Source: Fermentimonas sp. (GTDB lineage Bacteria; Bacteroidota; Bacteroidia; Bacteroidales; Dysgonomonadaceae). Taken from it: DNA of 64,000 nucleotides. The notes below the pieces were generated by a model. That model had not been told where the DNA came from, searched no databases, and saw only the letters and a program-made list of their open reading frames with translations. The translations under genes and the position numbers were made by a program. This document shows, one piece after another, positions 1 through 64,000 of the stretch. Location of the stretch: NCBI GenBank assembly GCA_015478775.1, contig JADMKP010000007.1, positions 496,001 through 560,000 of the forward strand, given 5' to 3'. Numbering within the stretch: the first letter of the stretch is position 1; each line of letters starts with the position of its first letter.

Positions 1-633
1 TATTTTAATATTTGTATATTCACCTGGTATTAGTTTTATGTTTACTCTATATTTTTCTGCTACCGATGCATCGTCGGTATATGATGAATCATAATCCAAT
101 TCATATGCATTCTTTAACAAATGTGCAGGAAAAACCTGAGGGGTTTGAACCAATTTGAGTTGAGATCTATCTATTATTTCACTTCCATTATCTGTAAGTC
201 GGCGCACGCTGTTTATTTCATCAATTACCGGGATTACTCCACACTGGTTTTTATAAGACTCATTAAAACATTTTTGTATTAGCTCAGGAGAAACAAAAGG
301 TCTGGCCCCATCATGTATTGCAACAAAATCATCGGGAGGAACTTCATTTAGTCCATTTTTTACCGAATGAAATCTTGTTTCACCTCCAACTACAATTCTA
401 TGGTTAATTACAAAATTGTGATCGCTACATAACTGTTGCCATAATGATATAAATTCTTTTGGAAGTACTACTATTATGCGAGTTTCTTTATTTGATAAAT
501 AAAATGCATTAATAGTATGCATAAGCATAGGTTTACCACTAATAAGCAAAAACTGTTTTGGCAGCTCTCCACCCGCACGGTAACCTTTGCCACCTGCAAC
601 AATTACTGCGCTATATTTTTTTTGGTTTATCAT
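1..633 (-). CDS. ispD: 2-C-methyl-D-erythritol 4-phosphate cytidylyltransferase, C-terminus cut by window edge
   Basis: IspD transfers CMP from CTP to methylerythritol phosphate, the third step of the MEP isoprenoid pathway, in the cytoplasm. Translating the minus strand from the ATG at 633 gives MINQKKYSAVIVAGGKG, with the nucleotide-binding AGGKG loop at residues 12-17. Further on come the family signatures VAIHDGARPF (about residue 110) and VQTPQVF (about 170). 211 codons are visible; the family is usually about 220-235 residues, so only the last few residues lie outside the window. It follows xseB by 15 bases in the same direction and is probably the tail of that operon. Confidence 0.93.
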   Translation of the reverse strand, partial: MINQKKYSAVIVAGGKGYRAGGELPKQFLLISGKPMLMHTINAFYLSNKETRIIVVLPKEFISLWQQLCSDHNFVINHRIVVGGETRFHSVKNGLNEVPPDDFVAIHDGARPFVSPELIQKCFNESYKNQCGVIPVIDEINSVRRLTDNGSEIIDRSQLKLVQTPQVFPAHLLKNAYELDYDSSYTDDASVAEKYRVNIKLIPGEYTNIKI

Positions 634-648
634 AAATCAATTACAAAA

Positions 649-855
649 CTACTCAATATCATCTAAAATCTTCTGCAACTCCTTATCGGTCTTGGTAAGT
701 TTCTGTTTACAAAATGAAATTAGTTCCGAAGCTCTTTTTACACTATTTGTAAGAGCATCAATATCTAGTTTTCCCGATTCTATAGCTGAAACTATTTGCT
801 CGAGCTCATTTTTGGCTTGAGTATAGCTCATCTTTTTTATATCTAATACTTCCAT
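649..855 (-). CDS. xseB: Exodeoxyribonuclease VII small subunit
   Basis: The small subunit of exonuclease VII assembles with XseA to degrade single-stranded DNA. The 68-residue product is the normal size for the family and carries its typical pattern: SYTQAKNELEQIVSAIESG near the N-terminus, then a Leu/Ile heptad-like second helix ending in KTDKELQKI. It lies 45 bases downstream of xseA in the same direction, the usual pairing. There is no Shine-Dalgarno sequence before the ATG, only A/T-rich sequence, as for most genes here. Confidence 0.93.
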   Translation of the reverse strand: MEVLDIKKMSYTQAKNELEQIVSAIESGKLDIDALTNSVKRASELISFCKQKLTKTDKELQKILDDIE

Positions 856-900
856 AAAAACAACACTATAAATAAAAAAATAAACAAATAATAATTAACT

Positions 901-2142
901 CTATAGCTTAGTTATTTCAGACTCTGAAGAACCATCTTTAAATCTGGTTTCAATTTTGTCGCCAAACTTTAAATCGGCAATTGAAGTAACAAAAACACCA
1001 TCCTTCAAAGTAAGTGTATATCCAAGTTTAAGGATATTATGGGGAGAAGCCATTTTTATATACTGCTCTCTGTTTTCGAGATGATGATAATGACTTTGCA
1101 ATAATTGCTTAATCTGATGTTTAAAGTTAGTACTATATTTATCAACAGTTGCATATTCTCTTTGTAACAACATTTTAGCACCATGAACAATCTCTCTGGA
1201 TGCAAATAGTAAATAGTTCTTCTCTTTTAATATTACATTTTCACTTACAGATATAATACGGTCTTGCAAATTGATTAACTCTGTTGCGGTTACACTCATA
1301 TGCTCAATGATAAATTCTGCAACCGCTGTAGGTGTTTTGGCACGGGTATGTGATACAATATCTGTAACTGTAACATCCCGCTCGTGCCCGATACCACTTA
1401 TTACAGGTAATGGAAACTGTGCAATATTATTTGCAAGAAGGTATGAGTCGAAGCAGTTTAAATCTGCCGAAGCACCCCCACCCCTTATAATTGCTACAGC
1501 ATCGAAAAGATCACTATGCATAAATATACTTTCCAGCGCAGTAATTATCGATGACTCACTCCTGTCCCCTTGCATTATTGCGGGAAATAGTTTTGTATAA
1601 AATTTAAAACCTTGTCGGTTTTTGTTTAACTGATGAATAAAATCTTCATATCCCGCTGCAGTTGGAGATGAAATAACTGCTATACGATTAGTTATTTCGG
1701 GCAACACAAGCTCTTTGTTGAGAGTTAAAACACCTTCTTGCTCGAGCCTGTTTATAACAATCTGACGATTTCTGGCAATCTCTCCAAGAGTGAACGAAGG
1801 ATCGATATCAACCACAGTGAGCGAGTAGCCATAAAGCTCATGAAACTCTATAGAAACGCGAACAAGTACATTTAAACCGGTTGTAAATTGCTGTCCGGTC
1901 TCTTTTTCGAAATACTGAGACAACATCTCAAAAACATTAGACCATATAACACCTCTTGCTTTTGCAATTATAGAATCTGTTATAGCATTCTTCTCGATAA
2001 ACTCAAGATAACAATGACCGTTTCGATTGCGCCGCACATCACTTGTTTCGGCACGCAACCAATACGTTTCGGGCAATGCTTGCTGTATAGCATCTCTTAC
2101 ATAACCGTTTAGATCGGATAACGAAAACGACTTATCTGCCAT
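901..2142 (-). CDS. xseA: Exodeoxyribonuclease VII large subunit
   Basis: This is the catalytic subunit of exonuclease VII, which digests single-stranded DNA from either end and acts in repair and recombination. The 413-residue protein has the N-terminal OB-fold nucleic-acid-binding region (about 7-100, with WLRAETSDV and GHCYLEFIEK), then the catalytic domain with ISSPTAAGYEDF (about 157) and the family hallmark GGGASADLNCFDS (about 220) followed by SGIGHERDVTVTD. A helical C-terminal region (about 285-370) fits the coiled-coil arm that binds XseB. It starts 14 bases after the S8 protease gene and is followed by xseB. Confidence 0.95.
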   Translation of the reverse strand: MADKSFSLSDLNGYVRDAIQQALPETYWLRAETSDVRRNRNGHCYLEFIEKNAITDSIIAKARGVIWSNVFEMLSQYFEKETGQQFTTGLNVLVRVSIEFHELYGYSLTVVDIDPSFTLGEIARNRQIVINRLEQEGVLTLNKELVLPEITNRIAVISSPTAAGYEDFIHQLNKNRQGFKFYTKLFPAIMQGDRSESSIITALESIFMHSDLFDAVAIIRGGGASADLNCFDSYLLANNIAQFPLPVISGIGHERDVTVTDIVSHTRAKTPTAVAEFIIEHMSVTATELINLQDRIISVSENVILKEKNYLLFASREIVHGAKMLLQREYATVDKYSTNFKHQIKQLLQSHYHHLENREQYIKMASPHNILKLGYTLTLKDGVFVTSIADLKFGDKIETRFKDGSSESEITKL

Positions 2143-2156
2143 TGTCAGCTTAAGAA

Positions 2157-3596
2157 CTAATTATTAATAATTTCTTCAAAAACTAAAGTCTTCTGTACTT
2201 CAGTCAATGCTTTTTTAAAATCGGGTATGCCATAACCATATATAGAATCGGGGTTTGCATATCTACTAGAGCTTCGTTTGATAATATCTATCAACTCAGA
2301 ACGATGCAACTCTGGATTAACAGACCACAACGAGGCAATTAAGCCTGAGAGGAATGGTGATGCCAAAGAAGTACCGTTTGATCTTCCTATTGTACCATCT
2401 TCACCTATAGTTATAGCCTGCTTACCTACTGACACCAGATCTGGTTTTATTCTGCCATCTGTCATTACTCCGTGCGAACTAAAAGGAGCTATTAAACTGT
2501 CAGTTCCAACTGCTCCCACAGCAATAACATTTTTTGCATCGCCGGGGGGTGTAGACTTTTGCCATTGTTTGTTTCCTTCGTTGCCTCCGCTTACTATAAT
2601 AAGCATTCCTTTGTCGTACGCCAAATCTGCTGCGCGAGACATCAACGATGTTTCACCATTCAAATCATTGTGAGAATAGTTTAATGCAACATCATCAAAG
2701 TCATTATATCCAAGTGAGGTATTTATTAAATCCAACCCTATGCTATCGGCATACTCTATTGCACGTACCCAGTAATCTTCTTCTACCGGGAACTCACTTG
2801 TAACATCTTCAGAACGTAATAAATAATATGATGCATCAGGAGCAGACCCAATCATCAATCCAGGTATATCTACCGCCATTGTAGACAGCACTTTTGTACC
2901 ATGTTCGCTTGATGAGAATATATCACCTTCGGGTACAAAATTTGAATAACCTAAGAGATTGGTTGTAATAAATGCGGGTATAACATCAAAATTGGTGAAA
3001 CCGGCATCTATAACACCTATATCTATTCCTTTTCCTTTGTAACAAGAGTTTAATAAAATGGTAGCATTATGCAATTTGAACTGGTTATAGCAGTAACCAA
3101 AAACAGTATCAAGGGGGTATTCTTCGTTGGTAATACTTTGATTGACACGGGGTCGCATAGTTTTTTCATAGTTGCCAATACTTCCCTTCCACACATATTT
3201 TACTGAGTCGACAAAGCTTAGTGAAGATATTTCATTAATTTTTAGGCTGTCGCTAACCATAATAACAATAGTATTGAACCACTTGCTGTGCGACACAACT
3301 CTACTCCCTGCTTTTTCAATTATAGTAAAATAATCTTTTGATATGGGCAAATCTCTTTCGTCTATCTCAACGTTTTGAATCTTTTTTCGTTCAATAGACT
3401 TGTGGGATAGAAAGTGAGTGGGTTCGTCTAAAGTATATTCACTATATCCTTTATCTTTTAGGTATATCCTGAATTTATAAAATTGTGTTTTGGTTATTGA
3501 TTGCTGTTGCTGAGAACTACCAAAAGTATTTTCAGAGTTTCCAATAAAAAACAAGAGTGAAAAAATGAAATATAAAAATGGAGAAAAAGGCTTCAT
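2157..3596 (-). CDS. Subtilisin-like S8 serine protease, exported
   Basis: A secreted peptidase of the subtilase family. The 479-residue protein begins with a hydrophobic signal sequence (about 5-19) and a propeptide-like region, followed by the catalytic triad: Asp in GVIDAGF (about 197), His in SEHGTKV (about 232) and Ser in NGTSLASP (about 410). The oxyanion Asn lies in SGGNEGN (about 340). The protein stops soon after the catalytic domain (VFEEIINN), so no C-terminal type IX secretion sorting domain is visible; it is probably periplasmic or anchored otherwise. The gene starts 3 bases after the small membrane protein gene and runs into xseA. Substrate unknown. Confidence 0.9.
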   Translation of the reverse strand: MKPFSPFLYFIFSLLFFIGNSENTFGSSQQQQSITKTQFYKFRIYLKDKGYSEYTLDEPTHFLSHKSIERKKIQNVEIDERDLPISKDYFTIIEKAGSRVVSHSKWFNTIVIMVSDSLKINEISSLSFVDSVKYVWKGSIGNYEKTMRPRVNQSITNEEYPLDTVFGYCYNQFKLHNATILLNSCYKGKGIDIGVIDAGFTNFDVIPAFITTNLLGYSNFVPEGDIFSSSEHGTKVLSTMAVDIPGLMIGSAPDASYYLLRSEDVTSEFPVEEDYWVRAIEYADSIGLDLINTSLGYNDFDDVALNYSHNDLNGETSLMSRAADLAYDKGMLIIVSGGNEGNKQWQKSTPPGDAKNVIAVGAVGTDSLIAPFSSHGVMTDGRIKPDLVSVGKQAITIGEDGTIGRSNGTSLASPFLSGLIASLWSVNPELHRSELIDIIKRSSSRYANPDSIYGYGIPDFKKALTEVQKTLVFEEIINN

Positions 3597-3599
3597 TTA

Positions 3600-3815
3600 T
3601 TAATTTCTGTTATTAAACTTTTCTCTAAGTTTCTCCTTTCTTTTGTATACAAAATATATTACAACTATAAGGAGTAAGCTTACCGCAAGAATTAAAGTGA
3701 ACTCGTTCCAGTTTTTTGATTCCATGTATTTTGGGAGTGCTATCACAACCATTATTGCAACGTAGATTAATAATATCAGTGGAATGAGTATATGTCTTTT
3801 GAATTTTCTTTTCAT
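3600..3815 (-). CDS. Small two-helix membrane protein, function unknown
   Basis: A 71-residue protein with a basic N-terminus (MKRKFKRH), two predicted membrane segments (about 9-27 and 39-57) and a basic C-terminal tail (YKRKEKLREKF), so both ends probably face the cytoplasm. The start codon overlaps the stop of the upstream flavodoxin gene by one base (TAATG), which points to translational coupling and supports this frame over the overlapping 71-codon frame at 3625-3840. I do not recognise the family. Position between a flavodoxin and a protease gives no clear functional hint. Confidence 0.75.
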   Translation of the reverse strand: MKRKFKRHILIPLILLIYVAIMVVIALPKYMESKNWNEFTLILAVSLLLIVVIYFVYKRKEKLREKFNNRN

Positions 3816-4300
3816 TACAAGTTCGACATTTTCTTTGCAAAGTGAATAATTTTCTCTTTGGATAGTTTTACAATTAAATTTTCTTTCTCAATCATCTGTT
3901 TTGTAATCATTCTCTCCAAGTAGTTTAGCTTTAGCTCATCTATTTCTCCTCCAAAATAATCACGCACAATTGCAATTTCATTTAATGACACTGGGTATGC
4001 ATCATCCAGTTGCTGCAACGCTTTTTTGCCCGAGTATATGCAATTTATAAAGAGTCCTATATTCTTTTGAATAAGCTTTGAGATGTTTACTTCACAAAAC
4101 TCGGCAATAACATCCTGTATTTTACCTGAACGAATTGATCCTCCAATGATTATGGTATCATAAGCAGAAAGGTCGGGATTGATCTTTCTGCTATATAAGT
4201 TACATAAATCAACCTTACCATCCATCTGAAGAAACAATTCCTTGGCACATTTTTCTACAGTGCCATTATCAGAAGCAAAAATGATAAGTGAATTATTCAT
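3815..4300 (-). CDS. Flavodoxin-domain protein
   Basis: A 161-residue protein of the flavodoxin/protoporphyrinogen-oxidase-like (HemG-type) group, expected to bind FMN and shuttle electrons or sense redox state. The FMN phosphate-loop region is seen in IIFASDNGTVEKCAKEL (residues 5-21), and a second flavin-binding loop in YDTIIIGGSIRSGKIQ (about 48-63). The C-terminal half resembles the HemG group in size but I cannot assign heme synthesis from sequence alone. It starts 5 bases downstream of pepD and overlaps the next gene by one base, so it is part of the same transcript. Confidence 0.8.
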   Translation of the reverse strand: MNNSLIIFASDNGTVEKCAKELFLQMDGKVDLCNLYSRKINPDLSAYDTIIIGGSIRSGKIQDVIAEFCEVNISKLIQKNIGLFINCIYSGKKALQQLDDAYPVSLNEIAIVRDYFGGEIDELKLNYLERMITKQMIEKENLIVKLSKEKIIHFAKKMSNL

Positions 4301-4305
4301 ATCAT

Positions 4306-5769
4306 TTATTTTAAATTCTCTAAAACTGATATTAGATAGTCGTACGACTTACCAACTGACTCTATCTCAACAGCTTCATCTGGAGAGTGAGCACCCGTAA
4401 TAGTGGGACCAAATGAAACTATATCTAACTTTTGCTCTACATTAGACTGAATAATGCCGCACTCGAGACCAGCATGGATAACCATAACTGTGGGTCTTTC
4501 GTCATATTTATCTAAATAAATTTTAGACATATGATCAAGCAACTCTGAATTGGCATTTGGTTGCCATCCAGGATAATCTCCGCCAAATTCTACCTTAGCG
4601 CCAGCTAAACTAAATAAGCTTTCAACTGATGAACATATCCAATCTTTGCGACTTTCGGACGAGCTACGTATTAAAAGCTTTATTTCTATATTAGTCTCTG
4701 TAGATTTTACAAGTGCCAGATTAAGTGAACTTTCAACTACACCCGGGAAGTCTGCCAGATAGCTTATAACACCATTGGAGCACGCTTCAACTGCATTAAT
4801 TAAATCATCTTGAATCTCTACCGGCAATAATGATTTTGGCATATCAATACGTTCGGCTTTAAACGAAATGCCATTTTCGATTCCTAAGAAATCGTCTCTG
4901 AATAGTTGCTCATATTCGTCAACTAAATCTATTAAATCTTCAGACAGCTGTTCGGGTATTGAAAGAATTACAAACGATTCACGAGGTATGGCATTTCTGA
5001 GAGATCCACCATCAATACTTGAAATTCTTGCTTCGTAGTTGCTTACAACCTCTTTTAAAAAGCGGTTCATCAACTTATTGGCATTGGCGTGTCCTAGATG
5101 GATTTGAACTCCCGAGTGACCTCCTTTTAATCCTTTTAGAATAACTTTATATGCTATATCCCCTTCGTCAATTATATTATCTGATTGAAAATCGAATGTG
5201 ATATTTGCATCTCTGCCTCCTGCGCAACCAATACAAAGTTCGCCTTCTTCTTCTGTATCTAGATTGATCATCTTGCTGCCAGTTAGAAACCCTTTCTCAA
5301 GCCCATTGGCTCCATCCATACCTACTTCTTCATCGATGGTGAAAAGTGCTTCAATTGAAGGATGCTCGAGACTATTATCTGCAAGAACGGCCATCATCAT
5401 TGCACAGCCTACACCATTATCTGCCCCTAGGGTAGTTGAACGAGCTTTAACCATATTGCCATCGATATATGTTTTAATGGCGTCTTGACTGAAATCATGA
5501 ACGACATCGGAGTTCTTTTGAGGAACCATATCCAGGTGTGACTGCAGTATAACTGTTTTGGCAGCTTCGTAACCTTTTGTTGCAGGCTTCTTTATTAAGA
5601 CATTACCCGTCTTATCTTGTATTGTTTCAAGGTTTAAAGATTTTCCGAAATCAATAACATATTTAGTAACCTCTTCCATTTGCCCGGTTGGACGAGGAAT
5701 CTTAGTTAACTCATAAAAATATTTCCAAACATTCTCAGGGGTTAAATTTAGTATTTCTGAAGTAGACAT
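4306..5769 (-). CDS. pepD: Aminoacyl-histidine dipeptidase (M20/PepD family)
   Basis: A zinc dipeptidase that hydrolyses Xaa-His and other dipeptides in the cytoplasm. The 487-residue length is typical of PepD. Metal-site motifs are visible in order: QSHLDMVPQ (HxD, about 77-85), TTLGADNGVGCAM (about 112-124), the DEEVGMDGA segment with catalytic/metal acidic residues (about 146-154), and GLECGIIQ near the C-terminus with a final GAHSPDE (His ligand, about 461). It lies 26 bases downstream of the flippase-like gene and 5 bases upstream of the flavodoxin gene. Likely role is recycling of peptides taken up or released by proteolysis. Confidence 0.92.
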   Translation of the reverse strand: MSTSEILNLTPENVWKYFYELTKIPRPTGQMEEVTKYVIDFGKSLNLETIQDKTGNVLIKKPATKGYEAAKTVILQSHLDMVPQKNSDVVHDFSQDAIKTYIDGNMVKARSTTLGADNGVGCAMMMAVLADNSLEHPSIEALFTIDEEVGMDGANGLEKGFLTGSKMINLDTEEEGELCIGCAGGRDANITFDFQSDNIIDEGDIAYKVILKGLKGGHSGVQIHLGHANANKLMNRFLKEVVSNYEARISSIDGGSLRNAIPRESFVILSIPEQLSEDLIDLVDEYEQLFRDDFLGIENGISFKAERIDMPKSLLPVEIQDDLINAVEACSNGVISYLADFPGVVESSLNLALVKSTETNIEIKLLIRSSSESRKDWICSSVESLFSLAGAKVEFGGDYPGWQPNANSELLDHMSKIYLDKYDERPTVMVIHAGLECGIIQSNVEQKLDIVSFGPTITGAHSPDEAVEIESVGKSYDYLISVLENLK

Positions 5770-5795
5770 AGAATTATATAATTTTTATTTATTGT

Positions 5796-6764
5796 TTAAT
5801 TTTGTCGCTTTACGAATGGCATAGCTAATACACCAAAGAGACCATATAGAATTTGCCAAATAGATTGTATTGCGAAAACGGCTCCTGCAAAAGCTAGTGC
5901 CTGATTTTCTGCAACACCAAGAATAACTAGAGAAGTAGTTACCACGAAATGCCAGGGGCCTATCCCTCCCTGCACGGGAACCGAAATACCGATGTTTGTC
6001 ATCGCAAAAACAATAAGTCCTGCTAGTGGACTAAGATCTTTTGTGAAGTCAAACGCAAAAAAGCAAATGTAAAAATACAAATAAAAACATAACCAAAGTA
6101 GTATAGTATATATTATTATTCGCTTTTTCTCTTTCATTCCAGATATAAGTTTCAAGTCGTACTTAACAGTGTTGAGAAATCTTATCAACTTCAACATAAA
6201 AGCGGTTCTTTTAAAAACTGTGAACATTAGTACTCCTACAATAAGAAATGCACCTATACCAATGTATATCCATGCAGAACTTAATAGATTTGAGATGCTT
6301 TCTGAAAATTGAGGATGATCGTTGATATACGAAACAAAGAAATCTACATATAGCACTATGCTTATGAATATTATAGACAAACCAGCCACTATATCTACGG
6401 CCTTGTCGATAATAAATGTTTCGAATGTTTTGGAAAGGGGTATTTTATCATATTTGCTCACCACACCGCACCTCCATAAATCTCCGGCGCGTGGAAGTAC
6501 AAAATTTACGGCATAATTGCCCAAGGTTGCATATACGAGGCTAGTTCTGGGAGGATGATAACCAAGCGAATTCACAAAAAGCTCCCATCGCAAACCTCTA
6601 ATGATGTTCCCTACTAGCCCAAATATTAAAGAAGCGCCAATTATTACGAAATTAGCGGATTTGGCAATTTCCCACAATTCGCTAAGATCAGTGTTACGAT
6701 ACATTGCCCAAATAATTAATAATCCGAGCAATAAAGAAAGTAGCGTTTTTAGTACATTCTTCAC
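5796..6764 (-). CDS. Flippase-like / lysylphosphatidylglycerol synthase transmembrane-domain protein
   Basis: An integral inner-membrane protein of the LPG_synthase_TM (UPF0104) family. It has about eight hydrophobic segments, the motif RGLRWELFVNSLG near the N-terminus, the RAGDLWRCGVVSKY segment (about 95) and the conserved PVQGGIGPWHF loop (about 265). It lacks the soluble aminoacyl-transfer domain of MprF, so it may move or modify a lipid rather than aminoacylate it. I chose the GTG at 6764. The longer frame opens with TTG at 6800, which falls inside a perfect inverted repeat (6798-6829), and homologues begin at about this lysine-rich segment. It heads the minus-strand gene run and is divergent from ksgA. 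Confidence 0.82.
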   Translation of the reverse strand: MKNVLKTLLSLLLGLLIIWAMYRNTDLSELWEIAKSANFVIIGASLIFGLVGNIIRGLRWELFVNSLGYHPPRTSLVYATLGNYAVNFVLPRAGDLWRCGVVSKYDKIPLSKTFETFIIDKAVDIVAGLSIIFISIVLYVDFFVSYINDHPQFSESISNLLSSAWIYIGIGAFLIVGVLMFTVFKRTAFMLKLIRFLNTVKYDLKLISGMKEKKRIIIYTILLWLCFYLYFYICFFAFDFTKDLSPLAGLIVFAMTNIGISVPVQGGIGPWHFVVTTSLVILGVAENQALAFAGAVFAIQSIWQILYGLFGVLAMPFVKRQN

Positions 6765-6797
6765 TTTAGTTCTATATAACTTATAGCTTTTGAAAAG

Positions 6798-6829
6798 CAA
6801 ATAACCGGAACTCTATGACCGGTTATTTG
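6798..6829. repeat. Perfect 11-bp inverted repeat between divergent genes
   Basis: CAAATAACCGG (6798-6808) and its exact complement CCGGTTATTTG (6819-6829) flank a 10-base spacer. The repeat sits in the divergent intergenic region between the flippase-like gene (minus) and ksgA (plus), just upstream of the probable ksgA -7 box at 6841. It could be a two-fold operator or a 5'-UTR hairpin for the minus-strand transcript. A terminator is unlikely because no gene runs into it. Confidence 0.7.
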
Positions 6830-6840
6830 TAATTAAATAT

Positions 6841-6848
6841 TACCTTTG
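6841..6848 (+). promoter_or_regulatory. Probable -7 promoter element for ksgA
   Basis: TACCTTTG matches the Bacteroidetes -7 consensus TANNTTTG, 35 bases before the ksgA ATG. No TTG is seen at the expected -33 spacing, so only half of the promoter is supported. Confidence 0.5.
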
Positions 6849-6883
6849 CGACAGTAAAGATATGGAATAATCGGCATATAGCA

Positions 6884-7684
6884 ATGTTTTCGGTAAAAGC
6901 AAAGAAAAACTTCGGGCAGCATTTTCTCAAAGATGAAAATATAGCTAACCGCGTAGCAGATACATTAAATGATTTTCCAACGCTCCCCGTAATGGAGGTT
7001 GGTGCCGGAACGGGTATGCTTACAAAATTTTTGCTTAAGAGAGAAGTTGATCTTAAGGTTGTTGAGATAGATAATGAGTCTATAGTGTATTTAAAAGAGC
7101 ATTTCCCGGAACTTGAGGGACGAATTATTGAAAAGGATTTTTTAAAGATAAACTTTGATGATTATTTTGATACTGAGTTTTGTGTTATAGGAAATTATCC
7201 ATATAATATTTCATCGCAAATATTTTTTAAAGTACTAGACAACAGGAAACAGATACCTTTCTGTTCCGGCATGATTCAAAAGGAAGTTGCCGATCGTATG
7301 GCTGCTCCACCGGGAAGTAAAACATATGGCATACTTAGCATATTAATGCAGGTTTGGTATGATATTGAATACTTGTTTACGGTGAACGAACAGGCGTTTA
7401 TTCCTCCGCCGAAGGTCAAATCTGCAGTTATTAAGCTTACAAGAAATAATAGAGAAAAGCTAAACTGCAACGAGAAATTATTTAAAACGGTTGTGAAGAC
7501 GAGCTTCAACCAACGTAGAAAAATGCTTCGCAACTCAATAAAATCACTACTTTCTGAAAATAGTCCTCTGCCCGACGATCCTTTGCTTACAAAAAGACCT
7601 GAGCAATTGTCGATTGAACAGTTTGAGCAATTGACAAATTTACTTGAACCATTGACTAGGCAAACAAACAAAGAAGAAAGTTAA
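6884..7684 (+). CDS. rsmA: 16S rRNA dimethyladenosine transferase
   Basis: RsmA (KsgA) adds two methyl groups to each of two adjacent adenosines in the 3'-terminal hairpin of 16S rRNA during 30S maturation, using S-adenosylmethionine. The 266-residue protein opens with AKKNFGQHFLKDENIA, the family N-terminal signature. It then has the SAM-binding VGAGTGMLTKFLL (about 37-50), the acidic VVEIDNE motif (about 65) and the catalytic GNYPYNISSQ (about 107). NQRRKMLRNS (about 213) is the usual C-terminal signature. It is followed 12 bases later by corA, so the two are probably co-transcribed. Confidence 0.95.
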   Translation: MFSVKAKKNFGQHFLKDENIANRVADTLNDFPTLPVMEVGAGTGMLTKFLLKREVDLKVVEIDNESIVYLKEHFPELEGRIIEKDFLKINFDDYFDTEFCVIGNYPYNISSQIFFKVLDNRKQIPFCSGMIQKEVADRMAAPPGSKTYGILSILMQVWYDIEYLFTVNEQAFIPPPKVKSAVIKLTRNNREKLNCNEKLFKTVVKTSFNQRRKMLRNSIKSLLSENSPLPDDPLLTKRPEQLSIEQFEQLTNLLEPLTRQTNKEES

Positions 7685-7696
7685 AAATAAGAGATC

Positions 7697-8641
7697 ATGG
7701 CGGATATCAAATTATTTTATCATAAAGACGGAATCGTGAGATTAAGTCGCAGCCTCGAATTTCTGAAATCTAATCCTATTCATAACTTTTTATGGATCGA
7801 CCTTAATGATGTCGATGAAGAGGTAGAGAGCGAACTTGAAGATTTCCTGAAGATTTATATTCAGGAAGAGGAGGAGATGATTGAAATTGAGATGTCATCT
7901 AGATATATAGAGACTAACGATACGTTGGTGGTAAATTCTAATTTCCTACTTTCGAATTTCGAAACAGATCCGGTATCTTTTATTCTAAAAAACAATATTC
8001 TTGTAACGGTACGCGGAGAAGAGTTAATATCGTTTCATGAAACTGTAAAGAAAATATCGGCACATCCCAGGAACTACCAAACGGGAGCTCACGTTCTTGT
8101 AGCACTGCTTGAGACCAGAGTGGATTTTGATGCTGATATGATTGAAAACATGACACAAAAGGTTACGCAATTGAGTAACTCTCTTTCTCTAAAGGAGGCT
8201 GATGAAGAACTACTCTCGGAAATTAAGAACCTTCAGGAAAAGAACATGTTGATGCGTGAGAATATAATTGATAAACAGAGGGTTATATCAAGTATGCTTA
8301 GGAGTGAATTTATTCCGGAGGAATTGCAGCCAAGACTCACTATTCTTATTAAGGACATCAATTCACTGATTGAGCATATAAAGTTCAGCTTCGACCGTCT
8401 GGATTATTTACAGGATGCTTTTCTTGGTTATGTTAACATTGAACAGAACAAGATTATTAAAATATTTACCATAGTTTCTGTAATTTTTATGCCTCCTACA
8501 CTTATTGCAAGTATTTATGGTATGAACTTTTCGTTTATGCCTGAGCTAGATAAGAAATGGGGATATCCTATTGCTATTCTAATGATGGTACTATCTTCAC
8601 TTTTTATTTTATATTACTTCCGAAAAAGGAAGTGGTTGTAA
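7697..8641 (+). CDS. corA: CorA-family magnesium/divalent cation transporter
   Basis: A pentameric inner-membrane channel for Mg2+ (and possibly Co2+). The 314-residue protein has a long acidic, helix-rich cytoplasmic domain and two C-terminal membrane segments. The diagnostic YGMN selectivity motif lies at about 274-277, at the end of the first segment, followed by a short loop and the second segment, ending in the basic tail FRKRKWL. It lies 12 bases after rsmA. Family membership is clear; ion preference cannot be read from sequence. Confidence 0.93.
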   Translation: MADIKLFYHKDGIVRLSRSLEFLKSNPIHNFLWIDLNDVDEEVESELEDFLKIYIQEEEEMIEIEMSSRYIETNDTLVVNSNFLLSNFETDPVSFILKNNILVTVRGEELISFHETVKKISAHPRNYQTGAHVLVALLETRVDFDADMIENMTQKVTQLSNSLSLKEADEELLSEIKNLQEKNMLMRENIIDKQRVISSMLRSEFIPEELQPRLTILIKDINSLIEHIKFSFDRLDYLQDAFLGYVNIEQNKIIKIFTIVSVIFMPPTLIASIYGMNFSFMPELDKKWGYPIAILMMVLSSLFILYYFRKRKWL

Positions 8642-8664
8642 TTACTGTTTTTTACTGAAAAACT

Positions 8665-9549
8665 TTATTCCAGCATGAAGTGCATGGCTGGCTCTTTTTC
8701 TGGGAAAAGAGTTGAAAGAGGCTCTTTTCTTTCAGAGATATGATAACCTAACAGAAGCTGAGTAAGTTCTTTTATATTAACTTTAATAAAGTCACTTATT
8801 ATACTCGTATTAGGCTTTATAATTTCAACATTACCCTGTGATATCTTAAATTGTGCATTGTTTTCGTGAATTAATTCATCCTCTACTCTCAAATTAAATG
8901 AATGTGAGGGATATTTACTGGAGTATATTGAAATCAGACGACTGGCATCTATTACCCTTGCCATTCCAGTTAGATTTGTTTTAGGAGGATAGTTATATAG
9001 ATTGGCCTCTTCTAGTATTGCTTCGAAATCAGCAAAAGACTTCTGAACAGTCATATCGTTATCTCGGTAAAGTGAGTTGAAGCTATCATAGGCTTTATGA
9101 ATATCTTCATTGCTTGCCTCCATTATCTTAGAAAGCTGGGAAAGTGTTTCAATGCCAGGATCGAATGTCTGTGCAAACCCAAACCTTTCATAATAACTCA
9201 TAACGCCTTTATCTTGTGGCACAAGAATCATTAATGGGATTTCTCTTTCTTTGGCAACATGGTAACTCTTAAGCAAAAGTTGCTTCATATAACCTCGGCT
9301 TCTATAATTTGGAAGGGTGCACAAACCTGAAAGGTATGCTATAGAAATCTCACTTCCATGAAATGTGAATTCAAAAAGTAGCATCTGTAATGATGCAACC
9401 GGTTTTTTATCTTCGATATAAATCAGAGTATTTTCATTTCGATATTTATGATTAAAATAAATATCCATATAAGCATCTGAATCTCCAAAACATATTTTCC
9501 ACATATCTCGGACCGCTTGTTTTGTAGAATCGTCTGCGAAATGAATCAT
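8665..9549 (-). CDS. GNAT-family N-acetyltransferase (Eis-like)
   Basis: A 294-residue acetyltransferase. The acetyl-CoA-binding region is seen in AYLSGLCTLPNYRSRGYMKQLLL (about 71-93), where RSRGYM fits the R/Q-x-x-G-x-G/A loop in relaxed form. It continues with the MILVPQDKGVMSYYERFGF segment that closes a GNAT fold. The C-terminal 130 residues form a second region, consistent with the Eis-like arrangement of a GNAT domain plus a sterol-carrier-like domain. It lies 22 bases downstream of the DUF2156 gene, same strand, so the two acyltransferase-fold proteins probably share a transcript. Substrate unknown. Confidence 0.82.
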   Translation of the reverse strand: MIHFADDSTKQAVRDMWKICFGDSDAYMDIYFNHKYRNENTLIYIEDKKPVASLQMLLFEFTFHGSEISIAYLSGLCTLPNYRSRGYMKQLLLKSYHVAKEREIPLMILVPQDKGVMSYYERFGFAQTFDPGIETLSQLSKIMEASNEDIHKAYDSFNSLYRDNDMTVQKSFADFEAILEEANLYNYPPKTNLTGMARVIDASRLISIYSSKYPSHSFNLRVEDELIHENNAQFKISQGNVEIIKPNTSIISDFIKVNIKELTQLLLGYHISERKEPLSTLFPEKEPAMHFMLE

Positions 9550-9571
9550 AGCTCTTTTGGGTTTTTAAAGA

Positions 9572-10471
9572 TTATTCTTTAAATCTTGCATTATATTTCT
9601 CTAATAAGATATCGGGTTGATAAGATAGTTTAGCACGACGAAGATTTTCAACTCCCATATCCTCTTCCCTGTTGATGTAAGTATAACCTTCAGTTTCATG
9701 TAACGCAAACTGCTGATTGATTATATTGTAAGCTCCATGAATTGAGGTAAATGCTTTTTCTACATGCACAACAATTGTGTCTTTTGTTAGAGGCTCTCCT
9801 ATTGAAAACGCCGCTATCTCATTATCCACACATATTAATCCTCCTCTGAGTTTGAGTCTCTCAAAATTCTCTAACATAATGGTAGTTGCAAAGTCATCAT
9901 AAATAATGGATGGATCTTTTTCATCTTTATTCAACTCCATCCACTTATCTAACATAGCTTTACACTCTTTTACTAACTCGGGATTGTTTGTAAGAGATTT
10001 ATATTTCCAATCGTTCTCGCGTATAAATCTGTTGATATGGTTTCGCTTAGATTGAAGTTTTTTACCTTTTAGTTCTCTTAATTTATCTACCGTATAAATA
10101 TAATCAGATACACTTCGGTTGAGCTTAAAGTTAAACATATTGGGATAAGTTGCTTCCAACTCATCAACCATTTCTTTGGTCATACCCCTAATCTGAAAAA
10201 CTGTATCGTATTGCTTATGATCTTCCAGAATAATTTCTATTCCTTCTTTAAGATCACCAGTGCCAATAGGTTTTAAATATGAATTGCGACCATTATTATC
10301 TTTAAACCTAATGAAGAGCCAATCATCGGTAACTGCAAACTGCGTATTAAATTTTTTACCCCAAGCATATAAATTAGTAAAGCAAAGGTCTGAAGCTCTG
10401 TAGTTTTGTGACTGCAATTTTGAATTTATAGTTTCAATATCTTCCAGTTCTATTTCTCTAAATGTAATCAT
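9572..10471 (-). CDS. DUF2156 / phosphatidylglycerol lysyltransferase C-terminal-domain protein
   Basis: A 299-residue soluble protein made of paired GNAT-like folds, the DUF2156 family. Family features visible are SDLCFTNLYAWG near residue 27, the basic KKLQSKRNHINRFIREN segment (about 136-152), and the late YTYINREEDMGVENLRRAKLSY motif (about 261-282). The last motif marks aminoacyl- or acyl-transfer enzymes related to the MprF catalytic domain. The protein has no membrane part; a standalone flippase-like membrane protein of the complementary MprF half is encoded about 3 kb away, at 5796-6764. The trpS terminator lies just upstream, so this gene likely begins its own transcript. Confidence 0.82.
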   Translation of the reverse strand: MITFREIELEDIETINSKLQSQNYRASDLCFTNLYAWGKKFNTQFAVTDDWLFIRFKDNNGRNSYLKPIGTGDLKEGIEIILEDHKQYDTVFQIRGMTKEMVDELEATYPNMFNFKLNRSVSDYIYTVDKLRELKGKKLQSKRNHINRFIRENDWKYKSLTNNPELVKECKAMLDKWMELNKDEKDPSIIYDDFATTIMLENFERLKLRGGLICVDNEIAAFSIGEPLTKDTIVVHVEKAFTSIHGAYNIINQQFALHETEGYTYINREEDMGVENLRRAKLSYQPDILLEKYNARFKE

Positions 10472-10518
10472 ATGTAATTTTGTGACGCAAATTGAACAAA
10501 TATGGATGGTAAAAGTTT

Positions 10519-10559
10519 AAAATAAAAAGCGGAATGATATTTCGATTTTCATTCCGCTT
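10519..10559 (-). terminator. Rho-independent terminator of trpS
   Basis: An 11-bp perfect stem, AAGCGGAATGA (527-537 of this kilobase) paired with TCATTCCGCTT (549-559), has an 11-base loop. Read on the minus strand it is followed by TTTTTATTTT. It lies just past the trpS stop codon. Confidence 0.9.
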
Positions 10560-10576
10560 AAAATATTTGGATAGCT

Positions 10577-11566
10577 TTAAAACTTTTTAAACCCCATTAT
10601 CTCTCTTACGTCGTTAACGGTTTTTGAAGCACTTTCTCTTGCTTTTTCTGCTCCTTCAAGAGTTACTTTTTTTAAATATTCGTTATCTCTCTCTATTTCA
10701 AGTATCCTTTCTCGAATTGGAGAGGTTACTTTTATAATATCTTCGGCCAATTGTTTCTTAAGATCCCCATATCGTATTTCACATGTGTTCCATTTATCTT
10801 CATAGTGTTTTACAACATCCGGTGTAGAAACAACCTTAAGAATAGTATATAGGTTTTCTATATAATCGGGTTTAACAGAGTTTTGCTCAGTTGGTCCAGA
10901 GTCGGTAAGTGCTCTTTTTACTTTCTTCTCAATTTCTTTAGGAGTATCGGCCAGATAAATTGCATTTCCTTCAGACTTGCCCATCTTTCCGCTACCATCT
11001 AGTCCGGGTATCTTTACTAATTCGTTCCCGAAATTATAAGCCACAGGCTCTTTAAAGTATTCTACATCATAAAAATGGTTGAATCTTCTTGCAAAACGAC
11101 GAGTCATCTCAAGATGCTGCTCTTGATCTTTGCCAACCGGGACTTTATCTGCGTTATGGATTAATATGTCAGCTGCCATTAAAGTTGGATATGTAAGAAG
11201 GCCTGCATTTACATTATCTGGCTGTTTTCGAGCTTTCTCTTTAAATGATGACGTCTTCGACAATTCTCCAAGGTAAGCATGCATATTTAGATATAGATAC
11301 AATTCAGTTGTTTCTATTAAATCGCTCTGCACATAAATTACAGATTTTTCCGGATCTATGCCTGCAGCCAAGTAATCAACGAGTACATTTTTTACATTTT
11401 CATGCAACAATTTAGGATCGGGGTGAGTTGTTAGTGAGTGTATGTCTGCTATGAAAAAATAACACTTGTTATTCTCCTGCATCCTTGTAAAGTTCTGTAA
11501 TGCACCATAGTAATTACCTAAATGCAATTTGCCTGTGGAACGAATGCCGCTTAAAACAATATCCAT
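10577..11566 (-). CDS. trpS: Tryptophanyl-tRNA synthetase
   Basis: A class I aminoacyl-tRNA synthetase that charges tRNA-Trp. The 329-residue length is typical. The HIGH-type motif appears as STGKLHLGNYYGAL (about 10-23). The KMSKS-type loop appears as GSGKMGKSEGN (about 191-201). PVGKDQEQHLEMTRRFARRFN (about 142) is the family's ATP/Trp-site segment. It is a single-gene unit: its own -7 box lies at 11595-11602 and a strong terminator at 10519-10559. Confidence 0.96.
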   Translation of the reverse strand: MDIVLSGIRSTGKLHLGNYYGALQNFTRMQENNKCYFFIADIHSLTTHPDPKLLHENVKNVLVDYLAAGIDPEKSVIYVQSDLIETTELYLYLNMHAYLGELSKTSSFKEKARKQPDNVNAGLLTYPTLMAADILIHNADKVPVGKDQEQHLEMTRRFARRFNHFYDVEYFKEPVAYNFGNELVKIPGLDGSGKMGKSEGNAIYLADTPKEIEKKVKRALTDSGPTEQNSVKPDYIENLYTILKVVSTPDVVKHYEDKWNTCEIRYGDLKKQLAEDIIKVTSPIRERILEIERDNEYLKKVTLEGAEKARESASKTVNDVREIMGFKKF

Positions 11567-11594
11567 AAAATTTAATTTCTATTCTAATAACATG

Positions 11595-11602
11595 CAAAGA
11601 TA
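11595..11602 (-). promoter_or_regulatory. Probable -7 promoter element for trpS
   Basis: On the minus strand this reads TATCTTTG, an exact TANNTTTG match 28 bases before the trpS ATG. No well-spaced TTG at -33 was found. Confidence 0.5.
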
Positions 11603-11624
11603 AAAAAAAAGAGCTAAAGAACTG

Positions 11625-11655
11625 TTGTTTACAATATCAATAAATCCTATCTTTG
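11625..11655 (+). promoter_or_regulatory. Probable distal promoter of the sdh/frd operon
   Basis: TTG at 11625-11627, a 20-base spacer and TATCTTTG at 11648-11655 fit the Bacteroidetes -33/-7 pattern. Use of this promoter would give a 5' UTR of about 245 bases before sdhC, containing the palindromes at 11724-11756. A second possible -7 box (TATTTTTG) lies nearer the gene at about 11795, without a visible -33 box. Confidence 0.6.
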
Positions 11656-11723
11656 ATTATTGAACTTTTCATCTTAATGTATAAATATATTTGAACGGGC
11701 TGAAGAATATCTTATTAATTATT

Positions 11724-11756
11724 TAGAACGGTTCTATTAAAGAAATATTTCTTTAA
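11724..11756. repeat. Two adjacent palindromes upstream of the sdh/frd operon
   Basis: TAGAAC-G-GTTCTA (11724-11736) is a palindrome around a single central base. It is followed immediately by a perfect 20-bp palindrome (11737-11756, TTAAAGAAAT and its complement). Both lie in the 342-base gap between trpS and sdhC, between the distal promoter and the gene. They could be binding sites for dimeric regulators or RNA hairpins in the leader. Confidence 0.65.
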
Positions 11757-11908
11757 ATCATTCTTAAATGACAAAAAAAAGTACTATTTTTGTAGTATTA
11801 AAAGCTTATTGACTCTCTGTTTGAAACACTTTTTAACAACACCAGAAATGTCATATCGCATTCAAACTAATATTATATACAATCAAATAATTACTAAAAT
11901 CAAAATTT

Positions 11909-12583
11909 ATGAGTTGGTTAATTAAATCATCTATCGGAAGGAAGTTTGTACAGAGTATTTCCGGTATTTTCCTGATTCTGTTCTTGCTGTTTCATGCATC
12001 AATGAACTTGGTACTTATTTTTAATTACGAGACCTACGACTTCCTGGCAAATGACATGCTTGGAGCAAACTGGTGGGCAATTATAGGTACTATAGTAATA
12101 TTCTTCGGATTCGGAGTGCACATTATATACTCTATTATTCTTACTATTCAAAATAGAAAAGCTAGAGGTAATGTCAGGTATGCCTCGGCAAGTAAAGATA
12201 ACGCATCATGGTCTTCTAAAAACATGTTTGTGTTGGGCTTGGTAATTTTGCTTTTTGTTTTATTACATTTATATCAAATGTGGTATCAAATGCAGTATAA
12301 AGAGTTTTTCATGATTGAAGGAGCAAGACATGACAGTGCTATACTTGTTGAAGAGATATTCTCAAATGTATGGATGGTCGTAATCTATGTTGCATCGTTT
12401 ATTGCATTATGGTTTCATTTAACTCATGGATTCTGGAGCGCACTTCATACAGTAGGATGGAATAACGACATCTGGATGAAGAGGATTAAAGCATTTGGAA
12501 ACGTTTTAGCATCACTTATTTGCTTAGCATTTATTGCAGTGGCAGTACTTATGCACCTTGGTTATTCCAATTTATTAGCTTAA
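11909..12583 (+). CDS. sdhC: Succinate dehydrogenase/fumarate reductase cytochrome b subunit
   Basis: The membrane anchor that carries heme b and the quinone site of complex II or quinol:fumarate reductase. The 224-residue protein has five hydrophobic segments, as in the single-subunit di-heme b558 type found in Bacteroidetes, epsilonproteobacteria and Bacillus. Candidate heme-ligand histidines occur within the segments at LLFHASMNL (about 30), GFGVHIIYS (about 73), LLHLYQ (about 114), LWFHLTHG (about 169) and VLMHLGY (about 215). It is first in the order C-A-B, 19 bases before sdhA. In anaerobic Bacteroidales this enzyme usually runs as a fumarate reductase; direction cannot be told from sequence. 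Confidence 0.93.
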   Translation: MSWLIKSSIGRKFVQSISGIFLILFLLFHASMNLVLIFNYETYDFLANDMLGANWWAIIGTIVIFFGFGVHIIYSIILTIQNRKARGNVRYASASKDNASWSSKNMFVLGLVILLFVLLHLYQMWYQMQYKEFFMIEGARHDSAILVEEIFSNVWMVVIYVASFIALWFHLTHGFWSALHTVGWNNDIWMKRIKAFGNVLASLICLAFIAVAVLMHLGYSNLLA

Positions 12584-12602
12584 CTATTGAAAATCAAACA
12601 TT

Positions 12603-14543
12603 ATGAATAAATTAGATTCTAAAATACCAAAAGGCCCATTGGCCGAGAAGTGGACAAATTATAAAAACAACCAGAAGCTTGTAAACCCTGCAAATAAAAG
12701 ACGTCTTGACGTAATTGTAGTGGGTACAGGATTGGGAGGAGCTTCAGCTGCAGCATCGCTGGGAGAGCTGGGGTTTAATGTTTTAAATTTTTGTATTCAG
12801 GATTCACCACGTAGAGCTCACTCTATTGCAGCTCAAGGTGGTATCAATGCTGCAAAGAATTATCCGAACGATGGTGACTCGGTTTACCGTTTGTTTTATG
12901 ACACCATTAAGGGAGGCGACTACCGAGCTCGTGAATCTAACGTATATCGTCTTGCAGAAGTTTCTAATGAGATTATCGACCAATGTGTTGCTCAAGGTGT
13001 TCCATTTGCAAGGGAGTATGGTGGTTTATTAGACAACCGTTCTTTTGGAGGTTCACAAGTTTCTCGTACTTTTTACGCACGAGGTCAAACTGGGCAACAG
13101 CTTCTTCTTGGTGCATATTCTGCATTAAGTAGAGCAGTAAATAAAAAACAAGTAAAACTCTATACTCGATACGAGATGGTTGATTTGGTTATGGTGGATG
13201 GCCGCGCTCGTGGTATCATTGCACGTAACTTAATTACAGGAAAACTTGAGCGTTTTGCTGCTCATGCAGTTGTAATTGCAACAGGAGGATATGGAAATGC
13301 TTTCTTTTTGTCTACTAATGCTATGACTTCAAACGGATCTGCTGCGTGGCAGTGTTATAAAAAGGGTGCATATTTCGCTAACCCATGTATGACTCAGATA
13401 CATCCAACTTGTATTCCTGTTCACGGTGAATTTCAATCGAAACTAACATTGATGTCTGAATCACTTCGTAATGACGGTCGTATTTGGGTGCCTAAAAAGA
13501 TTGAAGATGCTAAGGCAATCCGTGAGGGTAAACTAAAACCTACTCAAATTAAAGAAGAAGATAGAGACTACTATCTAGAGCGCAGATATCCTGCCTTCGG
13601 AAACTTGGTACCCCGAGATGTTGCATCTCGAGCTGCGAAAGAGCGTTGCGATGCAGGTTATGGTGTAGGAACCACCGGTCTTGCTGTTTATCTCGATTTT
13701 GAAGATGCAATTCAAAGATTAGGTAAAAATGTTGTGGAGGAACGCTATGGCAACCTTTTCCAAATGTATGAGAAGATTGTTGATGATAATCCATATGAGA
13801 CCCCAATGATGATTTATCCTGCTATCCACTATACTATGGGTGGTATCTGGGTGGATTATGAACTTCAGAGCACAATACCTGGCCTTTTTGCAATTGGTGA
13901 AGCAAACTTCTCAGATCACGGAGCCAACAGACTTGGTGCATCTGCTCTAATGCAAGGATTAGCTGATGGATATTTTGTACTTCCATATACAATTCAGAAT
14001 TATCTTTCAGATCAAATTTCAGTTCCAAGAATTAAAACCGATACTCCTGAGTTTGATAAGGCCGAAAAAGACATCTATGATCGCATAGAAAAACTGTTAA
14101 GCATAAAGGGCAAACGATCTGTTGATAGTATCCATAAAGAGCTCGGGCACATTATGTGGGAATATGTTGGTATGAATCGTAATGAAGCAGGCTTAAAAGA
14201 AGCTATAAAAAGAATTGAAAAGGTTAAGAAGGAATTCTGGAGTAATGTGCGTATACCGGGTAATAAGGAAACGCTCAACATGGAACTAGAAAAAGCATTA
14301 CGTTTAGCCGACTTTATTGAAACCGGAGAACTTATTGCTCATGATGCTCTCAATAGAGAGGAATCTTGTGGAGGTCACTTCCGTACAGAACATCAAACTG
14401 CTGAAGGTGAAGCTATGAGAAACGATGAGGAATTTGCATATGTATCCTGTTGGGAATATCAAGGAGAAGACACTCCTGCTATGCACAAAGAACCTCTTGA
14501 TTATGAATTTATCGTTCGTCAGCAGAGAAACTATAAATCTTAG
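12603..14543 (+). CDS. sdhA: Succinate dehydrogenase/fumarate reductase flavoprotein subunit
   Basis: The catalytic subunit that interconverts succinate and fumarate with covalently bound FAD. The 646-residue protein has the dinucleotide-binding [19 protein letters not shown] (about 37-55) and the covalent FAD-attachment His in [17 protein letters not shown] (about 78). The active-site segment is [17 protein letters not shown] (about 261), followed by [13 protein letters not shown]. The late [16 protein letters not shown] and [14 protein letters not shown] segments are also typical. It sits between sdhC and sdhB. Either sdhA or frdA would be an acceptable name. Confidence 0.96.
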
Positions 14544-14585
14544 TCTGTTGATAATAAAGCAGTAAAATAATAAAAAAGAATAATC

Positions 14586-15341
14586 ATGGATAAAAATATC
14601 AACATAAAAGTAAAAGTTTGGCGTCAGAACGGACCTAAAGATAAAGGACATTTTGAAATTTACCCATTAGAAAATATTTCACAGGGGAGTTCATTTCTAG
14701 AGATGCTCGATATCCTCAATGAAAAATTAATTAATGAAGGCAAAGAACCTGTAGTATTTGATCATGACTGTCGTGAAGGAATTTGTGGTATGTGCAGCCT
14801 TTACATTAATGGTCATCCACATGGACCTGATGAGGACATTACAACTTGTCAGCTACATATGCGCACTTTTGATGAAGGTGATACTGTTACAGTTGAGCCG
14901 TGGCGTTCTACCGCCTTCCCTGTTATTAAGGATCTTATTGTGGACAGAACATCATTTGATAAGATTATTCAAGCTGGCGGTTATACTTCTGTTAATACCG
15001 GGGGTACTCCCGATGCAAATTCAATACTTATTCCACATGAAGATGCCGAAATGGCAATGGATGCAGCAGCATGTATAGGATGCGGGGCATGTGTGGCAGC
15101 ATGTAAAAATGGTTCTGCAATGTTATTTGTATCGGCAAAAGTTAGCCAATTGGCTTTATTGCCACAAGGTAAAGTCGAAGCTTCCAGACGAGCTAAGTCA
15201 ATGGTTGCTAAGATGGATGAATTAGGCTTCGGTAACTGTACTAATACAGGTGCTTGCGAAGTAGAGTGTCCTAAAAACATCTCTATTTCAAATATTGCAA
15301 GACTTAACCGTGAATACTTAAAGGCTAAGTTTAAAGACTAG
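14586..15341 (+). CDS. sdhB: Succinate dehydrogenase/fumarate reductase iron-sulfur subunit
   Basis: This subunit passes electrons between FAD and the quinone site through three Fe-S clusters. In 251 residues it shows the [2Fe-2S] cysteines in [15 protein letters not shown] (about 61-75) with the later TTCQLH Cys. The [4Fe-4S] motif is [15 protein letters not shown] (about 161-175), and the third cluster lies around [17 protein letters not shown] (about 218-234). It ends the operon; a strong terminator follows 26 bases downstream. Confidence 0.96.
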
Positions 15342-15367
15342 TTAGACTTTAAACCATAAATATTATG

Positions 15368-15407
15368 AAGCGTTCTGAGTCCACTGATGGATGAAGAACG
15401 CTTTTTT
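15368..15407 (+). terminator. Terminator of the sdh/frd operon
   Basis: AAGCGTTCT (15368-15376) pairs with AGAACGCTT (15395-15403), followed by a run of T on the plus strand. Confidence 0.9.
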
Positions 15408-15525
15408 CGAAAACTATTAACTATATTTAGCAAAACAATCTTGATCATCTTTGTTTAAATAGAGTGTTATAAGAGTAATTTTAGACATATTAAAGTAAAA
15501 CGATGTATTACCAAAACAAACTAGT

Positions 15526-16167
15526 ATGAAAACAAAAAGAATGATCACAACCGTCGCAATATTGATTTTAGTTTCAATGCTGAGCACACCTGCAATATCA
15601 CAAGTGAAATTTGGTGTAAAAGGAAGTGTGGGTCTTAACAATCCTGACTTTAATGTTCCTGGCGAAACCTTTAACGTAGAAAATATGACGTCATACAGTG
15701 TAGGTCCTGCTATAGAGGCCATGTTCCTACCACTCGGAGCAGCAGATTTTGGTATTGAAGCCGCTCTATTGTATAACGATAATCGTATGACTATTTCAAG
15801 ACTTCAAGGCGAGGGTGCCGACAGAGAAGTTTCCAACCGTTATCTTAATCTTCCTGTTAATGCAAAGATTAAATTTGGAATAGGATTGTTACCATTAAAA
15901 TTGTTTGGAACTGCAGGTCCTTGGGCGGGATATCTTATTGATGGAGATGAATTTAATTTAGAAGATGTTGCTGATGGAATTAAAGCTAAAGAATTTCAAG
16001 CAGGGGCTAATTTGGGCTTTGGGGTTGAGGTTCTGAATATGATACAAGTGGGTTTAAATTATAGTGTGAAACTAACGGACAATTATTCAGAAGATATACC
16101 AAATTGGAGTGATCCATTAAATGGTAAAACTGAATCTTGGACTATAACCGGAACTATCTATTTTTAG
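15526..16167 (+). CDS. Outer-membrane beta-barrel protein
   Basis: A 213-residue exported protein with a signal peptide (basic MKTKR, hydrophobic stretch 7-22, cleavage near AIS-QV). The mature part has alternating hydrophobic/polar strands, Gly/aromatic-rich turns (VKFGVKGSVGLN, QAGANLGFGVEV) and a terminal aromatic (TGTIYF), which is typical of small porin-like barrels. The general fold is well supported; I cannot name a ligand. It lies 3 bases upstream of priA and may share its transcript, but their roles look unrelated. Confidence 0.8.
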   Translation: MKTKRMITTVAILILVSMLSTPAISQVKFGVKGSVGLNNPDFNVPGETFNVENMTSYSVGPAIEAMFLPLGAADFGIEAALLYNDNRMTISRLQGEGADREVSNRYLNLPVNAKIKFGIGLLPLKLFGTAGPWAGYLIDGDEFNLEDVADGIKAKEFQAGANLGFGVEVLNMIQVGLNYSVKLTDNYSEDIPNWSDPLNGKTESWTITGTIYF

Positions 16168-16170
16168 TGC

Positions 16171-18408
16171 ATGTATGCAGATGTAATTCTCCCACTTCCG
16201 TTTTCCGACCTGTACACATATACCGTTCCTGAAGAGATGCAGGACAAGATTGCAAAAGGATTTAGAGTTATTGTTCCTTTTGGTACACGAAAACATTACA
16301 CTGCAATAGTAAAGCAAGTTCACAATAACGCTCCAAAGAATTTCAAAACAAAGGAGATTCATTCCCTTGTCGATTCACACTTCGTTGTTAACGACATTCA
16401 ATTTAAATTATGGGAATGGATCTCTTTTTATTATATGTGCCCTATTGGTGATGTCTACAATGCTGCTATGCCATCATCAATGAAATCAGACAATATAAAA
16501 AGCAAATTTATACCTAAGATAGAAACCTATTTAAAGATTAACACAAACCTTGATTCCAATGACATAGTAAATATCATTGGCAGAGCAAAAAAACAACAAT
16601 CACTTTTTAATCAAATATACTGCCACTTAGATGAAAATGACACAGACAAAATAAGCAAATCAGATATTTCAATCTTCACCAACTACTCACTATCAGTATT
16701 GAATGGTTTGTTACAAAAAGAAATATTACAAACATTTGATTTAGAAGTGGGTCGCATTAATAATGAAGTAAAGCCAATTAGAAAACCATACCCTCTTTCA
16801 CAAGCACAAAGTAAATCATTTGAGGATATCATTAATGTATTTAAAGAAAAATCTACTTGCCTACTACATGGTGTGACATCAAGCGGGAAAACAGAAATCT
16901 ATATACATTTAATAGAACATTTTAAAAAGCAAAGCAAACAGATACTTTATCTACTTCCGGAAATTGCGCTCACATCTCAATTAAAGCAAAGACTTATTGC
17001 TGTTTACGGAAGTAAGATTGGAGTTTATCACTCTAAAATTAATGATAACGAAAGAGCAGAAATATGGCGTAAAATGCTCTCTAAAGAACCATATGAGATT
17101 ATTGTAGGTGTGCGTTCATCTTTATTTCTTCCTTTCAAAAACTTAGGACTTGTAATTGTTGATGAAGAACACGAATCCAGTTACAAACAAAACGAGCCTG
17201 CTCCCAGATATCATGCAAGAGACACTGCTATTATGCTAGCACATTTATTTAATGCTAAAACTGTTTTAGGCTCTGCAACTCCTTCACTTGAATCATATAA
17301 TAATGCTGTAATAGGCAAATACGGTATTATAAATCTCAAAGATCGATATAATAACTTATTAATGCCAGATATTAAAATTGAAAACACTTATGAATTGATG
17401 AAGAGGAAGAAGATGAAGTCTGTTCTATCTCCAGCACTAAATACAGCCATGCAGCAAGCCCTTGATGAAGGTGAACAGGTAATTCTATTCCGTAATAAAC
17501 GTGGTTTTTCTTCACTGCTTGAATGTAAACAATGTGCCTGGAACCCTAAGTGCAGTAAATGTGATGTTACACTCACATATCACAAAATGCGCAACCGATT
17601 GGTATGCCACTACTGTAATACTTCATATAAAGTACCTTCTATTTGCCCCGCCTGCAATACTGAAACATTAGAGTCATTAGGAAAAGGAACAGAACAATTA
17701 GAAGAAGAAGTAAATAAATTATTTCCTAATTATATTGTAGGACGAATGGATATGGACACAACTCGTGGGAGAGACTCATATGAGAAAATTATAGATAAAT
17801 TTCAGAAAAAGCAAATTGATATACTGGTTGGAACACAGATGCTATCTAAAGGTCTGGATTTTGAAAATGTTGGAATTGTAGGAATAATTTCTGCGGACTC
17901 TCTACTTAATTATCCCGATTTCAGATCTCATGAGAGAGGCTTTCAGCTTATAATGCAAGCCGCAGGTCGTGCCGGCAGAAACCAAAAACAGGGAAAGGTT
18001 ATAATTCAGAGCAGCGATCCAACTCAACCTATTTATGATTATATCTTAAATTATAATTACGAAGGGTTCTACGATGAACAAATAAATGAGCGAAAACTTT
18101 TTAGGTATCCACCTTTTACACGATTGATTTCAATTATTTTTAAAGATAAAAATGAAGACAAAGTTGAAAGAGGTTCTAATCGATTTGCAAGTATGATTAA
18201 GCCTACATTGGGGAATATGGTATTAGGCCCCAATAAACCAGTCATAAGCCGTATACAGCAATATAACATACGAGAAATTCTGCTTAAACTAGACATTAAT
18301 ATGTCAGCATCTAAAATTAGAGATTTTTTAAAACAAGTGGAAGTGCAGTTGCGTGAGGATAATGAATTTAAATATCTACTTATCTATTATGATGTAGATA
18401 AAATGTGA
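16171..18408 (+). CDS. priA: Primosomal protein N' (replication restart helicase)
   Basis: PriA recognises stalled or repaired forks and reloads the replisome. The 745-residue protein has the N-terminal DNA-binding region (PLPFSDLYTYTVP), Walker A in LHGVTSSGKTEIY (about 231-243) and the DEEH box in VIVDEEHESSYKQ (about 330). Paired zinc-binding cysteines run from CKQCAWNPKCSKC through CHYCNTSYKVPSICPAC (about 451-493). The helicase motifs QMLSKGLDFENVG and QAAGRAGRNQKQGKV follow. The start is the first ATG after the barrel gene. A terminator follows at 18423-18457. Confidence 0.96.
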   Translation: MYADVILPLPFSDLYTYTVPEEMQDKIAKGFRVIVPFGTRKHYTAIVKQVHNNAPKNFKTKEIHSLVDSHFVVNDIQFKLWEWISFYYMCPIGDVYNAAMPSSMKSDNIKSKFIPKIETYLKINTNLDSNDIVNIIGRAKKQQSLFNQIYCHLDENDTDKISKSDISIFTNYSLSVLNGLLQKEILQTFDLEVGRINNEVKPIRKPYPLSQAQSKSFEDIINVFKEKSTCLLHGVTSSGKTEIYIHLIEHFKKQSKQILYLLPEIALTSQLKQRLIAVYGSKIGVYHSKINDNERAEIWRKMLSKEPYEIIVGVRSSLFLPFKNLGLVIVDEEHESSYKQNEPAPRYHARDTAIMLAHLFNAKTVLGSATPSLESYNNAVIGKYGIINLKDRYNNLLMPDIKIENTYELMKRKKMKSVLSPALNTAMQQALDEGEQVILFRNKRGFSSLLECKQCAWNPKCSKCDVTLTYHKMRNRLVCHYCNTSYKVPSICPACNTETLESLGKGTEQLEEEVNKLFPNYIVGRMDMDTTRGRDSYEKIIDKFQKKQIDILVGTQMLSKGLDFENVGIVGIISADSLLNYPDFRSHERGFQLIMQAAGRAGRNQKQGKVIIQSSDPTQPIYDYILNYNYEGFYDEQINERKLFRYPPFTRLISIIFKDKNEDKVERGSNRFASMIKPTLGNMVLGPNKPVISRIQQYNIREILLKLDINMSASKIRDFLKQVEVQLREDNEFKYLLIYYDVDKM

Positions 18409-18422
18409 TTATATAAACATGA

Positions 18423-18457
18423 AAAAACCGATACTCCTTTATGGAATATCGGTTTTT
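18423..18457. terminator. Bidirectional terminator between priA and rng
   Basis: AAAAACCGATA (18423-18433) pairs with TATCGGTTTTT (18447-18457) around a 13-base loop. A-rich left and T-rich right flanks allow it to end both priA (plus) and the convergent rng gene (minus). Confidence 0.88.
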
Positions 18458-18485
18458 AAATTTATTTTTCATCGCAGATGCGATT

Positions 18486-20054
18486 CTATTTCATTTCAAT
18501 TTCTTCTTTCAGATCAATTTCATTTCCATCTTTATCGTAAAATTCGTACTGCAGGAAACCCAACTTTTGATTTGGGATTATTTTTAAACCTGCATTATAC
18601 TTTTTCCTCCATTTACTTTTTAATGAAAAGAAACCTTGCTGAACATACGCTGCAACATATGGATGAATGTGCAGACTGAATTTCTTCACTTTAAGTGTGT
18701 TCACTAAATAATCAACCTTCCCTTCTAAAGTATCAGTGAAAAGGAAAGAAGATTTTATTTTTCCTTTACCAAAGCAAGTGGGGCATACTTCGCTTGTGGT
18801 AACTTCCATTTCGGGTCTAACACGCTGACGAGTAATCTGCATTAGTCCGAACTTACTCAATGGTAAAATGTTATGCTTGGCTCTATCACTCGACATTAAA
18901 TCCTGCATTGTAGATAGCAACTTGTTACGATGTTCGCCTTTACTCATATCGATAAAGTCGATAACAATAATACCTCCCATATCTCGCAATCTAAGTTGCC
19001 GTGCTATTTCTTCTGCAGCAGCCACATTTACCTCATAAGCGCTGTCTTCCTGGCCTAGCTTAGATTTGTTTCGATTACCGCTGTTTACATCAATAACATG
19101 CAATGCTTCAGTGTGATCGATAATTAAATAAGCTCCATTTTTAAATGTAACAGTTTTACCAAAGAGCGATTTTACCTGTTTTGTTACGCCGAAGTTGTCT
19201 AAAATTGGTAATGCACCTTTATATTCCTTTACGATATTTTTTCTATCGGGTGCAATTAAATTAACATACTCGGCAATCTGTTTTGCCACATCTTTGTCAT
19301 TGATGTGAATCTGTTCAAAAGAGGGACTAAATATATCGCGTAATAAAGCCACTGTGCGCCCTGTCTCTTCAAATACAAGAGAAGGTGCTTTAGCTTTTTG
19401 TATTTTACCGATACAATCTTCCCATCTTTTAATCAATACCTTAAGTTCACCATCAAGGTCAGCAACTTTTTTACCTTCAGCATTAGTCCGTATTATAACT
19501 CCATAATTCTTTGGTTTAATACTTTGAATTAGCTGACGTAGGCGTGCTCTTTCCTCTCGTGACTTAATTTTCTGAGAAACTGATACTCTATTGATAAATG
19601 GAATTAAAACCATAAATCTTCCGGCGAAAGATATCTCTGAAGTTAATCTTGGACCTTTAGTTGATATCGGTTCCTTAGCTATTTGAACCAATATTTCTTG
19701 TCCAACTGAAAGTACATTAGATATCAAGCCTTCTTTATCAATTTCTGGTTGCAACTTCATCTTCTGGAGCTGCCAACCCTTTTTTTTGTCTTCAACTTGT
19801 TTCTGAAATTGCAGAATCGAGTTAAATTCAACCCCTAAATCCAAATAGTGAAGAAAAGCGTCCTTTTTATGTCCCACATTCACAAATGCTGCATTAAGGG
19901 CAGGCATAAGTTTTTTAACTTTGCCCATGTAAATACTTCCAACCGAAAAAGCTTCATCTTGATTTTCCTGCTGTAACTCAACTAACTTATTGTCTTCAAG
20001 AACAGCAATCGTAATTTCTTTTGGTTGAACATCTACAACAAGTTCGCTTGTCAC
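18486..20054 (-). CDS. rng: Ribonuclease E/G family endoribonuclease
   Basis: A single-strand-specific endoribonuclease acting in rRNA maturation and mRNA decay. The 522-residue protein begins MTSELVVDVQPKEITIAVLED, followed by the S1 RNA-binding insert (SIYMGKVKKLMPALNAAFVNVG, about 42-63). The catalytic magnesium-site aspartates lie in HVIDVNSGNR (about 313) and IIVIDFIDMSK (about 359). The zinc-link cysteines are in VCPTCFGKGKI (about 424). The short length without a degradosome scaffold tail suits RNase G. The leader contains a long hairpin (20154-20195). Confidence 0.93.
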   Translation of the reverse strand: MTSELVVDVQPKEITIAVLEDNKLVELQQENQDEAFSVGSIYMGKVKKLMPALNAAFVNVGHKKDAFLHYLDLGVEFNSILQFQKQVEDKKKGWQLQKMKLQPEIDKEGLISNVLSVGQEILVQIAKEPISTKGPRLTSEISFAGRFMVLIPFINRVSVSQKIKSREERARLRQLIQSIKPKNYGVIIRTNAEGKKVADLDGELKVLIKRWEDCIGKIQKAKAPSLVFEETGRTVALLRDIFSPSFEQIHINDKDVAKQIAEYVNLIAPDRKNIVKEYKGALPILDNFGVTKQVKSLFGKTVTFKNGAYLIIDHTEALHVIDVNSGNRNKSKLGQEDSAYEVNVAAAEEIARQLRLRDMGGIIVIDFIDMSKGEHRNKLLSTMQDLMSSDRAKHNILPLSKFGLMQITRQRVRPEMEVTTSEVCPTCFGKGKIKSSFLFTDTLEGKVDYLVNTLKVKKFSLHIHPYVAAYVQQGFFSLKSKWRKKYNAGLKIIPNQKLGFLQYEFYDKDGNEIDLKEEIEMK

Positions 20055-20153
20055 AATTGTTCGTTTTAAATGTTTTAATAATAATTATTGGATTTCTGTC
20101 ATCACAACAGAAATAAAGTTCTCTCTTGAACCTTTTACTAATTTATACACAAA

Positions 20154-20195
20154 GAACAAACTTATCACCATAAAGGTTTTACAATAAGTTTGTTC
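20154..20195 (-). promoter_or_regulatory. Long hairpin between the COX24-type gene and rng
   Basis: GAACAAACTTAT (20154-20165) and ATAAGTTTGTTC (20184-20195) form a perfect 12-bp stem around an 18-base loop that could fold an inner ACC/GGT pairing. On the minus strand it follows the small COX24-type gene and precedes rng. The trailing sequence is only weakly T-rich, so it may be a weak terminator, an RNA processing site, or part of the rng leader. The minus-strand arm also contains TAAGTTTG, a possible -7 box. Confidence 0.6.
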
Positions 20196-20224
20196 CTGTA
20201 TATTTTTAAACAAAGATTACAGGT

Positions 20225-20317
20225 TTATTTTTTCTTTTTGTGCCTGTTCTTTCTTAATCTTTTCTTTCTCTTGTGGACAGACATTTTATGTCTTTTCCTT
20301 TTTTTTCCGCTTGGCAT
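20225..20317 (-). CDS. Small basic AURKAIP1/COX24-domain ribosomal protein (bS22/mS38-like)
   Basis: A 30-residue, extremely basic protein: MPSGKKRKRHKM, then SVHKRKKRLRKNRHKKKK. The spaced K/R-x-H-K-R-x-K-R-L-R-K pattern is that of the AURKAIP1/COX24 domain, known in mitochondrial mS38 and in the actinobacterial 30S protein bS22. Bacteroidetes genomes carry near-identical peptides annotated under this domain. It probably sits near the decoding centre of the small subunit, by analogy only. AGGAG lies 8 bases before the ATG, a canonical Shine-Dalgarno sequence rare in this window. It lies between the HU and RNase G genes, all minus strand. Confidence 0.85.
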   Translation of the reverse strand: MPSGKKRKRHKMSVHKRKKRLRKNRHKKKK

Positions 20318-20325
20318 GCTTTAAT

Positions 20326-20330
20326 CTCCT
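20326..20330 (-). promoter_or_regulatory. Strong Shine-Dalgarno sequence of the COX24-type gene
   Basis: On the minus strand AGGAG ends 8 bases before the ATG at 20317. The other starts I inspected here (xseB, rsmA, sdhC, HU, rpsB, tsf) are preceded by A/T-rich sequence with no such motif. Confidence 0.8.
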
Positions 20331-20346
20331 ATTAATTAAGTTAATC

Positions 20347-20628
20347 TCATTTTATTTTTTTCACCTGACCTACAAATGTTTTTGAAGGCTTGAATGCTGG
20401 AATATTATGCTCGGGTATAATTATTGTTGTGTTTTTTGAAATGTTGCGAGCTGTCTTTTGAGCTCTTCTTTTAACGATGAAGCTACCGAAACCTCTTAGA
20501 TAAACGTTCTCATCATTAGCTAGTGAATCTTTCACAACATCCATAAAAGATTCAACTGTAGCTAAAACTGAAGTTTTATCCACACCTGTCTTTTTTGCAA
20601 TCTCGTTTACAATATCTGCCTTAGTCAT
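20347..20628 (-). CDS. hup: HU/IHF-family DNA-binding protein
   Basis: A nucleoid-associated dimeric DNA-bending protein. The open frame begins at 20691, but the conserved family start is MTKADIVNEIAKKTGV at 20628, giving 93 residues, the usual HU size. VYLRGFGSFIVKRRAQKTARNI and IPAFKPSKTFVGQVK are the DNA-binding arm and C-terminal signatures. The Pro at the arm tip that normally intercalates is within IIIPEHNIPAFKP. A possible -7 box (TATATTTG, minus strand, 20689-20696) would give a leader of about 55 bases. It is divergent from ssb. Confidence 0.92.
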   Translation of the reverse strand: MTKADIVNEIAKKTGVDKTSVLATVESFMDVVKDSLANDENVYLRGFGSFIVKRRAQKTARNISKNTTIIIPEHNIPAFKPSKTFVGQVKKIK

Positions 20629-20828
20629 TTTATTTATATTTATATTATTAATAATTACACCATCCACAATTAGTAAAAATTTGGACTGCAAATATATAGC
20701 TTTTTTTTCAACCCTAAAAATAAATATATGTAATTTTTTTTCTTTTCTTACTTTTTAAGTGATAATCGAAAAATATAGAATAGAAAAGCAACATACTACG
20801 ATTAATAAATACAATAGGGTAAATCAAG

Positions 20829-20859
20829 TTGTGTAATAATGAAATAATTATTAATTTTG
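20829..20859 (+). promoter_or_regulatory. Probable ssb promoter with start-site hairpin
   Basis: TTG (20829-20831), a 20-base spacer and TAATTTTG (20852-20859) fit the Bacteroidetes promoter pattern. Immediately after it TACAGC-GATTT-GCTGTA (20863-20879) can form a 6-bp hairpin at the very 5' end of the transcript. The ssb ATG is at 20905. Confidence 0.65.
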
Positions 20860-20904
20860 CTTTACAGCGATTTGCTGTATTTAAAATCAAAAAAAGTTAT
20901 AGAT

Positions 20905-21345
20905 ATGTCTGTTAACAAAGTTATTTTAGTAGGAAACGTGGGCAAAGACCCTGAAATGAAGTATTTTGATAATGATAACGCAATAGCAAATTTTTCAATA
21001 GCAACCAACGAAAGAGGTTTTACAACTACAAGTGGAACACAAATCCCAGATAGAACAGAGTGGCACAATGTTGTTTGCAGAAGAGGGCTTGCACAAATTG
21101 CTGAAAGATTTGTAAAAAAGGGCACATTAGTATATGTAGAAGGCAAGATTCGCACACGTTCATATGACGATCAAAGTGGAGTTAAAAGATATATAACTGA
21201 AATTGTAGCAGACAGTCTAGAATTGCTAAGCCGTAAAACCGGAGGTGAATATGAACCAAACACTCCTAGAACTGAGTCTACAACTCAAAATAGTCCTCAG
21301 CGAGATTTTGATGATGTTTCTGATGTTGATGATTTACCATTTTAA
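20905..21345 (+). CDS. ssb: Single-stranded DNA-binding protein
   Basis: SSB coats single-stranded DNA during replication and repair and recruits partners through its C-terminal tip. The family start MSVNKVILVGNVGKDPE is at 20905; the longer frame from 20857 starts with a TTG overlapping the promoter -7 box and is rejected. The OB-fold spans about residues 4-110 (NFSIATNERG, EWHNVVCRRGLAQIAERFVKKG, YVEGKIRTRSY). An acidic tail ends in DVDDLPF, the partner-binding tip. The product is 146 residues. It is followed by gldE 15 bases later. Confidence 0.95.
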   Translation: MSVNKVILVGNVGKDPEMKYFDNDNAIANFSIATNERGFTTTSGTQIPDRTEWHNVVCRRGLAQIAERFVKKGTLVYVEGKIRTRSYDDQSGVKRYITEIVADSLELLSRKTGGEYEPNTPRTESTTQNSPQRDFDDVSDVDDLPF

Positions 21346-21360
21346 TTAATAAATCGCCAC

Positions 21361-22659
21361 TTGGACCCTGACCCCTTAACTTTATTAAGCTCATTATCGC
21401 TGGTTTATATTCCAGTTCTGACGGACTATGCATTAATAATTTTGCTCGTTTTACTTGTAATTATTAATGCAATAGTCTCCGGATCGCAAACAGCACTTTT
21501 TAATCTAGAAAAAAAGTTTCCCGACAATCTGAATATCTCTGATGAAAACAGAAAGATTAGAGTACTGAATTTACTCAAAAAACCCGAGAAATTATCATTT
21601 TCTTTAGTATTAACCTATCATTTCTTGAATGTAACGATAACCATTTTTTCTCTTTACTTACTCAACAAATTACCCTATTTTGCAGCAAATTCAATAGAAA
21701 CACTCATATTAGAAATTTTCATTGTTGTTTGTCTAATTTTATTGTTTATTGAATTTATACCAAAAAAAATCGTAGCAAAAAACCCATTGCGGTTTGCATT
21801 AAAAAATGTGGTAATTATTGGCAGTGTTAATAGAATATTTAGTCCAATTTCATCATTTCTCACCAAGATTGGATTGCTCACTAATAGTAACATTAAAAAC
21901 AGTTCTGTCGCACAGTATAATAATGAACTTTCTGAATCTGAAGAACTTTCACGTGAACAAGAAAAAGAAATGCTTGAAGGAATCATTCGATTTAGAGATA
22001 AAAATGTAGACGATATAAAAATATCAAGAGGTGATATGATTGCAATCAATATACAATCACCATTTGCAGAAGTGATTGGATTTATTGTGGAAGCCGGTTA
22101 CTCGCGAATACCGGTTTTTGAAGAAACTCCCGATCATATAGAAGGTATTCTTTATGTAAAGGATCTTCTTCCTCACATTGGAAAGCCACATAACTTCAAA
22201 TGGCAATCACTTATCCGATCGGCATATTTTGTTCCCGGCACTAAAAGAATCGACGATCTTCTAGAAGAGTTTCGATCCAATAAAATCCATATGGCAATTG
22301 TAGTAGATGAATACGGTGGCACTTCGGGCTTAATTACAATGGAAGATATTCTAGAAGAAATTGTGGGTGACATCAGCGATGAATACGACGAAGAGTTTCC
22401 ATTGTATACTATAGCCACAGATGGATCATATATATTTGAAGGTAAAACTCCATTAGATGATTTTGTTAAAATAACAAACTTACCCGAAAAAGATTTTGAA
22501 TTGATGAGTGATGAAGTAGACACACTTGCTGGTCTACTACTTGAACTTAAGGGCGACTTCCCAAAACGGAAAGAACACTTTACTTATAAAAAGTACAAAT
22601 TCCAGGCAGAAGAAATGAGTAAAAAGCGAATTTTAAAAGTACGTTATTTCCCACATTAA
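21361..22659 (+). CDS. gldE: GldE-type CNNM/CBS-domain membrane protein
   Basis: A member of the HlyC/CorC-like family named for its role in Flavobacterium gliding but also conserved in non-gliding Bacteroidetes, where its job is unclear. The 432-residue protein has an N-terminal hydrophobic domain with about four segments (20-155). It then has a CBS-domain pair (about 225-345, including GYSRIPVFEETPDHIEGILYVKDLL and MAIVVDEYGGTSGLITMEDILEEIVG) and a C-terminal CorC/HlyC domain. The frame opens with TTG giving MDPDP, a start I regard as typical of GldE; no in-frame ATG lies nearby. The neighbouring phosphopantetheinyl transferase gene is also a usual partner. Confidence 0.88.
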   Translation: MDPDPLTLLSSLSLVYIPVLTDYALIILLVLLVIINAIVSGSQTALFNLEKKFPDNLNISDENRKIRVLNLLKKPEKLSFSLVLTYHFLNVTITIFSLYLLNKLPYFAANSIETLILEIFIVVCLILLFIEFIPKKIVAKNPLRFALKNVVIIGSVNRIFSPISSFLTKIGLLTNSNIKNSSVAQYNNELSESEELSREQEKEMLEGIIRFRDKNVDDIKISRGDMIAINIQSPFAEVIGFIVEAGYSRIPVFEETPDHIEGILYVKDLLPHIGKPHNFKWQSLIRSAYFVPGTKRIDDLLEEFRSNKIHMAIVVDEYGGTSGLITMEDILEEIVGDISDEYDEEFPLYTIATDGSYIFEGKTPLDDFVKITNLPEKDFELMSDEVDTLAGLLLELKGDFPKRKEHFTYKKYKFQAEEMSKKRILKVRYFPH

Positions 22660-22661
22660 TT

Positions 22662-23324
22662 ATGCTTGTCAGAAAAGAATACTTCAACAATGGTGGTTTA
22701 ATGGGTATTTGGAAAATGGATGAGAGCATACATGAACTCATTAATCTTTTCCCACCCGAAGCAAAAGTTGATGCCGAAAAAAGCATAAACAATATCGGTT
22801 CAAATCGCAGAACTCTCGAACTACTCACAACCCGTATTTTACTACTTGAACTTTTGGGTAGAGCAACTGTAATATTAAATCAGGACGACGGAAAACCTTA
22901 TCTCGACGATAACTCAAATCATATAAGCATATCCCATACAAAAGGCTATGTTGCAATTCTGCTTCATAAAAGTTGCTATGTTGGAATTGATATAGAAACC
23001 ATATCAAACAGAGTTGAGAACATAGCCCACAGATTTATATCTGATAAAGAATACATTAATCTTGAACAAAAAATAATACACCTCTTACTACATTGGTCAA
23101 CAAAAGAATGCCTATATAAAATATTAAATGAACAAGGAGTAGATTTCAAAAAACAACTCTATGTAACTCCATTTGAACCAAGCTCATCTGGTATAATTGA
23201 AGCTCAGGAATCTAAAACACATGCAAAACAGACTTTTGAACTCAATTACGAAGTTCACCCCACTTACGTCCTCACTTGGGTAATAGACACAAAAAACGCT
23301 CCAGAATTACCGGAGCGTTCTTAG
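22662..23324 (+). CDS. 4'-phosphopantetheinyl transferase superfamily protein
   Basis: Transfers phosphopantetheine from CoA to a carrier-protein serine. In 220 residues it shows the family motifs ISISHTKGYVAILL (about 91), the metal-binding GIDIETIS (about 108) and WSTKECLYKIL (about 145, WxxKEA-type). The start lies 2 bases after the gldE stop, so it is coupled to gldE. An alternative start is the downstream MGIWKMDES (residue 14). The 3' end of the coding region contains the tsf terminator of the opposite strand. It could serve fatty acid or another carrier protein; the window does not say which. Confidence 0.87.
   Translation: MLVRKEYFNNGGLMGIWKMDESIHELINLFPPEAKVDAEKSINNIGSNRRTLELLTTRILLLELLGRATVILNQDDGKPYLDDNSNHISISHTKGYVAILLHKSCYVGIDIETISNRVENIAHRFISDKEYINLEQKIIHLLLHWSTKECLYKILNEQGVDFKKQLYVTPFEPSSSGIIEAQESKTHAKQTFELNYEVHPTYVLTWVIDTKNAPELPERS
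23291..23319 (-). terminator. Terminator of the rpsB-tsf transcript, inside the end of the opposing gene
   Basis: AACGCTCC (23295-23302) pairs with GGAGCGTT (23312-23319). On the minus strand the stem is followed by TTTTTT. It lies past the tsf stop but within the last codons of the convergent phosphopantetheinyl transferase gene. Confidence 0.87.
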
Positions 23325-23346
23325 ATTAAGATATATCTTATCAGAT

Positions 23347-24171
23347 TTATTGTACTGTAAGTGAAACACGTTTAAACGTTAACACTTCAAGTTCTTTATC
23401 ACTTTCTTTCAAAAACTGCTCAATAGTTTTCTTAGTATCCTTTACGTAATCCTGTTGAAGTAAAGTAGAATCTTTATAGAACTTTTGAAGAGAACCTTCA
23501 GCAATTCTATCAATCAAGTTTTCAGGCTTTCCAGATTCTCTTGCCTTTTCGCGAGCAAATTGAAGTTCTTTTTCTTTCACTTCTGCTGGAATACTATCAG
23601 CTGTAATAGCAATTGGGTTCATAGCTGCAATTTGCATGGCCACATCCCTTGCTACTTGTTCATTTTCAACAACTTTATTGAATCCAACTATTGTTGCAAG
23701 CTTATTGCCTAAATGGATATATGAAGTTACATAAGGAGCAGAAATTTGCTCATAGAAACCTAATTCCATTTTTTCACCTGTAGCAGCCATTTTATCTGTT
23801 ATAACTTGCGAAACTGTTCCATTAGGAAGTTCAAGTGCAAGTAATTGTTCAAGTGACTCAGGTTTATTAGCCATTGCAGCATCAAGAATCTGCTCAGTAA
23901 GAGCTATATAGTCATCATTTTTTGCTACAAAGTCGGTCTCACATTGCAGAGCTACAACAGCTGCAAAGCCGCCATCTACTTTTGCTAGAACACATCCTTC
24001 CGATGCATCACGATCTTCGCGTTTAGCTGCTACTGCTTGTCCTTTTTTACGGATGATCTCCATAGCTTTATCGAAATCACCGTCTGCCTCAATAAGTGCG
24101 TTTTTACAATCCATCATACCTGCACCTGTCATCTTGCGTAGGTGCTGGATTTCTGCCATTGTTACTGCCAT
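23347..24171 (-). CDS. tsf: Elongation factor Ts
   Basis: EF-Ts recharges EF-Tu by catalysing GDP release. The 274-residue protein has the UBA-like N-terminus with LRKMTGAGMMDCKNALIEADGD (about 10-31) and IIRKKGQAVAAKREDR. It then has the EF-Tu-contact TDFVAKND motif within CETDFVAKND (about 77-86), and paired core repeats. The motif LVKENQ-like segment is not obvious, but overall length and order fit. It lies 24 bases downstream of rpsB, the conserved pairing, and ends at a strong terminator. Confidence 0.96.
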   Translation of the reverse strand: MAVTMAEIQHLRKMTGAGMMDCKNALIEADGDFDKAMEIIRKKGQAVAAKREDRDASEGCVLAKVDGGFAAVVALQCETDFVAKNDDYIALTEQILDAAMANKPESLEQLLALELPNGTVSQVITDKMAATGEKMELGFYEQISAPYVTSYIHLGNKLATIVGFNKVVENEQVARDVAMQIAAMNPIAITADSIPAEVKEKELQFAREKARESGKPENLIDRIAEGSLQKFYKDSTLLQQDYVKDTKKTIEQFLKESDKELEVLTFKRVSLTVQ

Positions 24172-24195
24172 ATTATAAAATATCTTTTTTTATTA

Positions 24196-25056
24196 TTATT
24201 CGTCAACCTCTGCGTCCTTAGCAAACTTGCTAACAACAGCTGCCTTCATCGCTTCAGAATCTTCTTTCTTTACACGCTCTTTTCTTGCAGCTTTTGATTT
24301 GCGCTCTCTGCGTTGTGTTGATTCTTCCGTTTGTTGTTCTTCTGCCGCTGCAGCATCAGCTCTCTCCACTTTGCGTTCTTCAAGACCCTCTTTAATTGTA
24401 TCGCACAGAACACTCAAAATTAAGTCGATTGCTTTTGTAGCATCGTCATTTGCAGGGATTACAAAATCAATTTCTTTAGGATCAGAGTTTGTATCAACAA
24501 TTGCAAATACAGGAATTCCTAAACGACGAGCTTCTCTAACAGCAATTTGCTCTTTCATAACATCTACTACAAATATAGCAGAAGGAAGACGAGTCATATC
24601 CTGAATAGAACCGAGGTTCTTTTCGAGCTTTGCACGCTGACGAGCAACCTGAAGTTTCTCTCTTTTTGATAATGTATCAAAAGAACCATCCTTAATCATC
24701 TTATCAATGCTGCTCATTTTCTTAACAGCCTTGCGAATAGTAGGGAAGTTTGTAAGCATACCACCTGGCCAACGCTCAATAACGTACGGCATATTAATGC
24801 TCTGTGCTCTAGCTTCTATAACAGGTTTTGCCTGTTTTTTTGTTGCTACAAATAAGATTTTCTTTCCAGATTTAGCCATCTGCCTCATTGCAGCAGCAGC
24901 CTCTTCTGTCTTAGCAATTGTTTTATGAAGATCGATAATGTGAATACCATTACGCTCCATAAAAATGTAAGGAGCCATAGATGGATTCCATTTTCTTTTT
25001 AAGTGGCCAAAGTGAGCTCCGGCTTCTAAAAGTTGGTCAAATTCTAATTTTGCCAT
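24196..25056 (-). CDS. rpsB: 30S ribosomal protein S2
   Basis: A late-assembling protein of the small subunit body near S1/bS21. The 286-residue protein carries the S2 signatures LLEAGAHFGHLKRKWNPSMAPYIF (about 9-32) and RWPGGMLTNFPTIRK (about 113). IPVFAIVDTNSDPKEIDFVIPANDDA lies at about 182. A charged C-terminal extension of roughly 55 residues, rich in Glu/Arg/Lys, makes it longer than the E. coli protein (241). It is preceded by a structured leader (25101-25159) and followed by tsf. Confidence 0.96.
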   Translation of the reverse strand: MAKLEFDQLLEAGAHFGHLKRKWNPSMAPYIFMERNGIHIIDLHKTIAKTEEAAAAMRQMAKSGKKILFVATKKQAKPVIEARAQSINMPYVIERWPGGMLTNFPTIRKAVKKMSSIDKMIKDGSFDTLSKREKLQVARQRAKLEKNLGSIQDMTRLPSAIFVVDVMKEQIAVREARRLGIPVFAIVDTNSDPKEIDFVIPANDDATKAIDLILSVLCDTIKEGLEERKVERADAAAAEEQQTEESTQRRERKSKAARKERVKKEDSEAMKAAVVSKFAKDAEVDE

Positions 25057-25100
25057 GTTTTGTTTTTAAATTATTCGTTTACATTCTTTTTCATTAACCG

Positions 25101-25159
25101 AATTGTAAGGTAGATTACCCTCAATGACATACACCATCCCCGATAACATCCTTACAATT
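25101..25159 (-). promoter_or_regulatory. Structured rpsB leader with a perfect 10-bp closing stem
   Basis: AATTGTAAGG (25101-25110) and CCTTACAATT (25150-25159) close a 39-base loop in the 5' region of rpsB. The loop is G-rich on the transcribed minus strand (CGGGGATGG, GAGGG), unlike the A/T-rich surroundings. The location 45 bases before the start codon and the compact closed domain suggest an autoregulatory S2 leader; that role is inferred. Confidence 0.6.
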
Positions 25160-25203
25160 TAGATACTAAACACTTAAGCCGACAATGCAGCTTTTATATA
25201 ATA

Positions 25204-25223
25204 AACCGGTATGAGAACCGGTT
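25204..25223 (-). terminator. Hairpin after rpsI, possible weak terminator
   Basis: AACCGGT (25204-25210) pairs with ACCGGTT (25217-25223). On the minus strand it is followed only by TTATTATATAA, so termination would be weak and rpsI transcripts may read through into rpsB. Confidence 0.45.
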
Positions 25224-25246
25224 CATATAACACCTGAATAAACAGG

Positions 25247-25633
25247 TTAACGTTTCGAGAATTGGAATTTTCTCCTTGCACCTGGCTGACCTGGCTTTTT
25301 ACGCTCTACCACTCTTGGGTCACGTGTAATAAAACCAGCTGCTCTTAATGCCGATTTGTCTTCAGCATTTATTTTTACTAAAGCACGAGCAATTCCTAGT
25401 CTCACAGCTTCCGACTGTCCTTTATAACCACCACCATCAAGATTCACTCTAATGTCATACTTTTCAGCAACATCAAGTGTATTTAGAGGTTGTTTTACAA
25501 TAAACTGAAGAATTGAAGAAGGAAAATAGTTTTCCAACTCACGTTTATTGATGATGATCTTACCGGTACCTTCAGTCACGAAAACTCTTGCTACAGCCGC
25601 TTTGCGCCTTCCTATTGCGTTTACTGTCTCCAT
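25247..25633 (-). CDS. rpsI: 30S ribosomal protein S9
   Basis: A small-subunit head protein whose C-terminal tail reaches the P-site tRNA. The 128-residue product has NAIGRRKAAVARVFVTEGTGKIIINKR (5-31), the GGGYKGQSEAVRLGIARALV core (about 67-86) and the basic C-terminus DPRVVERKKPGQPGARRKFQFSKR, ending in the expected SKR. It lies 5 bases after rplM, the near-universal L13-S9 operon. Confidence 0.97.
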   Translation of the reverse strand: METVNAIGRRKAAVARVFVTEGTGKIIINKRELENYFPSSILQFIVKQPLNTLDVAEKYDIRVNLDGGGYKGQSEAVRLGIARALVKINAEDKSALRAAGFITRDPRVVERKKPGQPGARRKFQFSKR

Positions 25634-25638
25634 TTTTA

Positions 25639-26094
25639 TTATTTAAGACTGTTTATATCGATTTTTTTTGGTTTCTGCGCCTGGTGTGGATGCTCGTTAC
25701 TTGCATACACAAACAGGTTATTTATAATAGCATCGCCTAATTTGTTCTTTGGCAACATTCCCTTTACAACTTTTCTAAAAAGTTTGTCGGAACCTTTTGT
25801 CAACATTTCAGCAGGTGTAGTCACCTTCTGTCCTCCCGGATAGCCAGAATAGCGGTAGTATTTTCTATCTTCCCACTTATTACCGGTAAGTACTACTTTA
25901 TCAGCATTCAGTATGATTACATTATCACCACAATCTACGTGTGGTGTAAAGCTTGGCTTATATTTACCTCTAAGCAGTTTAGCAACTTCTGAGCATAGAC
26001 GACCTAATGTCTGTCCGGAGGCATCTATTTCCACCCACTCTTTTTTAGCTGTTTGACTGTTTACAGAAATGGTTTTATAACTTAACGTATCCAT
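25639..26094 (-). CDS. rplM: 50S ribosomal protein L13
   Basis: An early-assembling large-subunit protein. In 151 residues it shows EWVEIDASGQTLGRLCSEVAKLLRGKYKPSFTPHVDCGDNVIILNADKV, the N-terminal signature, then KYYRYSGYPGGQKVTTPAEML and VKGMLPKNKLG. It starts the L13-S9 operon, with a well-formed promoter at 26235-26264 and a leader of about 135 bases. Confidence 0.97.
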   Translation of the reverse strand: MDTLSYKTISVNSQTAKKEWVEIDASGQTLGRLCSEVAKLLRGKYKPSFTPHVDCGDNVIILNADKVVLTGNKWEDRKYYRYSGYPGGQKVTTPAEMLTKGSDKLFRKVVKGMLPKNKLGDAIINNLFVYASNEHPHQAQKPKKIDINSLK

Positions 26095-26228
26095 TCTTGA
26101 TGTTTATATTTTTAATTAGTAAATTAATATGAAATTGATTATACCTGCTTCATCTCTTGTCTTGCTAAGGGACATAAAGGCAATAAAAAGCTATAAATCA
26201 AACTCTTAAATGATAAAAACTAATAATC
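26095..26228 (-). promoter_or_regulatory. Long 5' leader of rplM, candidate L13 autoregulatory leader
   Basis: From the promoter at 26235-26264 the predicted transcript has about 130 untranslated bases before rplM. Short complementary segments are present but no single long perfect stem. Leaders that bind L13 have been described in Bacteroidia; whether this sequence matches that family needs a covariance-model search. Confidence 0.4.
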
Positions 26229-26234
26229 GGACTG

Positions 26235-26264
26235 CAAAGTTACAATAATCCAGCAAATTAGCAA
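26235..26264 (-). promoter_or_regulatory. Promoter of the rplM-rpsI operon
   Basis: Read on the minus strand: TTG (complement of 26262-26264), a 19-base spacer and TAACTTTG (complement of 26235-26242). Both boxes and the spacing match the Bacteroidetes consensus exactly. Confidence 0.8.
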
Positions 26265-26305
26265 AAAGATTAAGACTAAATTATTTAGTGATTAAATTAT
26301 TTTTT

Positions 26306-26806
26306 TCAATCCACCAGTTTCGAGTTCATGAACATGGTAGTAAACTCAATCAATTCTGTAAATTCATTACTGAATCTATGCTCTGTTTCAACATTAATTG
26401 AAACATATTTTACATCATCTCCACTATGAAGTTCAACTAAATAAACAATTGAATTGTCTGAATTTTCATCAAAACCGTATGAATCAACCAAGCTATATAA
26501 ATCGCTCTCTCTTATAAGCTTATCGAATTTAGCAAACTCCTCTGAGGACAATGTACCCAGTCTGCTGTTTGTACTACTTTTTTTAGCATACCTGTCGAAA
26601 AAGTAGTCCTGCTGCTCAATTTGAAATGTTGAATCGGGATTCAATTGAAAATCAACCTTATAATTTCCCACGCTTTCCATACTAAATTTGTATGTAAACT
26701 CCTCCATTTCAGCTAAACGCGTTCTGTCATTCTCGTTTTTCTTACTATTACAGCCCAGCAACACAAAGGATATCACCAAATAAAAAAAGAGATTGTTTTT
26801 AATCAT
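26306..26806 (-). CDS. Predicted lipoprotein, function unknown
   Basis: A 166-residue protein with a short basic N-terminus, a hydrophobic stretch and a lipobox LLGC at 16-19, so it should be lipid-anchored. After the Cys comes a charged linker (NSKKNENDR). The mature part has alternating strand-like segments and ends in TTMFMNSKLVD. I do not recognise a domain. It lies downstream of the susCD terminator and upstream of nothing on its strand until rplM, so it is probably monocistronic. Confidence 0.7.
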   Translation of the reverse strand: MIKNNLFFYLVISFVLLGCNSKKNENDRTRLAEMEEFTYKFSMESVGNYKVDFQLNPDSTFQIEQQDYFFDRYAKKSSTNSRLGTLSSEEFAKFDKLIRESDLYSLVDSYGFDENSDNSIVYLVELHSGDDVKYVSINVETEHRFSNEFTELIEFTTMFMNSKLVD

Positions 26807-26822
26807 AAAAAAAATAATTAAT

Positions 26823-26849
26823 TAAAAAAGGGAGGCTACCCTCCCTTTT
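26823..26849 (-). terminator. Terminator of the susC-susD operon
   Basis: AAAAGGGAGG (26826-26835) pairs perfectly with CCTCCCTTTT (26840-26849) around a 4-base loop. On the minus strand a run of six T follows. It separates susD from the downstream lipoprotein gene. Confidence 0.92.
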
Positions 26850-26868
26850 AGTCGATTATAAAATAGTA

Positions 26869-28611
26869 CTATTTCCAAGGACCTGGTTGAACTAGGTAAG
26901 GATTACCGTTTTCATCATTCCCCATTGTCTGAATTTGTCCGTCTGGTAATGGGAAGATTGTTTTGGATGCATCCAATTTACCAGCAGAAGCAAACTTAAC
27001 AATAAAATCCGATTCGAAATCAACATATTCAGATAAAGTGCTAGCCATATATGCACCACCCCAGCGAGTAAGGTCGAACCAGCGATGTCCTTCCATTGCA
27101 AGCTCTAACTTACGTTCCATTCTGATAGCTTCAACGCACAAATCTTTATCAGAAAATGCAGCATGAGAAGCAGGATAATTTGCTACAAGATAATTTGCGG
27201 CAGGAGTTCCATTTGCCAAATAAACAATATTATCTGGATGAGCAGCTCTTGTGCGAATTTGGTTCACATAACCCATAGCTTCCGATAGTTGATTATCATT
27301 GGCAAGACATTCAGCATAAAGAAGAATGATATCACGCAGGCTCAGGTACTGATAATTTATAGCAGATCCAGGTGCCCAACCCTCATTAATACCACCACTA
27401 CCCAAATCACTGTCACCTTCTTCCTTTGTATAAACATGCTTTTTTGGCATATAGAAACCACCATTTGCTACATCTCTCACCCAGTTATTCCGAGGCAGCC
27501 CCCAGTCTTTGTAAGGAATGCCAAAACGACCAATCGCGAAGTCAAGACGCGGATCTACTGGCATTTCACCGTTAACAGACAAGTCTCCTTGTCCAGTATT
27601 TCTTTCTGCTACGAAAGGAGGATTACGATAAGATTTATCAAGAAATGGCAATCCGCTTGCATTAACTTTATAAGAGTTTGCTAATTCATTAGATGGCTGA
27701 AAAAACCCACAGCAGCCACCTGGATTACCAGCACCACCATGAGGATAATTCAATGACATACCCGGATTAGCATTATCTGGGTCGTGCGAAAACTGAATTG
27801 CAAAAATAGATTCTTTTCCATTATCCTTTGGGCTAAAGAAATTATTATGCATATTATCTTCCAAACCATATTTCAATCCATTAGATGTAACACCATTATC
27901 TATAACATCTTTAAGTATTGGTTTAGCAGTAGCCATATCACCTTTTTGCATCAAAATCTTTGCTTTTAAAGCCTTTGCTGCCCAAGAGTTTACCCTACCC
28001 GGCAGATCTTGTGTTGCAGGAAGAAGTGATATTGCTTGATCGACATCAGCAAGCACATTCGAATAAATATCGATGTCGTTATGAACCTTTGGGTCATTAT
28101 CTGTATTCGTATCATCTACCCATGGTAAGAATGGACCGAAAACTCTTATTCCTTCAAAATAATGGAGAGCACGCAGGAAATACATTTCACCAAGTCTCGA
28201 ATTTTTAAACGCATCGGGTAAATCTTCAGTTTCATTTATCGTTTGCATAGTTATATTGATGCGCTTTACACCTTTGTATACCCATACATATTTTTCACCT
28301 ATATAACCATTAGTTGGTAAAACAGCATAAGTTTCCATTGTATTCAGAACCGCCTGGTCGTTTCCGTCAGAACCTTTATTGGCATCACCACCATACATAC
28401 TTCCAAAAGTCCAGTTGGTAATTGAAGCACCCCAACCAAGTTCCGTAAAATTAGCGTAAGCATTTGTAGTAAGCAGATCTATACCCGTTTGGTTTTGAAG
28501 AGCATTTTGGTCGATACTACCCTGAGGTGCAATGTAAAGAAAATCTTCTCCACAAGAGCTCAGCATCACAATTACTGAGATTAAAAGTGTAAATAATATA
28601 TTTTTTTTCAT
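26869..28611 (-). CDS. susD: SusD/RagB-family nutrient-binding outer-membrane lipoprotein
   Basis: The surface lid of a SusCD importer, which captures a glycan or peptide and hands it to the SusC barrel. The 580-residue protein has a lipoprotein signal (SVIVMLSSCGED, Cys about 20), then GSIDQNALQNQTGIDLLTTNAYANF, and TPR-like helices (RLGEMYFLRALHYFEGIRVFGPF, WAAKALKAKILMQKGD). The C-terminal signatures are RDIILLYAECLANDNQLSEAMGYVNQIRTRA and AIRMERKLELAMEGHRWFDLTRW. It begins 18 bases after susC. The gene symbol marks the family, not starch specificity; substrate unknown. Confidence 0.93.
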   Translation of the reverse strand: MKKNILFTLLISVIVMLSSCGEDFLYIAPQGSIDQNALQNQTGIDLLTTNAYANFTELGWGASITNWTFGSMYGGDANKGSDGNDQAVLNTMETYAVLPTNGYIGEKYVWVYKGVKRINITMQTINETEDLPDAFKNSRLGEMYFLRALHYFEGIRVFGPFLPWVDDTNTDNDPKVHNDIDIYSNVLADVDQAISLLPATQDLPGRVNSWAAKALKAKILMQKGDMATAKPILKDVIDNGVTSNGLKYGLEDNMHNNFFSPKDNGKESIFAIQFSHDPDNANPGMSLNYPHGGAGNPGGCCGFFQPSNELANSYKVNASGLPFLDKSYRNPPFVAERNTGQGDLSVNGEMPVDPRLDFAIGRFGIPYKDWGLPRNNWVRDVANGGFYMPKKHVYTKEEGDSDLGSGGINEGWAPGSAINYQYLSLRDIILLYAECLANDNQLSEAMGYVNQIRTRAAHPDNIVYLANGTPAANYLVANYPASHAAFSDKDLCVEAIRMERKLELAMEGHRWFDLTRWGGAYMASTLSEYVDFESDFIVKFASAGKLDASKTIFPLPDGQIQTMGNDENGNPYLVQPGPWK

Positions 28612-28629
28612 ACTTGTTAATATTAAAGA

Positions 28630-31600
28630 TTAGAATGTAAAGTTAACACCAAAGAGCAAACGCATTGTGGTTGGCCATCCCCCCATATCAATACCTCTTC
28701 TTAGGTCGGCTCCACTGCCAGCACCAGTTTCGGCATTTGTAAACTCTGGGTCTAATCCTGTATAGTTGTCAATAGAAAGAACATTCTCAGCCTGAATATA
28801 AACTCTTAGGTTCTGTATAGTTGCTTTTCTAACCAAATCCTGAGGTAGAGTATAACCCACTACAAGATTTTTAAGCTTCAGGAATGATCCATCTTCCACA
28901 TAGTATGATGACGGTACGGCACCACCCCAGCTATCAGAAGAGTCTAGAATAGGTAGAATAGCCTTTGTATTATCCGCTCCGGGAGTCCATGACAAATCTC
29001 TCATTCTTGAAGAACGGTTACCACCAAAAAGCGGGAAGTCTGTGAAATACTTAGTGTTATTAAATAGGTCGTTGCCAATTGTTGAATACCAGAACATTGT
29101 AAAATCAAAGTTTTTGTATGTCAAACCAACATTCAACCCACCTACTAAATCGGGGTGAGGGTTACCAATCATTCCTCTGTCTGCACCATCAATCTTACCA
29201 TCACCGTTTACATCTTCAAATTTAAATTTCCCTACATAAGAACCAGGATTTCCAACAATATCAGCAGCAGTTGTACCATAAGGAGTTGGCGAATCTAACA
29301 CATCCTGTGTACTTTCATAAAAACCAATCACGTTATAACCCCAGAAGTGAGAAATTGGCAAATCTTTCATTGTTCTTGAGGCGGCAGAGGCTAAACGAAC
29401 ACCTGAGCCATAAATAGCATAATCGTCGGCTCCTGAAAGTGAGAGAACCTCATTCTCGTATCTAGATAAGTTTAAAGCAATATCCCATGCAAAATCACCT
29501 TTTCTATCTCCGTAATTAAAACTAAAATCAAACCCTCTGTTTCTCATACTACCATAGTTTATATAAGGTGCTCCGGGTTCACCTGCAAGATTTGAGTAAG
29601 CAGCACCAATTAACATATCTGAAGTTTCCTTATTATAAAACTCAAGAGTTGAATTGAAACGGCCTTGCCCAAAAGTAATATCCAAACCAACGTTCAACTG
29701 CTTAGTGGCCTCCCATCGTGTTTCGGGGTTACCATATGTTGAAAGTCTGTATCCAGGATTTGAACCAGTGTTTGCACCCGATAAGTCATAATTGGTTCTA
29801 TCAGGAGATGTTGTGAAAAGCGAAGCAAAGTTTGTTGCACGAGGAATTTCAGAGTTACCTGTTAAACCATAACCAACACGAAGCTTAAGATCATCAAGCC
29901 AATCGCGCTGATTTTCCATAAATGCTTCTTCAGAAACACGCCATCCAAATGATGCAGAAGGGAATGTACCGTAACGTTGAGATTGAGAGAAACGAGACGC
30001 ACCATCGCGACGTACAATTCCTGTAAATAGATATTTATCAGCGAATCCATAATCTACACGTCCGAAAACACCAAAAAGAGCTGTTTCACCCCAGTACCAC
30101 GATTCGGTCTGTCTCTGATTATTGTTCTCACCCATTTGCAACGTCCATGTATCAACATTATCTTCAAAAAGATAATTATATCTTCTTCCTCTTAGCGTTC
30201 TTCCAAGTCCACCTCTTAAAGCGTCAGATCCAACAAGCACCGTTAGATTATGCATATCTCCAAACCTTTTGCTGTAAGTAAGAGTATTCTGCCACTGCAT
30301 ATTATAACCGCTGTTGGCCTCTTCATCAAAATTATTTGTACCCGGACTTTCTGAGAATTCTGGATCTTTTTTAGCCATTCTATATCCCCAGTAGGTAGAG
30401 TGGTCTAGACCAAAACTGGTGCGGAAAGTCAATTCTTTCATGAAATCAATTTCGGCCCACACATTACCAAACAAACGGGTATTTACATAATGATTATCCT
30501 TGTTTCTGTACTCACGTGCTACAGGGTTAACAAAGTTACCTGTTCCCGCAATTTTAGAACCTGCCCAGTTGCCAAATTCATCTTGAACTGGCACCCATGG
30601 CGATGGTCTGTAAGTATATGAATAAGCAGAAGCTTCTGAAGAGCTGCTCTGTAATCCCTGATCTTTTGAATAAGTAAACTGCAAGTTCTCACCTACCCTA
30701 AACCAGTCGCGCAAGTCGAAAGAAGTATTAATACGTGTTTGATATCTTTTATAATAAGAGTGAATTACAGTACCTTGCTGATCAAAGTAGTTTAATCCCA
30801 GAAGATATTGCCCTTTATTATTACCCCCTACAAGTGACAATTGATGATTCTGTATAGGAGCTGTGCGGTCAACTTCATCCCACCAATCGGTATCAGAGAA
30901 CTTAACCATCTGATTGTTAGGGAAAGAATAATCATTGATATTAATATCTGTTCTACCGCCTGCACCCGTTGTAGTCATATAATTAGGAATCTGAGGAGTT
31001 GGTCCTGAGCCAAACTGCGCGTTTGTAGGGAATCTTTCAACTCCATTTTCGTCGAATTTTGTTCCACGAATCAAAAACGAATTATTTTGCGATTCCCATT
31101 CAAGATTTAGCCTGTCCATAGAATTAACAAGGTCATATCTTGATGTAGTCTTCTGAACTCCATAATATGCATCGTATGTCAATTGTGGCTGACCAGTTCT
31201 GGTGCCTGATTTAGTTGTAATAAGAATTACACCGTTGGCAGCCTGTGCTCCATAAATAGCAGCAGAAGAAGCATCCTTCAACACCTGCATACTAGCGATA
31301 TCATTAGGGTTCAAACTACTTAGGTTCTGATTGCGTGTAGCCACACCGTCAATAACGTATAGCGGACCATTATCATTGACTGTATTCACACCACGAATAC
31401 GAACCATAGTTGCAGAACCCGGAGAACCTGTCTGCCCGATATATACACCAGGAGTTTTTCCCTGAAGCTGTTGTGTTGCAGAAGAACCTGAAGTTATTAA
31501 CAGGTCTTCAGTATCTACAACCGCAACTGATCCGGTAATATCCTTTTTTGCCTGGGTGCCGTATCCAACCACAACAATTTCTTGAAGTGTTTCTTGGTCA

Positions 31601-31914
31601 AACTGCATAACTACAGTTAACTGTCGGTTTTGACCCACAGGAACCTCTAAAGTTGTAAATCCCACGTATGAGAAAACCAAAACAGAACTAGTAGACGCAA
31701 CTTCCAAATCGAATCTTCCGTCATAATCAGTAATAGTACCATGAGATGTACCTCTTTCAATAACATTAACGCCAATTAACGTTTCTCCATCGGCATCGGT
31801 TACAATACCTGAAATTTTAACCTGTGCGAAAGTTAAACTTGCACTAGTTACAAAAAGGAAAGAAAGAAAGAGCATCTTTCTCATCCAGCAACACAAATGT
31901 TTTTCTTTTTGCAT
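28630..31914 (-). CDS. susC: SusC/RagA-family TonB-dependent outer-membrane transporter
   Basis: A TonB-energised import barrel paired with SusD. The 1094-residue protein has a signal peptide (about 12-30, TFAQ end), a carboxypeptidase-like domain (ISGIVTDADGETLIGVNVIERGT, about 34-110) and the TonB-box region EIVVVGYGTQ (about 111-120). The plug domain follows with the SusC signature GSVAVVDTEDLL and LYVIDGVATRNQNLSSLNPNDIASMQVLKDASSAAIYG. A long barrel ends in LLFGVNFTF. A clear promoter lies at 32083-32112. No glycoside hydrolase, sigma/anti-sigma pair or hybrid two-component regulator lies next to it. Confidence 0.95.
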   Translation of the reverse strand: MQKEKHLCCWMRKMLFLSFLFVTSASLTFAQVKISGIVTDADGETLIGVNVIERGTSHGTITDYDGRFDLEVASTSSVLVFSYVGFTTLEVPVGQNRQLTVVMQFDQETLQEIVVVGYGTQAKKDITGSVAVVDTEDLLITSGSSATQQLQGKTPGVYIGQTGSPGSATMVRIRGVNTVNDNGPLYVIDGVATRNQNLSSLNPNDIASMQVLKDASSAAIYGAQAANGVILITTKSGTRTGQPQLTYDAYYGVQKTTSRYDLVNSMDRLNLEWESQNNSFLIRGTKFDENGVERFPTNAQFGSGPTPQIPNYMTTTGAGGRTDININDYSFPNNQMVKFSDTDWWDEVDRTAPIQNHQLSLVGGNNKGQYLLGLNYFDQQGTVIHSYYKRYQTRINTSFDLRDWFRVGENLQFTYSKDQGLQSSSSEASAYSYTYRPSPWVPVQDEFGNWAGSKIAGTGNFVNPVAREYRNKDNHYVNTRLFGNVWAEIDFMKELTFRTSFGLDHSTYWGYRMAKKDPEFSESPGTNNFDEEANSGYNMQWQNTLTYSKRFGDMHNLTVLVGSDALRGGLGRTLRGRRYNYLFEDNVDTWTLQMGENNNQRQTESWYWGETALFGVFGRVDYGFADKYLFTGIVRRDGASRFSQSQRYGTFPSASFGWRVSEEAFMENQRDWLDDLKLRVGYGLTGNSEIPRATNFASLFTTSPDRTNYDLSGANTGSNPGYRLSTYGNPETRWEATKQLNVGLDITFGQGRFNSTLEFYNKETSDMLIGAAYSNLAGEPGAPYINYGSMRNRGFDFSFNYGDRKGDFAWDIALNLSRYENEVLSLSGADDYAIYGSGVRLASAASRTMKDLPISHFWGYNVIGFYESTQDVLDSPTPYGTTAADIVGNPGSYVGKFKFEDVNGDGKIDGADRGMIGNPHPDLVGGLNVGLTYKNFDFTMFWYSTIGNDLFNNTKYFTDFPLFGGNRSSRMRDLSWTPGADNTKAILPILDSSDSWGGAVPSSYYVEDGSFLKLKNLVVGYTLPQDLVRKATIQNLRVYIQAENVLSIDNYTGLDPEFTNAETGAGSGADLRRGIDMGGWPTTMRLLFGVNFTF

Positions 31915-32082
31915 AAAACAACGATTAAATAATTATAATAAATTTAACGTAATATAGATTTAATTTCTCCTAATATAAATCCCACTCTTGAAGCCTTCTA
32001 TTTTCAATAAGGAAACACTTATGCCGTCTCTTGTCTCATATTATAAACCTTACGTTCATATCATCGAGGCGACAAAACAGAT

Positions 32083-32112
32083 CAAAAGTAATTATAACTA
32101 TTAAATTTACAA
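32083..32112 (-). promoter_or_regulatory. Promoter of the susC-susD operon
   Basis: On the minus strand: TTG (complement of 32110-32112), a 19-base spacer and TACTTTTG (complement of 32083-32090), a full match to the Bacteroidetes consensus. The predicted leader to the susC start at 31914 is about 160 bases. In the 410-base gap to the next gene I see no other gene. Confidence 0.78.
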
Positions 32113-32324
32113 AATATTAATCAATTTATTTTATATCATCATTACACTTATTAGTATAAAATCGGTTAACACATTTGTCATATAAGACCTAATTTATAAA
32201 ACAATCCCTACATACTTCTTACCATCTCCTTATACTCCTCATAAATATAAAGAGTTTACAAGGACTTGGTGTTGATTATGTAGGAATTTGGCTTAGAATA
32301 AATACGTAAAAAATATTATATAGA

Positions 32325-32957
32325 TTACTTTAAACTTTTTAGATTAATTTCATTGTAAAATTTTTCCAGCTCATTTAAACTCAAACCGGAACCTTTTAGA
32401 GAAACTAAATAGCGATCTGAGACTAATGTTGTAATTTCAGAATTAACATTATCATCATATTTGTTTTCTGATACTGTTGCTCTATTACCATTAAATTTTG
32501 TTGTTTTAGTATAGCCGTTTTCGGTTTGTTGCTCAGTCTCCATAGCTAGTGTTATTGCATACATAGCAACCATACTAGAGCCTGTTTCGCCTGCACCATC
32601 CATAATTGACAACGCCACAGTTTTTCCATCATCATCACTGTATGTTGCTTGCCCACTGCCCATTCCCATCATCTGGGTTTCACCCACTGAGAAACTACTA
32701 CGTTTCAAACCAGCCAATGTTTCGGGAAACATGGCTTTAAGTTCGTCATTTGTACGAGGCGTCTCTGCAACTAACCTCTCTTGAATTTTTTCCCAATCTT
32801 TTGCAGCATCGCCGGCCTTATTAAGATTTTTTAGTCCTCCTACGGCTTCAGATATACTCATAGAATCTTTGTTATCACCTTCTGAAGATTTGTTGCCCCC
32901 GCATGACATTAGCATACCGCCAATTATCACACCAATAAAAAATTGTTTTAAATACAT
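32325..32957 (-). CDS. Predicted lipoprotein, function unknown
   Basis: A 210-residue protein with a lipobox LMSC (16-19) after a hydrophobic leader and a Gly/Ser/Asp-rich linker (GGNKSSEGDNKDS). A helical segment (about 36-70) is followed by strand-like sequence containing DDDGKTVALSIMDGAGETGSSM. It ends in a helix (LSLNELEKFYNEIN). I do not recognise the family. It is upstream of, and in the same direction as, susC, but the strong susC promoter lies between them, so co-function is not implied. Confidence 0.72.
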   Translation of the reverse strand: MYLKQFFIGVIIGGMLMSCGGNKSSEGDNKDSMSISEAVGGLKNLNKAGDAAKDWEKIQERLVAETPRTNDELKAMFPETLAGLKRSSFSVGETQMMGMGSGQATYSDDDGKTVALSIMDGAGETGSSMVAMYAITLAMETEQQTENGYTKTTKFNGNRATVSENKYDDNVNSEITTLVSDRYLVSLKGSGLSLNELEKFYNEINLKSLK

Positions 32958-33141
32958 GAATTTAATGTTTAAATGATTAGTTAACTGTTAAAGAATAATC
33001 TACTTATATATAAAACAGATGTTTCACTAATTAAGTTTTGCTATTGGGTGAAAACTTTTACAAAATTTATATTTTCCTCTTTTCTCTATAACTGCAATAT
33101 AAAAACTATTATCTTTACAAATGTAAAATATAGTTTTAGAA

Positions 33142-34212
33142 ATGCTTATAAAACACTACTTGTTACTTTTAGTCTTACTGCTGTTTACTTCAGCTTCTGC
33201 TCAGGAATATTACTGGAAAGTGGGGTTTGATTATTTTTTTGATAATACAGAGTATAAAAAGTCATCGTATATAGATTCAGAATCAATGAATGGAGTATGG
33301 CTTGACCCAATGGGCAGCATTTTATGGAACAACGGGCACTCTGTTAATGCTGGAGTTAGTATACTAAAGATTCCAGGTACTAATAAAATGATAGATAAAG
33401 CAAAAACCATCATTTATTATCAATACAACACATCCAAAATACTATTTAGAGCAGGTTCCTTCCCCAAAGATGAACTGCTTGACAACTACAACAATTTCTT
33501 TTTTAAAGACTCAATTAATAATTTCATTCCCCTAATAGAAGGAGTTTACTTAAGAATTGGGAATAACTATAATTTCTTTAATGCTTGGATAGACCGTACA
33601 GGATATGCAACTGAAAATAGAAAAGAGCATTTCTTCGTGGGTATGTCGGGCAAGGCATCTAAAGGTATACTGTTTGCCGACTTTCAATCTTATATGTTCC
33701 ACCTTTCTAATACCAAACCTGCTACTCTGGGTGATGGTGTTAGCGAAAATCTTTTGCTGCAAGCCACCCTTGGAATAGAATACAACGATGGAGAGAGATT
33801 TAAAGGATTGCTTGCTGCCGGAACTTTATTGGGGTATGAGCGCGACAGACGATTTGACAGTGAACTGTACAAGCCTGCGGGTTTAGTTGCTCGTGCAGAT
33901 GCGGAACTTTGGGGTATTGGAACCAAAAATCTTTTATATATTGGCGACACAAGAATGCGACTTGCAAATACATTTGGAGGGGAGTTGTATTGGGGCACAC
34001 AGTTTCTTCGGGCAAAATCATACCTCAAAAATGAGTGGTATATCCGTTTCATAGAGTCCGACCATGTGAAAGTAAAATTCAATTGCAATTTACATTTCAA
34101 TCAAGGACATGTTATGATGCAACAAGCACTTACCGTTAGTGCAACAATAGATAACTATAGCAATAAGAAGAGCGACAAGATTGTTTTTCCTTGGATTAAT
34201 ATATTTAAATAA
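33142..34212 (+). CDS. Exported envelope protein, probable outer-membrane barrel
   Basis: A 356-residue protein with a clear signal peptide (MLIKHYLLLLVLLLFTSASA, cleavage before QEYY). The mature part is rich in aromatic residues and alternating strands (IRFIESDHVKVKFNCNLHFNQG, ALTVSATIDNY), as in outer-membrane barrels. The last residues do not end in the usual aromatic, but WINIFK is close. I do not recognise a named family. It stands alone between a divergent lipoprotein gene and a tRNA. Confidence 0.72.
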   Translation: MLIKHYLLLLVLLLFTSASAQEYYWKVGFDYFFDNTEYKKSSYIDSESMNGVWLDPMGSILWNNGHSVNAGVSILKIPGTNKMIDKAKTIIYYQYNTSKILFRAGSFPKDELLDNYNNFFFKDSINNFIPLIEGVYLRIGNNYNFFNAWIDRTGYATENRKEHFFVGMSGKASKGILFADFQSYMFHLSNTKPATLGDGVSENLLLQATLGIEYNDGERFKGLLAAGTLLGYERDRRFDSELYKPAGLVARADAELWGIGTKNLLYIGDTRMRLANTFGGELYWGTQFLRAKSYLKNEWYIRFIESDHVKVKFNCNLHFNQGHVMMQQALTVSATIDNYSNKKSDKIVFPWINIFK

Positions 34213-34255
34213 AGATATGGGCTTTGATTTTTCTGGAAAAATCACCACTATGTTT

Positions 34256-34285
34256 TTGTGTATTTATTAAAATAGTGTATCTTTG
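34256..34285 (+). promoter_or_regulatory. Promoter of tRNA-Arg
   Basis: TTG (34256-34258), a 19-base spacer and TATCTTTG (34278-34285) form a full Bacteroidetes promoter. The -7 box ends 12 bases before the mature tRNA 5' end. Confidence 0.85.
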
Positions 34286-34297
34286 CACCCACAAAAT

Positions 34298-34371
34298 GGC
34301 CCCGTAGCTCAACTGAATAGAGTATCTGACTACGGATCAGAAGGTTCCAGGTTTGAACCCTGGCGGGGTCA
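34298..34371 (+). tRNA. tRNA-Arg, anticodon ACG
   Basis: A complete cloverleaf of 74 bases. The acceptor stem GGCCCCG pairs with CGGGGTC with one G-U pair and discriminator A at 34371. The D stem is GCTC/GAGT and the anticodon stem TCTGA/TCAGA holds loop CTACGGA with anticodon ACG (read as ICG). The T stem CCAGG/CCTGG has loop TTTGAAC. The 3' CCA is not encoded. It has its own promoter and a terminator just downstream. Confidence 0.96.
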
Positions 34372-34383
34372 CTGCTTATTATC

Positions 34384-34418
34384 AAACACTTATCGAGTTC
34401 TTTGGTAGGTGTTTTTTT
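34384..34418 (+). terminator. Terminator after tRNA-Arg
   Basis: AAACACTTA pairs with TAGGTGTTT (one G-U pair) and is followed by a run of T, starting 13 bases after the tRNA. The remaining 230 bases before rhlE hold only a -7-like box. Confidence 0.78.
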
Positions 34419-34572
34419 ACACCTTTACACGTAGTTCTACAAATTAGTTTTCATATACATTTTCATTTCATTAATAATTGATATCTTCCCGAATTTGTTC
34501 ACAGAAGGATAAGATAAAGATAAATACTTAACCTCAAAAATACTACACAACTGTAAAGTCAAATATTTATGG

Positions 34573-34580
34573 TACTTTTG
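34573..34580 (+). promoter_or_regulatory. Probable -7 promoter element for rhlE
   Basis: TACTTTTG matches TANNTTTG, 68 bases before the helicase ATG. No TTG at -33 is visible. Confidence 0.4.
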
Positions 34581-34648
34581 TGTAGAATTTTAAACAATTG
34601 AAAAAGAGATAATACTCAATCGGTTAAAGATACCGATATAATTTTTAT

Positions 34649-35776
34649 ATGACATTTACAGAACTAAGTATTTCAGAGCCCATTTTAAAGGCTCTATTAA
34701 TTAAAGGTTATCAAACTCCAACTCCAATTCAAGAAAAAGCAATTCCTGTTGCACTTGACGGAAAAGATTTATTAGGCATAGCACAAACAGGTACAGGCAA
34801 GACAGCTGCATTTGCAATTCCAATTATTCAGATGTTGAATGAGTCTCGTGTTAAAAAGGTGAGGCGAGAGATAAAAGCATTAATACTTACTCCAACGAGA
34901 GAGTTAGCAATTCAAATAGACGAATGTTTTGGGGATTATAGCCAATATACCAACTTACGTCATGCGGTGATTTTTGGGGGAGTAAATCAACGTCCTCAAG
35001 TAGATCAGTTGAATAGAGGTGTAGATATACTCACAGCCACACCGGGACGCTTACTCGATTTAATTGCACAAAAGCATATATCCCTAAATGGAATTAGTCA
35101 CTTTGTTTTAGATGAAGCTGATAGAATGTTAGATATGGGTTTCATTCACGATATCAAACGTATCTTACCTTTGCTTCCAAAACAAAAGCAAACACTCTTC
35201 TTCTCGGCAACCATGCCTACGGCCATCGCAAAGTTATCGAGATCTATTTTATCCCAGCCCGTTAGAGTAGAAGTTACTCCTGCTTCATCAGCTGTAGATT
35301 CGGTAGTTCAACACCTTTATTTTGTAGAAAAATCTTTGAAAAGCAATCTGCTTTTCACCGTGTTACAAAAGGCTCAAAGTAAATCTGTACTTGTATTCTC
35401 GCGCACAAAACACGGGGCAGACAGAATTGCACGAGTACTAAATAAGAAAGGTATTGGTTGCGAAGCAATTCATGGTAACAAGTCTCAAAATGCACGTCAA
35501 CGCGCACTCACTAATTTCAAATCGGGTAAGACAAAGGTGATCATTGCAACTGACATTGCTGCCAGAGGAATTGATATTGCCGATTTGGAGATGGTTATCA
35601 ATTACGACTTACCTGATGTGGCCGAAACATATGTTCATCGCATAGGTCGTACAGGGCGTGCGGGCAAGACTGGAACTGCACTTTCATTTTGTGCTCCGGA
35701 TGAACGCACAATGGTTAATGATATTCAGAAATTGACAGGGAAGAAGCTGAACACCGTATTAACTGCTGTGTCATGA
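34649..35776 (+). CDS. rhlE: DEAD-box RNA helicase, RhlE type
   Basis: An ATP-dependent RNA helicase expected to act in ribosome assembly or RNA decay. The 375-residue protein has every core motif in order: Q motif GYQTPTPIQEKAIP (about 19-32), Walker A AQTGTGKTAAF, PTRELA, TPGRLLD, DEAD in VLDEADRMLDMG, SAT, and RGIDIADLEMVINYDLP. HRIGRTGRAGKTG closes the core. The C-terminal basic extension of many RhlE proteins is absent; the protein ends just after the second RecA domain. The SDR gene follows 16 bases later. Confidence 0.93.
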   Translation: MTFTELSISEPILKALLIKGYQTPTPIQEKAIPVALDGKDLLGIAQTGTGKTAAFAIPIIQMLNESRVKKVRREIKALILTPTRELAIQIDECFGDYSQYTNLRHAVIFGGVNQRPQVDQLNRGVDILTATPGRLLDLIAQKHISLNGISHFVLDEADRMLDMGFIHDIKRILPLLPKQKQTLFFSATMPTAIAKLSRSILSQPVRVEVTPASSAVDSVVQHLYFVEKSLKSNLLFTVLQKAQSKSVLVFSRTKHGADRIARVLNKKGIGCEAIHGNKSQNARQRALTNFKSGKTKVIIATDIAARGIDIADLEMVINYDLPDVAETYVHRIGRTGRAGKTGTALSFCAPDERTMVNDIQKLTGKKLNTVLTAVS

Positions 35777-35792
35777 GAGAATTATAAAAATA

Positions 35793-36548
35793 ATGGATAA
35801 TTCTATTAAAGACAAAATTACATATATCACAGGAGGAGCCAAAGGGCTTGGGAGAGCTATGGTTACACTATTTTGTAAAAATGGTGCAGACGTAACGTTT
35901 TGTGATATAAATGGAGATGAAAGTAAAAAACTCTGCCATAAGCTCTCATCATATAAATGTAATTTCCATGAAGTAGATGTTTCAGATGCAATAGCATTGG
36001 AGCAATCTATTAAAAAAGTGATAGAAGAAAAAGGTAATATAGACGTTATTATCAATAATGTTGGTGTTAGTCTTTTCAATTCGATACTTGATACATCTGT
36101 AGAAGAATTTGATAAAGTGCTGGATGTAAATCTGCGACCTGTATTTATTACTGCCCGAACATTGGCCAAACATAGAGAAGCAAATTCTTACTTAAATATC
36201 TATGGACGAATAATAAATATTTCATCTACCCGTTATTTAATGAGCGAGCCCGACTCTGAATCTTATGCTGCCTCCAAAGGTGCCATTAATTCTCTTACAC
36301 ATGCTTTAGCACTATCACTGAGCAAATACAAAATTACTGTGAATTCTATCAGCCCAGGTTGGATAGAGACTGGAAGTTATGATTTACTTAATTCCCAGGA
36401 TCACAGTCAGCACCCATCAGGAAGAGTAGGTAAGCCCGATGATATTGCTCGCACTTGTTTGTTCTTGTGCCATCCAGATAATGATTTTATAAATGGACAA
36501 AATATTGTAGTTGATGGTGGTATGACTAAGAAAATGATATATAAGTAA
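35793..36548 (+). CDS. Short-chain dehydrogenase/reductase (SDR) family oxidoreductase
   Basis: An NAD(P)-dependent oxidoreductase of unknown substrate. In 251 residues it shows the cofactor loop TGGAKGLGRAM (TGxxxGxG, about 11-21), NNVG (about 86) and the catalytic Ser in INISSTRY (about 143). The catalytic Tyr/Lys pair is in SYAASKGAINSLTHALAL (about 158-175), followed by SPGWIETG. Acidic residues after strand 2 (DINGDESKK) favour NAD over NADP. It lies 16 bases after rhlE and is convergent with recQ. Confidence 0.9.
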   Translation: MDNSIKDKITYITGGAKGLGRAMVTLFCKNGADVTFCDINGDESKKLCHKLSSYKCNFHEVDVSDAIALEQSIKKVIEEKGNIDVIINNVGVSLFNSILDTSVEEFDKVLDVNLRPVFITARTLAKHREANSYLNIYGRIINISSTRYLMSEPDSESYAASKGAINSLTHALALSLSKYKITVNSISPGWIETGSYDLLNSQDHSQHPSGRVGKPDDIARTCLFLCHPDNDFINGQNIVVDGGMTKKMIYK

Positions 36549-36569
36549 AACATTAAAAGTGAGTTAAAA

Positions 36570-38477
36570 CTAGATGCTAACTCGATCGTCTTCTAAAGTA
36601 AACTCTCCCATATCAATTTTAAAACGAATCACTTTAATTACTTTTTCACTTCTGTCATCTGTATGCAGACCTTCATTAAAATTATCTACCAATTCATTTA
36701 TGCGATATGATTCTTTTGTTTTAAAGAGATAAGTTAATTTTTCCTCTATTTCTTTAAATTCATAGTTTGTGAGTCCTGTTTCATTTTTCTTCAAACATAC
36801 ATCACAACAACCGCAATCTTTTGCATCAGACTCTCCAAAATAGATAAGCAAAATTCGACTCCTACAAATATCTTGTCTCTCTACATAATCTATCATTGAG
36901 TAAATACGATGCTCGAACCGCTTTTTTCTCTCTTCATAGACTATGCGAGGGATAGAAACAAAATGATTTTCTTCTCGTGAGGATGTAAATATAATAAAAG
37001 GTGTTTTTTTCGCCGGTATATAATTAATATATCGAAGTCTCGAAAGTGTAACAAGCATCTCGTATACCTCTTGTTTAGTCTTTCCTATTCTGGTGGCAAG
37101 CATCGATTCATCTATATATACATCATCCGCAAACACTCCTGTATAGCTTCTTAAGATAGTATGAATCAATGTATCAATATCTTTATCAAATTTGAGTGAG
37201 TATAGTTCATCTCGGTAAATTTGAAAACGTAAACGAGAGCGTGAGTCGATTTCTTCTGTGTATTCTATGTATCCAGCAAGTTCTAATATTTTTAACGCAT
37301 GGTGTGTTTGTATTTGTGTGAATTTAAAACTGTTGCAAAAATCAGGTAATGCAAAGTCGAATACTCTACCAAAACCTGAACCAACAGCTACTTGAAAGTA
37401 ATTACCCAATGCTTCATACACTCGTTTTATAAAATCTCTTTTTGGAAATGAATCAGAAATCCTCTTCTTAAGTTTTGCACTATCGGCTTTGGTATAAAGT
37501 ATAATAGAATATGAGGTTAAACCATCTCTGCCTGCCCTACCTGCTTCCTGAAAATACTCTTCTGGCGAATTGGGAAGATCCAGATGTATTACGGTGCGGA
37601 CATCGGGCTTGTCTATACCCATTCCAAAAGCATTTGTAGAAACAATTACTCGGCATTCATTTGTCTTCCATGAATTCTGCTTTAAAATTTTTTCAGTGTG
37701 TGAAAGACCCGCATGAAAAAAGTCTGCAGATATGCCTTCTTTTTGAAGTGCAACTGCAACTTCTTTAGTATACCTTCTACTTCTAACATATACTATACTG
37801 GTTCCGGGAACTGATTTAAGGATATGCAATAATTCGCCTACTTTATTTTGTGACGTGCGTACTACATATGAAAGATTGCTTCTAGAGAAACCAGTTCTGA
37901 AAACATTCTTTTTCTTAAAATGCAACTTTTCCTGAATATCTTCAACTACATCTTTAGTGGCAGTTGCTGTAAGAGCCAAAACTGGAACACCTTCTAAAAC
38001 AGCTCTTATATCTGCTATCTTTAAGTAGGAGGGTCGAAAATCATATCCCCATTGAGAGATACAATGCGATTCATCTACTACCAACAGACATACATTCATT
38101 GCCTGTAGCTTTGCAAGAAAAATGTCTGATGATAACCTTTCGGGAGAAACGTAAAGAAATTTATAGTCCCCGAATATGCAATTTTCGAGGGTAGTAATAA
38201 TCTCATTGCGCGACATACCTGAGTAGACAGCAGCAGCCTTAATACCTCTTTCTCTTAGATTATCTACCTGATCTTTCATCAGGGCAATAAGAGGTGTAAC
38301 CACAAGACATATGCCTTCCATTGCCATTACAGGCACCTGAAATGTAATCGACTTACCGCCACCTGTTGGCATTAAGCCAAGTGTGTCGTTCCTTTCCCAG
38401 ACAGATTGAATTATTTCTTCTTGTATAGATCTAAAAGAAGTATATCCCCAATACTGACTAAGTATATCATGAAACAT
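36570..38477 (-). CDS. recQ: RecQ-family ATP-dependent DNA helicase, short form without HRDC
   Basis: A 3'-5' DNA helicase for recombination and fork repair. The 635-residue protein has ending-aromatic motif 0 (YWGYTSFRSIQEEII), Walker A MPTGGGKSITFQVP (about 37-50), DESHCISQWGYDFR (about 134-147) and QEAGRAGRDG. The RecQ-C zinc cysteines lie in CRSRILLIYFGES and CGCCDVC (about 543-565). A winged-helix region precedes the zinc cysteines' C-terminal end, but no HRDC domain follows; it ends at DDRVSI. Its start overlaps the recJ stop by one base (TAATG), so the two are translationally coupled. Confidence 0.92.
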   Translation of the reverse strand: MFHDILSQYWGYTSFRSIQEEIIQSVWERNDTLGLMPTGGGKSITFQVPVMAMEGICLVVTPLIALMKDQVDNLRERGIKAAAVYSGMSRNEIITTLENCIFGDYKFLYVSPERLSSDIFLAKLQAMNVCLLVVDESHCISQWGYDFRPSYLKIADIRAVLEGVPVLALTATATKDVVEDIQEKLHFKKKNVFRTGFSRSNLSYVVRTSQNKVGELLHILKSVPGTSIVYVRSRRYTKEVAVALQKEGISADFFHAGLSHTEKILKQNSWKTNECRVIVSTNAFGMGIDKPDVRTVIHLDLPNSPEEYFQEAGRAGRDGLTSYSIILYTKADSAKLKKRISDSFPKRDFIKRVYEALGNYFQVAVGSGFGRVFDFALPDFCNSFKFTQIQTHHALKILELAGYIEYTEEIDSRSRLRFQIYRDELYSLKFDKDIDTLIHTILRSYTGVFADDVYIDESMLATRIGKTKQEVYEMLVTLSRLRYINYIPAKKTPFIIFTSSREENHFVSIPRIVYEERKKRFEHRIYSMIDYVERQDICRSRILLIYFGESDAKDCGCCDVCLKKNETGLTNYEFKEIEEKLTYLFKTKESYRINELVDNFNEGLHTDDRSEKVIKVIRFKIDMGEFTLEDDRVSI

Positions 38478-40192
38478 TATACCCTTATATCTTTTACCAT
38501 TAATTGAGTGAAGGACCTGTTGCCATGCGTGTTTTCTTCAATTGTATAACAAATATCTACCGGAAAACCATCTTTTATACGTTTAAAGCTATCATGTTGT
38601 GCAAAAGCAATGCCAGGCATAAAAGTATTTGTTGACTGATCAACAATTTCGAGCTTTATATGTCGTTGCGATTTTCCTACCAATCTACTGCTACCTGTAT
38701 CAAATACACCTCTTGTTAAGAAAACAGGATTCTCATTCTCAGGTCCAAATGGGTTAAACAAATCTAAACTTTCAATCAGTTGAGGAGTAATTTGCGAAAA
38801 TGTTATCTCAGCATCTACTGTTATTTGTGGTGACATCATCTTTGGTTCCATCCCATCAAATGAAAGGGTGTTAAACCTTTCTCTGAACATAGGGAGATTC
38901 TCTTCACGCAAAGTAAGCCCTGCAGCATAAGTATGTCCTCCAAAATTCTCAAGAATATCTCTACAAGATTCAATTGCCTTATAAACATCAAACCCTGGTA
39001 CAGATCGGGCAGACCCAGAGATCATATCGTTAGATTTAGTGAGAACGATTGCAGGTCGATAATATTTCTCACTTAATCTGGATGCAACAATACCGACTAT
39101 GCCTTTATGCCAGTTTTCGTTATAAAGAACAATGCTTGTTTGAGTCTCTATATCAATATTATTATCGATATAATCAATAGCTTCGTCTGTGATTTTTTTA
39201 TCCAATTCGCGACGATCGAGATTATACTGATCTATGTTAAGACTTTTCTCTCTTGCAGAAGTCATGTCATTTGCAAGCATAAGATCAACGGCTTCTTTAC
39301 CATTCATCATCCTTCCCGAGGCATTTATTCGCGGTCCGATTTTAAATACAATATCGTTTATGGTAATATGCTTTCTTTGCAATCCGCATACCTCAATTAT
39401 GCCACGCAATCCAAAGCTAGGATTAGAGTTGAGCTGTTTAAGGCCAAAATGTGTCATTATCCTATTTTCACCAGTGATAGGAACTATATCTGCAGCCACG
39501 CTTACTGCAACTAAATCGAGTAATGGTTCTATCTCAGAAAGGGCATAACCGTTTCGTTGTGAAAATGCTTGTACCAATTTGAAACCAACACCACATCCCG
39601 ATAATTCATCGTAAGGATAAATTGAGTCTGTGCGCTTAGCATCAACTACAGCAATAGCATCAGGAAGTTTACTATCTGGCACATGATGATCTGCAATAAT
39701 AAAATCTATTCCCTTCTCTTTTGCGTATTGCACTTTGCTTAAGGCTTTTATGCCACAATCGAGAGAGATAATGAGCTTTACACCCGTTTTCACGGCATAA
39801 TCGATTCCCTGAATCGAAATACCATACCCTTCGTCGTACCGATCCGGAATATAATAATCTAAATTACTAGTTATTCCACGAAAAAATTTATAAACCAAGG
39901 CAACCGCTGTTGTGCCATCTACGTCATAATCGCCATAAATAAGTATTCTCTCTTTATTGCCCAGAGCTTTCTCAATTCTTTTTACTGCCTTATCCATATC
40001 AGGTAGTAAAAAAGGATCGTGTAAATCATCGAGGCTTGGATATAGGTATTTCATTACCTCTTCCTTTGAGTCGAACCCTTTATTTACAAGCAGCTCTGCA
40101 ATTATGGGTAGTAAGTTTAATTCTTTCGCTAATTCATCTTTTTTATTCTTTTGGTAATCTGATAGGGTTGAATAATTCCATCTGTAAGTCAT
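38477..40192 (-). CDS. recJ: Single-stranded-DNA-specific exonuclease RecJ
   Basis: A 5'-3' single-strand DNA exonuclease of the DHH phosphoesterase family, partner of RecQ in resection. In 571 residues it shows YGDYDVDGTTAVALVY (about 82-97), the DHH motif in IIADHHVPD (about 160) and SLDCGIKAL. The DHHA1-type GGHTYAAGLTL (about 419) and a C-terminal OB-like region containing NPFGPENENPVF also fit. Length and order are typical. It is the upstream member of the recJ-recQ pair. Confidence 0.95.
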   Translation of the reverse strand: MTYRWNYSTLSDYQKNKKDELAKELNLLPIIAELLVNKGFDSKEEVMKYLYPSLDDLHDPFLLPDMDKAVKRIEKALGNKERILIYGDYDVDGTTAVALVYKFFRGITSNLDYYIPDRYDEGYGISIQGIDYAVKTGVKLIISLDCGIKALSKVQYAKEKGIDFIIADHHVPDSKLPDAIAVVDAKRTDSIYPYDELSGCGVGFKLVQAFSQRNGYALSEIEPLLDLVAVSVAADIVPITGENRIMTHFGLKQLNSNPSFGLRGIIEVCGLQRKHITINDIVFKIGPRINASGRMMNGKEAVDLMLANDMTSAREKSLNIDQYNLDRRELDKKITDEAIDYIDNNIDIETQTSIVLYNENWHKGIVGIVASRLSEKYYRPAIVLTKSNDMISGSARSVPGFDVYKAIESCRDILENFGGHTYAAGLTLREENLPMFRERFNTLSFDGMEPKMMSPQITVDAEITFSQITPQLIESLDLFNPFGPENENPVFLTRGVFDTGSSRLVGKSQRHIKLEIVDQSTNTFMPGIAFAQHDSFKRIKDGFPVDICYTIEENTHGNRSFTQLMVKDIRV

Positions 40193-40208
40193 TTATATAT
40201 ATCATTTT

Positions 40209-40292
40209 TCATTTCTCTTTTGTATGCCCGAACTCTCTTCGGGTTGCGTAAGCCGCAGCAATCTTAGTAATAGCCCATAAAATTTGAATCAT
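40209..40292 (-). CDS. Candidate 27-residue peptide upstream of recJ
   Basis: An ATG at 40292 opens MIQILWAITKIAAAYATRREFGHTKEK, ending 16 bases before recJ. It has a hydrophobic half followed by a basic polar tail. The same DNA contains a 6-bp hairpin (CCCGAA at 40227-40232 with TTCGGG at 40238-40243). I do not recognise a family, and the ORF is short enough to occur by chance. It could equally be untranslated recJ leader. Confidence 0.25.
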   Translation of the reverse strand: MIQILWAITKIAAAYATRREFGHTKEK

Positions 40293-40439
40293 TCCGATTT
40301 CATTTGAACTATTCTTGAGACGTAAAGATACTATTATTTTTTTTGATACTCTTGATTTGATTATAATAAAAACAAATTGATGATATCCAATTCTTTCATC
40401 AGGTAGATGGTTGGTTTTCAACTTTTCAATAGAATTGAT

Positions 40440-40447
40440 TACCTTTG
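40440..40447 (+). promoter_or_regulatory. Probable -7 promoter element for mnmA
   Basis: TACCTTTG matches TANNTTTG and ends 21 bases before the mnmA ATG. This makes the upstream TTG at 40445 part of the promoter, not a start codon. A TTG at ideal -33 spacing is absent. Confidence 0.55.
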
Positions 40448-40468
40448 CACCTCAAAATCAACGATAGA

Positions 40469-41533
40469 ATGGAAATTGCAGCGTTAGTGTCAGGTGGAGT
40501 AGATAGTTCGGTTGTAGTACATCAACTTAAAGAGATGGGTTACGATCCTACCATTTATTATATTAAAATTGGGATGGAAGACAAAGATGGATATATAGAT
40601 TGTCCATCAGAAGAGGATATCGAGATTGTGACTTATATAGCAAAAAAATATGGCTGCCGTTTTGAGATTGTTTCTTTGCACGAAGAATATTGGGAAACTG
40701 TGGTTAAATATACAATAGATTCTGTTAAAAGGGGTTTAACGCCTAATCCTGATATGATGTGTAACAAATTAATCAAATTTGGTGTATTTGAACAAAAATG
40801 GGGGCATAATTTTGACAAGATTGCTACCGGTCACTATGCTAGCATCACTCATCATGATGGTCTTGAATGGCTTTCTACTGCAAAAGATCCTGTAAAAGAT
40901 CAGACTTATTTTTTGGGTCAGATAAGCTACCTTCAGGCTTCTAAATTAATGCTTCCAATTGGAAATTTACTAAAATCTGAAGTGCGTGAAATTGCCTTAA
41001 AACAGAACTTACCTTCAGCAAAAAGGAGAGATAGTCAAGGTATATGCTTCTTGGGAAAAGTAAACTACAATGATTTTATCGAGAGATATTTAGGTAGGAA
41101 AGAAGGCTTAATTGTAGAGTTGGAAACGGGCAATATCCTAGGCAAACATCAGGGCTACTGGTTTCACACCATTGGCCAGAGAAAAGGGTTAGGGTTGAGT
41201 GGTGGGCCATGGTTTGTTATAAAGAAAGACATAAATAGAAATATAATTTATGTATCTAAAGGCTACGACACTAAACATCAATATGGTGATATCATTAATT
41301 TAAAAGGTTTTGAATTTATAACAAAAGATATATGGGGTGATTTTGAAGACAGTAAAGATATAACATTCAAAATAAGACACACTCCTGAATTTACTAAAGG
41401 TTTTATTACCAAAACAGGTGATATGTACACTATTCAATCAAAAGAGCCTGTGCAGGGCATAGCAGCTGGTCAGTTTGGAGTCATTTATGATAATGATGCC
41501 AATTTATGCTTAGGCAGCGGCATGATAATATAA
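40469..41533 (+). CDS. mnmA: tRNA-specific 2-thiouridylase
   Basis: MnmA makes 2-thiouridine at wobble position 34 of tRNA-Lys, -Glu and -Gln, taking sulfur from a persulfide relay. The start at 40469 gives [17 protein letters not shown], with the PP-loop SGGVDSS at 8-14. The two catalytic cysteines are in [12 protein letters not shown] (about 95) and GICFLGK (about 190), and ATGHYA follows the first. The product is about 354 residues, normal for the family. It is followed by a small barrel gene (36 bases) and hflX, apparently one transcript. Confidence 0.95.
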
Positions 41534-41569
41534 AGAATTATCATAAATTTGCTATCTAATAGAACTTGA

Positions 41570-42073
41570 ATGAACAAAACAGTTGTACTATTAATTATAT
41601 TTTTAACGTTCTCAATACCCAAAATTATAGCTCAGTTTGAAGGTACTATGGGAATAGGATTTCAAACCGGATATGCTACAGAAATAAATAGCCTTGGTGC
41701 GGGTATGCATATTCATTATTACAGAACGAATAATATTAGAATAGCTCCTTCGTTCACCTATTTTATTGAACGAAAAGGTGAAAATATGTGGATGATAGAT
41801 GCAGATGCGCATTATATTATTCCTGTTTCATTTACAGCTTCACTATATCCAATTGCAGGGATACATTATTCGAAATGGAATTTTGACTCAATTAATGATA
41901 GTGCAGCTAGTGTGTCGGAATATAAAGTAAAGCATCGACCTGGTGCAAATTTAGGTCTTGGCTTTCAACATGACATAGGATACAGAGTGAGAGCTAATTT
42001 CGAATTGAAATATCAGTTTTTAAAAGACTATTCACAAGTTGTCTTTATGGCGGGTTTTGGTTTTTGGTTCTGA
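41570..42073 (+). CDS. Small outer-membrane beta-barrel protein
   Basis: A 167-residue exported protein with a signal peptide (hydrophobic 5-20, cleavage near IIA-QF). The mature sequence of about eight strand-like segments ends in aromatic FGFWF, the classical barrel terminus. Motifs such as GIGFQTGYATEINSLGAGMHIHYY and PGANLGLGFQHDIG suit an OmpX/OmpA-like small barrel. It sits between mnmA and hflX on the same strand; no functional link with RNA modification is evident. Confidence 0.8.
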   Translation: MNKTVVLLIIFLTFSIPKIIAQFEGTMGIGFQTGYATEINSLGAGMHIHYYRTNNIRIAPSFTYFIERKGENMWMIDADAHYIIPVSFTASLYPIAGIHYSKWNFDSINDSAASVSEYKVKHRPGANLGLGFQHDIGYRVRANFELKYQFLKDYSQVVFMAGFGFWF

Positions 42074-42100
42074 TTCCACCAGATAAATTATAGAATATAT

Positions 42101-43324
42101 ATGAAAGACTTTATAACACAAGAGATAAAAAACGAAAACGCTGTTATGGTGGGACTTATCACATCAGAACAGAATGAAGAAAAGGTTACAGAATACCTCG
42201 ATGAGCTTGCTTTTCTTGCTGAAACAGCGGGGCTTATTCCTACTAAGCGTTATACGCAGCGACTTGATTCGCCAAATACAGCCACTTTTGTTGGTAAAGG
42301 AAAACTGGAGGAAATTGATGCATACATTAATGATGAGGAAAACGAAGTAGGTGTAGTAATCTTTGATGATGAATTATCGGCTAGGCAACTGCGCAATATA
42401 GAGAAAGTGCTCAAGATAAGAATAATGGACAGAACAAGCCTTATTCTTGATATTTTTGCAATGAGAGCACAAACAGCTCATGCCAAAGTGCAGGTTGAAT
42501 TGGCACAATATGAGTATCTGTTGCCAAGGCTAACTAGAATGTGGACCCACCTTGAGAGACAAAGAGGTGGTGGTGGAACAATCATGAGGGGTCCTGGTGA
42601 AACACAACTGGAGACCGACCGCCGTATTATTCTTGATAAGATTTCAAGATTAAAACAGCAATTGAAAGATATTGATAAACAAAAAACTGTTCAAAGAAAG
42701 AACAGAGGTAAACTTGTGCGTGTGGCACTTGTGGGCTATACAAATGTTGGTAAATCAACTTTAATGACTCTACTAAGCAAGAGCGAGGTGTTTGCTGAGA
42801 ATAAGCTGTTTGCAACACTTGACACTACAGTAAGAAAGGTAACAATATCAAATCTTCCCTTCTTGCTAACAGATACTGTTGGATTTATAAGGAAGCTTCC
42901 CACTCACTTGATTGAGTCTTTTAAATCGACTTTAGATGAAGTACGTGAGGCTGATATACTCTTGCATGTTGTAGATATCTCCCATCCTGCTTTTGAGGAG
43001 CAAATTGCTGTGGTAGAGAAAACACTTTTTGAAATTGATGATACAGAAAAGCCTACAATTCTAGTATTTAATAAAATTGATGCTTTTAACTATACGGCTA
43101 AAGATGAAGATGACTTAACCCCAAAGAAAAGAGAGAACTACACCTTAGAGGAGTTGAAGCAAACCTGGATTAGCAAAATGAAAGAAAATTGCATATTCAT
43201 CTCTGCAATAGAAAAAGATAATATAGAAGCACTAAAAGATTTGATCTATGAAAAGGTAAAGGATATACACGTTACAAGATTTCCTTATAACGATTTCCTC
43301 TATCACAATTATGATGAAGATTAA
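42101..43324 (+). CDS. hflX: Ribosome-associated GTPase HflX
   Basis: HflX splits stalled 70S ribosomes, notably after stress. The 407-residue protein has the N-terminal HflX domain with SPNTATFVGKGKLEEI (about 51-66) and the Gly-rich linker RQRGGGGTIMRGPGETQLETDRR (about 151-173). The GTPase motifs are G1 GYTNVGKSTLM (about 212), G3 DTVGF and G4 NKID. A coiled segment lies before G1. The stop overlaps the stop of the convergent aspartate kinase gene by four bases. Confidence 0.95.
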   Translation: MKDFITQEIKNENAVMVGLITSEQNEEKVTEYLDELAFLAETAGLIPTKRYTQRLDSPNTATFVGKGKLEEIDAYINDEENEVGVVIFDDELSARQLRNIEKVLKIRIMDRTSLILDIFAMRAQTAHAKVQVELAQYEYLLPRLTRMWTHLERQRGGGGTIMRGPGETQLETDRRIILDKISRLKQQLKDIDKQKTVQRKNRGKLVRVALVGYTNVGKSTLMTLLSKSEVFAENKLFATLDTTVRKVTISNLPFLLTDTVGFIRKLPTHLIESFKSTLDEVREADILLHVVDISHPAFEEQIAVVEKTLFEIDDTEKPTILVFNKIDAFNYTAKDEDDLTPKKRENYTLEELKQTWISKMKENCIFISAIEKDNIEALKDLIYEKVKDIHVTRFPYNDFLYHNYDED

Positions 43325-44700
43325 TTACATAAAGCATCGTTAAGTGCAATTATTGCCTCTTCGTATTGCTCACGTTTAATAACAAACTGCATATTTACCT
43401 GCATCAACGATTGAGCAAAACTTTCGATATTTATGCACCTTTCATATAAAGCTTTAGATGCTTTGTACAAGAATCCTGGGAGTGCAATATTTGTGCCCAT
43501 TACACAAATAATAGCCATAGGCTTTGCAGATACCTGGTAGAAAACATCACTGATTACACTTATCAGTTCTTTACTTTTATCATTATCCCAAACCACCATG
43601 GTTATAGAGTTTGCATTGGTGGATTTTAAGATATAACTAACGCCATAATTAACGAAATAACTCATTATTCTTCCGTCGAATCCAACCTCACCAACCATCA
43701 TTGGGTCATGAACCTCAATTGCTATTACTTTTCTCGATCCTGAAACAATTTCCACCCGGGGTTCAGGCGATATATAATTTGCAGAAATGATTGTTCCGGG
43801 ATGGTCGGGTTCGAATGTGTTTTTAATTCTTATATCAATTCCCGCCAACTCCAGTGGTTTAGCAGCTTTAGGGTGAATAGCCTCCATGCCAATATCTGCT
43901 AACTGATCGGCTATTATATAATTGGTATGACCAACAGGTATACTATTTTCAACTCCTACAATTTTCGGATCGGCACTTGACAGATGATATTCTTTATGGA
44001 TAACAGCCTCATCAGCTTTAACTTCAACAGCAATTTTACTGAATGTAACTTCACTATAACCACGGTCGAAAGCTCTCATAATGCCTTCTGTACCTTTTGT
44101 ATATCCTGTTACAATACATAAAACAGAACTGAAGTCAATCCCTTTAAATTCCCTGTGTATACGCTCATCAATTGTAAGTGGCTCATTATCATTAAAACCA
44201 CATAAATCTATGAAACGAGCATTTATGCCATTATTATTCAGTATATTCACTGAATTCCAACCAGAATGGGCTTCTCCTATAGATGCAAGTATCTCACGTG
44301 CTGCCAGGTGTATGTCGGTACGATTTACATAACCCGAAGCCAATACCTTACCAAGGCTATATAACAAGGTCTTGGCCTGGTCTACTCGAAAGCGAATAAA
44401 ATCACGAGCTTCTTTAAGATCGAGACCATAATCAGCAAATCCATCATTAATTAAAAGCAAACGCTGACAGAATGAGTCAAGTGCGCTACTATAGTCCTCA
44501 CCATCCAGAAATCTATTATAAATACCCGGCTCTCCTGTTTTTTTATGCTCAAGAAGCCAGTTAGTTACATTATTATAAGCTGATACCACAAAAATACGGT
44601 TATATAAATCGTCACCTTTACGATTACCCTTGATAATATTTTGTAATACATCTTGGAACTGAGACATGGAGGTGCCTCCTATTTTTTCTACTGTAAGCAT
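43321..44700 (-). CDS. Aspartate kinase
   Basis: Phosphorylates aspartate, the first step to lysine, threonine and methionine. The 459-residue protein begins MLTVEKIGGTSM, the KxGGTS nucleotide-binding motif, and has FSKIAVEVKADEAVIHKEYHLSSADPKIVG (about 220-250) for the aspartate/ATP site. Two C-terminal ACT-like regulatory segments follow (about 320-390 and 395-459), suggesting feedback control. It is monofunctional: there is no homoserine dehydrogenase or other fused domain. It does not sit in an amino acid operon here. I leave the symbol blank because isozyme type is unclear. Confidence 0.87.
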   Translation of the reverse strand: MLTVEKIGGTSMSQFQDVLQNIIKGNRKGDDLYNRIFVVSAYNNVTNWLLEHKKTGEPGIYNRFLDGEDYSSALDSFCQRLLLINDGFADYGLDLKEARDFIRFRVDQAKTLLYSLGKVLASGYVNRTDIHLAAREILASIGEAHSGWNSVNILNNNGINARFIDLCGFNDNEPLTIDERIHREFKGIDFSSVLCIVTGYTKGTEGIMRAFDRGYSEVTFSKIAVEVKADEAVIHKEYHLSSADPKIVGVENSIPVGHTNYIIADQLADIGMEAIHPKAAKPLELAGIDIRIKNTFEPDHPGTIISANYISPEPRVEIVSGSRKVIAIEVHDPMMVGEVGFDGRIMSYFVNYGVSYILKSTNANSITMVVWDNDKSKELISVISDVFYQVSAKPMAIICVMGTNIALPGFLYKASKALYERCINIESFAQSLMQVNMQFVIKREQYEEAIIALNDALCN

Positions 44701-44800
44701 TATTTTATAATTATAATTTAAAAATAATTCTATATCTTTTTACTTAATTGAATAAACACAAGTCTAGTATTGGTGTAAAGAACTTTATGAGTAATGAAAT

Positions 44801-45376
44801 TTAAAACTCTTTTAGCTCCTTGTATAGCTTAAAAACAGGCAGACCCATTACATTATAGTACGATCCTACAATTCTTTCCACTGCCATATAACCTATCCAC
44901 TCTTGTACACCATAAGCCCCGGCTTTATCAAATGGTTTGTATTTAGAAACATAATAACCTATTTCTGTATCAGTCAACTGACCAAATGTAACTAGTGATG
45001 TATCAGAAAAGCACATTTGCTTTTTTGTTGAAGTAAGACAAACAGCGGTTATCACTTTATGAGTTTTGCCGGAAAGACTTCTTAGCATTAATGCCGACTC
45101 CTCTTCACAGGCAGGTTTACCCAGAATCATATTCTCCAGCAAAACAACCGTATCTGAAGTAATAAGCAATTCCTCATCGTCTAATTGTTGCAAATAAGCA
45201 GAAGCTTTTTTCTTTGCGAGATAGGCAGCCACATCCTCAAGCGGATGAGTGTTGGGATACGATTCATCAATATCTGGATTAACTCTTGTTTCGTATTCAA
45301 TATCAAGTCCCGAAAGCAACTCTTTACGTCTCGGAGAATTAGATGCTAATATTATTTTGTAACCGTTCAGTTTCAT
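44801..45376 (-). CDS. maf: Maf-family nucleoside triphosphate pyrophosphatase
   Basis: A house-cleaning enzyme that removes dTTP/UTP and modified pyrimidine nucleotides. In 191 residues it shows ILASNSPRRKELLSGL (9-24, with the SxRR substrate motif), PDIDESYP, SDTVVLLENMILGKP (about 69-83) and GAYGVQEW with FDKAGAYG. Motifs are those of the YhdE/dTTPase type. It is divergent from comB; the shared 96-base region carries one -7 box for each direction. Confidence 0.94.
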   Translation of the reverse strand: MKLNGYKIILASNSPRRKELLSGLDIEYETRVNPDIDESYPNTHPLEDVAAYLAKKKASAYLQQLDDEELLITSDTVVLLENMILGKPACEEESALMLRSLSGKTHKVITAVCLTSTKKQMCFSDTSLVTFGQLTDTEIGYYVSKYKPFDKAGAYGVQEWIGYMAVERIVGSYYNVMGLPVFKLYKELKEF

Positions 45377-45421
45377 TTAATCTTAATATTCCCTCCACTC
45401 TAAACCAGGGCATAGGATTTG

Positions 45422-45458
45422 CAAAGATAAACATTTATCAAATTAAATTGTATTTTTG
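45422..45458. promoter_or_regulatory. Divergent -7 boxes for maf and comB
   Basis: CAAAGATA at 45422-45429 reads TATCTTTG on the minus strand for maf. TATTTTTG at 45451-45458 serves comB on the plus strand, 15 bases before its ATG. Neither has a well-spaced TTG. Confidence 0.45.
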
Positions 45459-45472
45459 TATAAAAAGAGCTT

Positions 45473-46180
45473 ATGAAACTTGATCTATGTCCGTCCCCAG
45501 CACTATATCAACACTATAAATCTGATAATGACACTGTTGTTGTAGTAGATGTATTTAGAGCTTCGGCTACAATGTGTATGATGTTAAACAAAGGTGCTTC
45601 TGCTATAATACCTGTCTCAAATAGTGAATTAGCAAAACAATATAAATCGAAGGGGTATTTGGTAGGTGCCGAACGTAATACAAAAAAATGCGAATTTGCA
45701 GACTTTGGTAATTCACCTTTTGATTATACTCCCGAAAAAGTGAAAGGGAAAGAAATTGTGTTTACAACAACAAACGGAACAAGAGCAATTGATGTTGCAA
45801 GCAATTGCAAAGAGCTTTTGATAGGAACATTCCCTAATATTGATGCCGTTGCCGATAGATGTTTAAGCAGGGCTGAAAGGGTTGTTATATTGTGTGCCGG
45901 TTGGAATAATCGTATAAGTATTGAGGACACGCTATTTGGGGGTGCTTTAGCAGAAAAACTTTTAGAAAAAGCTGATATAAAATTCGATTCAGACTCGATA
46001 AGAATGACGTATGAGCTGTGGCTTAGAGTTAAAAATAACTTACACGAATATCTTAAGCTGAGCGACCATTACCAGCGACTTATAAATAATTCTGCAGTGG
46101 GAGATATTGATTTTTGTATAACTCCTAATAGTATTTCAATTGTTCCTGTTTACAATAAAATGGATAAAAAGATTTATTAA
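45473..46180 (+). CDS. comB: 2-phosphosulfolactate phosphatase family protein
   Basis: The ComB family removes phosphate from 2-phosphosulfolactate, a step named from methanogen coenzyme M synthesis. The 235-residue protein has VVVDVFRASATM (about 22-33), GAERNTKKCEFADFGNSPF (about 64-82), TTTNGTRAI (about 97-105) and CAGWNNRISIEDTLFGGAL (about 142-160), all family signatures. No ComA, sulfolactate dehydrogenase or cysteate genes are adjacent, so the pathway is unclear; sulfonate or sulfonolipid metabolism is a guess. Its stop overlaps the convergent hslR stop by four bases. Confidence 0.87.
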   Translation: MKLDLCPSPALYQHYKSDNDTVVVVDVFRASATMCMMLNKGASAIIPVSNSELAKQYKSKGYLVGAERNTKKCEFADFGNSPFDYTPEKVKGKEIVFTTTNGTRAIDVASNCKELLIGTFPNIDAVADRCLSRAERVVILCAGWNNRISIEDTLFGGALAEKLLEKADIKFDSDSIRMTYELWLRVKNNLHEYLKLSDHYQRLINNSAVGDIDFCITPNSISIVPVYNKMDKKIY

Positions 46181-46584
46181 TCATCTCCCCAATCAATATC
46201 ATCTAAGTCTATATTGCCGGTAAAGTTCTCAAGATCTCTGCGATCTTTCTTTGTAGGCCTGCCAGCTCCTCTTTGTCTGTCAACAAAACCACTTATTTTG
46301 TTTAATTCCAGTATCTCGTATTGATCAGGTGAAGTTACATTTTCCATAAATTCCGAGACTAGCTTGGCACCCATACGTTTATCGGCTAACTTGAGTACTT
46401 TAAAAGAAAAAACCACCGGGGACTTTTTAACCTGAACAATATCTCCTACTTTTATATTTCTGGAAGCTTTAACCGGTAAATTGTCTATCATTACACGATT
46501 TTTCTTACACGTGTCAACTGCAAGAGTTCGTGATTTGAAAATTCTAACAGCCCACAACCATTTATCTATTCTTACCTCTTCCAT
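46177..46584 (-). CDS. hslR: S4-domain RNA-binding protein, Hsp15 type
   Basis: A heat-shock-type protein that in E. coli binds free 50S subunits carrying nascent peptidyl-tRNA. The 135-residue product opens with VRIDKWLWAVRIFKSRTLAVDTCKKNRVMIDNLPVKASRNIKVGDIV, a full S4 fold. A basic/acidic tail follows (DRQRGAGRPTKKDRRDLENF). It is 25 bases downstream of pth, so three translation-linked genes (rplY, pth, hslR) form one unit. Confidence 0.87.
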   Translation of the reverse strand: MEEVRIDKWLWAVRIFKSRTLAVDTCKKNRVMIDNLPVKASRNIKVGDIVQVKKSPVVFSFKVLKLADKRMGAKLVSEFMENVTSPDQYEILELNKISGFVDRQRGAGRPTKKDRRDLENFTGNIDLDDIDWGDD

Positions 46585-46609
46585 TACTAACTAAAAACAA
46601 ACAAATATC

Positions 46610-47170
46610 TTACTTATTGTTGTATTGATTCATCGTGATACTTATACCTGCAAGACAAAAACTAGATATTATTTCTGTTGCAGACTCAATCCTTTCGGAC
46701 AACTTAAGCTTTTCCTCATCAGAGAATTCTTCAAGTACATAATTAACTTGAGATCCGCGCGGGAAGTCATTTCCAATACCAAATCTCAATCGAGGATAAT
46801 TTTGCCCTATAAGATCTTGTATGTGTCTTAAACCATTATGACCTGCATCACTACCTTTTGATTTCAACCTAAGCGTTCCGTAAGGCAAAGCCAGGTCATC
46901 AACTACAACTAAAAGATTATTATTATTAATCTTCTCCTTTTGCATCCAATAACGGATTGCATTTCCACTAAGATTCATAAATGTTGATGGCTTTAGCAAT
47001 ATCAACGATTTATTCTTAAGTCGCATTTCCGATACAAAGCCATATCGTTTATCCTCAAAAACAGCATTGGACGCTTTTGCAAAAGCGTCCAATACCATAA
47101 AGCCTATATTGTGGCGGGTTCGCTCATAATCCGGTCCGATATTGCCCAATCCCGCTATCAAATATTTCAT
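46610..47170 (-). CDS. pth: Peptidyl-tRNA hydrolase
   Basis: Frees tRNA from peptidyl-tRNA that drops off the ribosome. In 186 residues it shows [18 protein letters not shown] with catalytic His20, [12 protein letters not shown] (about 63-74) and [26 protein letters not shown] with the catalytic Asp (about 93). [14 protein letters not shown] lies near the C-terminus. It lies 9 bases downstream of rplY, a widely conserved pairing. Confidence 0.96.
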
Positions 47171-47179
47171 ACAATAATA

Positions 47180-47812
47180 CTATTCTTCTGAAGTCTCTTC
47201 TGCTGTTTCTTCACTTTCTGTTTCATCAACCTCTAAAGCTGCAGCACTCATATCACTTCTTGTTGCACGTGTTACTTGAACGCGACAAACAACAGCATTC
47301 TTAGAATTAAGAAGTTCAAGTCCTTCAAACTTCAAATCTCCAACCTGAATAGATTTGCCAATTTTTAGTTTTTCTACATTAACAACCAGCTCTTCCGGTA
47401 ATTTTGCTGCTAAAGCTCTAACTTTCAACTTGCGTAAGTCGAGTGACAATTTACCACCAGCTTTTACACCAGCAGCTAGTCCTGATAAACGTACAGGTAG
47501 CTCAATAACCACAGGTACACTTTCAAATACATGTAGAAAATCTAAATGTAGAACTGTGTCCTTAACAGGGTGAAACTGTGAATCTTTTAAAATAGCCTGC
47601 ATTTTCTTGCCCCCTAAATCGAGGTTAACCAGAAACACTTCCGGAGTGTAAATGAGATTACGAACATCACTTTGATTTACAACAAAGTTTAGATTCTCCT
47701 CATCATTACCACCGTATACTACGCATGGTATTAACCCTTGACGACGAAATGATTTCGCTGCCTTTTTTCCAAAACCATCTCTGATTTCGCCTTTTAATTC
47801 AAATGTCTTCAT
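47180..47812 (-). CDS. rplY: 50S ribosomal protein L25/general stress protein Ctc
   Basis: Binds 5S rRNA in the large subunit. The 210-residue protein is the long CTC form. An N-terminal L25 domain (GFGKKAAKSFRRQGLIPCVVYGGN, about 12-35; FHPVKDTVLHLDFLHV, about 77-92) is followed by the beta domain and an acidic tail (ESEETAEETSEE). It opens the rplY-pth-hslR run. A -7 box (TATCTTTG, complement of 47892-47899) lies 80 bases upstream, in the gap to the GH20 gene. Confidence 0.95.
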   Translation of the reverse strand: MKTFELKGEIRDGFGKKAAKSFRRQGLIPCVVYGGNDEENLNFVVNQSDVRNLIYTPEVFLVNLDLGGKKMQAILKDSQFHPVKDTVLHLDFLHVFESVPVVIELPVRLSGLAAGVKAGGKLSLDLRKLKVRALAAKLPEELVVNVEKLKIGKSIQVGDLKFEGLELLNSKNAVVCRVQVTRATRSDMSAAALEVDETESEETAEETSEE

Positions 47813-47891
47813 TTTTTTAATTGTTTTGTGTTACTCAAAATAAAGTGCTTTCCTTATTTCCCATCACACGGGAGCTTTCAAAAAAGCGGCG

Positions 47892-47899
47892 CAAAGATA
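47892..47899 (-). promoter_or_regulatory. Probable -7 promoter element for rplY
   Basis: Reads TATCTTTG on the minus strand, an exact TANNTTTG match. The leader to the rplY ATG would be about 75 bases. No TTG at -33 was found. Confidence 0.45.
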
Positions 47900-47926
47900 G
47901 TGATTTACTATTTATTATCCTATTTT

Positions 47927-49831
47927 CTATCTTACTCTTTTTTTCAAATCTTCTACCTGAATGGACATTAACCTCCCTATCGGTTTATCTTCGCGATAAG
48001 TAATTATCCTCATAATGTCTGCATCTCTTGGTATAAGTTGCGGTTCTGTATATTTGGGATAGAAGTTATCGGGAGTTGAAGCATCAAAACTGGTGTAAAT
48101 TTCTAGACCTTTAATTTCGGTGTCCAATGCAACGTAAAAGTCCTCTCCTTTTTTTGTAACAGTAACAATCGGATCGTATATAGCAGGTGAGTATTTTATA
48201 TTCGCATAATCAAAACGATTGAAATGATTTTCAGTCTTTGCAACGAAGTTATCCCAGTCCTTATTTGCCTTTGGCGACCAAAGTGACTCTGCTACTGCAA
48301 AACCACGCGGCCAGGTCATATATTCAGCTTGTCTGATATTATAGACCTGCTCGGTCCATAAATTAGCCTGTCCCCCTAATATGTAATCTTCATTTGCACC
48401 TTCTGGTATCGGATCGAACTTATATGTCTGGTTGAGTCTCAAAGAAGCATATACCCTTGGCTCTGTAGCTATATCTCCCTGCATATAATCTATATAAACA
48501 TAATTAGTGGGACTCATTACAACCATATGACCAGAATTGGATGCCTCTATACCGTAGTCTACTCCACGCCAACTCATTAAACCTGTTGTCGGAGTTATTC
48601 CTCCTTCGAGGATTTCATCCCAACCCATCATTTTTTTGTTCTTGGACAGAATAATCTGTTCTACTCTTTTACCGAAATAAGACTGTACCTCTGCCATATT
48701 ATTCAAATTCTCACGTTTCATGAGATCTTTCACATCAGACGACTTTTCCCAAAATGTATAGGGAGCCTCGTCTCCACCTGTGTGTATGTACTCAAAAGGG
48801 AAAAGGGCTGCAACTTCGGTTATAACTTTATCCATGAATTCATAAACTTTTTCATCAGCAGGATTTAAAGTATTCTCATATATTGCTTCAGGTCTACCAC
48901 CAGTATTCCAATCTAAAAAAGTAGCTCCTGTTCTCACGAAGTGATCACCGCTTTCGGGAAAGCATGCCAGTTCAGGGTAAGCTGCTAATACTGCAGAACT
49001 ATGACCCGGAACATCTATCTCGGGTACGATCTGAATATTTCTTTCTAAAGCATAATTAACAACATCTCTGATTTCATCATGGGTATAAAAACCGCCATAA
49101 TTTTTTGGAGCAGTAGAATCAGGTTGTTCAAAACCGCCAAACCAACCTATTTGCTCAGTACGCCATGCACCAACTTCTGTAAGTTTTGGCAAACTTTTAA
49201 TTTCAATTCTCCATCCTTCGTCATCAGTAAGGTGCCAGTGAAACATATTGAATTTATATTTCACCATATTATCGATATATTTCTTAACCTCCTCTACTGT
49301 GAAGAAATGACGTGAAACATCTAACATCAATCCTCTCCAACCAACTCTAGGGTAATCGATAATCTCTAGTAGAGGCACCTGCCATGATACATTATCCTCC
49401 TTTTTATCACTTTCTATTTGAGGGGGCAGCAATTGAAACAATGTTTGCAAACCATATATCAGACCCGATGAAGTATTTGCATGTATTGCTATTTTATCGT
49501 TAGTTACATTAAGGGAATACCCTTCATCCCCAATTTGATTGTTCACTGTGCTGTTTAATACTAACACAATATTTGCATTTTTATCAGAATTGATAAACTT
49601 AACCTTCTTGCCAGGTGCTATAGTCAATTTCTCTTCTACTAAACTTCTTAAGTAATTTACTTTCTCCCCATTAGGAATAGAAACAACTACTTCATCCGGA
49701 AGAACATAGTGTCCTCCTTTTTTCACCATGGACACGGGTTCAGGAATTATTGCAATCTTGCGCTCTGCCTGTTGAGCAAAAATCACCGATGTGAAAACAA
49801 ACAATGAGATTAAAAGAGTAATCTTTTTCAT
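47927..49831 (-). CDS. Beta-N-acetylhexosaminidase, glycoside hydrolase family 20
   Basis: Removes terminal N-acetylhexosamine from glycans in the periplasm or at the surface. The 634-residue protein has a signal peptide (hydrophobic 5-19, FAQ end) and an N-terminal GH20b domain. The catalytic barrel contains GWRGLMLDVSRHFFTVEEVKKYID and FHWHLTDDEGWRIEI. The catalytic Asp-Glu pair is in YIHTGGDEAPYTFW (about 348). A C-terminal beta domain (about 535-634) resembles the chitobiase C-terminal domain. It is monocistronic, not next to the SusCD pair. Confidence 0.93.
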   Translation of the reverse strand: MKKITLLISLFVFTSVIFAQQAERKIAIIPEPVSMVKKGGHYVLPDEVVVSIPNGEKVNYLRSLVEEKLTIAPGKKVKFINSDKNANIVLVLNSTVNNQIGDEGYSLNVTNDKIAIHANTSSGLIYGLQTLFQLLPPQIESDKKEDNVSWQVPLLEIIDYPRVGWRGLMLDVSRHFFTVEEVKKYIDNMVKYKFNMFHWHLTDDEGWRIEIKSLPKLTEVGAWRTEQIGWFGGFEQPDSTAPKNYGGFYTHDEIRDVVNYALERNIQIVPEIDVPGHSSAVLAAYPELACFPESGDHFVRTGATFLDWNTGGRPEAIYENTLNPADEKVYEFMDKVITEVAALFPFEYIHTGGDEAPYTFWEKSSDVKDLMKRENLNNMAEVQSYFGKRVEQIILSKNKKMMGWDEILEGGITPTTGLMSWRGVDYGIEASNSGHMVVMSPTNYVYIDYMQGDIATEPRVYASLRLNQTYKFDPIPEGANEDYILGGQANLWTEQVYNIRQAEYMTWPRGFAVAESLWSPKANKDWDNFVAKTENHFNRFDYANIKYSPAIYDPIVTVTKKGEDFYVALDTEIKGLEIYTSFDASTPDNFYPKYTEPQLIPRDADIMRIITYREDKPIGRLMSIQVEDLKKRVR

Positions 49832-49954
49832 TTCCTAGAATTTAAAATATTTAATTTTGTATATAAGTTCTCACAAACATACAAAAATTACAAATAATGC
49901 GATTCTTAAATCGTCCTTTTCTACTAATTCAGTTCAACTTCCCAAAAAAATAAC

Positions 49955-49962
49955 TACTTTTG
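49955..49962 (+). promoter_or_regulatory. Probable -7 promoter element for the nusB operon
   Basis: TACTTTTG matches TANNTTTG, 47 bases before the nusB start chosen at 50010. TTC rather than TTG lies near the -33 position. Confidence 0.45.
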
Positions 49963-50009
49963 CAGTTCCGAAAATAAGATTAGTTAAAGGAAAAAAGTTC
50001 ATTAAGAAA

Positions 50010-50936
50010 ATGATAAACAGAAATTTAATTCGTATTAGAGTAGTCCAGTTAGTTTATTCATGGTATCAAGGTACGAATAAAGATTTGCGAAAAGCCGAAA
50101 AGGAATTAATGTTCGGCTTACAGAAGTCATACGATCTATATTATTATATGTTATTATTAATGATAGAGATCACAAAAATGTATGACAGCAGAGTAGAGAC
50201 AAAAAGAAATAAATTTCTTCCCACAGAAGAAGATATTAATCCTAACACTCAACTGCTAAGGAACAAGTTTATTCTTCAACTAGAAGGTATTAATCAGTTA
50301 AGCAGTTATACCAATGAGAGGCCGATGTCATGGACCGACCATGAAACATTTGTTAAAACCCTCCTGGAATCTATCTTAGAATCAGACACTTATTTAAGCT
50401 ATTCTAAAATTGAAAATCCAACATACAACGAAGATAGAGAGTTTTGGAGAAAAATATTCAAACAGTTTATCTATGGAAATGAGGATTTAGACGATTTGCT
50501 AGAAGATGAATGCATTTATTGGAATGACGATGTAGAGATAGTTCAATCATTTGTGCTTAAAACAATTAAAAAGTTCTCAGAAGAATTAGGACCTAAACAA
50601 CCTCTTTTGCCTATGTTTAAGGATGAAGAGGATAAAAATTTTGCACTAAAGCTTTTGCATGAAACAATTTTAAGTGAAAACAAATTCAGAGAGTATATAG
50701 AGAAGCATACTGATAAATGGGATTTTGAGAGAATTGCTCTAATGGATCTTGTAATCATGCAAATTGCATTAGCTGAGATATTTAGCTTCGATTCCATTCC
50801 AATTAATGTGTCATTAAATGAGTATATTGAGATTTCAAAATCATATAGTACTCCCAAGAGTGGAACCTTTATAAATGGAATTTTAAATGCAATTGTGCAG
50901 CATATAAAGAAAGAAAATATTATCTTTAAAAATTAA
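50010..50936 (+). CDS. nusB: NusB-family transcription antitermination factor, long Bacteroidetes form
   Basis: NusB binds boxA RNA with S10 in rRNA antitermination. I place the start at the ATG at 50010 (MINRNLIRIRVVQLVYSWYQG), giving 308 residues; the frame extends to 49857 but that part contains the probable promoter. An N-terminal half-NusB fold comes first. The canonical domain is in the C-terminal half, with DKWDFERIALMDLVIMQIALAEIF, PINVSLNEYIEISKSY and SGTFINGILNAIV. This extended layout is usual in Bacteroidetes. It leads the conserved nusB-yajC-ybbR-coaE operon. Confidence 0.92.
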   Translation: MINRNLIRIRVVQLVYSWYQGTNKDLRKAEKELMFGLQKSYDLYYYMLLLMIEITKMYDSRVETKRNKFLPTEEDINPNTQLLRNKFILQLEGINQLSSYTNERPMSWTDHETFVKTLLESILESDTYLSYSKIENPTYNEDREFWRKIFKQFIYGNEDLDDLLEDECIYWNDDVEIVQSFVLKTIKKFSEELGPKQPLLPMFKDEEDKNFALKLLHETILSENKFREYIEKHTDKWDFERIALMDLVIMQIALAEIFSFDSIPINVSLNEYIEISKSYSTPKSGTFINGILNAIVQHIKKENIIFKN

Positions 50937-50963
50937 TATATCAAATTAAAAATAAATACAGTT

Positions 50964-51272
50964 ATGAATATCTTACTACAATTACCAGCTGGTGGTGCTG
51001 GAGGAATGGGCAGCACGCTTTTCATGCTTATAGCAATTATTGCAGTGTTCTACTTCTTTATGATACGTCCACAACAAAAAAAGCAAAAAGATTTGCAAAA
51101 AAGTCGCGAAGCTATGTCAACTGGCGATAAAGTTGTAACTGCTGGTGGTATACACGGCAGAATTAAAGAAGTTGGCGACACATGGTTTCTAGTTGAGGTA
51201 GCTGATGGAGTTAAACTTAAATTCGAAAAATCATCTGTTTACGCATCTTCTAAAGATGTAACGGTACAATAA
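50964..51272 (+). CDS. yajC: Preprotein translocase subunit YajC
   Basis: A small accessory of the SecDF-YajC complex in the inner membrane. The 102-residue protein has a Gly-rich start, one membrane helix (about 15-35, TLFMLIAIIAVFYFFMI), the hallmark RPQQKKQKDLQ just after it, and the cytoplasmic SH3-like part with GDKVVTAGGIHGRI. It lies 27 bases after nusB and 14 before the YbbR-domain gene. Confidence 0.95.
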   Translation: MNILLQLPAGGAGGMGSTLFMLIAIIAVFYFFMIRPQQKKQKDLQKSREAMSTGDKVVTAGGIHGRIKEVGDTWFLVEVADGVKLKFEKSSVYASSKDVTVQ

Positions 51273-51286
51273 ATACATACCCTGTT

Positions 51287-52273
51287 ATGGATATAAAAGC
51301 TGTATTCAGGGAATGGATGCCAAAAATAAAGGACTATTTTTCCACATTCCCGTGGAAAAACATGTTCTCCTTTCTGTTTTTTTTAATAATGGCTTTCATT
51401 TTTTGGTTAATGCTTTTTTTTCAAAAAGAGAACGTAGAGGGCACATACAGATTTGCTTTAAAATACACTAACATCCCGGAAGATGTAGTATTCAACAATC
51501 CTCTACCTCAATTTATCGATATAAGTATCTCTGATAATGGATCAGAGATTTTCAAGTTGGATATTAGGAAAAAAGACTCATTAGATATTGATGTTTCAGA
51601 AATAACTGATGGTGGAACCAGTATATTACAGGGTGAACAGTTCCGCCAACTATTATCTTCTCAATTTGCAACCAGCACCAGAATAAGAGGTTATTATCCC
51701 ATGACTATCTCTTTAGAAACATCAAAATTAGAAAGTAAAGAATTGAAAGTAACATTTGACGGAGAGATTACTACTAGCCGTGCAAACTTGTTGGCAGATA
51801 GTATTGTCTTTATACCATCCAGTGTTATGGCATATGGCTCTAAAGAATCACTTAACAACCTTAAAACAGCAATAACTGAATATACTATATTCAAAAATAT
51901 TAATGCCACATCACAACTTCCTATTACTATTTACCCAATAGAAGGAATCAAATTTTCACCTACCGAAGTTGAAATTTATATTCCGATTGTTGAGTATACC
52001 GAACAAACTTTTGAAATTCCGATAAAAGCAACACACCTCCCTCGCAACCTTGATGTGAAATTCTTCCCTTCTCGCGCAACTGTCTCATTTTCTGTTACAC
52101 TTGATGCTTACAGAGAAATTACTCCAGAAGATTTTGCTATTGAGCTCGACTACAGATCATTCCATGAAAATGAAAATGGCAGAGTAGAATTAATAATCAC
52201 AAAGAAACCTACATCGATAGTAGATCCTAAGATTTCTCCTACAAGTGTTGAATTTCTTTTTGAAAACAAATGA
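51287..52273 (+). CDS. YbbR-domain membrane-anchored protein
   Basis: A 328-residue protein with one membrane anchor (about 25-45, MFSFLFFLIMAFIFWLMLFF) and extracytoplasmic YbbR-like repeats made of beta strands. Motifs such as PSSVMAYGSKESLNNLKTAITEYTIF and FSPTEVEIYIPIVEYTEQTFEIPI fit the domain. In Firmicutes the YbbR protein CdaR regulates a diadenylate cyclase, but no cyclase gene is adjacent here. It overlaps coaE by four bases and lies 14 bases after yajC. Confidence 0.85.
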   Translation: MDIKAVFREWMPKIKDYFSTFPWKNMFSFLFFLIMAFIFWLMLFFQKENVEGTYRFALKYTNIPEDVVFNNPLPQFIDISISDNGSEIFKLDIRKKDSLDIDVSEITDGGTSILQGEQFRQLLSSQFATSTRIRGYYPMTISLETSKLESKELKVTFDGEITTSRANLLADSIVFIPSSVMAYGSKESLNNLKTAITEYTIFKNINATSQLPITIYPIEGIKFSPTEVEIYIPIVEYTEQTFEIPIKATHLPRNLDVKFFPSRATVSFSVTLDAYREITPEDFAIELDYRSFHENENGRVELIITKKPTSIVDPKISPTSVEFLFENK

Positions 52274-52845
52274 TTAAAATAGGTATTACAGGAGGTATTG
52301 GTAGTGGGAAGTCGGTTGTATGTGATATCTTCCTCCTTCATAACATACCTGTATATGATGCTGACAAAGAAGCTAAACTTCTCACCAACACCTCTGACGT
52401 CATAAGAGATAAGCTAATTAACCATTTTGGCAACGTTATATATAAAGATAATGAGCTTAATCGAAAATTATTTGGAGAGCTAATTTTCAATAACGAGGAT
52501 AACCTTAAAATTGCCAATTCGATAATTCACCCCGAAGTAGCTAATTCATTTTTGAAATGGTGTCAAAATCATTCAAGTTCTAGTATTGTAGCAATTGAAT
52601 CGGCCATTTTAATAGAAGCCGGTTTCAAAAAATATATTGACAAACTAATCACTGTTTGTGCTCCTAAAGAATTACGTATCAATAGAGTTGTAAATCGTGA
52701 TAACACAAGTGTAGCTAACATTAAAGCTCGTATTAATAATCAAATATCAGAAGATGAGCGAATTCGATTTTCTGATTATATAATTTACAATGACAACTCC
52801 CGTTCATTAATCCTGCAAGTATCCGATATTATCAATAACCTCTAA
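52270..52845 (+). CDS. coaE: Dephospho-CoA kinase
   Basis: Catalyses the last step of CoA synthesis. In 191 residues it has the P-loop GITGGIGSGKSVVCDIF (4-20), YDADKEAKLL (about 33) and a SAILIEAGF segment (about 111-119). The late RVVNRDNTSVANIKARINNQISEDER segment (about 136) is the family LID/CoA region. Its ATG overlaps the YbbR-gene stop (ATGA). A hairpin at 52854-52884 follows. Confidence 0.95.
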   Translation: MIKIGITGGIGSGKSVVCDIFLLHNIPVYDADKEAKLLTNTSDVIRDKLINHFGNVIYKDNELNRKLFGELIFNNEDNLKIANSIIHPEVANSFLKWCQNHSSSSIVAIESAILIEAGFKKYIDKLITVCAPKELRINRVVNRDNTSVANIKARINNQISEDERIRFSDYIIYNDNSRSLILQVSDIINNL

Positions 52846-52853
52846 TTTTAAGT

Positions 52854-52884
52854 GTTAATCACAGGGACAAGGCCCGTGATTAAC
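52854..52884 (+). terminator. Long hairpin after the nusB-coaE operon, no T tract
   Basis: GTTAATCAC (52854-52862) pairs with GTGATTAAC (52876-52884) and GGG with CCC, with one bulged A and a 6-base loop: a 12-bp stem. It begins 9 bases after coaE, the position of a terminator, but CTATACTTG follows rather than T residues. It may end transcription weakly or protect the 3' end. Confidence 0.6.
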
Positions 52885-52934
52885 CTATACTTGACATAGT
52901 ATTCACTTATACTTACCTTATTATAACATAAAGC

Positions 52935-52989
52935 AACCATAAGGCAACTATATGTCAACCATATGTCAACCATATGTCAACCATAAGAG
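52935..52989. repeat. Five tandem copies of an 11-bp repeat
   Basis: Units of AACCATATGTC are arranged head to tail: AACCATAAGGC, AACTATATGTC, AACCATATGTC, AACCATATGTC, AACCATAAGAG. Unit length equals about one helical turn. The array lies in the 278-base gap between coaE and the winged-helix gene, 66 bases upstream of the latter's promoter. Confidence 0.9.
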
Positions 52990-53054
52990 AAATCAGGATG
53001 ATACAAAGTTCAAATGAACCTCTGTTAATCAATAAATCAGTTGAAAATCAATAT

Positions 53055-53084
53055 TTGTTTATTTTAATTTTAGATGTAACTTTA
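53055..53084 (+). promoter_or_regulatory. Promoter of the winged-helix/FAD oxidoreductase unit
   Basis: TTG (53055-53057), a 19-base spacer and TAACTTTA (53077-53084) match the Bacteroidetes consensus with one mismatch in the last -7 base. Confidence 0.65.
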
Positions 53085-53123
53085 CGGGAGAATTTTAATT
53101 CAAAATAAAAACAAATAAACAAT

Positions 53124-53321
53124 ATGATAGAAGCATTTGGAATTAACGCAGGAAAGATTTGGACAATTTTAGATGAAAAGGGGAATCAAAATATTAAGGA
53201 TATAAAAAGAGCAACAAAATTTACAGACAAAAACCTCTATGCTGCTCTTGGATGGCTTGGTAGAGAAGGAAAGATTAAAATGGAAGAATCGGGCAAAGAC
53301 ATTTTTATTTCTTTAGTGTAG
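53124..53321 (+). CDS. Small winged helix-turn-helix protein (DUF2582 type)
   Basis: A 65-residue protein made of one winged-helix fold: GINAGKIWTILDEKGNQNIKDIKRATKFTDKNLYAALGWLGREGKIKMEE. The last strands (GKDIFISLV) complete the wing. It resembles the DUF2582 winged-helix family, whose members may bind DNA or only mediate contacts. The FAD/Fe-S oxidoreductase gene follows 11 bases later in the same transcript. It is a plausible ligand for the adjacent tandem repeat, but nothing in the sequence proves that. Confidence 0.82.
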   Translation: MIEAFGINAGKIWTILDEKGNQNIKDIKRATKFTDKNLYAALGWLGREGKIKMEESGKDIFISLV

Positions 53322-53332
53322 CAATATAATCA

Positions 53333-56152
53333 ATGAATTCACGACTATTAGGGCTTTTTCCTAAGAATCAGGTTTTTACAGATGAGCTTTCCAGGCTCGC
53401 GAAAGGAACGGATGCCGGTCTCTATAGACTAATACCTAAAGCCGTGGTGAAAGTAAACACAGAAGAGGAGGTTATTCGTTTATTAAAGTTTTGTCATAGT
53501 GAAAACATACCGGTTACTTTTAAAGCAGCCGGAACAAGTTTGAGCGGGCAAACTATCTCCGACTCTATCTTGATAGAGGTGGGTAATGGATTTAACCTTT
53601 CAAACATAACAGATAAAGGATATATAGCAACATTTGGTTGTGGACTTACCGGTTCTTCGGCCAACTTAATCTTGAAGAAATACAAGCGTAAACTTGGACC
53701 AAAGCCTGCTTCAATTAATTCTGCAAAGATTGGAGGTATAATCTCAAACAATTCTAGCGGATCAAGTTATGGGATTAAGCATAATAGCTATAATACTATA
53801 AAATCTATGCGCATAATTTTTGCTGATGGTACATTGCTCGATACCGGCAATAACGAAAGTCGTAGTTCATTTATTATCACTCATCCTGAATTCATTACTA
53901 AAATAAAGAATCTTCATAACGAAGCCATTAAAGACGAATCTATACGTAAAAAGATTGAAAGAAAATTTCAATTAAAGAACACATGTGGTTACGGTGTAAA
54001 TTCACTTATTGATTTCAGTGATCCTATTGACATAATTCAACAACTAATGATAGGATCAGAGGGCACGCTAGGATTCATATCACAAGCTACTTTTCATACA
54101 GTTCACGATGCTCCTCTTAAAGCATGTGCATTAATATATTTCAACAATATAAGAGAAGTTAGTGAAGCAATTATTCCTTTAAGGAGTTGCGAAGTTAGTG
54201 CAGCTGAACTAATGGATCGCAACGCGTTGCGAGCTGTAGAGAATAAGAAAGGTATGCCTGCTGAATTAAAGTCATTGCCCGAAGAAGCTGCAGCCCTGCT
54301 AATTGAAACATCGGCGGATGATGAGGCGACTCTATTGTCACAAATGGCTGAGATAGAATTAAAACTAGCACATATTAAAACACTTTCATCTATCAAGTTT
54401 ACTACAGATAATTTTCTTTATGACCTTTACTGGAATGTAAGAAACGGTCTGTTTACGTCTGCTGCAGCATCACGACCTTCAAATACTGCCAGCATAATAG
54501 AGGATGTGGCTTTCAGAGGAGAGTCGCTGGGTGATGCATTATCGGATTTAAGAGAGTTGCTTGTAAGGACGGGATATGAAGATGCTGTAATGTGGGGACA
54601 TTTGCTTGACGGGAATGTGCATTTCACAGTTTTTCCCGACATCAACAATGAAGATGGTGTCCAAAAATACGCCTCTTTTATGCATCAACTTTGTGATCTG
54701 GTAGTTGTAAAACATGATGGTAGCCTGAAAGCAGAACACGGCACGGGACGTAATATGGCACCATTTGTTGAAAAGGAGTGGGGAGCAGACATTTATAGTT
54801 TGATGAAACGTATAAAAAATGCATTTGACCCTACAAATATACTTAATCCGGGAGTTGTAATAAACAGTGATAAAGATATCTTTATCAAAAATCTTAAACG
54901 TATACCAGATGCTAATCCAATTATTGACAAATGTATTGAGTGTGGATTTTGCGAGGTAGTTTGTCCGTCTAAAGATCTTACCCTTACACCCAGACAGAGA
55001 ATAGTTGCTTATCGTTATATTACGGATAATGCTGTTGACAGGGATAAAAAGAAATCAATTCTGAAGCAGGTTAAACAAATATCCTACCCATTGGATGAGA
55101 CATGTGCAACAGATGGTTTGTGCGGCATTGCCTGCCCGGTGAATATTGATACCGGCAAACTTGTGAAGGAGTTGAGATGGCAGAGCAATGGAGTATTTGC
55201 AAAGAGCATAGCTAGCGGAATTGCAAATAATATGGCTACTATTACTTCTTTGATTAGAGGTGTTATTGGCCTGCCCCACTCTATTTCAAAAGTGTTAGGC
55301 TATGATTTTTTAGAAAAAATGGCTTTAGGCTTATACAAAATTTGTGGTGGTGCAATTCCTTTATGGACTCGTTATACTCCCTCAGGCAGTAAACACGTTG
55401 CTCAACTCAATTTTCCGGCAGTTACACCCAATGCACCAAAAGTTGTTTATTTCCCCGCATGCATAACACGTTCTATGAGTGGTCCTTCTTTTGGATATGA
55501 AGAGAAAGAGGATATACCATCTAAAATGCTTTCACTTTTACGAAAGGCCAATTATTCAGTAATAATTCCTGAAAAGAAAGATAAGCTTTGTTGCGGGATG
55601 GCGTTCAGCAGTAAAGGATTTTGGAAGCAGGCAAAGAAAAAAGAATCAGAATTGAATGAAGCACTATTAGAAGCAAGTAATAATGGTGAGATTGCAATTG
55701 TTTGCGACATGAGCCCTTGCCTACTGCATATGCGTGAGACTCTTGACCCACGTTTAAAGCTTTATGATCAAGTAGATTTTATTCATGATTTCCTTCTAGA
55801 TCGTCTGGTTATTGTAAAACAACCTATTTCTATAAGCATACACACCACATGCAGTTCTACTAAAATGCAATTGGCCGAAAAGATTTTTAATGTTGCTTCC
55901 AAATGTGCAGACAAAGTTATTGTGCCCCACAATATTAATTGTTGTGGATGGGCGGGTGATAGAGGATTCTTTTATCCAGAATTACCCAAATCTGCCTTAA
56001 CACCATTACATCATGAAATCCTTGATGCTCAAGAAGGATTCTCAAATAGCAGAACATGTGAAATAGGACTTTCTTTAAACAGTAGGATAACCTATAAATC
56101 TTTGGTTTATTTGGTGGACAGGGCAGCTGAAAATAAAAATGCTAACAATTAA
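53333..56152 (+). CDS. FAD-linked oxidoreductase fused to Fe-S/CCG-domain protein (D-lactate/glycolate dehydrogenase-like)
   Basis: A 939-residue fusion. The N-terminal FAD_binding_4/FAD-oxidase_C part resembles GlcD/D-lactate dehydrogenase (VTFKAAGTSLSGQTISD, about 56; KIGGIISNNSSGSSYG, about 136; HLLDGNVHF, about 426; EHGTGRNMAPF). Two [4Fe-4S] motifs follow (CIECGFCEVVCPSKD, about 529; CATDGLCGIACPVNID, about 590). The C-terminal GlcF/GlpC-type part has two CCG segments (CCGMAFSS, about 757; CCGWAGDRGF, about 870). It likely oxidises a 2-hydroxyacid and passes electrons onward. Partner and substrate are unknown. Confidence 0.9.
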   Translation: MNSRLLGLFPKNQVFTDELSRLAKGTDAGLYRLIPKAVVKVNTEEEVIRLLKFCHSENIPVTFKAAGTSLSGQTISDSILIEVGNGFNLSNITDKGYIATFGCGLTGSSANLILKKYKRKLGPKPASINSAKIGGIISNNSSGSSYGIKHNSYNTIKSMRIIFADGTLLDTGNNESRSSFIITHPEFITKIKNLHNEAIKDESIRKKIERKFQLKNTCGYGVNSLIDFSDPIDIIQQLMIGSEGTLGFISQATFHTVHDAPLKACALIYFNNIREVSEAIIPLRSCEVSAAELMDRNALRAVENKKGMPAELKSLPEEAAALLIETSADDEATLLSQMAEIELKLAHIKTLSSIKFTTDNFLYDLYWNVRNGLFTSAAASRPSNTASIIEDVAFRGESLGDALSDLRELLVRTGYEDAVMWGHLLDGNVHFTVFPDINNEDGVQKYASFMHQLCDLVVVKHDGSLKAEHGTGRNMAPFVEKEWGADIYSLMKRIKNAFDPTNILNPGVVINSDKDIFIKNLKRIPDANPIIDKCIECGFCEVVCPSKDLTLTPRQRIVAYRYITDNAVDRDKKKSILKQVKQISYPLDETCATDGLCGIACPVNIDTGKLVKELRWQSNGVFAKSIASGIANNMATITSLIRGVIGLPHSISKVLGYDFLEKMALGLYKICGGAIPLWTRYTPSGSKHVAQLNFPAVTPNAPKVVYFPACITRSMSGPSFGYEEKEDIPSKMLSLLRKANYSVIIPEKKDKLCCGMAFSSKGFWKQAKKKESELNEALLEASNNGEIAIVCDMSPCLLHMRETLDPRLKLYDQVDFIHDFLLDRLVIVKQPISISIHTTCSSTKMQLAEKIFNVASKCADKVIVPHNINCCGWAGDRGFFYPELPKSALTPLHHEILDAQEGFSNSRTCEIGLSLNSRITYKSLVYLVDRAAENKNANN

Positions 56153-56200
56153 AAAAAAGCCATCTATCATGCCTCCCATCATTTAAGATGAATATATATA

Positions 56201-57073
56201 CTATCTCATTCTATCAAAACCTTTGCCATACACCCCTACAACATTGGTTTGAGATACAAATGCATTTTGATCAATACTTTTTACCAGACGGAATATTGAG
56301 TTAGATTCGCTACGTTTAGCCATTAATATTAGAACTTTTTGCTCTTTCTTTGTGTACCAACCCGTACCATCAAGCACTGTGCAACCTCTGCCAAGTTGCA
56401 TATTTACTTGTGTTGCTATCTCTTCAAACTCTCTGGAAACAATGAAAAATTGAACAGATTGGCGAATACCATTTAATATCCAATCAACAGAGGTAGACAT
56501 GACAGCTATTATTATTAAACCGAAAACAATAGTCTCAATGCTTCTAAAAATTAGAAACGAAGATGTTACGATAAATAGATCGATATATAACATCATTCTC
56601 CCCGGAGTTACATTTCTGTATTTATTAATAATGAGAATAATAATATCAGTACCACCGGTACTGCTATTTACCGACATAACAAGTCCCACTCCTGCCCCTG
56701 CAACTATTGAACCAACAAGACCGGCCATCAATGGCTCTTCAGTCATTATAGGTGTAAAATTCAGTGCCTCAAAAAAACCAAGGAATGCTGTTAAAGAACC
56801 TACACCAACAACAGTTTTTATAAGAAACTCAGTTCCTAACACTTTGTATGAAATTGATAAAAGTATGGCGTTCATAATTAGAACCATTATAGAAACAGGC
56901 ATTCCGAATCCATAATTAAATAATACAGCTACACCTGTGAGGCCTCCAAGTACAAACTGATGCGGCATTATGAACAAAGTTACACCCAATGCGTACATGA
57001 ATGTTCCTAAAAAAATAGTAAGATAGTCTTTCAAATAAAACTTCTTCAGACTAAATTGTGGGAGCTTTTTCAT
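56201..57073 (-). CDS. YitT-family membrane protein (DUF2179)
   Basis: A 290-residue inner-membrane protein with about five hydrophobic segments (about 15-205) and a C-terminal cytoplasmic DUF2179 domain (about 215-285) with FFIVSREFEEIATQVNMQLGRGCTVLDGTGWYTKKEQKVLILMAKR. The family signature MPHQFVLGGLTGVAVLFNYGFGMP lies at about 36. The substrate is unknown. It lies 35 bases after leuS, same strand, and is convergent with the FAD oxidoreductase. Confidence 0.9.
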   Translation of the reverse strand: MKKLPQFSLKKFYLKDYLTIFLGTFMYALGVTLFIMPHQFVLGGLTGVAVLFNYGFGMPVSIMVLIMNAILLSISYKVLGTEFLIKTVVGVGSLTAFLGFFEALNFTPIMTEEPLMAGLVGSIVAGAGVGLVMSVNSSTGGTDIIILIINKYRNVTPGRMMLYIDLFIVTSSFLIFRSIETIVFGLIIIAVMSTSVDWILNGIRQSVQFFIVSREFEEIATQVNMQLGRGCTVLDGTGWYTKKEQKVLILMAKRSESNSIFRLVKSIDQNAFVSQTNVVGVYGKGFDRMR

Positions 57074-57108
57074 TGACTTATACTACAATTACAACAACGA
57101 TAATAAAA

Positions 57109-59862
57109 TTATACAACTATATTAACAATCTTCTTTGGAACAATAATAACTTTCTTAGGAGTCTTTCCTTCTATCCACTTTTGTGAGGTTTGATGATTAA
57201 GCACAGCCTCTTCTATCTCTGTATTTGTAGCATCTGCTGGAAATTCAAGTACAAAACGTGATTTTCCATTAAATGAAATTGAGTAGGCAAAAGTATCTTC
57301 TACAAGATAATCTTCGTTTAATTCTGGCCAATTAGCATCACAAACAGTATAATTATTACCTAAAACATGCCACAGCTCTTCAGAAATATGAGGAGCAAAA
57401 GGAGCTAAACATATAATAAACTGACTAAGTATAGACCTGTTATTGCATTTTAGAGTTGTTAGCTCATTAATGCAAATCATGAATGCCGAAACTGAAGTGT
57501 TGAATGAGAAATTCTCAATATCGAATGACAACTTCTTAATCAATTTATGAAGTATTTTAAGTTCTTCTTTTGTAGGCTCAACATCCGACAAATCAAGTAT
57601 CCCATTTTTATAAAACAGACTCCATACCCTTTTAAGAAATCTATGAACTCCATCTATCCCATTCGTATCCCATGGCTTAGACTGTTCTAACGGGCCTAAA
57701 AACATTTCATAAAGTCTCAATGTATCGGCTCCATATTTGTCTACAATATCATCTGGATTCACCACATTATACATCGATTTGGACATCTTCTCAACCGCCC
57801 AACCACAAATATATTTGCCATTTTCGAGGATAAACTCAGCAGAATTATAATCAGGGCTCCATTTACGAAACGCATCAATATCGAGAATATCATTATGAAC
57901 AATATTTACATCAACATGAATTGGAGTTACATCATACTTATCCTTAAGATTAAGTGAAACAAATTCATTTGTTCCTTTAACTCTATAGACAAAATTACTG
58001 CGACCTTGTATCATACCTTGATTAACCAATTTCTTAAATGGTTCATCTTCGCATGACAAGCCAAGATCAAAAAGGAATTTGTTCCAAAATCTACTATAAA
58101 CCAAGTGCCCGGTAGCGTGCTCAGTGCCACCAATATAAAGATCGACGTTACGCCAGTAACTATTAGCTTTTTCTGATACAAGCGCTTCGTTGTTATTAGG
58201 ATCCATATACCTAAGGTAATATGCAGATGACCCTGCAAATCCGGGCATAGTATTAAGTTCTAATGGATATCCCTCTTTTGTCTTCCAGTTTTTTGCTCTT
58301 GCCAAAGGTGGTTCTCCAGACTCAGTTGGTAAATACTTATCAACTTCGGGTAATTCAAGTGGTAGTTCGCTTTCATCAAGAGCGTATGGCAGGCCATCTT
58401 TATAATATATAGGAAAAGGCTCTCCCCAATAACGTTGTCTTGAGAAAATAGCGTCGCGCAACCTATAATTTACTTTACGATAACCTAGTTCTCTTTCTTC
58501 AATAGCGTTTATAGAAGCGGGTATAGCCTCTTTAACAGTAAGACCATTAAGGAATCCGGAATTGGTCATTACTCCATCTTTTGCGTCAAAACTCTCTTCC
58601 GTTACATCACATCCCTCTATAAGTGGAATAATTGGTAAAGAGAAATGTTTGGCAAAATCATAATCTCTGCTATCATGAGCTGGAACTGCCATAATAGCAC
58701 CTGTGCCGTAACCAGCCAATACATAATCTGAAATCCAAATGGGAAGAGATTCTCCGGTAAAAGGATGTATGGCATATGAACCTGTGAAAACACCAGTTAC
58801 AGTTCTATCTGAAATTCGTTCACGCTCAGTTTTTTTCTTCGTCTTTTCAATATAACTTATAACTTCAGCCTTTTGACTTTCTGCGGTTAGCTGTTCAACT
58901 AGTTCACTTTCTGGAGCCAGAACCATGAATGTTACACCAAAAATTGTGTCGGCACGCGTGGTAAAGATATCAAACGAGAAATCGTTGGAAGTTTTAAAAT
59001 GCATTACAGCACCCTCGCTACGTCCAATCCAGTATCTCTGAGTTTCTTTTAATGATTCAGTCCAATCTATATTATTTAGTCCTTCCAATAGACGCTCTGC
59101 ATAAGCAGAAACACGAAGACACCATTGACGCATTTTCTTTTGCTCTACCGGATATCCCCCTCTAATAGATAGTCCTTCGCTAACTTCATCATTTGCAAGT
59201 ACAGTGCCCAATTGCGCACACCAATTTACCATAGTGTCACCCAAATAAGCAATACGGTAATTCATAAGAATTTCCTGTTGCTCATTCTCATTCTTACTGT
59301 TCCATTCTTCAGAAGTAAACTCTAGAGTTTCGCTGCTTGCAATATTTAAGTTGGCCGTTCCTTGATTAGTGAATATTTGAATTAGCTCGCAAATAGGTTT
59401 TGCACTTTTTGCATTATTACAATAATATGAATTGAACATCTTTATAAATGCCCATTGTGTCCATTTATAATACTCGGGATCACATGTGCGAACCTCACGG
59501 CTCCAGTCGTAAGAGAACCCGATTTTATCAAGTTGCTCTCTATATCTTTTTATATTATTATCGGTTGTAACAGCCGGATGCTGACCGGTTTGTATTGCAT
59601 ATTGCTCTGCCGGCAATCCATATGCATCAAACCCCATTGGGTGCAAAACATTGAATCCCTGCAATCTTTTGTAGCGCGAGAATATATCTGATGCTATATA
59701 ACCAAGAGGATGGCCAACATGAAGTCCTGCTCCTGATGGATAAGGAAACATATCGAGCACGTAATACTTAGGTTTTGAAATATCTTCGGTTACTTTATAG
59801 GTCTTTTTATCAACCCAATATTTCTGCCATTGCTTTTCTAATTCTTTGAAGTTATAGTCCAT
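57109..59862 (-). CDS. leuS: Leucyl-tRNA synthetase
   Basis: A class I synthetase charging tRNA-Leu, with editing. The 917-residue protein has the HIGH-type motif in [17 protein letters not shown] (about 39-55). The CP1 editing domain contains [18 protein letters not shown] and [15 protein letters not shown]-like sequence ([11 protein letters not shown]). KMSKS occurs exactly in [16 protein letters not shown], followed by [22 protein letters not shown]. Length is normal for the bacterial family. A -7 box (TATCTTTG, complement of 59897-59904) lies 35 bases upstream. Confidence 0.97.
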
Positions 59863-59896
59863 TCCAATACAACATTTAATACTTATAAAAACGGTG

Positions 59897-59904
59897 CAAA
59901 GATA
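59897..59904 (-). promoter_or_regulatory. Probable -7 promoter element for leuS
   Basis: Reads TATCTTTG on the minus strand, exact to TANNTTTG. The -33 TTG is not at ideal spacing. Confidence 0.45.
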
Positions 59905-59940
59905 GTGAATTCTTTGACAAACTAATTGAGGGGTTATACG

Positions 59941-61746
59941 CTAATCCTTATACATATTATCGATTATGTCGGCATATTTTTCGAGAATTATTTTTCTGCG
60001 CATTTTTAGCGTGTTAGTTAATTCTCCACTTTCTACACTAAAGGATTTTGGCAAAAGAGCAATTTTTTTAATTTTCTCATAATTAGTGAACTGAGATTGC
60101 AATAGCTCTATGCGACCGAATATAAAATCATGAATTTGATTGTTATTCATTAACTCCTGAATATTATTATATATAATACCTTGACTAGCAGCATACTCTT
60201 CAAGCATTTTATATTCAGGAACAATAAGCGCACTGACAAACTTCTTACTGTCTCCAATTACAGCGATTTGGTCTATATACCTATCTTCCCCCACCCTTGT
60301 TTCTATCATTTGAGGTGCTATATATTTACCATTTGATGTTTTATACAGATCTTTTATACGCTCAGTCATAATTATTTCATTATCATCTGTAATCTCCCCA
60401 GCGTCACCAGTCCTAAAAAAGCCATCCTCTGTAAATACTTCTTTAGTTGCTTCTGGTTTATTATAATAACCAGACATAACAGTATCGCCTTTTACAAGGA
60501 TCTCATTATTTTCTCCTATCTTCACTATTGTATCGGGCATTACTTTGCCTACAGTACCTATTTTAAATCCAGTGGCGGTAAAACAACTTACTGTTGCAGT
60601 TGTCTCAGTTAAACCATAACCATAAATAATATGCACATCAATAGATTGCAGGAACTCGTTTATATTATCAGAAAGTGGTGCTCCGGCCACGGGGAAAAAG
60701 TTTCCGCGATCTATACCCACTTCTCGTTTTATTAGATGATAGACTGAATGTTTGTAAAGATTAAATTTAATACGGTTTCCAAGAGGAGCTTTTATGCCTT
60801 CATTTACGAACTCCAGGTTATGGCGTCTACCAGTTTTAACGGCATCATTAAACAACCATTTAACCAGACCATGTGATCTATCTATAGTTTCTTTTACCCC
60901 ATCATACACTTTTTCCCAAAAACGTGGAACATTACTCATGAGAGTGGGACGAATTTCTTTTATTTTTCTTCTTATTTTGGCCGGATCTTTGTTAATAGCA
61001 ACAGTAATAGATTTTGTAAGACAGTAATAAGTCCATGCTTTCTCAAAGATATGAGTTAAAGGAAGAAAGCACATTGAAATTTCTTTATCCGTAAGTTGAG
61101 TTAATCTAATATCGTGAATTTCATAAGCTTTAAGATAGTTAGAGTGATTTAGCATAACTCCTTTAGGTTCTCCAGTAGTACCTGAAGTATAAATTATGGT
61201 TGCTAAATCTGTACTCTTCAATTGCCTCATTCTTGCTTGTACAAGTGCTAACGACTCGGAGTTATCTCCTGTTGTAATGAAATCATCGAAATAAATAGAC
61301 GTTTTGTCTTCAGTATTCAATATAACATTCCTATCGAATATAATAAGCTTTTTTAGTTTAGAGCTCTCCTTTTGGACCTTATATGCATTGTTATATTGAA
61401 ACTGTTCACCTACAAAAATCAGGTAAATACTTGCATCCTTTACAATATATTTTATCTGATTTGGAGAAGAGGTGGCATACATAGGAACCATAACTGCTTT
61501 ATTAGCATATGCAGCAAAATCTGTAATCAGATATTTACTCATATTTTGAGAGTAGATGCCAATATTGTCGTTAGGATTAACGCCTAACTCTGCCATTGCC
61601 TGAGCAGCTTTCATTACTTTTTCTGAAAGGGCACCCCAAGATAAATCTGACCAATTATCACCCGTATCTTGATGCTTAATTGCTATTTTATTTTTATTTT
61701 TATGGGCTTGTTTGTGTACTAGTTCTCCTAAATGATAGTATGTCAT
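59941..61746 (-). CDS. Long-chain fatty acid-CoA ligase / AMP-binding protein
   Basis: Activates a fatty acid to acyl-CoA through an acyl-adenylate. The 601-residue protein has the P-loop-like TIIYTSGTTGEPKGVMLNHSN (about 188-208), the A5 motif YGYGLTETTA (about 375) and FFRTGDAGEI (about 443). The A8-region RIKDLYKTSNGKYIAPQMIE (about 462) follows. A sterile-membrane domain is not seen; it should be cytoplasmic or membrane-associated. It is the FadD15/long-chain type by length. A -7-like box (TATTTTTG, complement of 61770-61777) lies 24 bases upstream. Confidence 0.92.
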   Translation of the reverse strand: MTYYHLGELVHKQAHKNKNKIAIKHQDTGDNWSDLSWGALSEKVMKAAQAMAELGVNPNDNIGIYSQNMSKYLITDFAAYANKAVMVPMYATSSPNQIKYIVKDASIYLIFVGEQFQYNNAYKVQKESSKLKKLIIFDRNVILNTEDKTSIYFDDFITTGDNSESLALVQARMRQLKSTDLATIIYTSGTTGEPKGVMLNHSNYLKAYEIHDIRLTQLTDKEISMCFLPLTHIFEKAWTYYCLTKSITVAINKDPAKIRRKIKEIRPTLMSNVPRFWEKVYDGVKETIDRSHGLVKWLFNDAVKTGRRHNLEFVNEGIKAPLGNRIKFNLYKHSVYHLIKREVGIDRGNFFPVAGAPLSDNINEFLQSIDVHIIYGYGLTETTATVSCFTATGFKIGTVGKVMPDTIVKIGENNEILVKGDTVMSGYYNKPEATKEVFTEDGFFRTGDAGEITDDNEIIMTERIKDLYKTSNGKYIAPQMIETRVGEDRYIDQIAVIGDSKKFVSALIVPEYKMLEEYAASQGIIYNNIQELMNNNQIHDFIFGRIELLQSQFTNYEKIKKIALLPKSFSVESGELTNTLKMRRKIILEKYADIIDNMYKD

Positions 61747-61937
61747 AGTTTTACTTTTTTTTGCTAGGCCAAAAATACACTAATTAATTCTCATCATCGA
61801 ACAAAAATCTATTATTTTGGTTTTATAGCTCGGTGTCTAATTTGTTCTCAACAAATTTTGAAGAAAATATTCTTATTTTTTTTCTTAACAATCTTAAAAC
61901 TCGAGACTTAATTAACTACACTTAACGCGATTTTATT

Positions 61938-61966
61938 TTGGAAAATGAAACGACTAACTATCTTTG
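61938..61966 (+). promoter_or_regulatory. Promoter of the DUF4294 gene, giving an almost leaderless mRNA
   Basis: TTG (61938-61940), an 18-base spacer and TATCTTTG (61959-61966) fit the Bacteroidetes consensus. The downstream ATG is at 61974, only 7 bases after the -7 box, so transcription should begin at or within a few bases of the start codon. Confidence 0.7.
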
Positions 61967-61973
61967 TATTGTT

Positions 61974-62618
61974 ATGAAAAGACTTGGTTGTATACTTTTG
62001 GTGTTATTTATTACGTTTTTAACTTCACAGGTAAATGCGCAGGATTTTTATGCCGCAAATATTAATCCAGATAAGCCAACACCAATATCCACTCTATATT
62101 TAATGCCAAATGTTTACCCGGCTGTTGTAGAGGAAGGCGATACTATTGCCTGTATGTGGCTTGGTGATTTTATAAAATACTCTCCAATTACTTTTAGAAG
62201 TACCAAGGATCAAATTGCATACTCGAAGTTAATACGTGATGTAAAGAAAACTTTACCGTATGCTAAAGAAATTGCAGGTATTATTACCGAAACATATGAG
62301 TATATGGAAACTTTACCTAATGATAAGGTAAGACAGCAGCATCTTAATAAAATGGAGAAATACCTTACTGATAAATATACTCCTAAGATGAAAAAACTCA
62401 CTAGGTCGCAGGGTCAATTATTGATGAAACTCGTGGATAGAGAAACACATTCATCATCCTATCATATTATAGATGCTTTTATGGGTAGCTTTAAAGCATG
62501 GTCTGCAAACCTTTTTGCAAAACTTTTCGGAAATGATCTCAAAGCAAGATATAATCCATTTGGTGAAGATCGGGTTACCGAAAGGGTATGTGTATTAGTT
62601 GAACAAGGAGTAGTTTAA
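61974..62618 (+). CDS. DUF4294-family exported protein
   Basis: A 214-residue protein of a family restricted in my experience to Bacteroidetes and of unknown function. I place the start at ATG 61974, since the earlier TTG at 61938 is the promoter -33 box. It then begins with a signal peptide (MKRLGCILLVLFITFLTSQVNA, before QDFY). The mature domain has VEEGDTIACMWLGDFIKYSPITFRSTKDQIAYSKLIRDVKKTLPYA. The next family segment, RSQGQLLMKLVDRETHSSSYHII, is followed by NPFGEDRVTERVCVLVEQGVV. The SulP gene follows 45 bases later with its own -7 box. Confidence 0.82.
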   Translation: MKRLGCILLVLFITFLTSQVNAQDFYAANINPDKPTPISTLYLMPNVYPAVVEEGDTIACMWLGDFIKYSPITFRSTKDQIAYSKLIRDVKKTLPYAKEIAGIITETYEYMETLPNDKVRQQHLNKMEKYLTDKYTPKMKKLTRSQGQLLMKLVDRETHSSSYHIIDAFMGSFKAWSANLFAKLFGNDLKARYNPFGEDRVTERVCVLVEQGVV

Positions 62619-62628
62619 TTTATTTTAT

Positions 62629-62636
62629 TACCTTTG
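62629..62636 (+). promoter_or_regulatory. Probable -7 promoter element for the SulP gene
   Basis: TACCTTTG matches TANNTTTG, 27 bases before the ATG at 62664. No well-placed -33 TTG is seen. Confidence 0.45.
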
Positions 62637-62663
62637 TGATATTACACTTATTTTAATAGATTT

Positions 62664-64000
62664 ATGCGAATAAATTTCCTTTCTTCCTTTAAACCCACTC
62701 TATTTCAAACTTTAAAAACCTACAACAAAGAGAAATTCATGGCAGATTTGATGTCTGGATTGATTGTGGGTGTTGTAGCTTTACCACTAGCAATTGCATT
62801 TGGGATTGCTTCGGGTGTGACCCCTGAGAAAGGAATATACACTGCTATCATCGCTGGATTTATTATATCTTTTTTGGGAGGAAGCACTGTTCAGATTGGA
62901 GGACCAACAGGAGCATTTATAGTAATTGTTTACGGTATTGTAGAACAGTATGGTGTGCAAGGGCTAGCAATTGCAACTATAATGGCTGGGCTAATGCTTG
63001 TTTTAATGGGATTTATGAAGCTAGGATCAATAATTAAATATGTTCCTTATCCAATTATTGTTGGATTTACTAGTGGTATAGCTCTAACGATATTTTCAAC
63101 ACAAATAAAAGATTTTTTTGGTCTAACTACACCAAAGTTGCCTTCTGGTTTTATTGAAAAATGGATTATTTATTTCCAAAGTTTTAATTCACTTAACTTA
63201 TGGGTGGCACTAATCGCTATTATAAGTGTGGCTATTATAATAATTACCCCAAAATTTTCAAGAAAAATACCAGGCTCCTTAATCTCTATAATTGCAGTAA
63301 CAATTGGTGTATATTTTTTGAATAAATACACTGGAATTAGTGGAATTGAAACTATTGGAGACAGGTATAATATTCAGAGTCAATTACCTGATATTAAACA
63401 AATACCACTTAGCTTAGAAAGTATACGTATACTGTTTCCATCAGCATTTACAATAGCAATATTATGTGCGATTGAATCGTTGCTTTCGGCTACTGTGGCA
63501 GATGGTGTAACTGGCGCAAAACACAACTCAAACTCAGAGCTTATAGCACAGGGGGTAGCGAATATAATTACTCCATTTTTTGGGGGAATTCCTGCAACAG
63601 GTGCAATTGCAAGAACCATGACAAATATAAACAACGGTGGTAGAACACCTGTTGCTGGTATTATCCATGCTATTGTATTATTATTAATCGTTTTGTTTTT
63701 AGGTGACCTTACTAGACACATTCCAATGGCATGTTTAGCAGGAATATTAGTAGTTGTAGCTTATAATATGAGTGAGTGGCGAACATTTGTATCTCTTGTT
63801 AAACAATCGGCTGCTACTAGAGCAATTTTATTGACAACATTTTTGCTTACTGTAATTTTCGATCTTACAATAGCTATTGCGGTAGGTCTTGTTTTAGCAA
63901 TATTTGCATTTTTTAAACGTGTTAATGAAAGCACAGAGGTTTCGCACTCTACTGGTCATTTAGATTTGAGTGACGAAAGTGAGATACAAAGTACTGTGAA
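62664..64000 (+). CDS. SulP-family inorganic anion transporter, C-terminus cut by window edge
   Basis: A membrane transporter for sulfate, bicarbonate or a related anion. 445 codons are visible from the ATG at 62664. The SulP signature DLMSGLIVGVVALPLAIAFGIASGV (about 30-54) is followed by the Gly-rich QIGGPTGAFIVIVYGI (about 77). About ten further hydrophobic segments follow, with NIITPFFGGIPATGAIARTMTN (about 301). The visible end (FFKRVNEST) is the junction to the cytoplasmic STAS domain, which would lie outside the window. The substrate cannot be told from sequence. Confidence 0.9.
   Translation, partial: MRINFLSSFKPTLFQTLKTYNKEKFMADLMSGLIVGVVALPLAIAFGIASGVTPEKGIYTAIIAGFIISFLGGSTVQIGGPTGAFIVIVYGIVEQYGVQGLAIATIMAGLMLVLMGFMKLGSIIKYVPYPIIVGFTSGIALTIFSTQIKDFFGLTTPKLPSGFIEKWIIYFQSFNSLNLWVALIAIISVAIIIITPKFSRKIPGSLISIIAVTIGVYFLNKYTGISGIETIGDRYNIQSQLPDIKQIPLSLESIRILFPSAFTIAILCAIESLLSATVADGVTGAKHNSNSELIAQGVANIITPFFGGIPATGAIARTMTNINNGGRTPVAGIIHAIVLLLIVLFLGDLTRHIPMACLAGILVVVAYNMSEWRTFVSLVKQSAATRAILLTTFLLTVIFDLTIAIAVGLVLAIFAFFKRVNESTEVSHSTGHLDLSDESEIQSTV

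Follow-up and report, generated by a model that had tools for sequence, protein, structure and literature searches.

We found that the gene for bS22, a 30-residue protein of the small ribosomal subunit, is preceded in a Fermentimonas genome by a Shine-Dalgarno (SD) sequence, AGGAG, whose presence and position are conserved in one clade of the family, and that this signal is absent from eight other genes in the same genomes. It is conservation, not pairing energy, that sets the bS22 SD apart. We judge the chances to be evenly balanced that this is a selected SD, gained in one clade of the family, which pairs with a free 16S tail and thereby ties bS22 to the status of the 30S subunit. The original prediction, made from the window (the whole 64,000-nucleotide stretch analyzed here), had described the SD and proposed that ribosomes lacking bS22 may selectively translate it; the observation was confirmed and its interpretation is partly supported.

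Identity and neighborhood of the bS22 gene

The minus-strand ORF at 20225-20317, translated as MPSGKKRKRHKMSVHKRKKRLRKNRHKKKK, encodes a bS22/mS38-type ribosomal protein, as judged from its matches to proteins in ribosome structures (Table 1). In a PDB sequence search, its residues 1-30 matched chain 5 of 7JIL (E 5.5e-9), which is entered there as 30S ribosomal protein S22, as well as a chain of 9I5V (E 1.9e-9); the match to the Borrelia bS22 in 8FMW covered residues 1-28 (E 2.5e-5). Thus, with matches over 30, 30 and 28 residues, the initial identification as a COX24-type, bS22/mS38-like protein was right. The Pfam family COX24_C scored below its cut-off (12.7 bits against a curated score of 23; E 0.12), and a search of NCBIfam with the protein gave no match. 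We weighted the ribosome-structure match over the Pfam result, because Pfam describes COX24_C as the C-terminus of mitochondrial COX24 and the ribosome match is more specific. The protein is the same as bS22 of the Flavobacterium johnsoniae (7JIL), C. acnes and Borrelia ribosomes, with a match to 7JIL chain 5 over its full length, and a search of the genome gave one match.

Table 1. Features of the bS22 locus, in window coordinates numbered on the plus strand
Feature	Position	Strand	Evidence
bS22 (AURKAIP1/COX24-type small-subunit protein), 30 aa + stop	20225..20317	-	ORF list; matches to PDB 7JIL chain 5 and 9I5V
Spacer between SD and ATG, 8 nt	20318..20325	-	Sequence
Shine-Dalgarno AGGAG	20326..20330	-	Sequence; 32/37 genus loci, spacer 8 or 9 nt
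HU/IHF-family DNA-binding protein, upstream gene, without SD	20347..20628	-	Pfam PF00216, E 1.2e-27; SD in 0/30 genomes
RNase E/G family ribonuclease (rng), downstream gene, without SD	18486..20054	-	Pfam PF10150, TIGR00757; SD in 0/30 genomes

As originally described, an AGGAG with an 8-base spacer stands before this tiny gene; it lies in the 29-nt gap between HU and bS22, where the upstream region reads TTAATTAATAGGAGATTAAAGC, followed by ATG. RNase G starts 170 nt behind bS22. The gene order HU-bS22-RNase G is widespread: of 80 named loci retrieved by way of the RNase G protein, the best among 591 candidates, 57 had a bS22-like ORF, all of them titled Bacteroidota or groups within, and 23 had no such ORF in reach; one of the named loci (L190) belongs to the family of the window.

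SD sequences are not used generally in the genome

We scanned 1.23 Mb of the genome for AGGAG or GGAGG within 18 nt before the first ATG of ORFs of at least 85 aa, and used as a control a mock window placed another 40 nt upstream. The motif preceded 19 of 933 ORFs, compared to 23 of 933 in the mock window; starts were set mechanically, such that the 19 include some false ones, and those less than 65 nt from the end of a stretch, rplE included, are outside the count. AGGAG with a spacer of 5-10 nt was found at 9 of these starts and in 8 mock windows. Smaller nested samples gave 1/316 starts compared to 5/316 mock windows for AGGAG alone before the first ATG, and 8/605 compared to 16/605 for either motif (20/605 if other ATGs are allowed). 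Since the motif is no commoner before starts than in the mock window, SDs are not used generally in this genome, as had been proposed. The further statement that the genome avoids SDs was too strong, as they are about as frequent as chance would give, or slightly rarer, and any avoidance is at most mild.

AGGAG also stands before the mechanically assigned starts of genes for MnmG/GidA (L387:4626-6500), an ATP synthase subunit (PF00231; L379:18052-18942), a protein of the lipoyl ligase fold (L381:7288-8040) and an ABC transporter ATPase (L101:8980-9714).

The bS22 site pairs with the 16S tail over 5 bp (-7.3 kcal/mol by duplexfold), and its description as a strong SD holds in a relative sense only, since by the same program rpsU (-17.4 kcal/mol) and rpsR (-12.2 kcal/mol) pair more strongly. 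By energy alone the site is unremarkable, because 35 of the 933 starts pair at least as stably (40 in the mock window). It also falls short of the published bound for an extended SD (below -13 kcal/mol, obtained with a different energy program). SD-bearing loci of the genus range from -7.3 to -9.7 kcal/mol in all but one (G084, at -13.4 kcal/mol), and the latter value recurs only in G091 and G092 among 90 family loci. In a fold of the RNA around the bS22 start, a weak 6-bp stem takes up part of the SD (z of -2.0 for the whole stretch).

Conservation and history of the bS22 SD

Within the genus of the window, AGGAG or GGAGG precedes bS22 in 32 of 37 loci (39 genomes searched, two without a match). 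Of the 34 distinct upstream sequences of the genus, 29 place AGGAG 8 or 9 nt before the ATG, in a gap that has otherwise diverged. In the family, 40 of 90 loci bear the SD (101 genomes, 10 without a match; 90 of 91 loci counted, as L329 was dropped with 16 nt upstream). Besides g1, it is found in genera g2 (1/2), g5 (1/1), g6 (2/2), g7 (1/1), g12 (2/2) and g15 (1/1), and it is absent in g3 (19 loci), g4 (5), g8 (1), g9 (10), g10 (1), g11 (1), g13 (3) and g14 (4).

Conservation across Bacteroidales, the check proposed in the original prediction, gave out beyond the family. Elsewhere in the order the SD precedes bS22 in 6 of 65 loci, 60 of which were hand-picked at roughly one per family among the matches listed for 228 genomes (65 of 67 loci counted; L036 could not be extracted, L034 was counted in the family, and L032 and L033 share a family). 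The SD is absent in all 57 bS22 loci of the named Bacteroidota, including Flavobacteriaceae, Chryseobacterium, Chitinophagaceae, Cytophagaceae and other Bacteroidales. At the level of the clade the same check held, as the genus counts attest. The 6 of 65 is somewhat above the background of 2 to 2.5% in the genome of the window (binomial P 0.002-0.006), and thus the bS22 SD may have arisen again outside the family.

On a tree of the adjacent HU proteins, the SD pattern in the family required 5 parsimony changes, compared to a mean of 29 and a minimum of 22 in 500 label shuffles; the tree is one weak marker, with one outgroup falling inside, and covers 87 of 90 loci (G001, G003 and G091, with short HU pieces, were dropped, and the SD-bearing outgroup L087 was left out of the count). 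Such a pattern fits an SD that was acquired near the base of one clade and subsequently lost, apparently on several occasions. We considered that the motif might have arisen by chance and been inherited by descent, with no function, which a distribution that fits one main gain and several losses would allow. Nevertheless, the motif and its spacing were retained in those 29 sequences even as the gap around them diverged, and the background frequency of the motif is only about 2%; we regard this explanation as very improbable.

Two other correlates of the SD were considered. The lengths of the HU-bS22 gap overlap between SD-bearing and SD-less loci of the family (medians of 24 and 33.5 nt), and thus we rejected this spacing as the cause of SD presence. 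Residue 14 of bS22 (window 20276-20278) is V or I in all 40 SD-bearing family loci and T (30), V (20) or L (1) in the SD-less ones, and outside the family it is T in 121 of 122 loci; since all six SD-bearing loci there have T, a functional link between the SD and V or I at this residue was set aside as shared descent.

Other ribosomal-protein genes bear an SD

In a set of 30 genomes, we found an SD before bS22 (27/30), rpsR (27/28), rplI (28/28), rplE (25/25) and rplF (26/28); denominators vary per gene as some genomes lack the stretch, and rpmD had no readable start (0). In the same genomes the SD is absent from HU (0/30), rng (0/30), rpsF (0/27), rplX (0/24), rpsN (0/25), rpsH (0/26), rplR (0/28) and rpsE (0/26). 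Thus, the conserved SD before bS22 contrasts with both neighboring genes, and it does so in one clade only. Across a broader sample of the family, rpsR bears an SD in 25 of 30 cases, including genus g3, where the bS22 SD is absent. In the genome of the window rplW bears an SD as well, and the sites before rplI, rpsR, rplE, rplF and rplW lie within L388:7861-8586, L375:52-1918 and L374:15794-16087. At rpsR, rplE and rplW the SD shares sequence with the end of the frame before it, and part of its conservation may therefore be coding. We did not count AAGGAGGACTTAA before rpsE in the same genome as an SD, since it is within the end of the rplR frame and 18 nt from the ATG. Pfam confirmed the identities of uL23, uL5, uL6, bL9 and bS18; the other genes of the S10-spc-alpha operon were named from their sequence and order.

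Leaving bS22 aside, 6 of 30 ribosomal-protein genes of this genome bear an SD, compared to about 15 of about 908 other genes, the latter an approximate count (Fisher P 2e-5). rpsR and rpsU entered this test since published papers pointed there, while the S10-spc-alpha operon was not picked for its SDs and on its own gave 3 of 26 genes (P 0.012; rplV and rpmJ unscored). Contrary to what had been supposed, the bS22 SD is therefore not unique but accompanied by other, stronger SDs before several ribosomal-protein genes.

An SD before several ribosomal-protein genes has already been published for Bacteroidia (PMC9976891), and the signal before rpsR, rplE, rplF, rplI and rplW here is of the same kind. 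Unlike the set found here, the gene list printed in that paper does not hold bS22, which has 0 occurrences in its main text. Nor did an SD of bS22 appear in the titles, abstracts and passages of the few papers found on bS22, COX24 or AURKAIP1 in these bacteria. bS22 seems to extend this group of SD-bearing genes by a further, lineage-specific member.

The anti-SD and the comparison with rpsU

The anti-SD reads GCTGGAACACCTCCTT (the canonical CCUCC) in relatives from the genus and the family, with a longer tail read in four loci; the 16S 3' end was not found in the window's own assembly, and the anti-SD is taken from these relatives. In addition, Y54 of bS21 is kept in all 52 family sequences read. 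Given the canonical anti-SD and this residue, sequestration of the anti-SD by ribosomal proteins, as the original prediction assumed, is to be expected in the family. The pocket that holds it is formed by bS21, bS18 and bS6, as described in passages of PMC9976891. The paper also gives an anti-SD altered to UCUCA in Chryseobacterium; by eye, two Chryseobacterium bS22 loci (L240 and L242) had no TGAGA in the 45 nt inspected, and the Flavobacteriaceae and Chryseobacterium bS22 genes that we read lack an SD, unlike that of the window.

The published system closest to this one is rpsU autoregulation in F. johnsoniae, which likewise involves an SD before a ribosomal-protein gene in bacteria whose ribosomes make little use of SDs; the canonical anti-SD of the relatives and the retained Y54 add to the likeness. 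According to passages of PMC9976891, F. johnsoniae ribosomes are generally recalcitrant to SDs, and loss of bS21 raises translation of reporters with AGGAGGU or the extended rpsU SD, but not of one with AGGA; autoregulation is tied there to extended SDs below -13 kcal/mol, and the weak AGGA site is unresponsive. The systems differ in that an extended SD has 9-13 bp, whereas the bS22 site has 5 bp and at -7.3 kcal/mol is intermediate between AGGA and AGGAGGU or an extended SD, and in that bS22, unlike bS21, is not a known component of the pocket in that account.

A parallel between bS22 and the bS21 gene had been drawn at the outset. We found that this parallel fails in the family, since only 3 of 52 rpsU starts bear an SD. 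One is that of the window's own genome (L130, G000:C7:161524-161682), with an 11-bp extended SD, AGAAAGGAGGT, at about -17 kcal/mol; the same 11-bp SD is found in two near relatives (L330 of G066 and L333 of G074). The other 49 family starts lack AGGAG and GGAGG (L345 has only 4 nt upstream, and L341 was not extracted), although one of them, L133 of G073, pairs at -10.2 kcal/mol without either motif. Passages of PMC9976891 report that no Bacteroidales qualify under the rpsU criteria used there.

Possible roles of the bS22 SD

The feedback first proposed, in which the anti-SD becomes exposed on ribosomes without bS22 and these then translate bS22 selectively, has only one point in its favor, which is that the pocket of bS22, formed by 16S h2, h27, h44 and h45 (passages of PMC10618245), adjoins the helix preceding the anti-SD tail. 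However, the published anti-SD pocket is that of bS21, bS18 and bS6 (passages of PMC9976891), the bS22 SD is short, and most bS22 loci read in Bacteroidota lack it (present in 0/57 and 6/65). Moreover, the loop is not indicated because genes for uL5, uL6 and bL9, proteins outside this pocket, carry the same signal. We consider such a bS22-specific loop improbable, and feedback through ribosomes lacking bS22 itself is not needed to account for the SD.

We also considered that the SD is a plain aid to initiation or reinitiation, used by ordinary ribosomes to translate bS22 after HU with no sensing of ribosome state. Several features fit: the gap between HU and bS22 is 29 nt, the two genes sharing an mRNA if this is so, the starts of rplE and rplW are inside the preceding gene, and the bS22 SD is of moderate strength. 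In contrast, the equally tight junctions at rpsN, rplR and rpsE have no SD (in 25, 28 and 26 genomes), the HU-bS22 gaps of loci with and without the SD overlap, and passages of PMC9976891 describe F. johnsoniae ribosomes as recalcitrant to SDs in general. A promoter-like motif, TAnnTTTG, in the 150 nt upstream of bS22 was found in 0 of 40 SD-bearing and 0 of 51 SD-less family loci (6 of 122 outside), and since it is absent from both kinds of family locus, the count is uninformative on this point. A plain aid is a serious possibility, if short of an even chance, and is not far behind the explanation that we prefer.

In the preferred explanation, a selected SD tied to 30S status, bS22 would join a small set of ribosomal-protein genes able to pair with the 16S tail, those of bS18, bL9, uL5 and uL6, and in the window's genome also uL23 and bS21. 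We infer that such pairing takes place in vivo at the bS22 SD and that it favors ribosomes with a free tail, that is, new 30S subunits or those deficient in bS21 or bS18. Output of bS22 would then rise together with that of the other SD-bearing ribosomal-protein genes when 30S assembly lags. Sensing of ribosomes with a free anti-SD is plausible, although the site, at 5 bp, is short; a role of the bS22 SD in feedback control of ribosome synthesis is plausible as a hypothesis. More tentatively, and we think it rather unlikely in this full form, the SD may be the tag of a ribosome-assembly regulon. In such a regulon, 30S subunits whose anti-SD is exposed would raise the translation of bS18, bL9, uL5, uL6, uL23 and bS22 together, along with bS21 in three genomes, and bS22 would have entered it when its SD was gained in the ancestor of the clade.

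It is puzzling that bacteria that ignore SDs should preserve an intact anti-SD together with a few SDs. The SD-bearing ribosomal-protein genes offer a set for comparison, with bS22, where the SD was gained and lost, and rpsU, mostly without an SD, as its variable members. The clade described here thus provides natural pairs of SD gain and loss in which a tag for assembly feedback could be told from a tuning of initiation.
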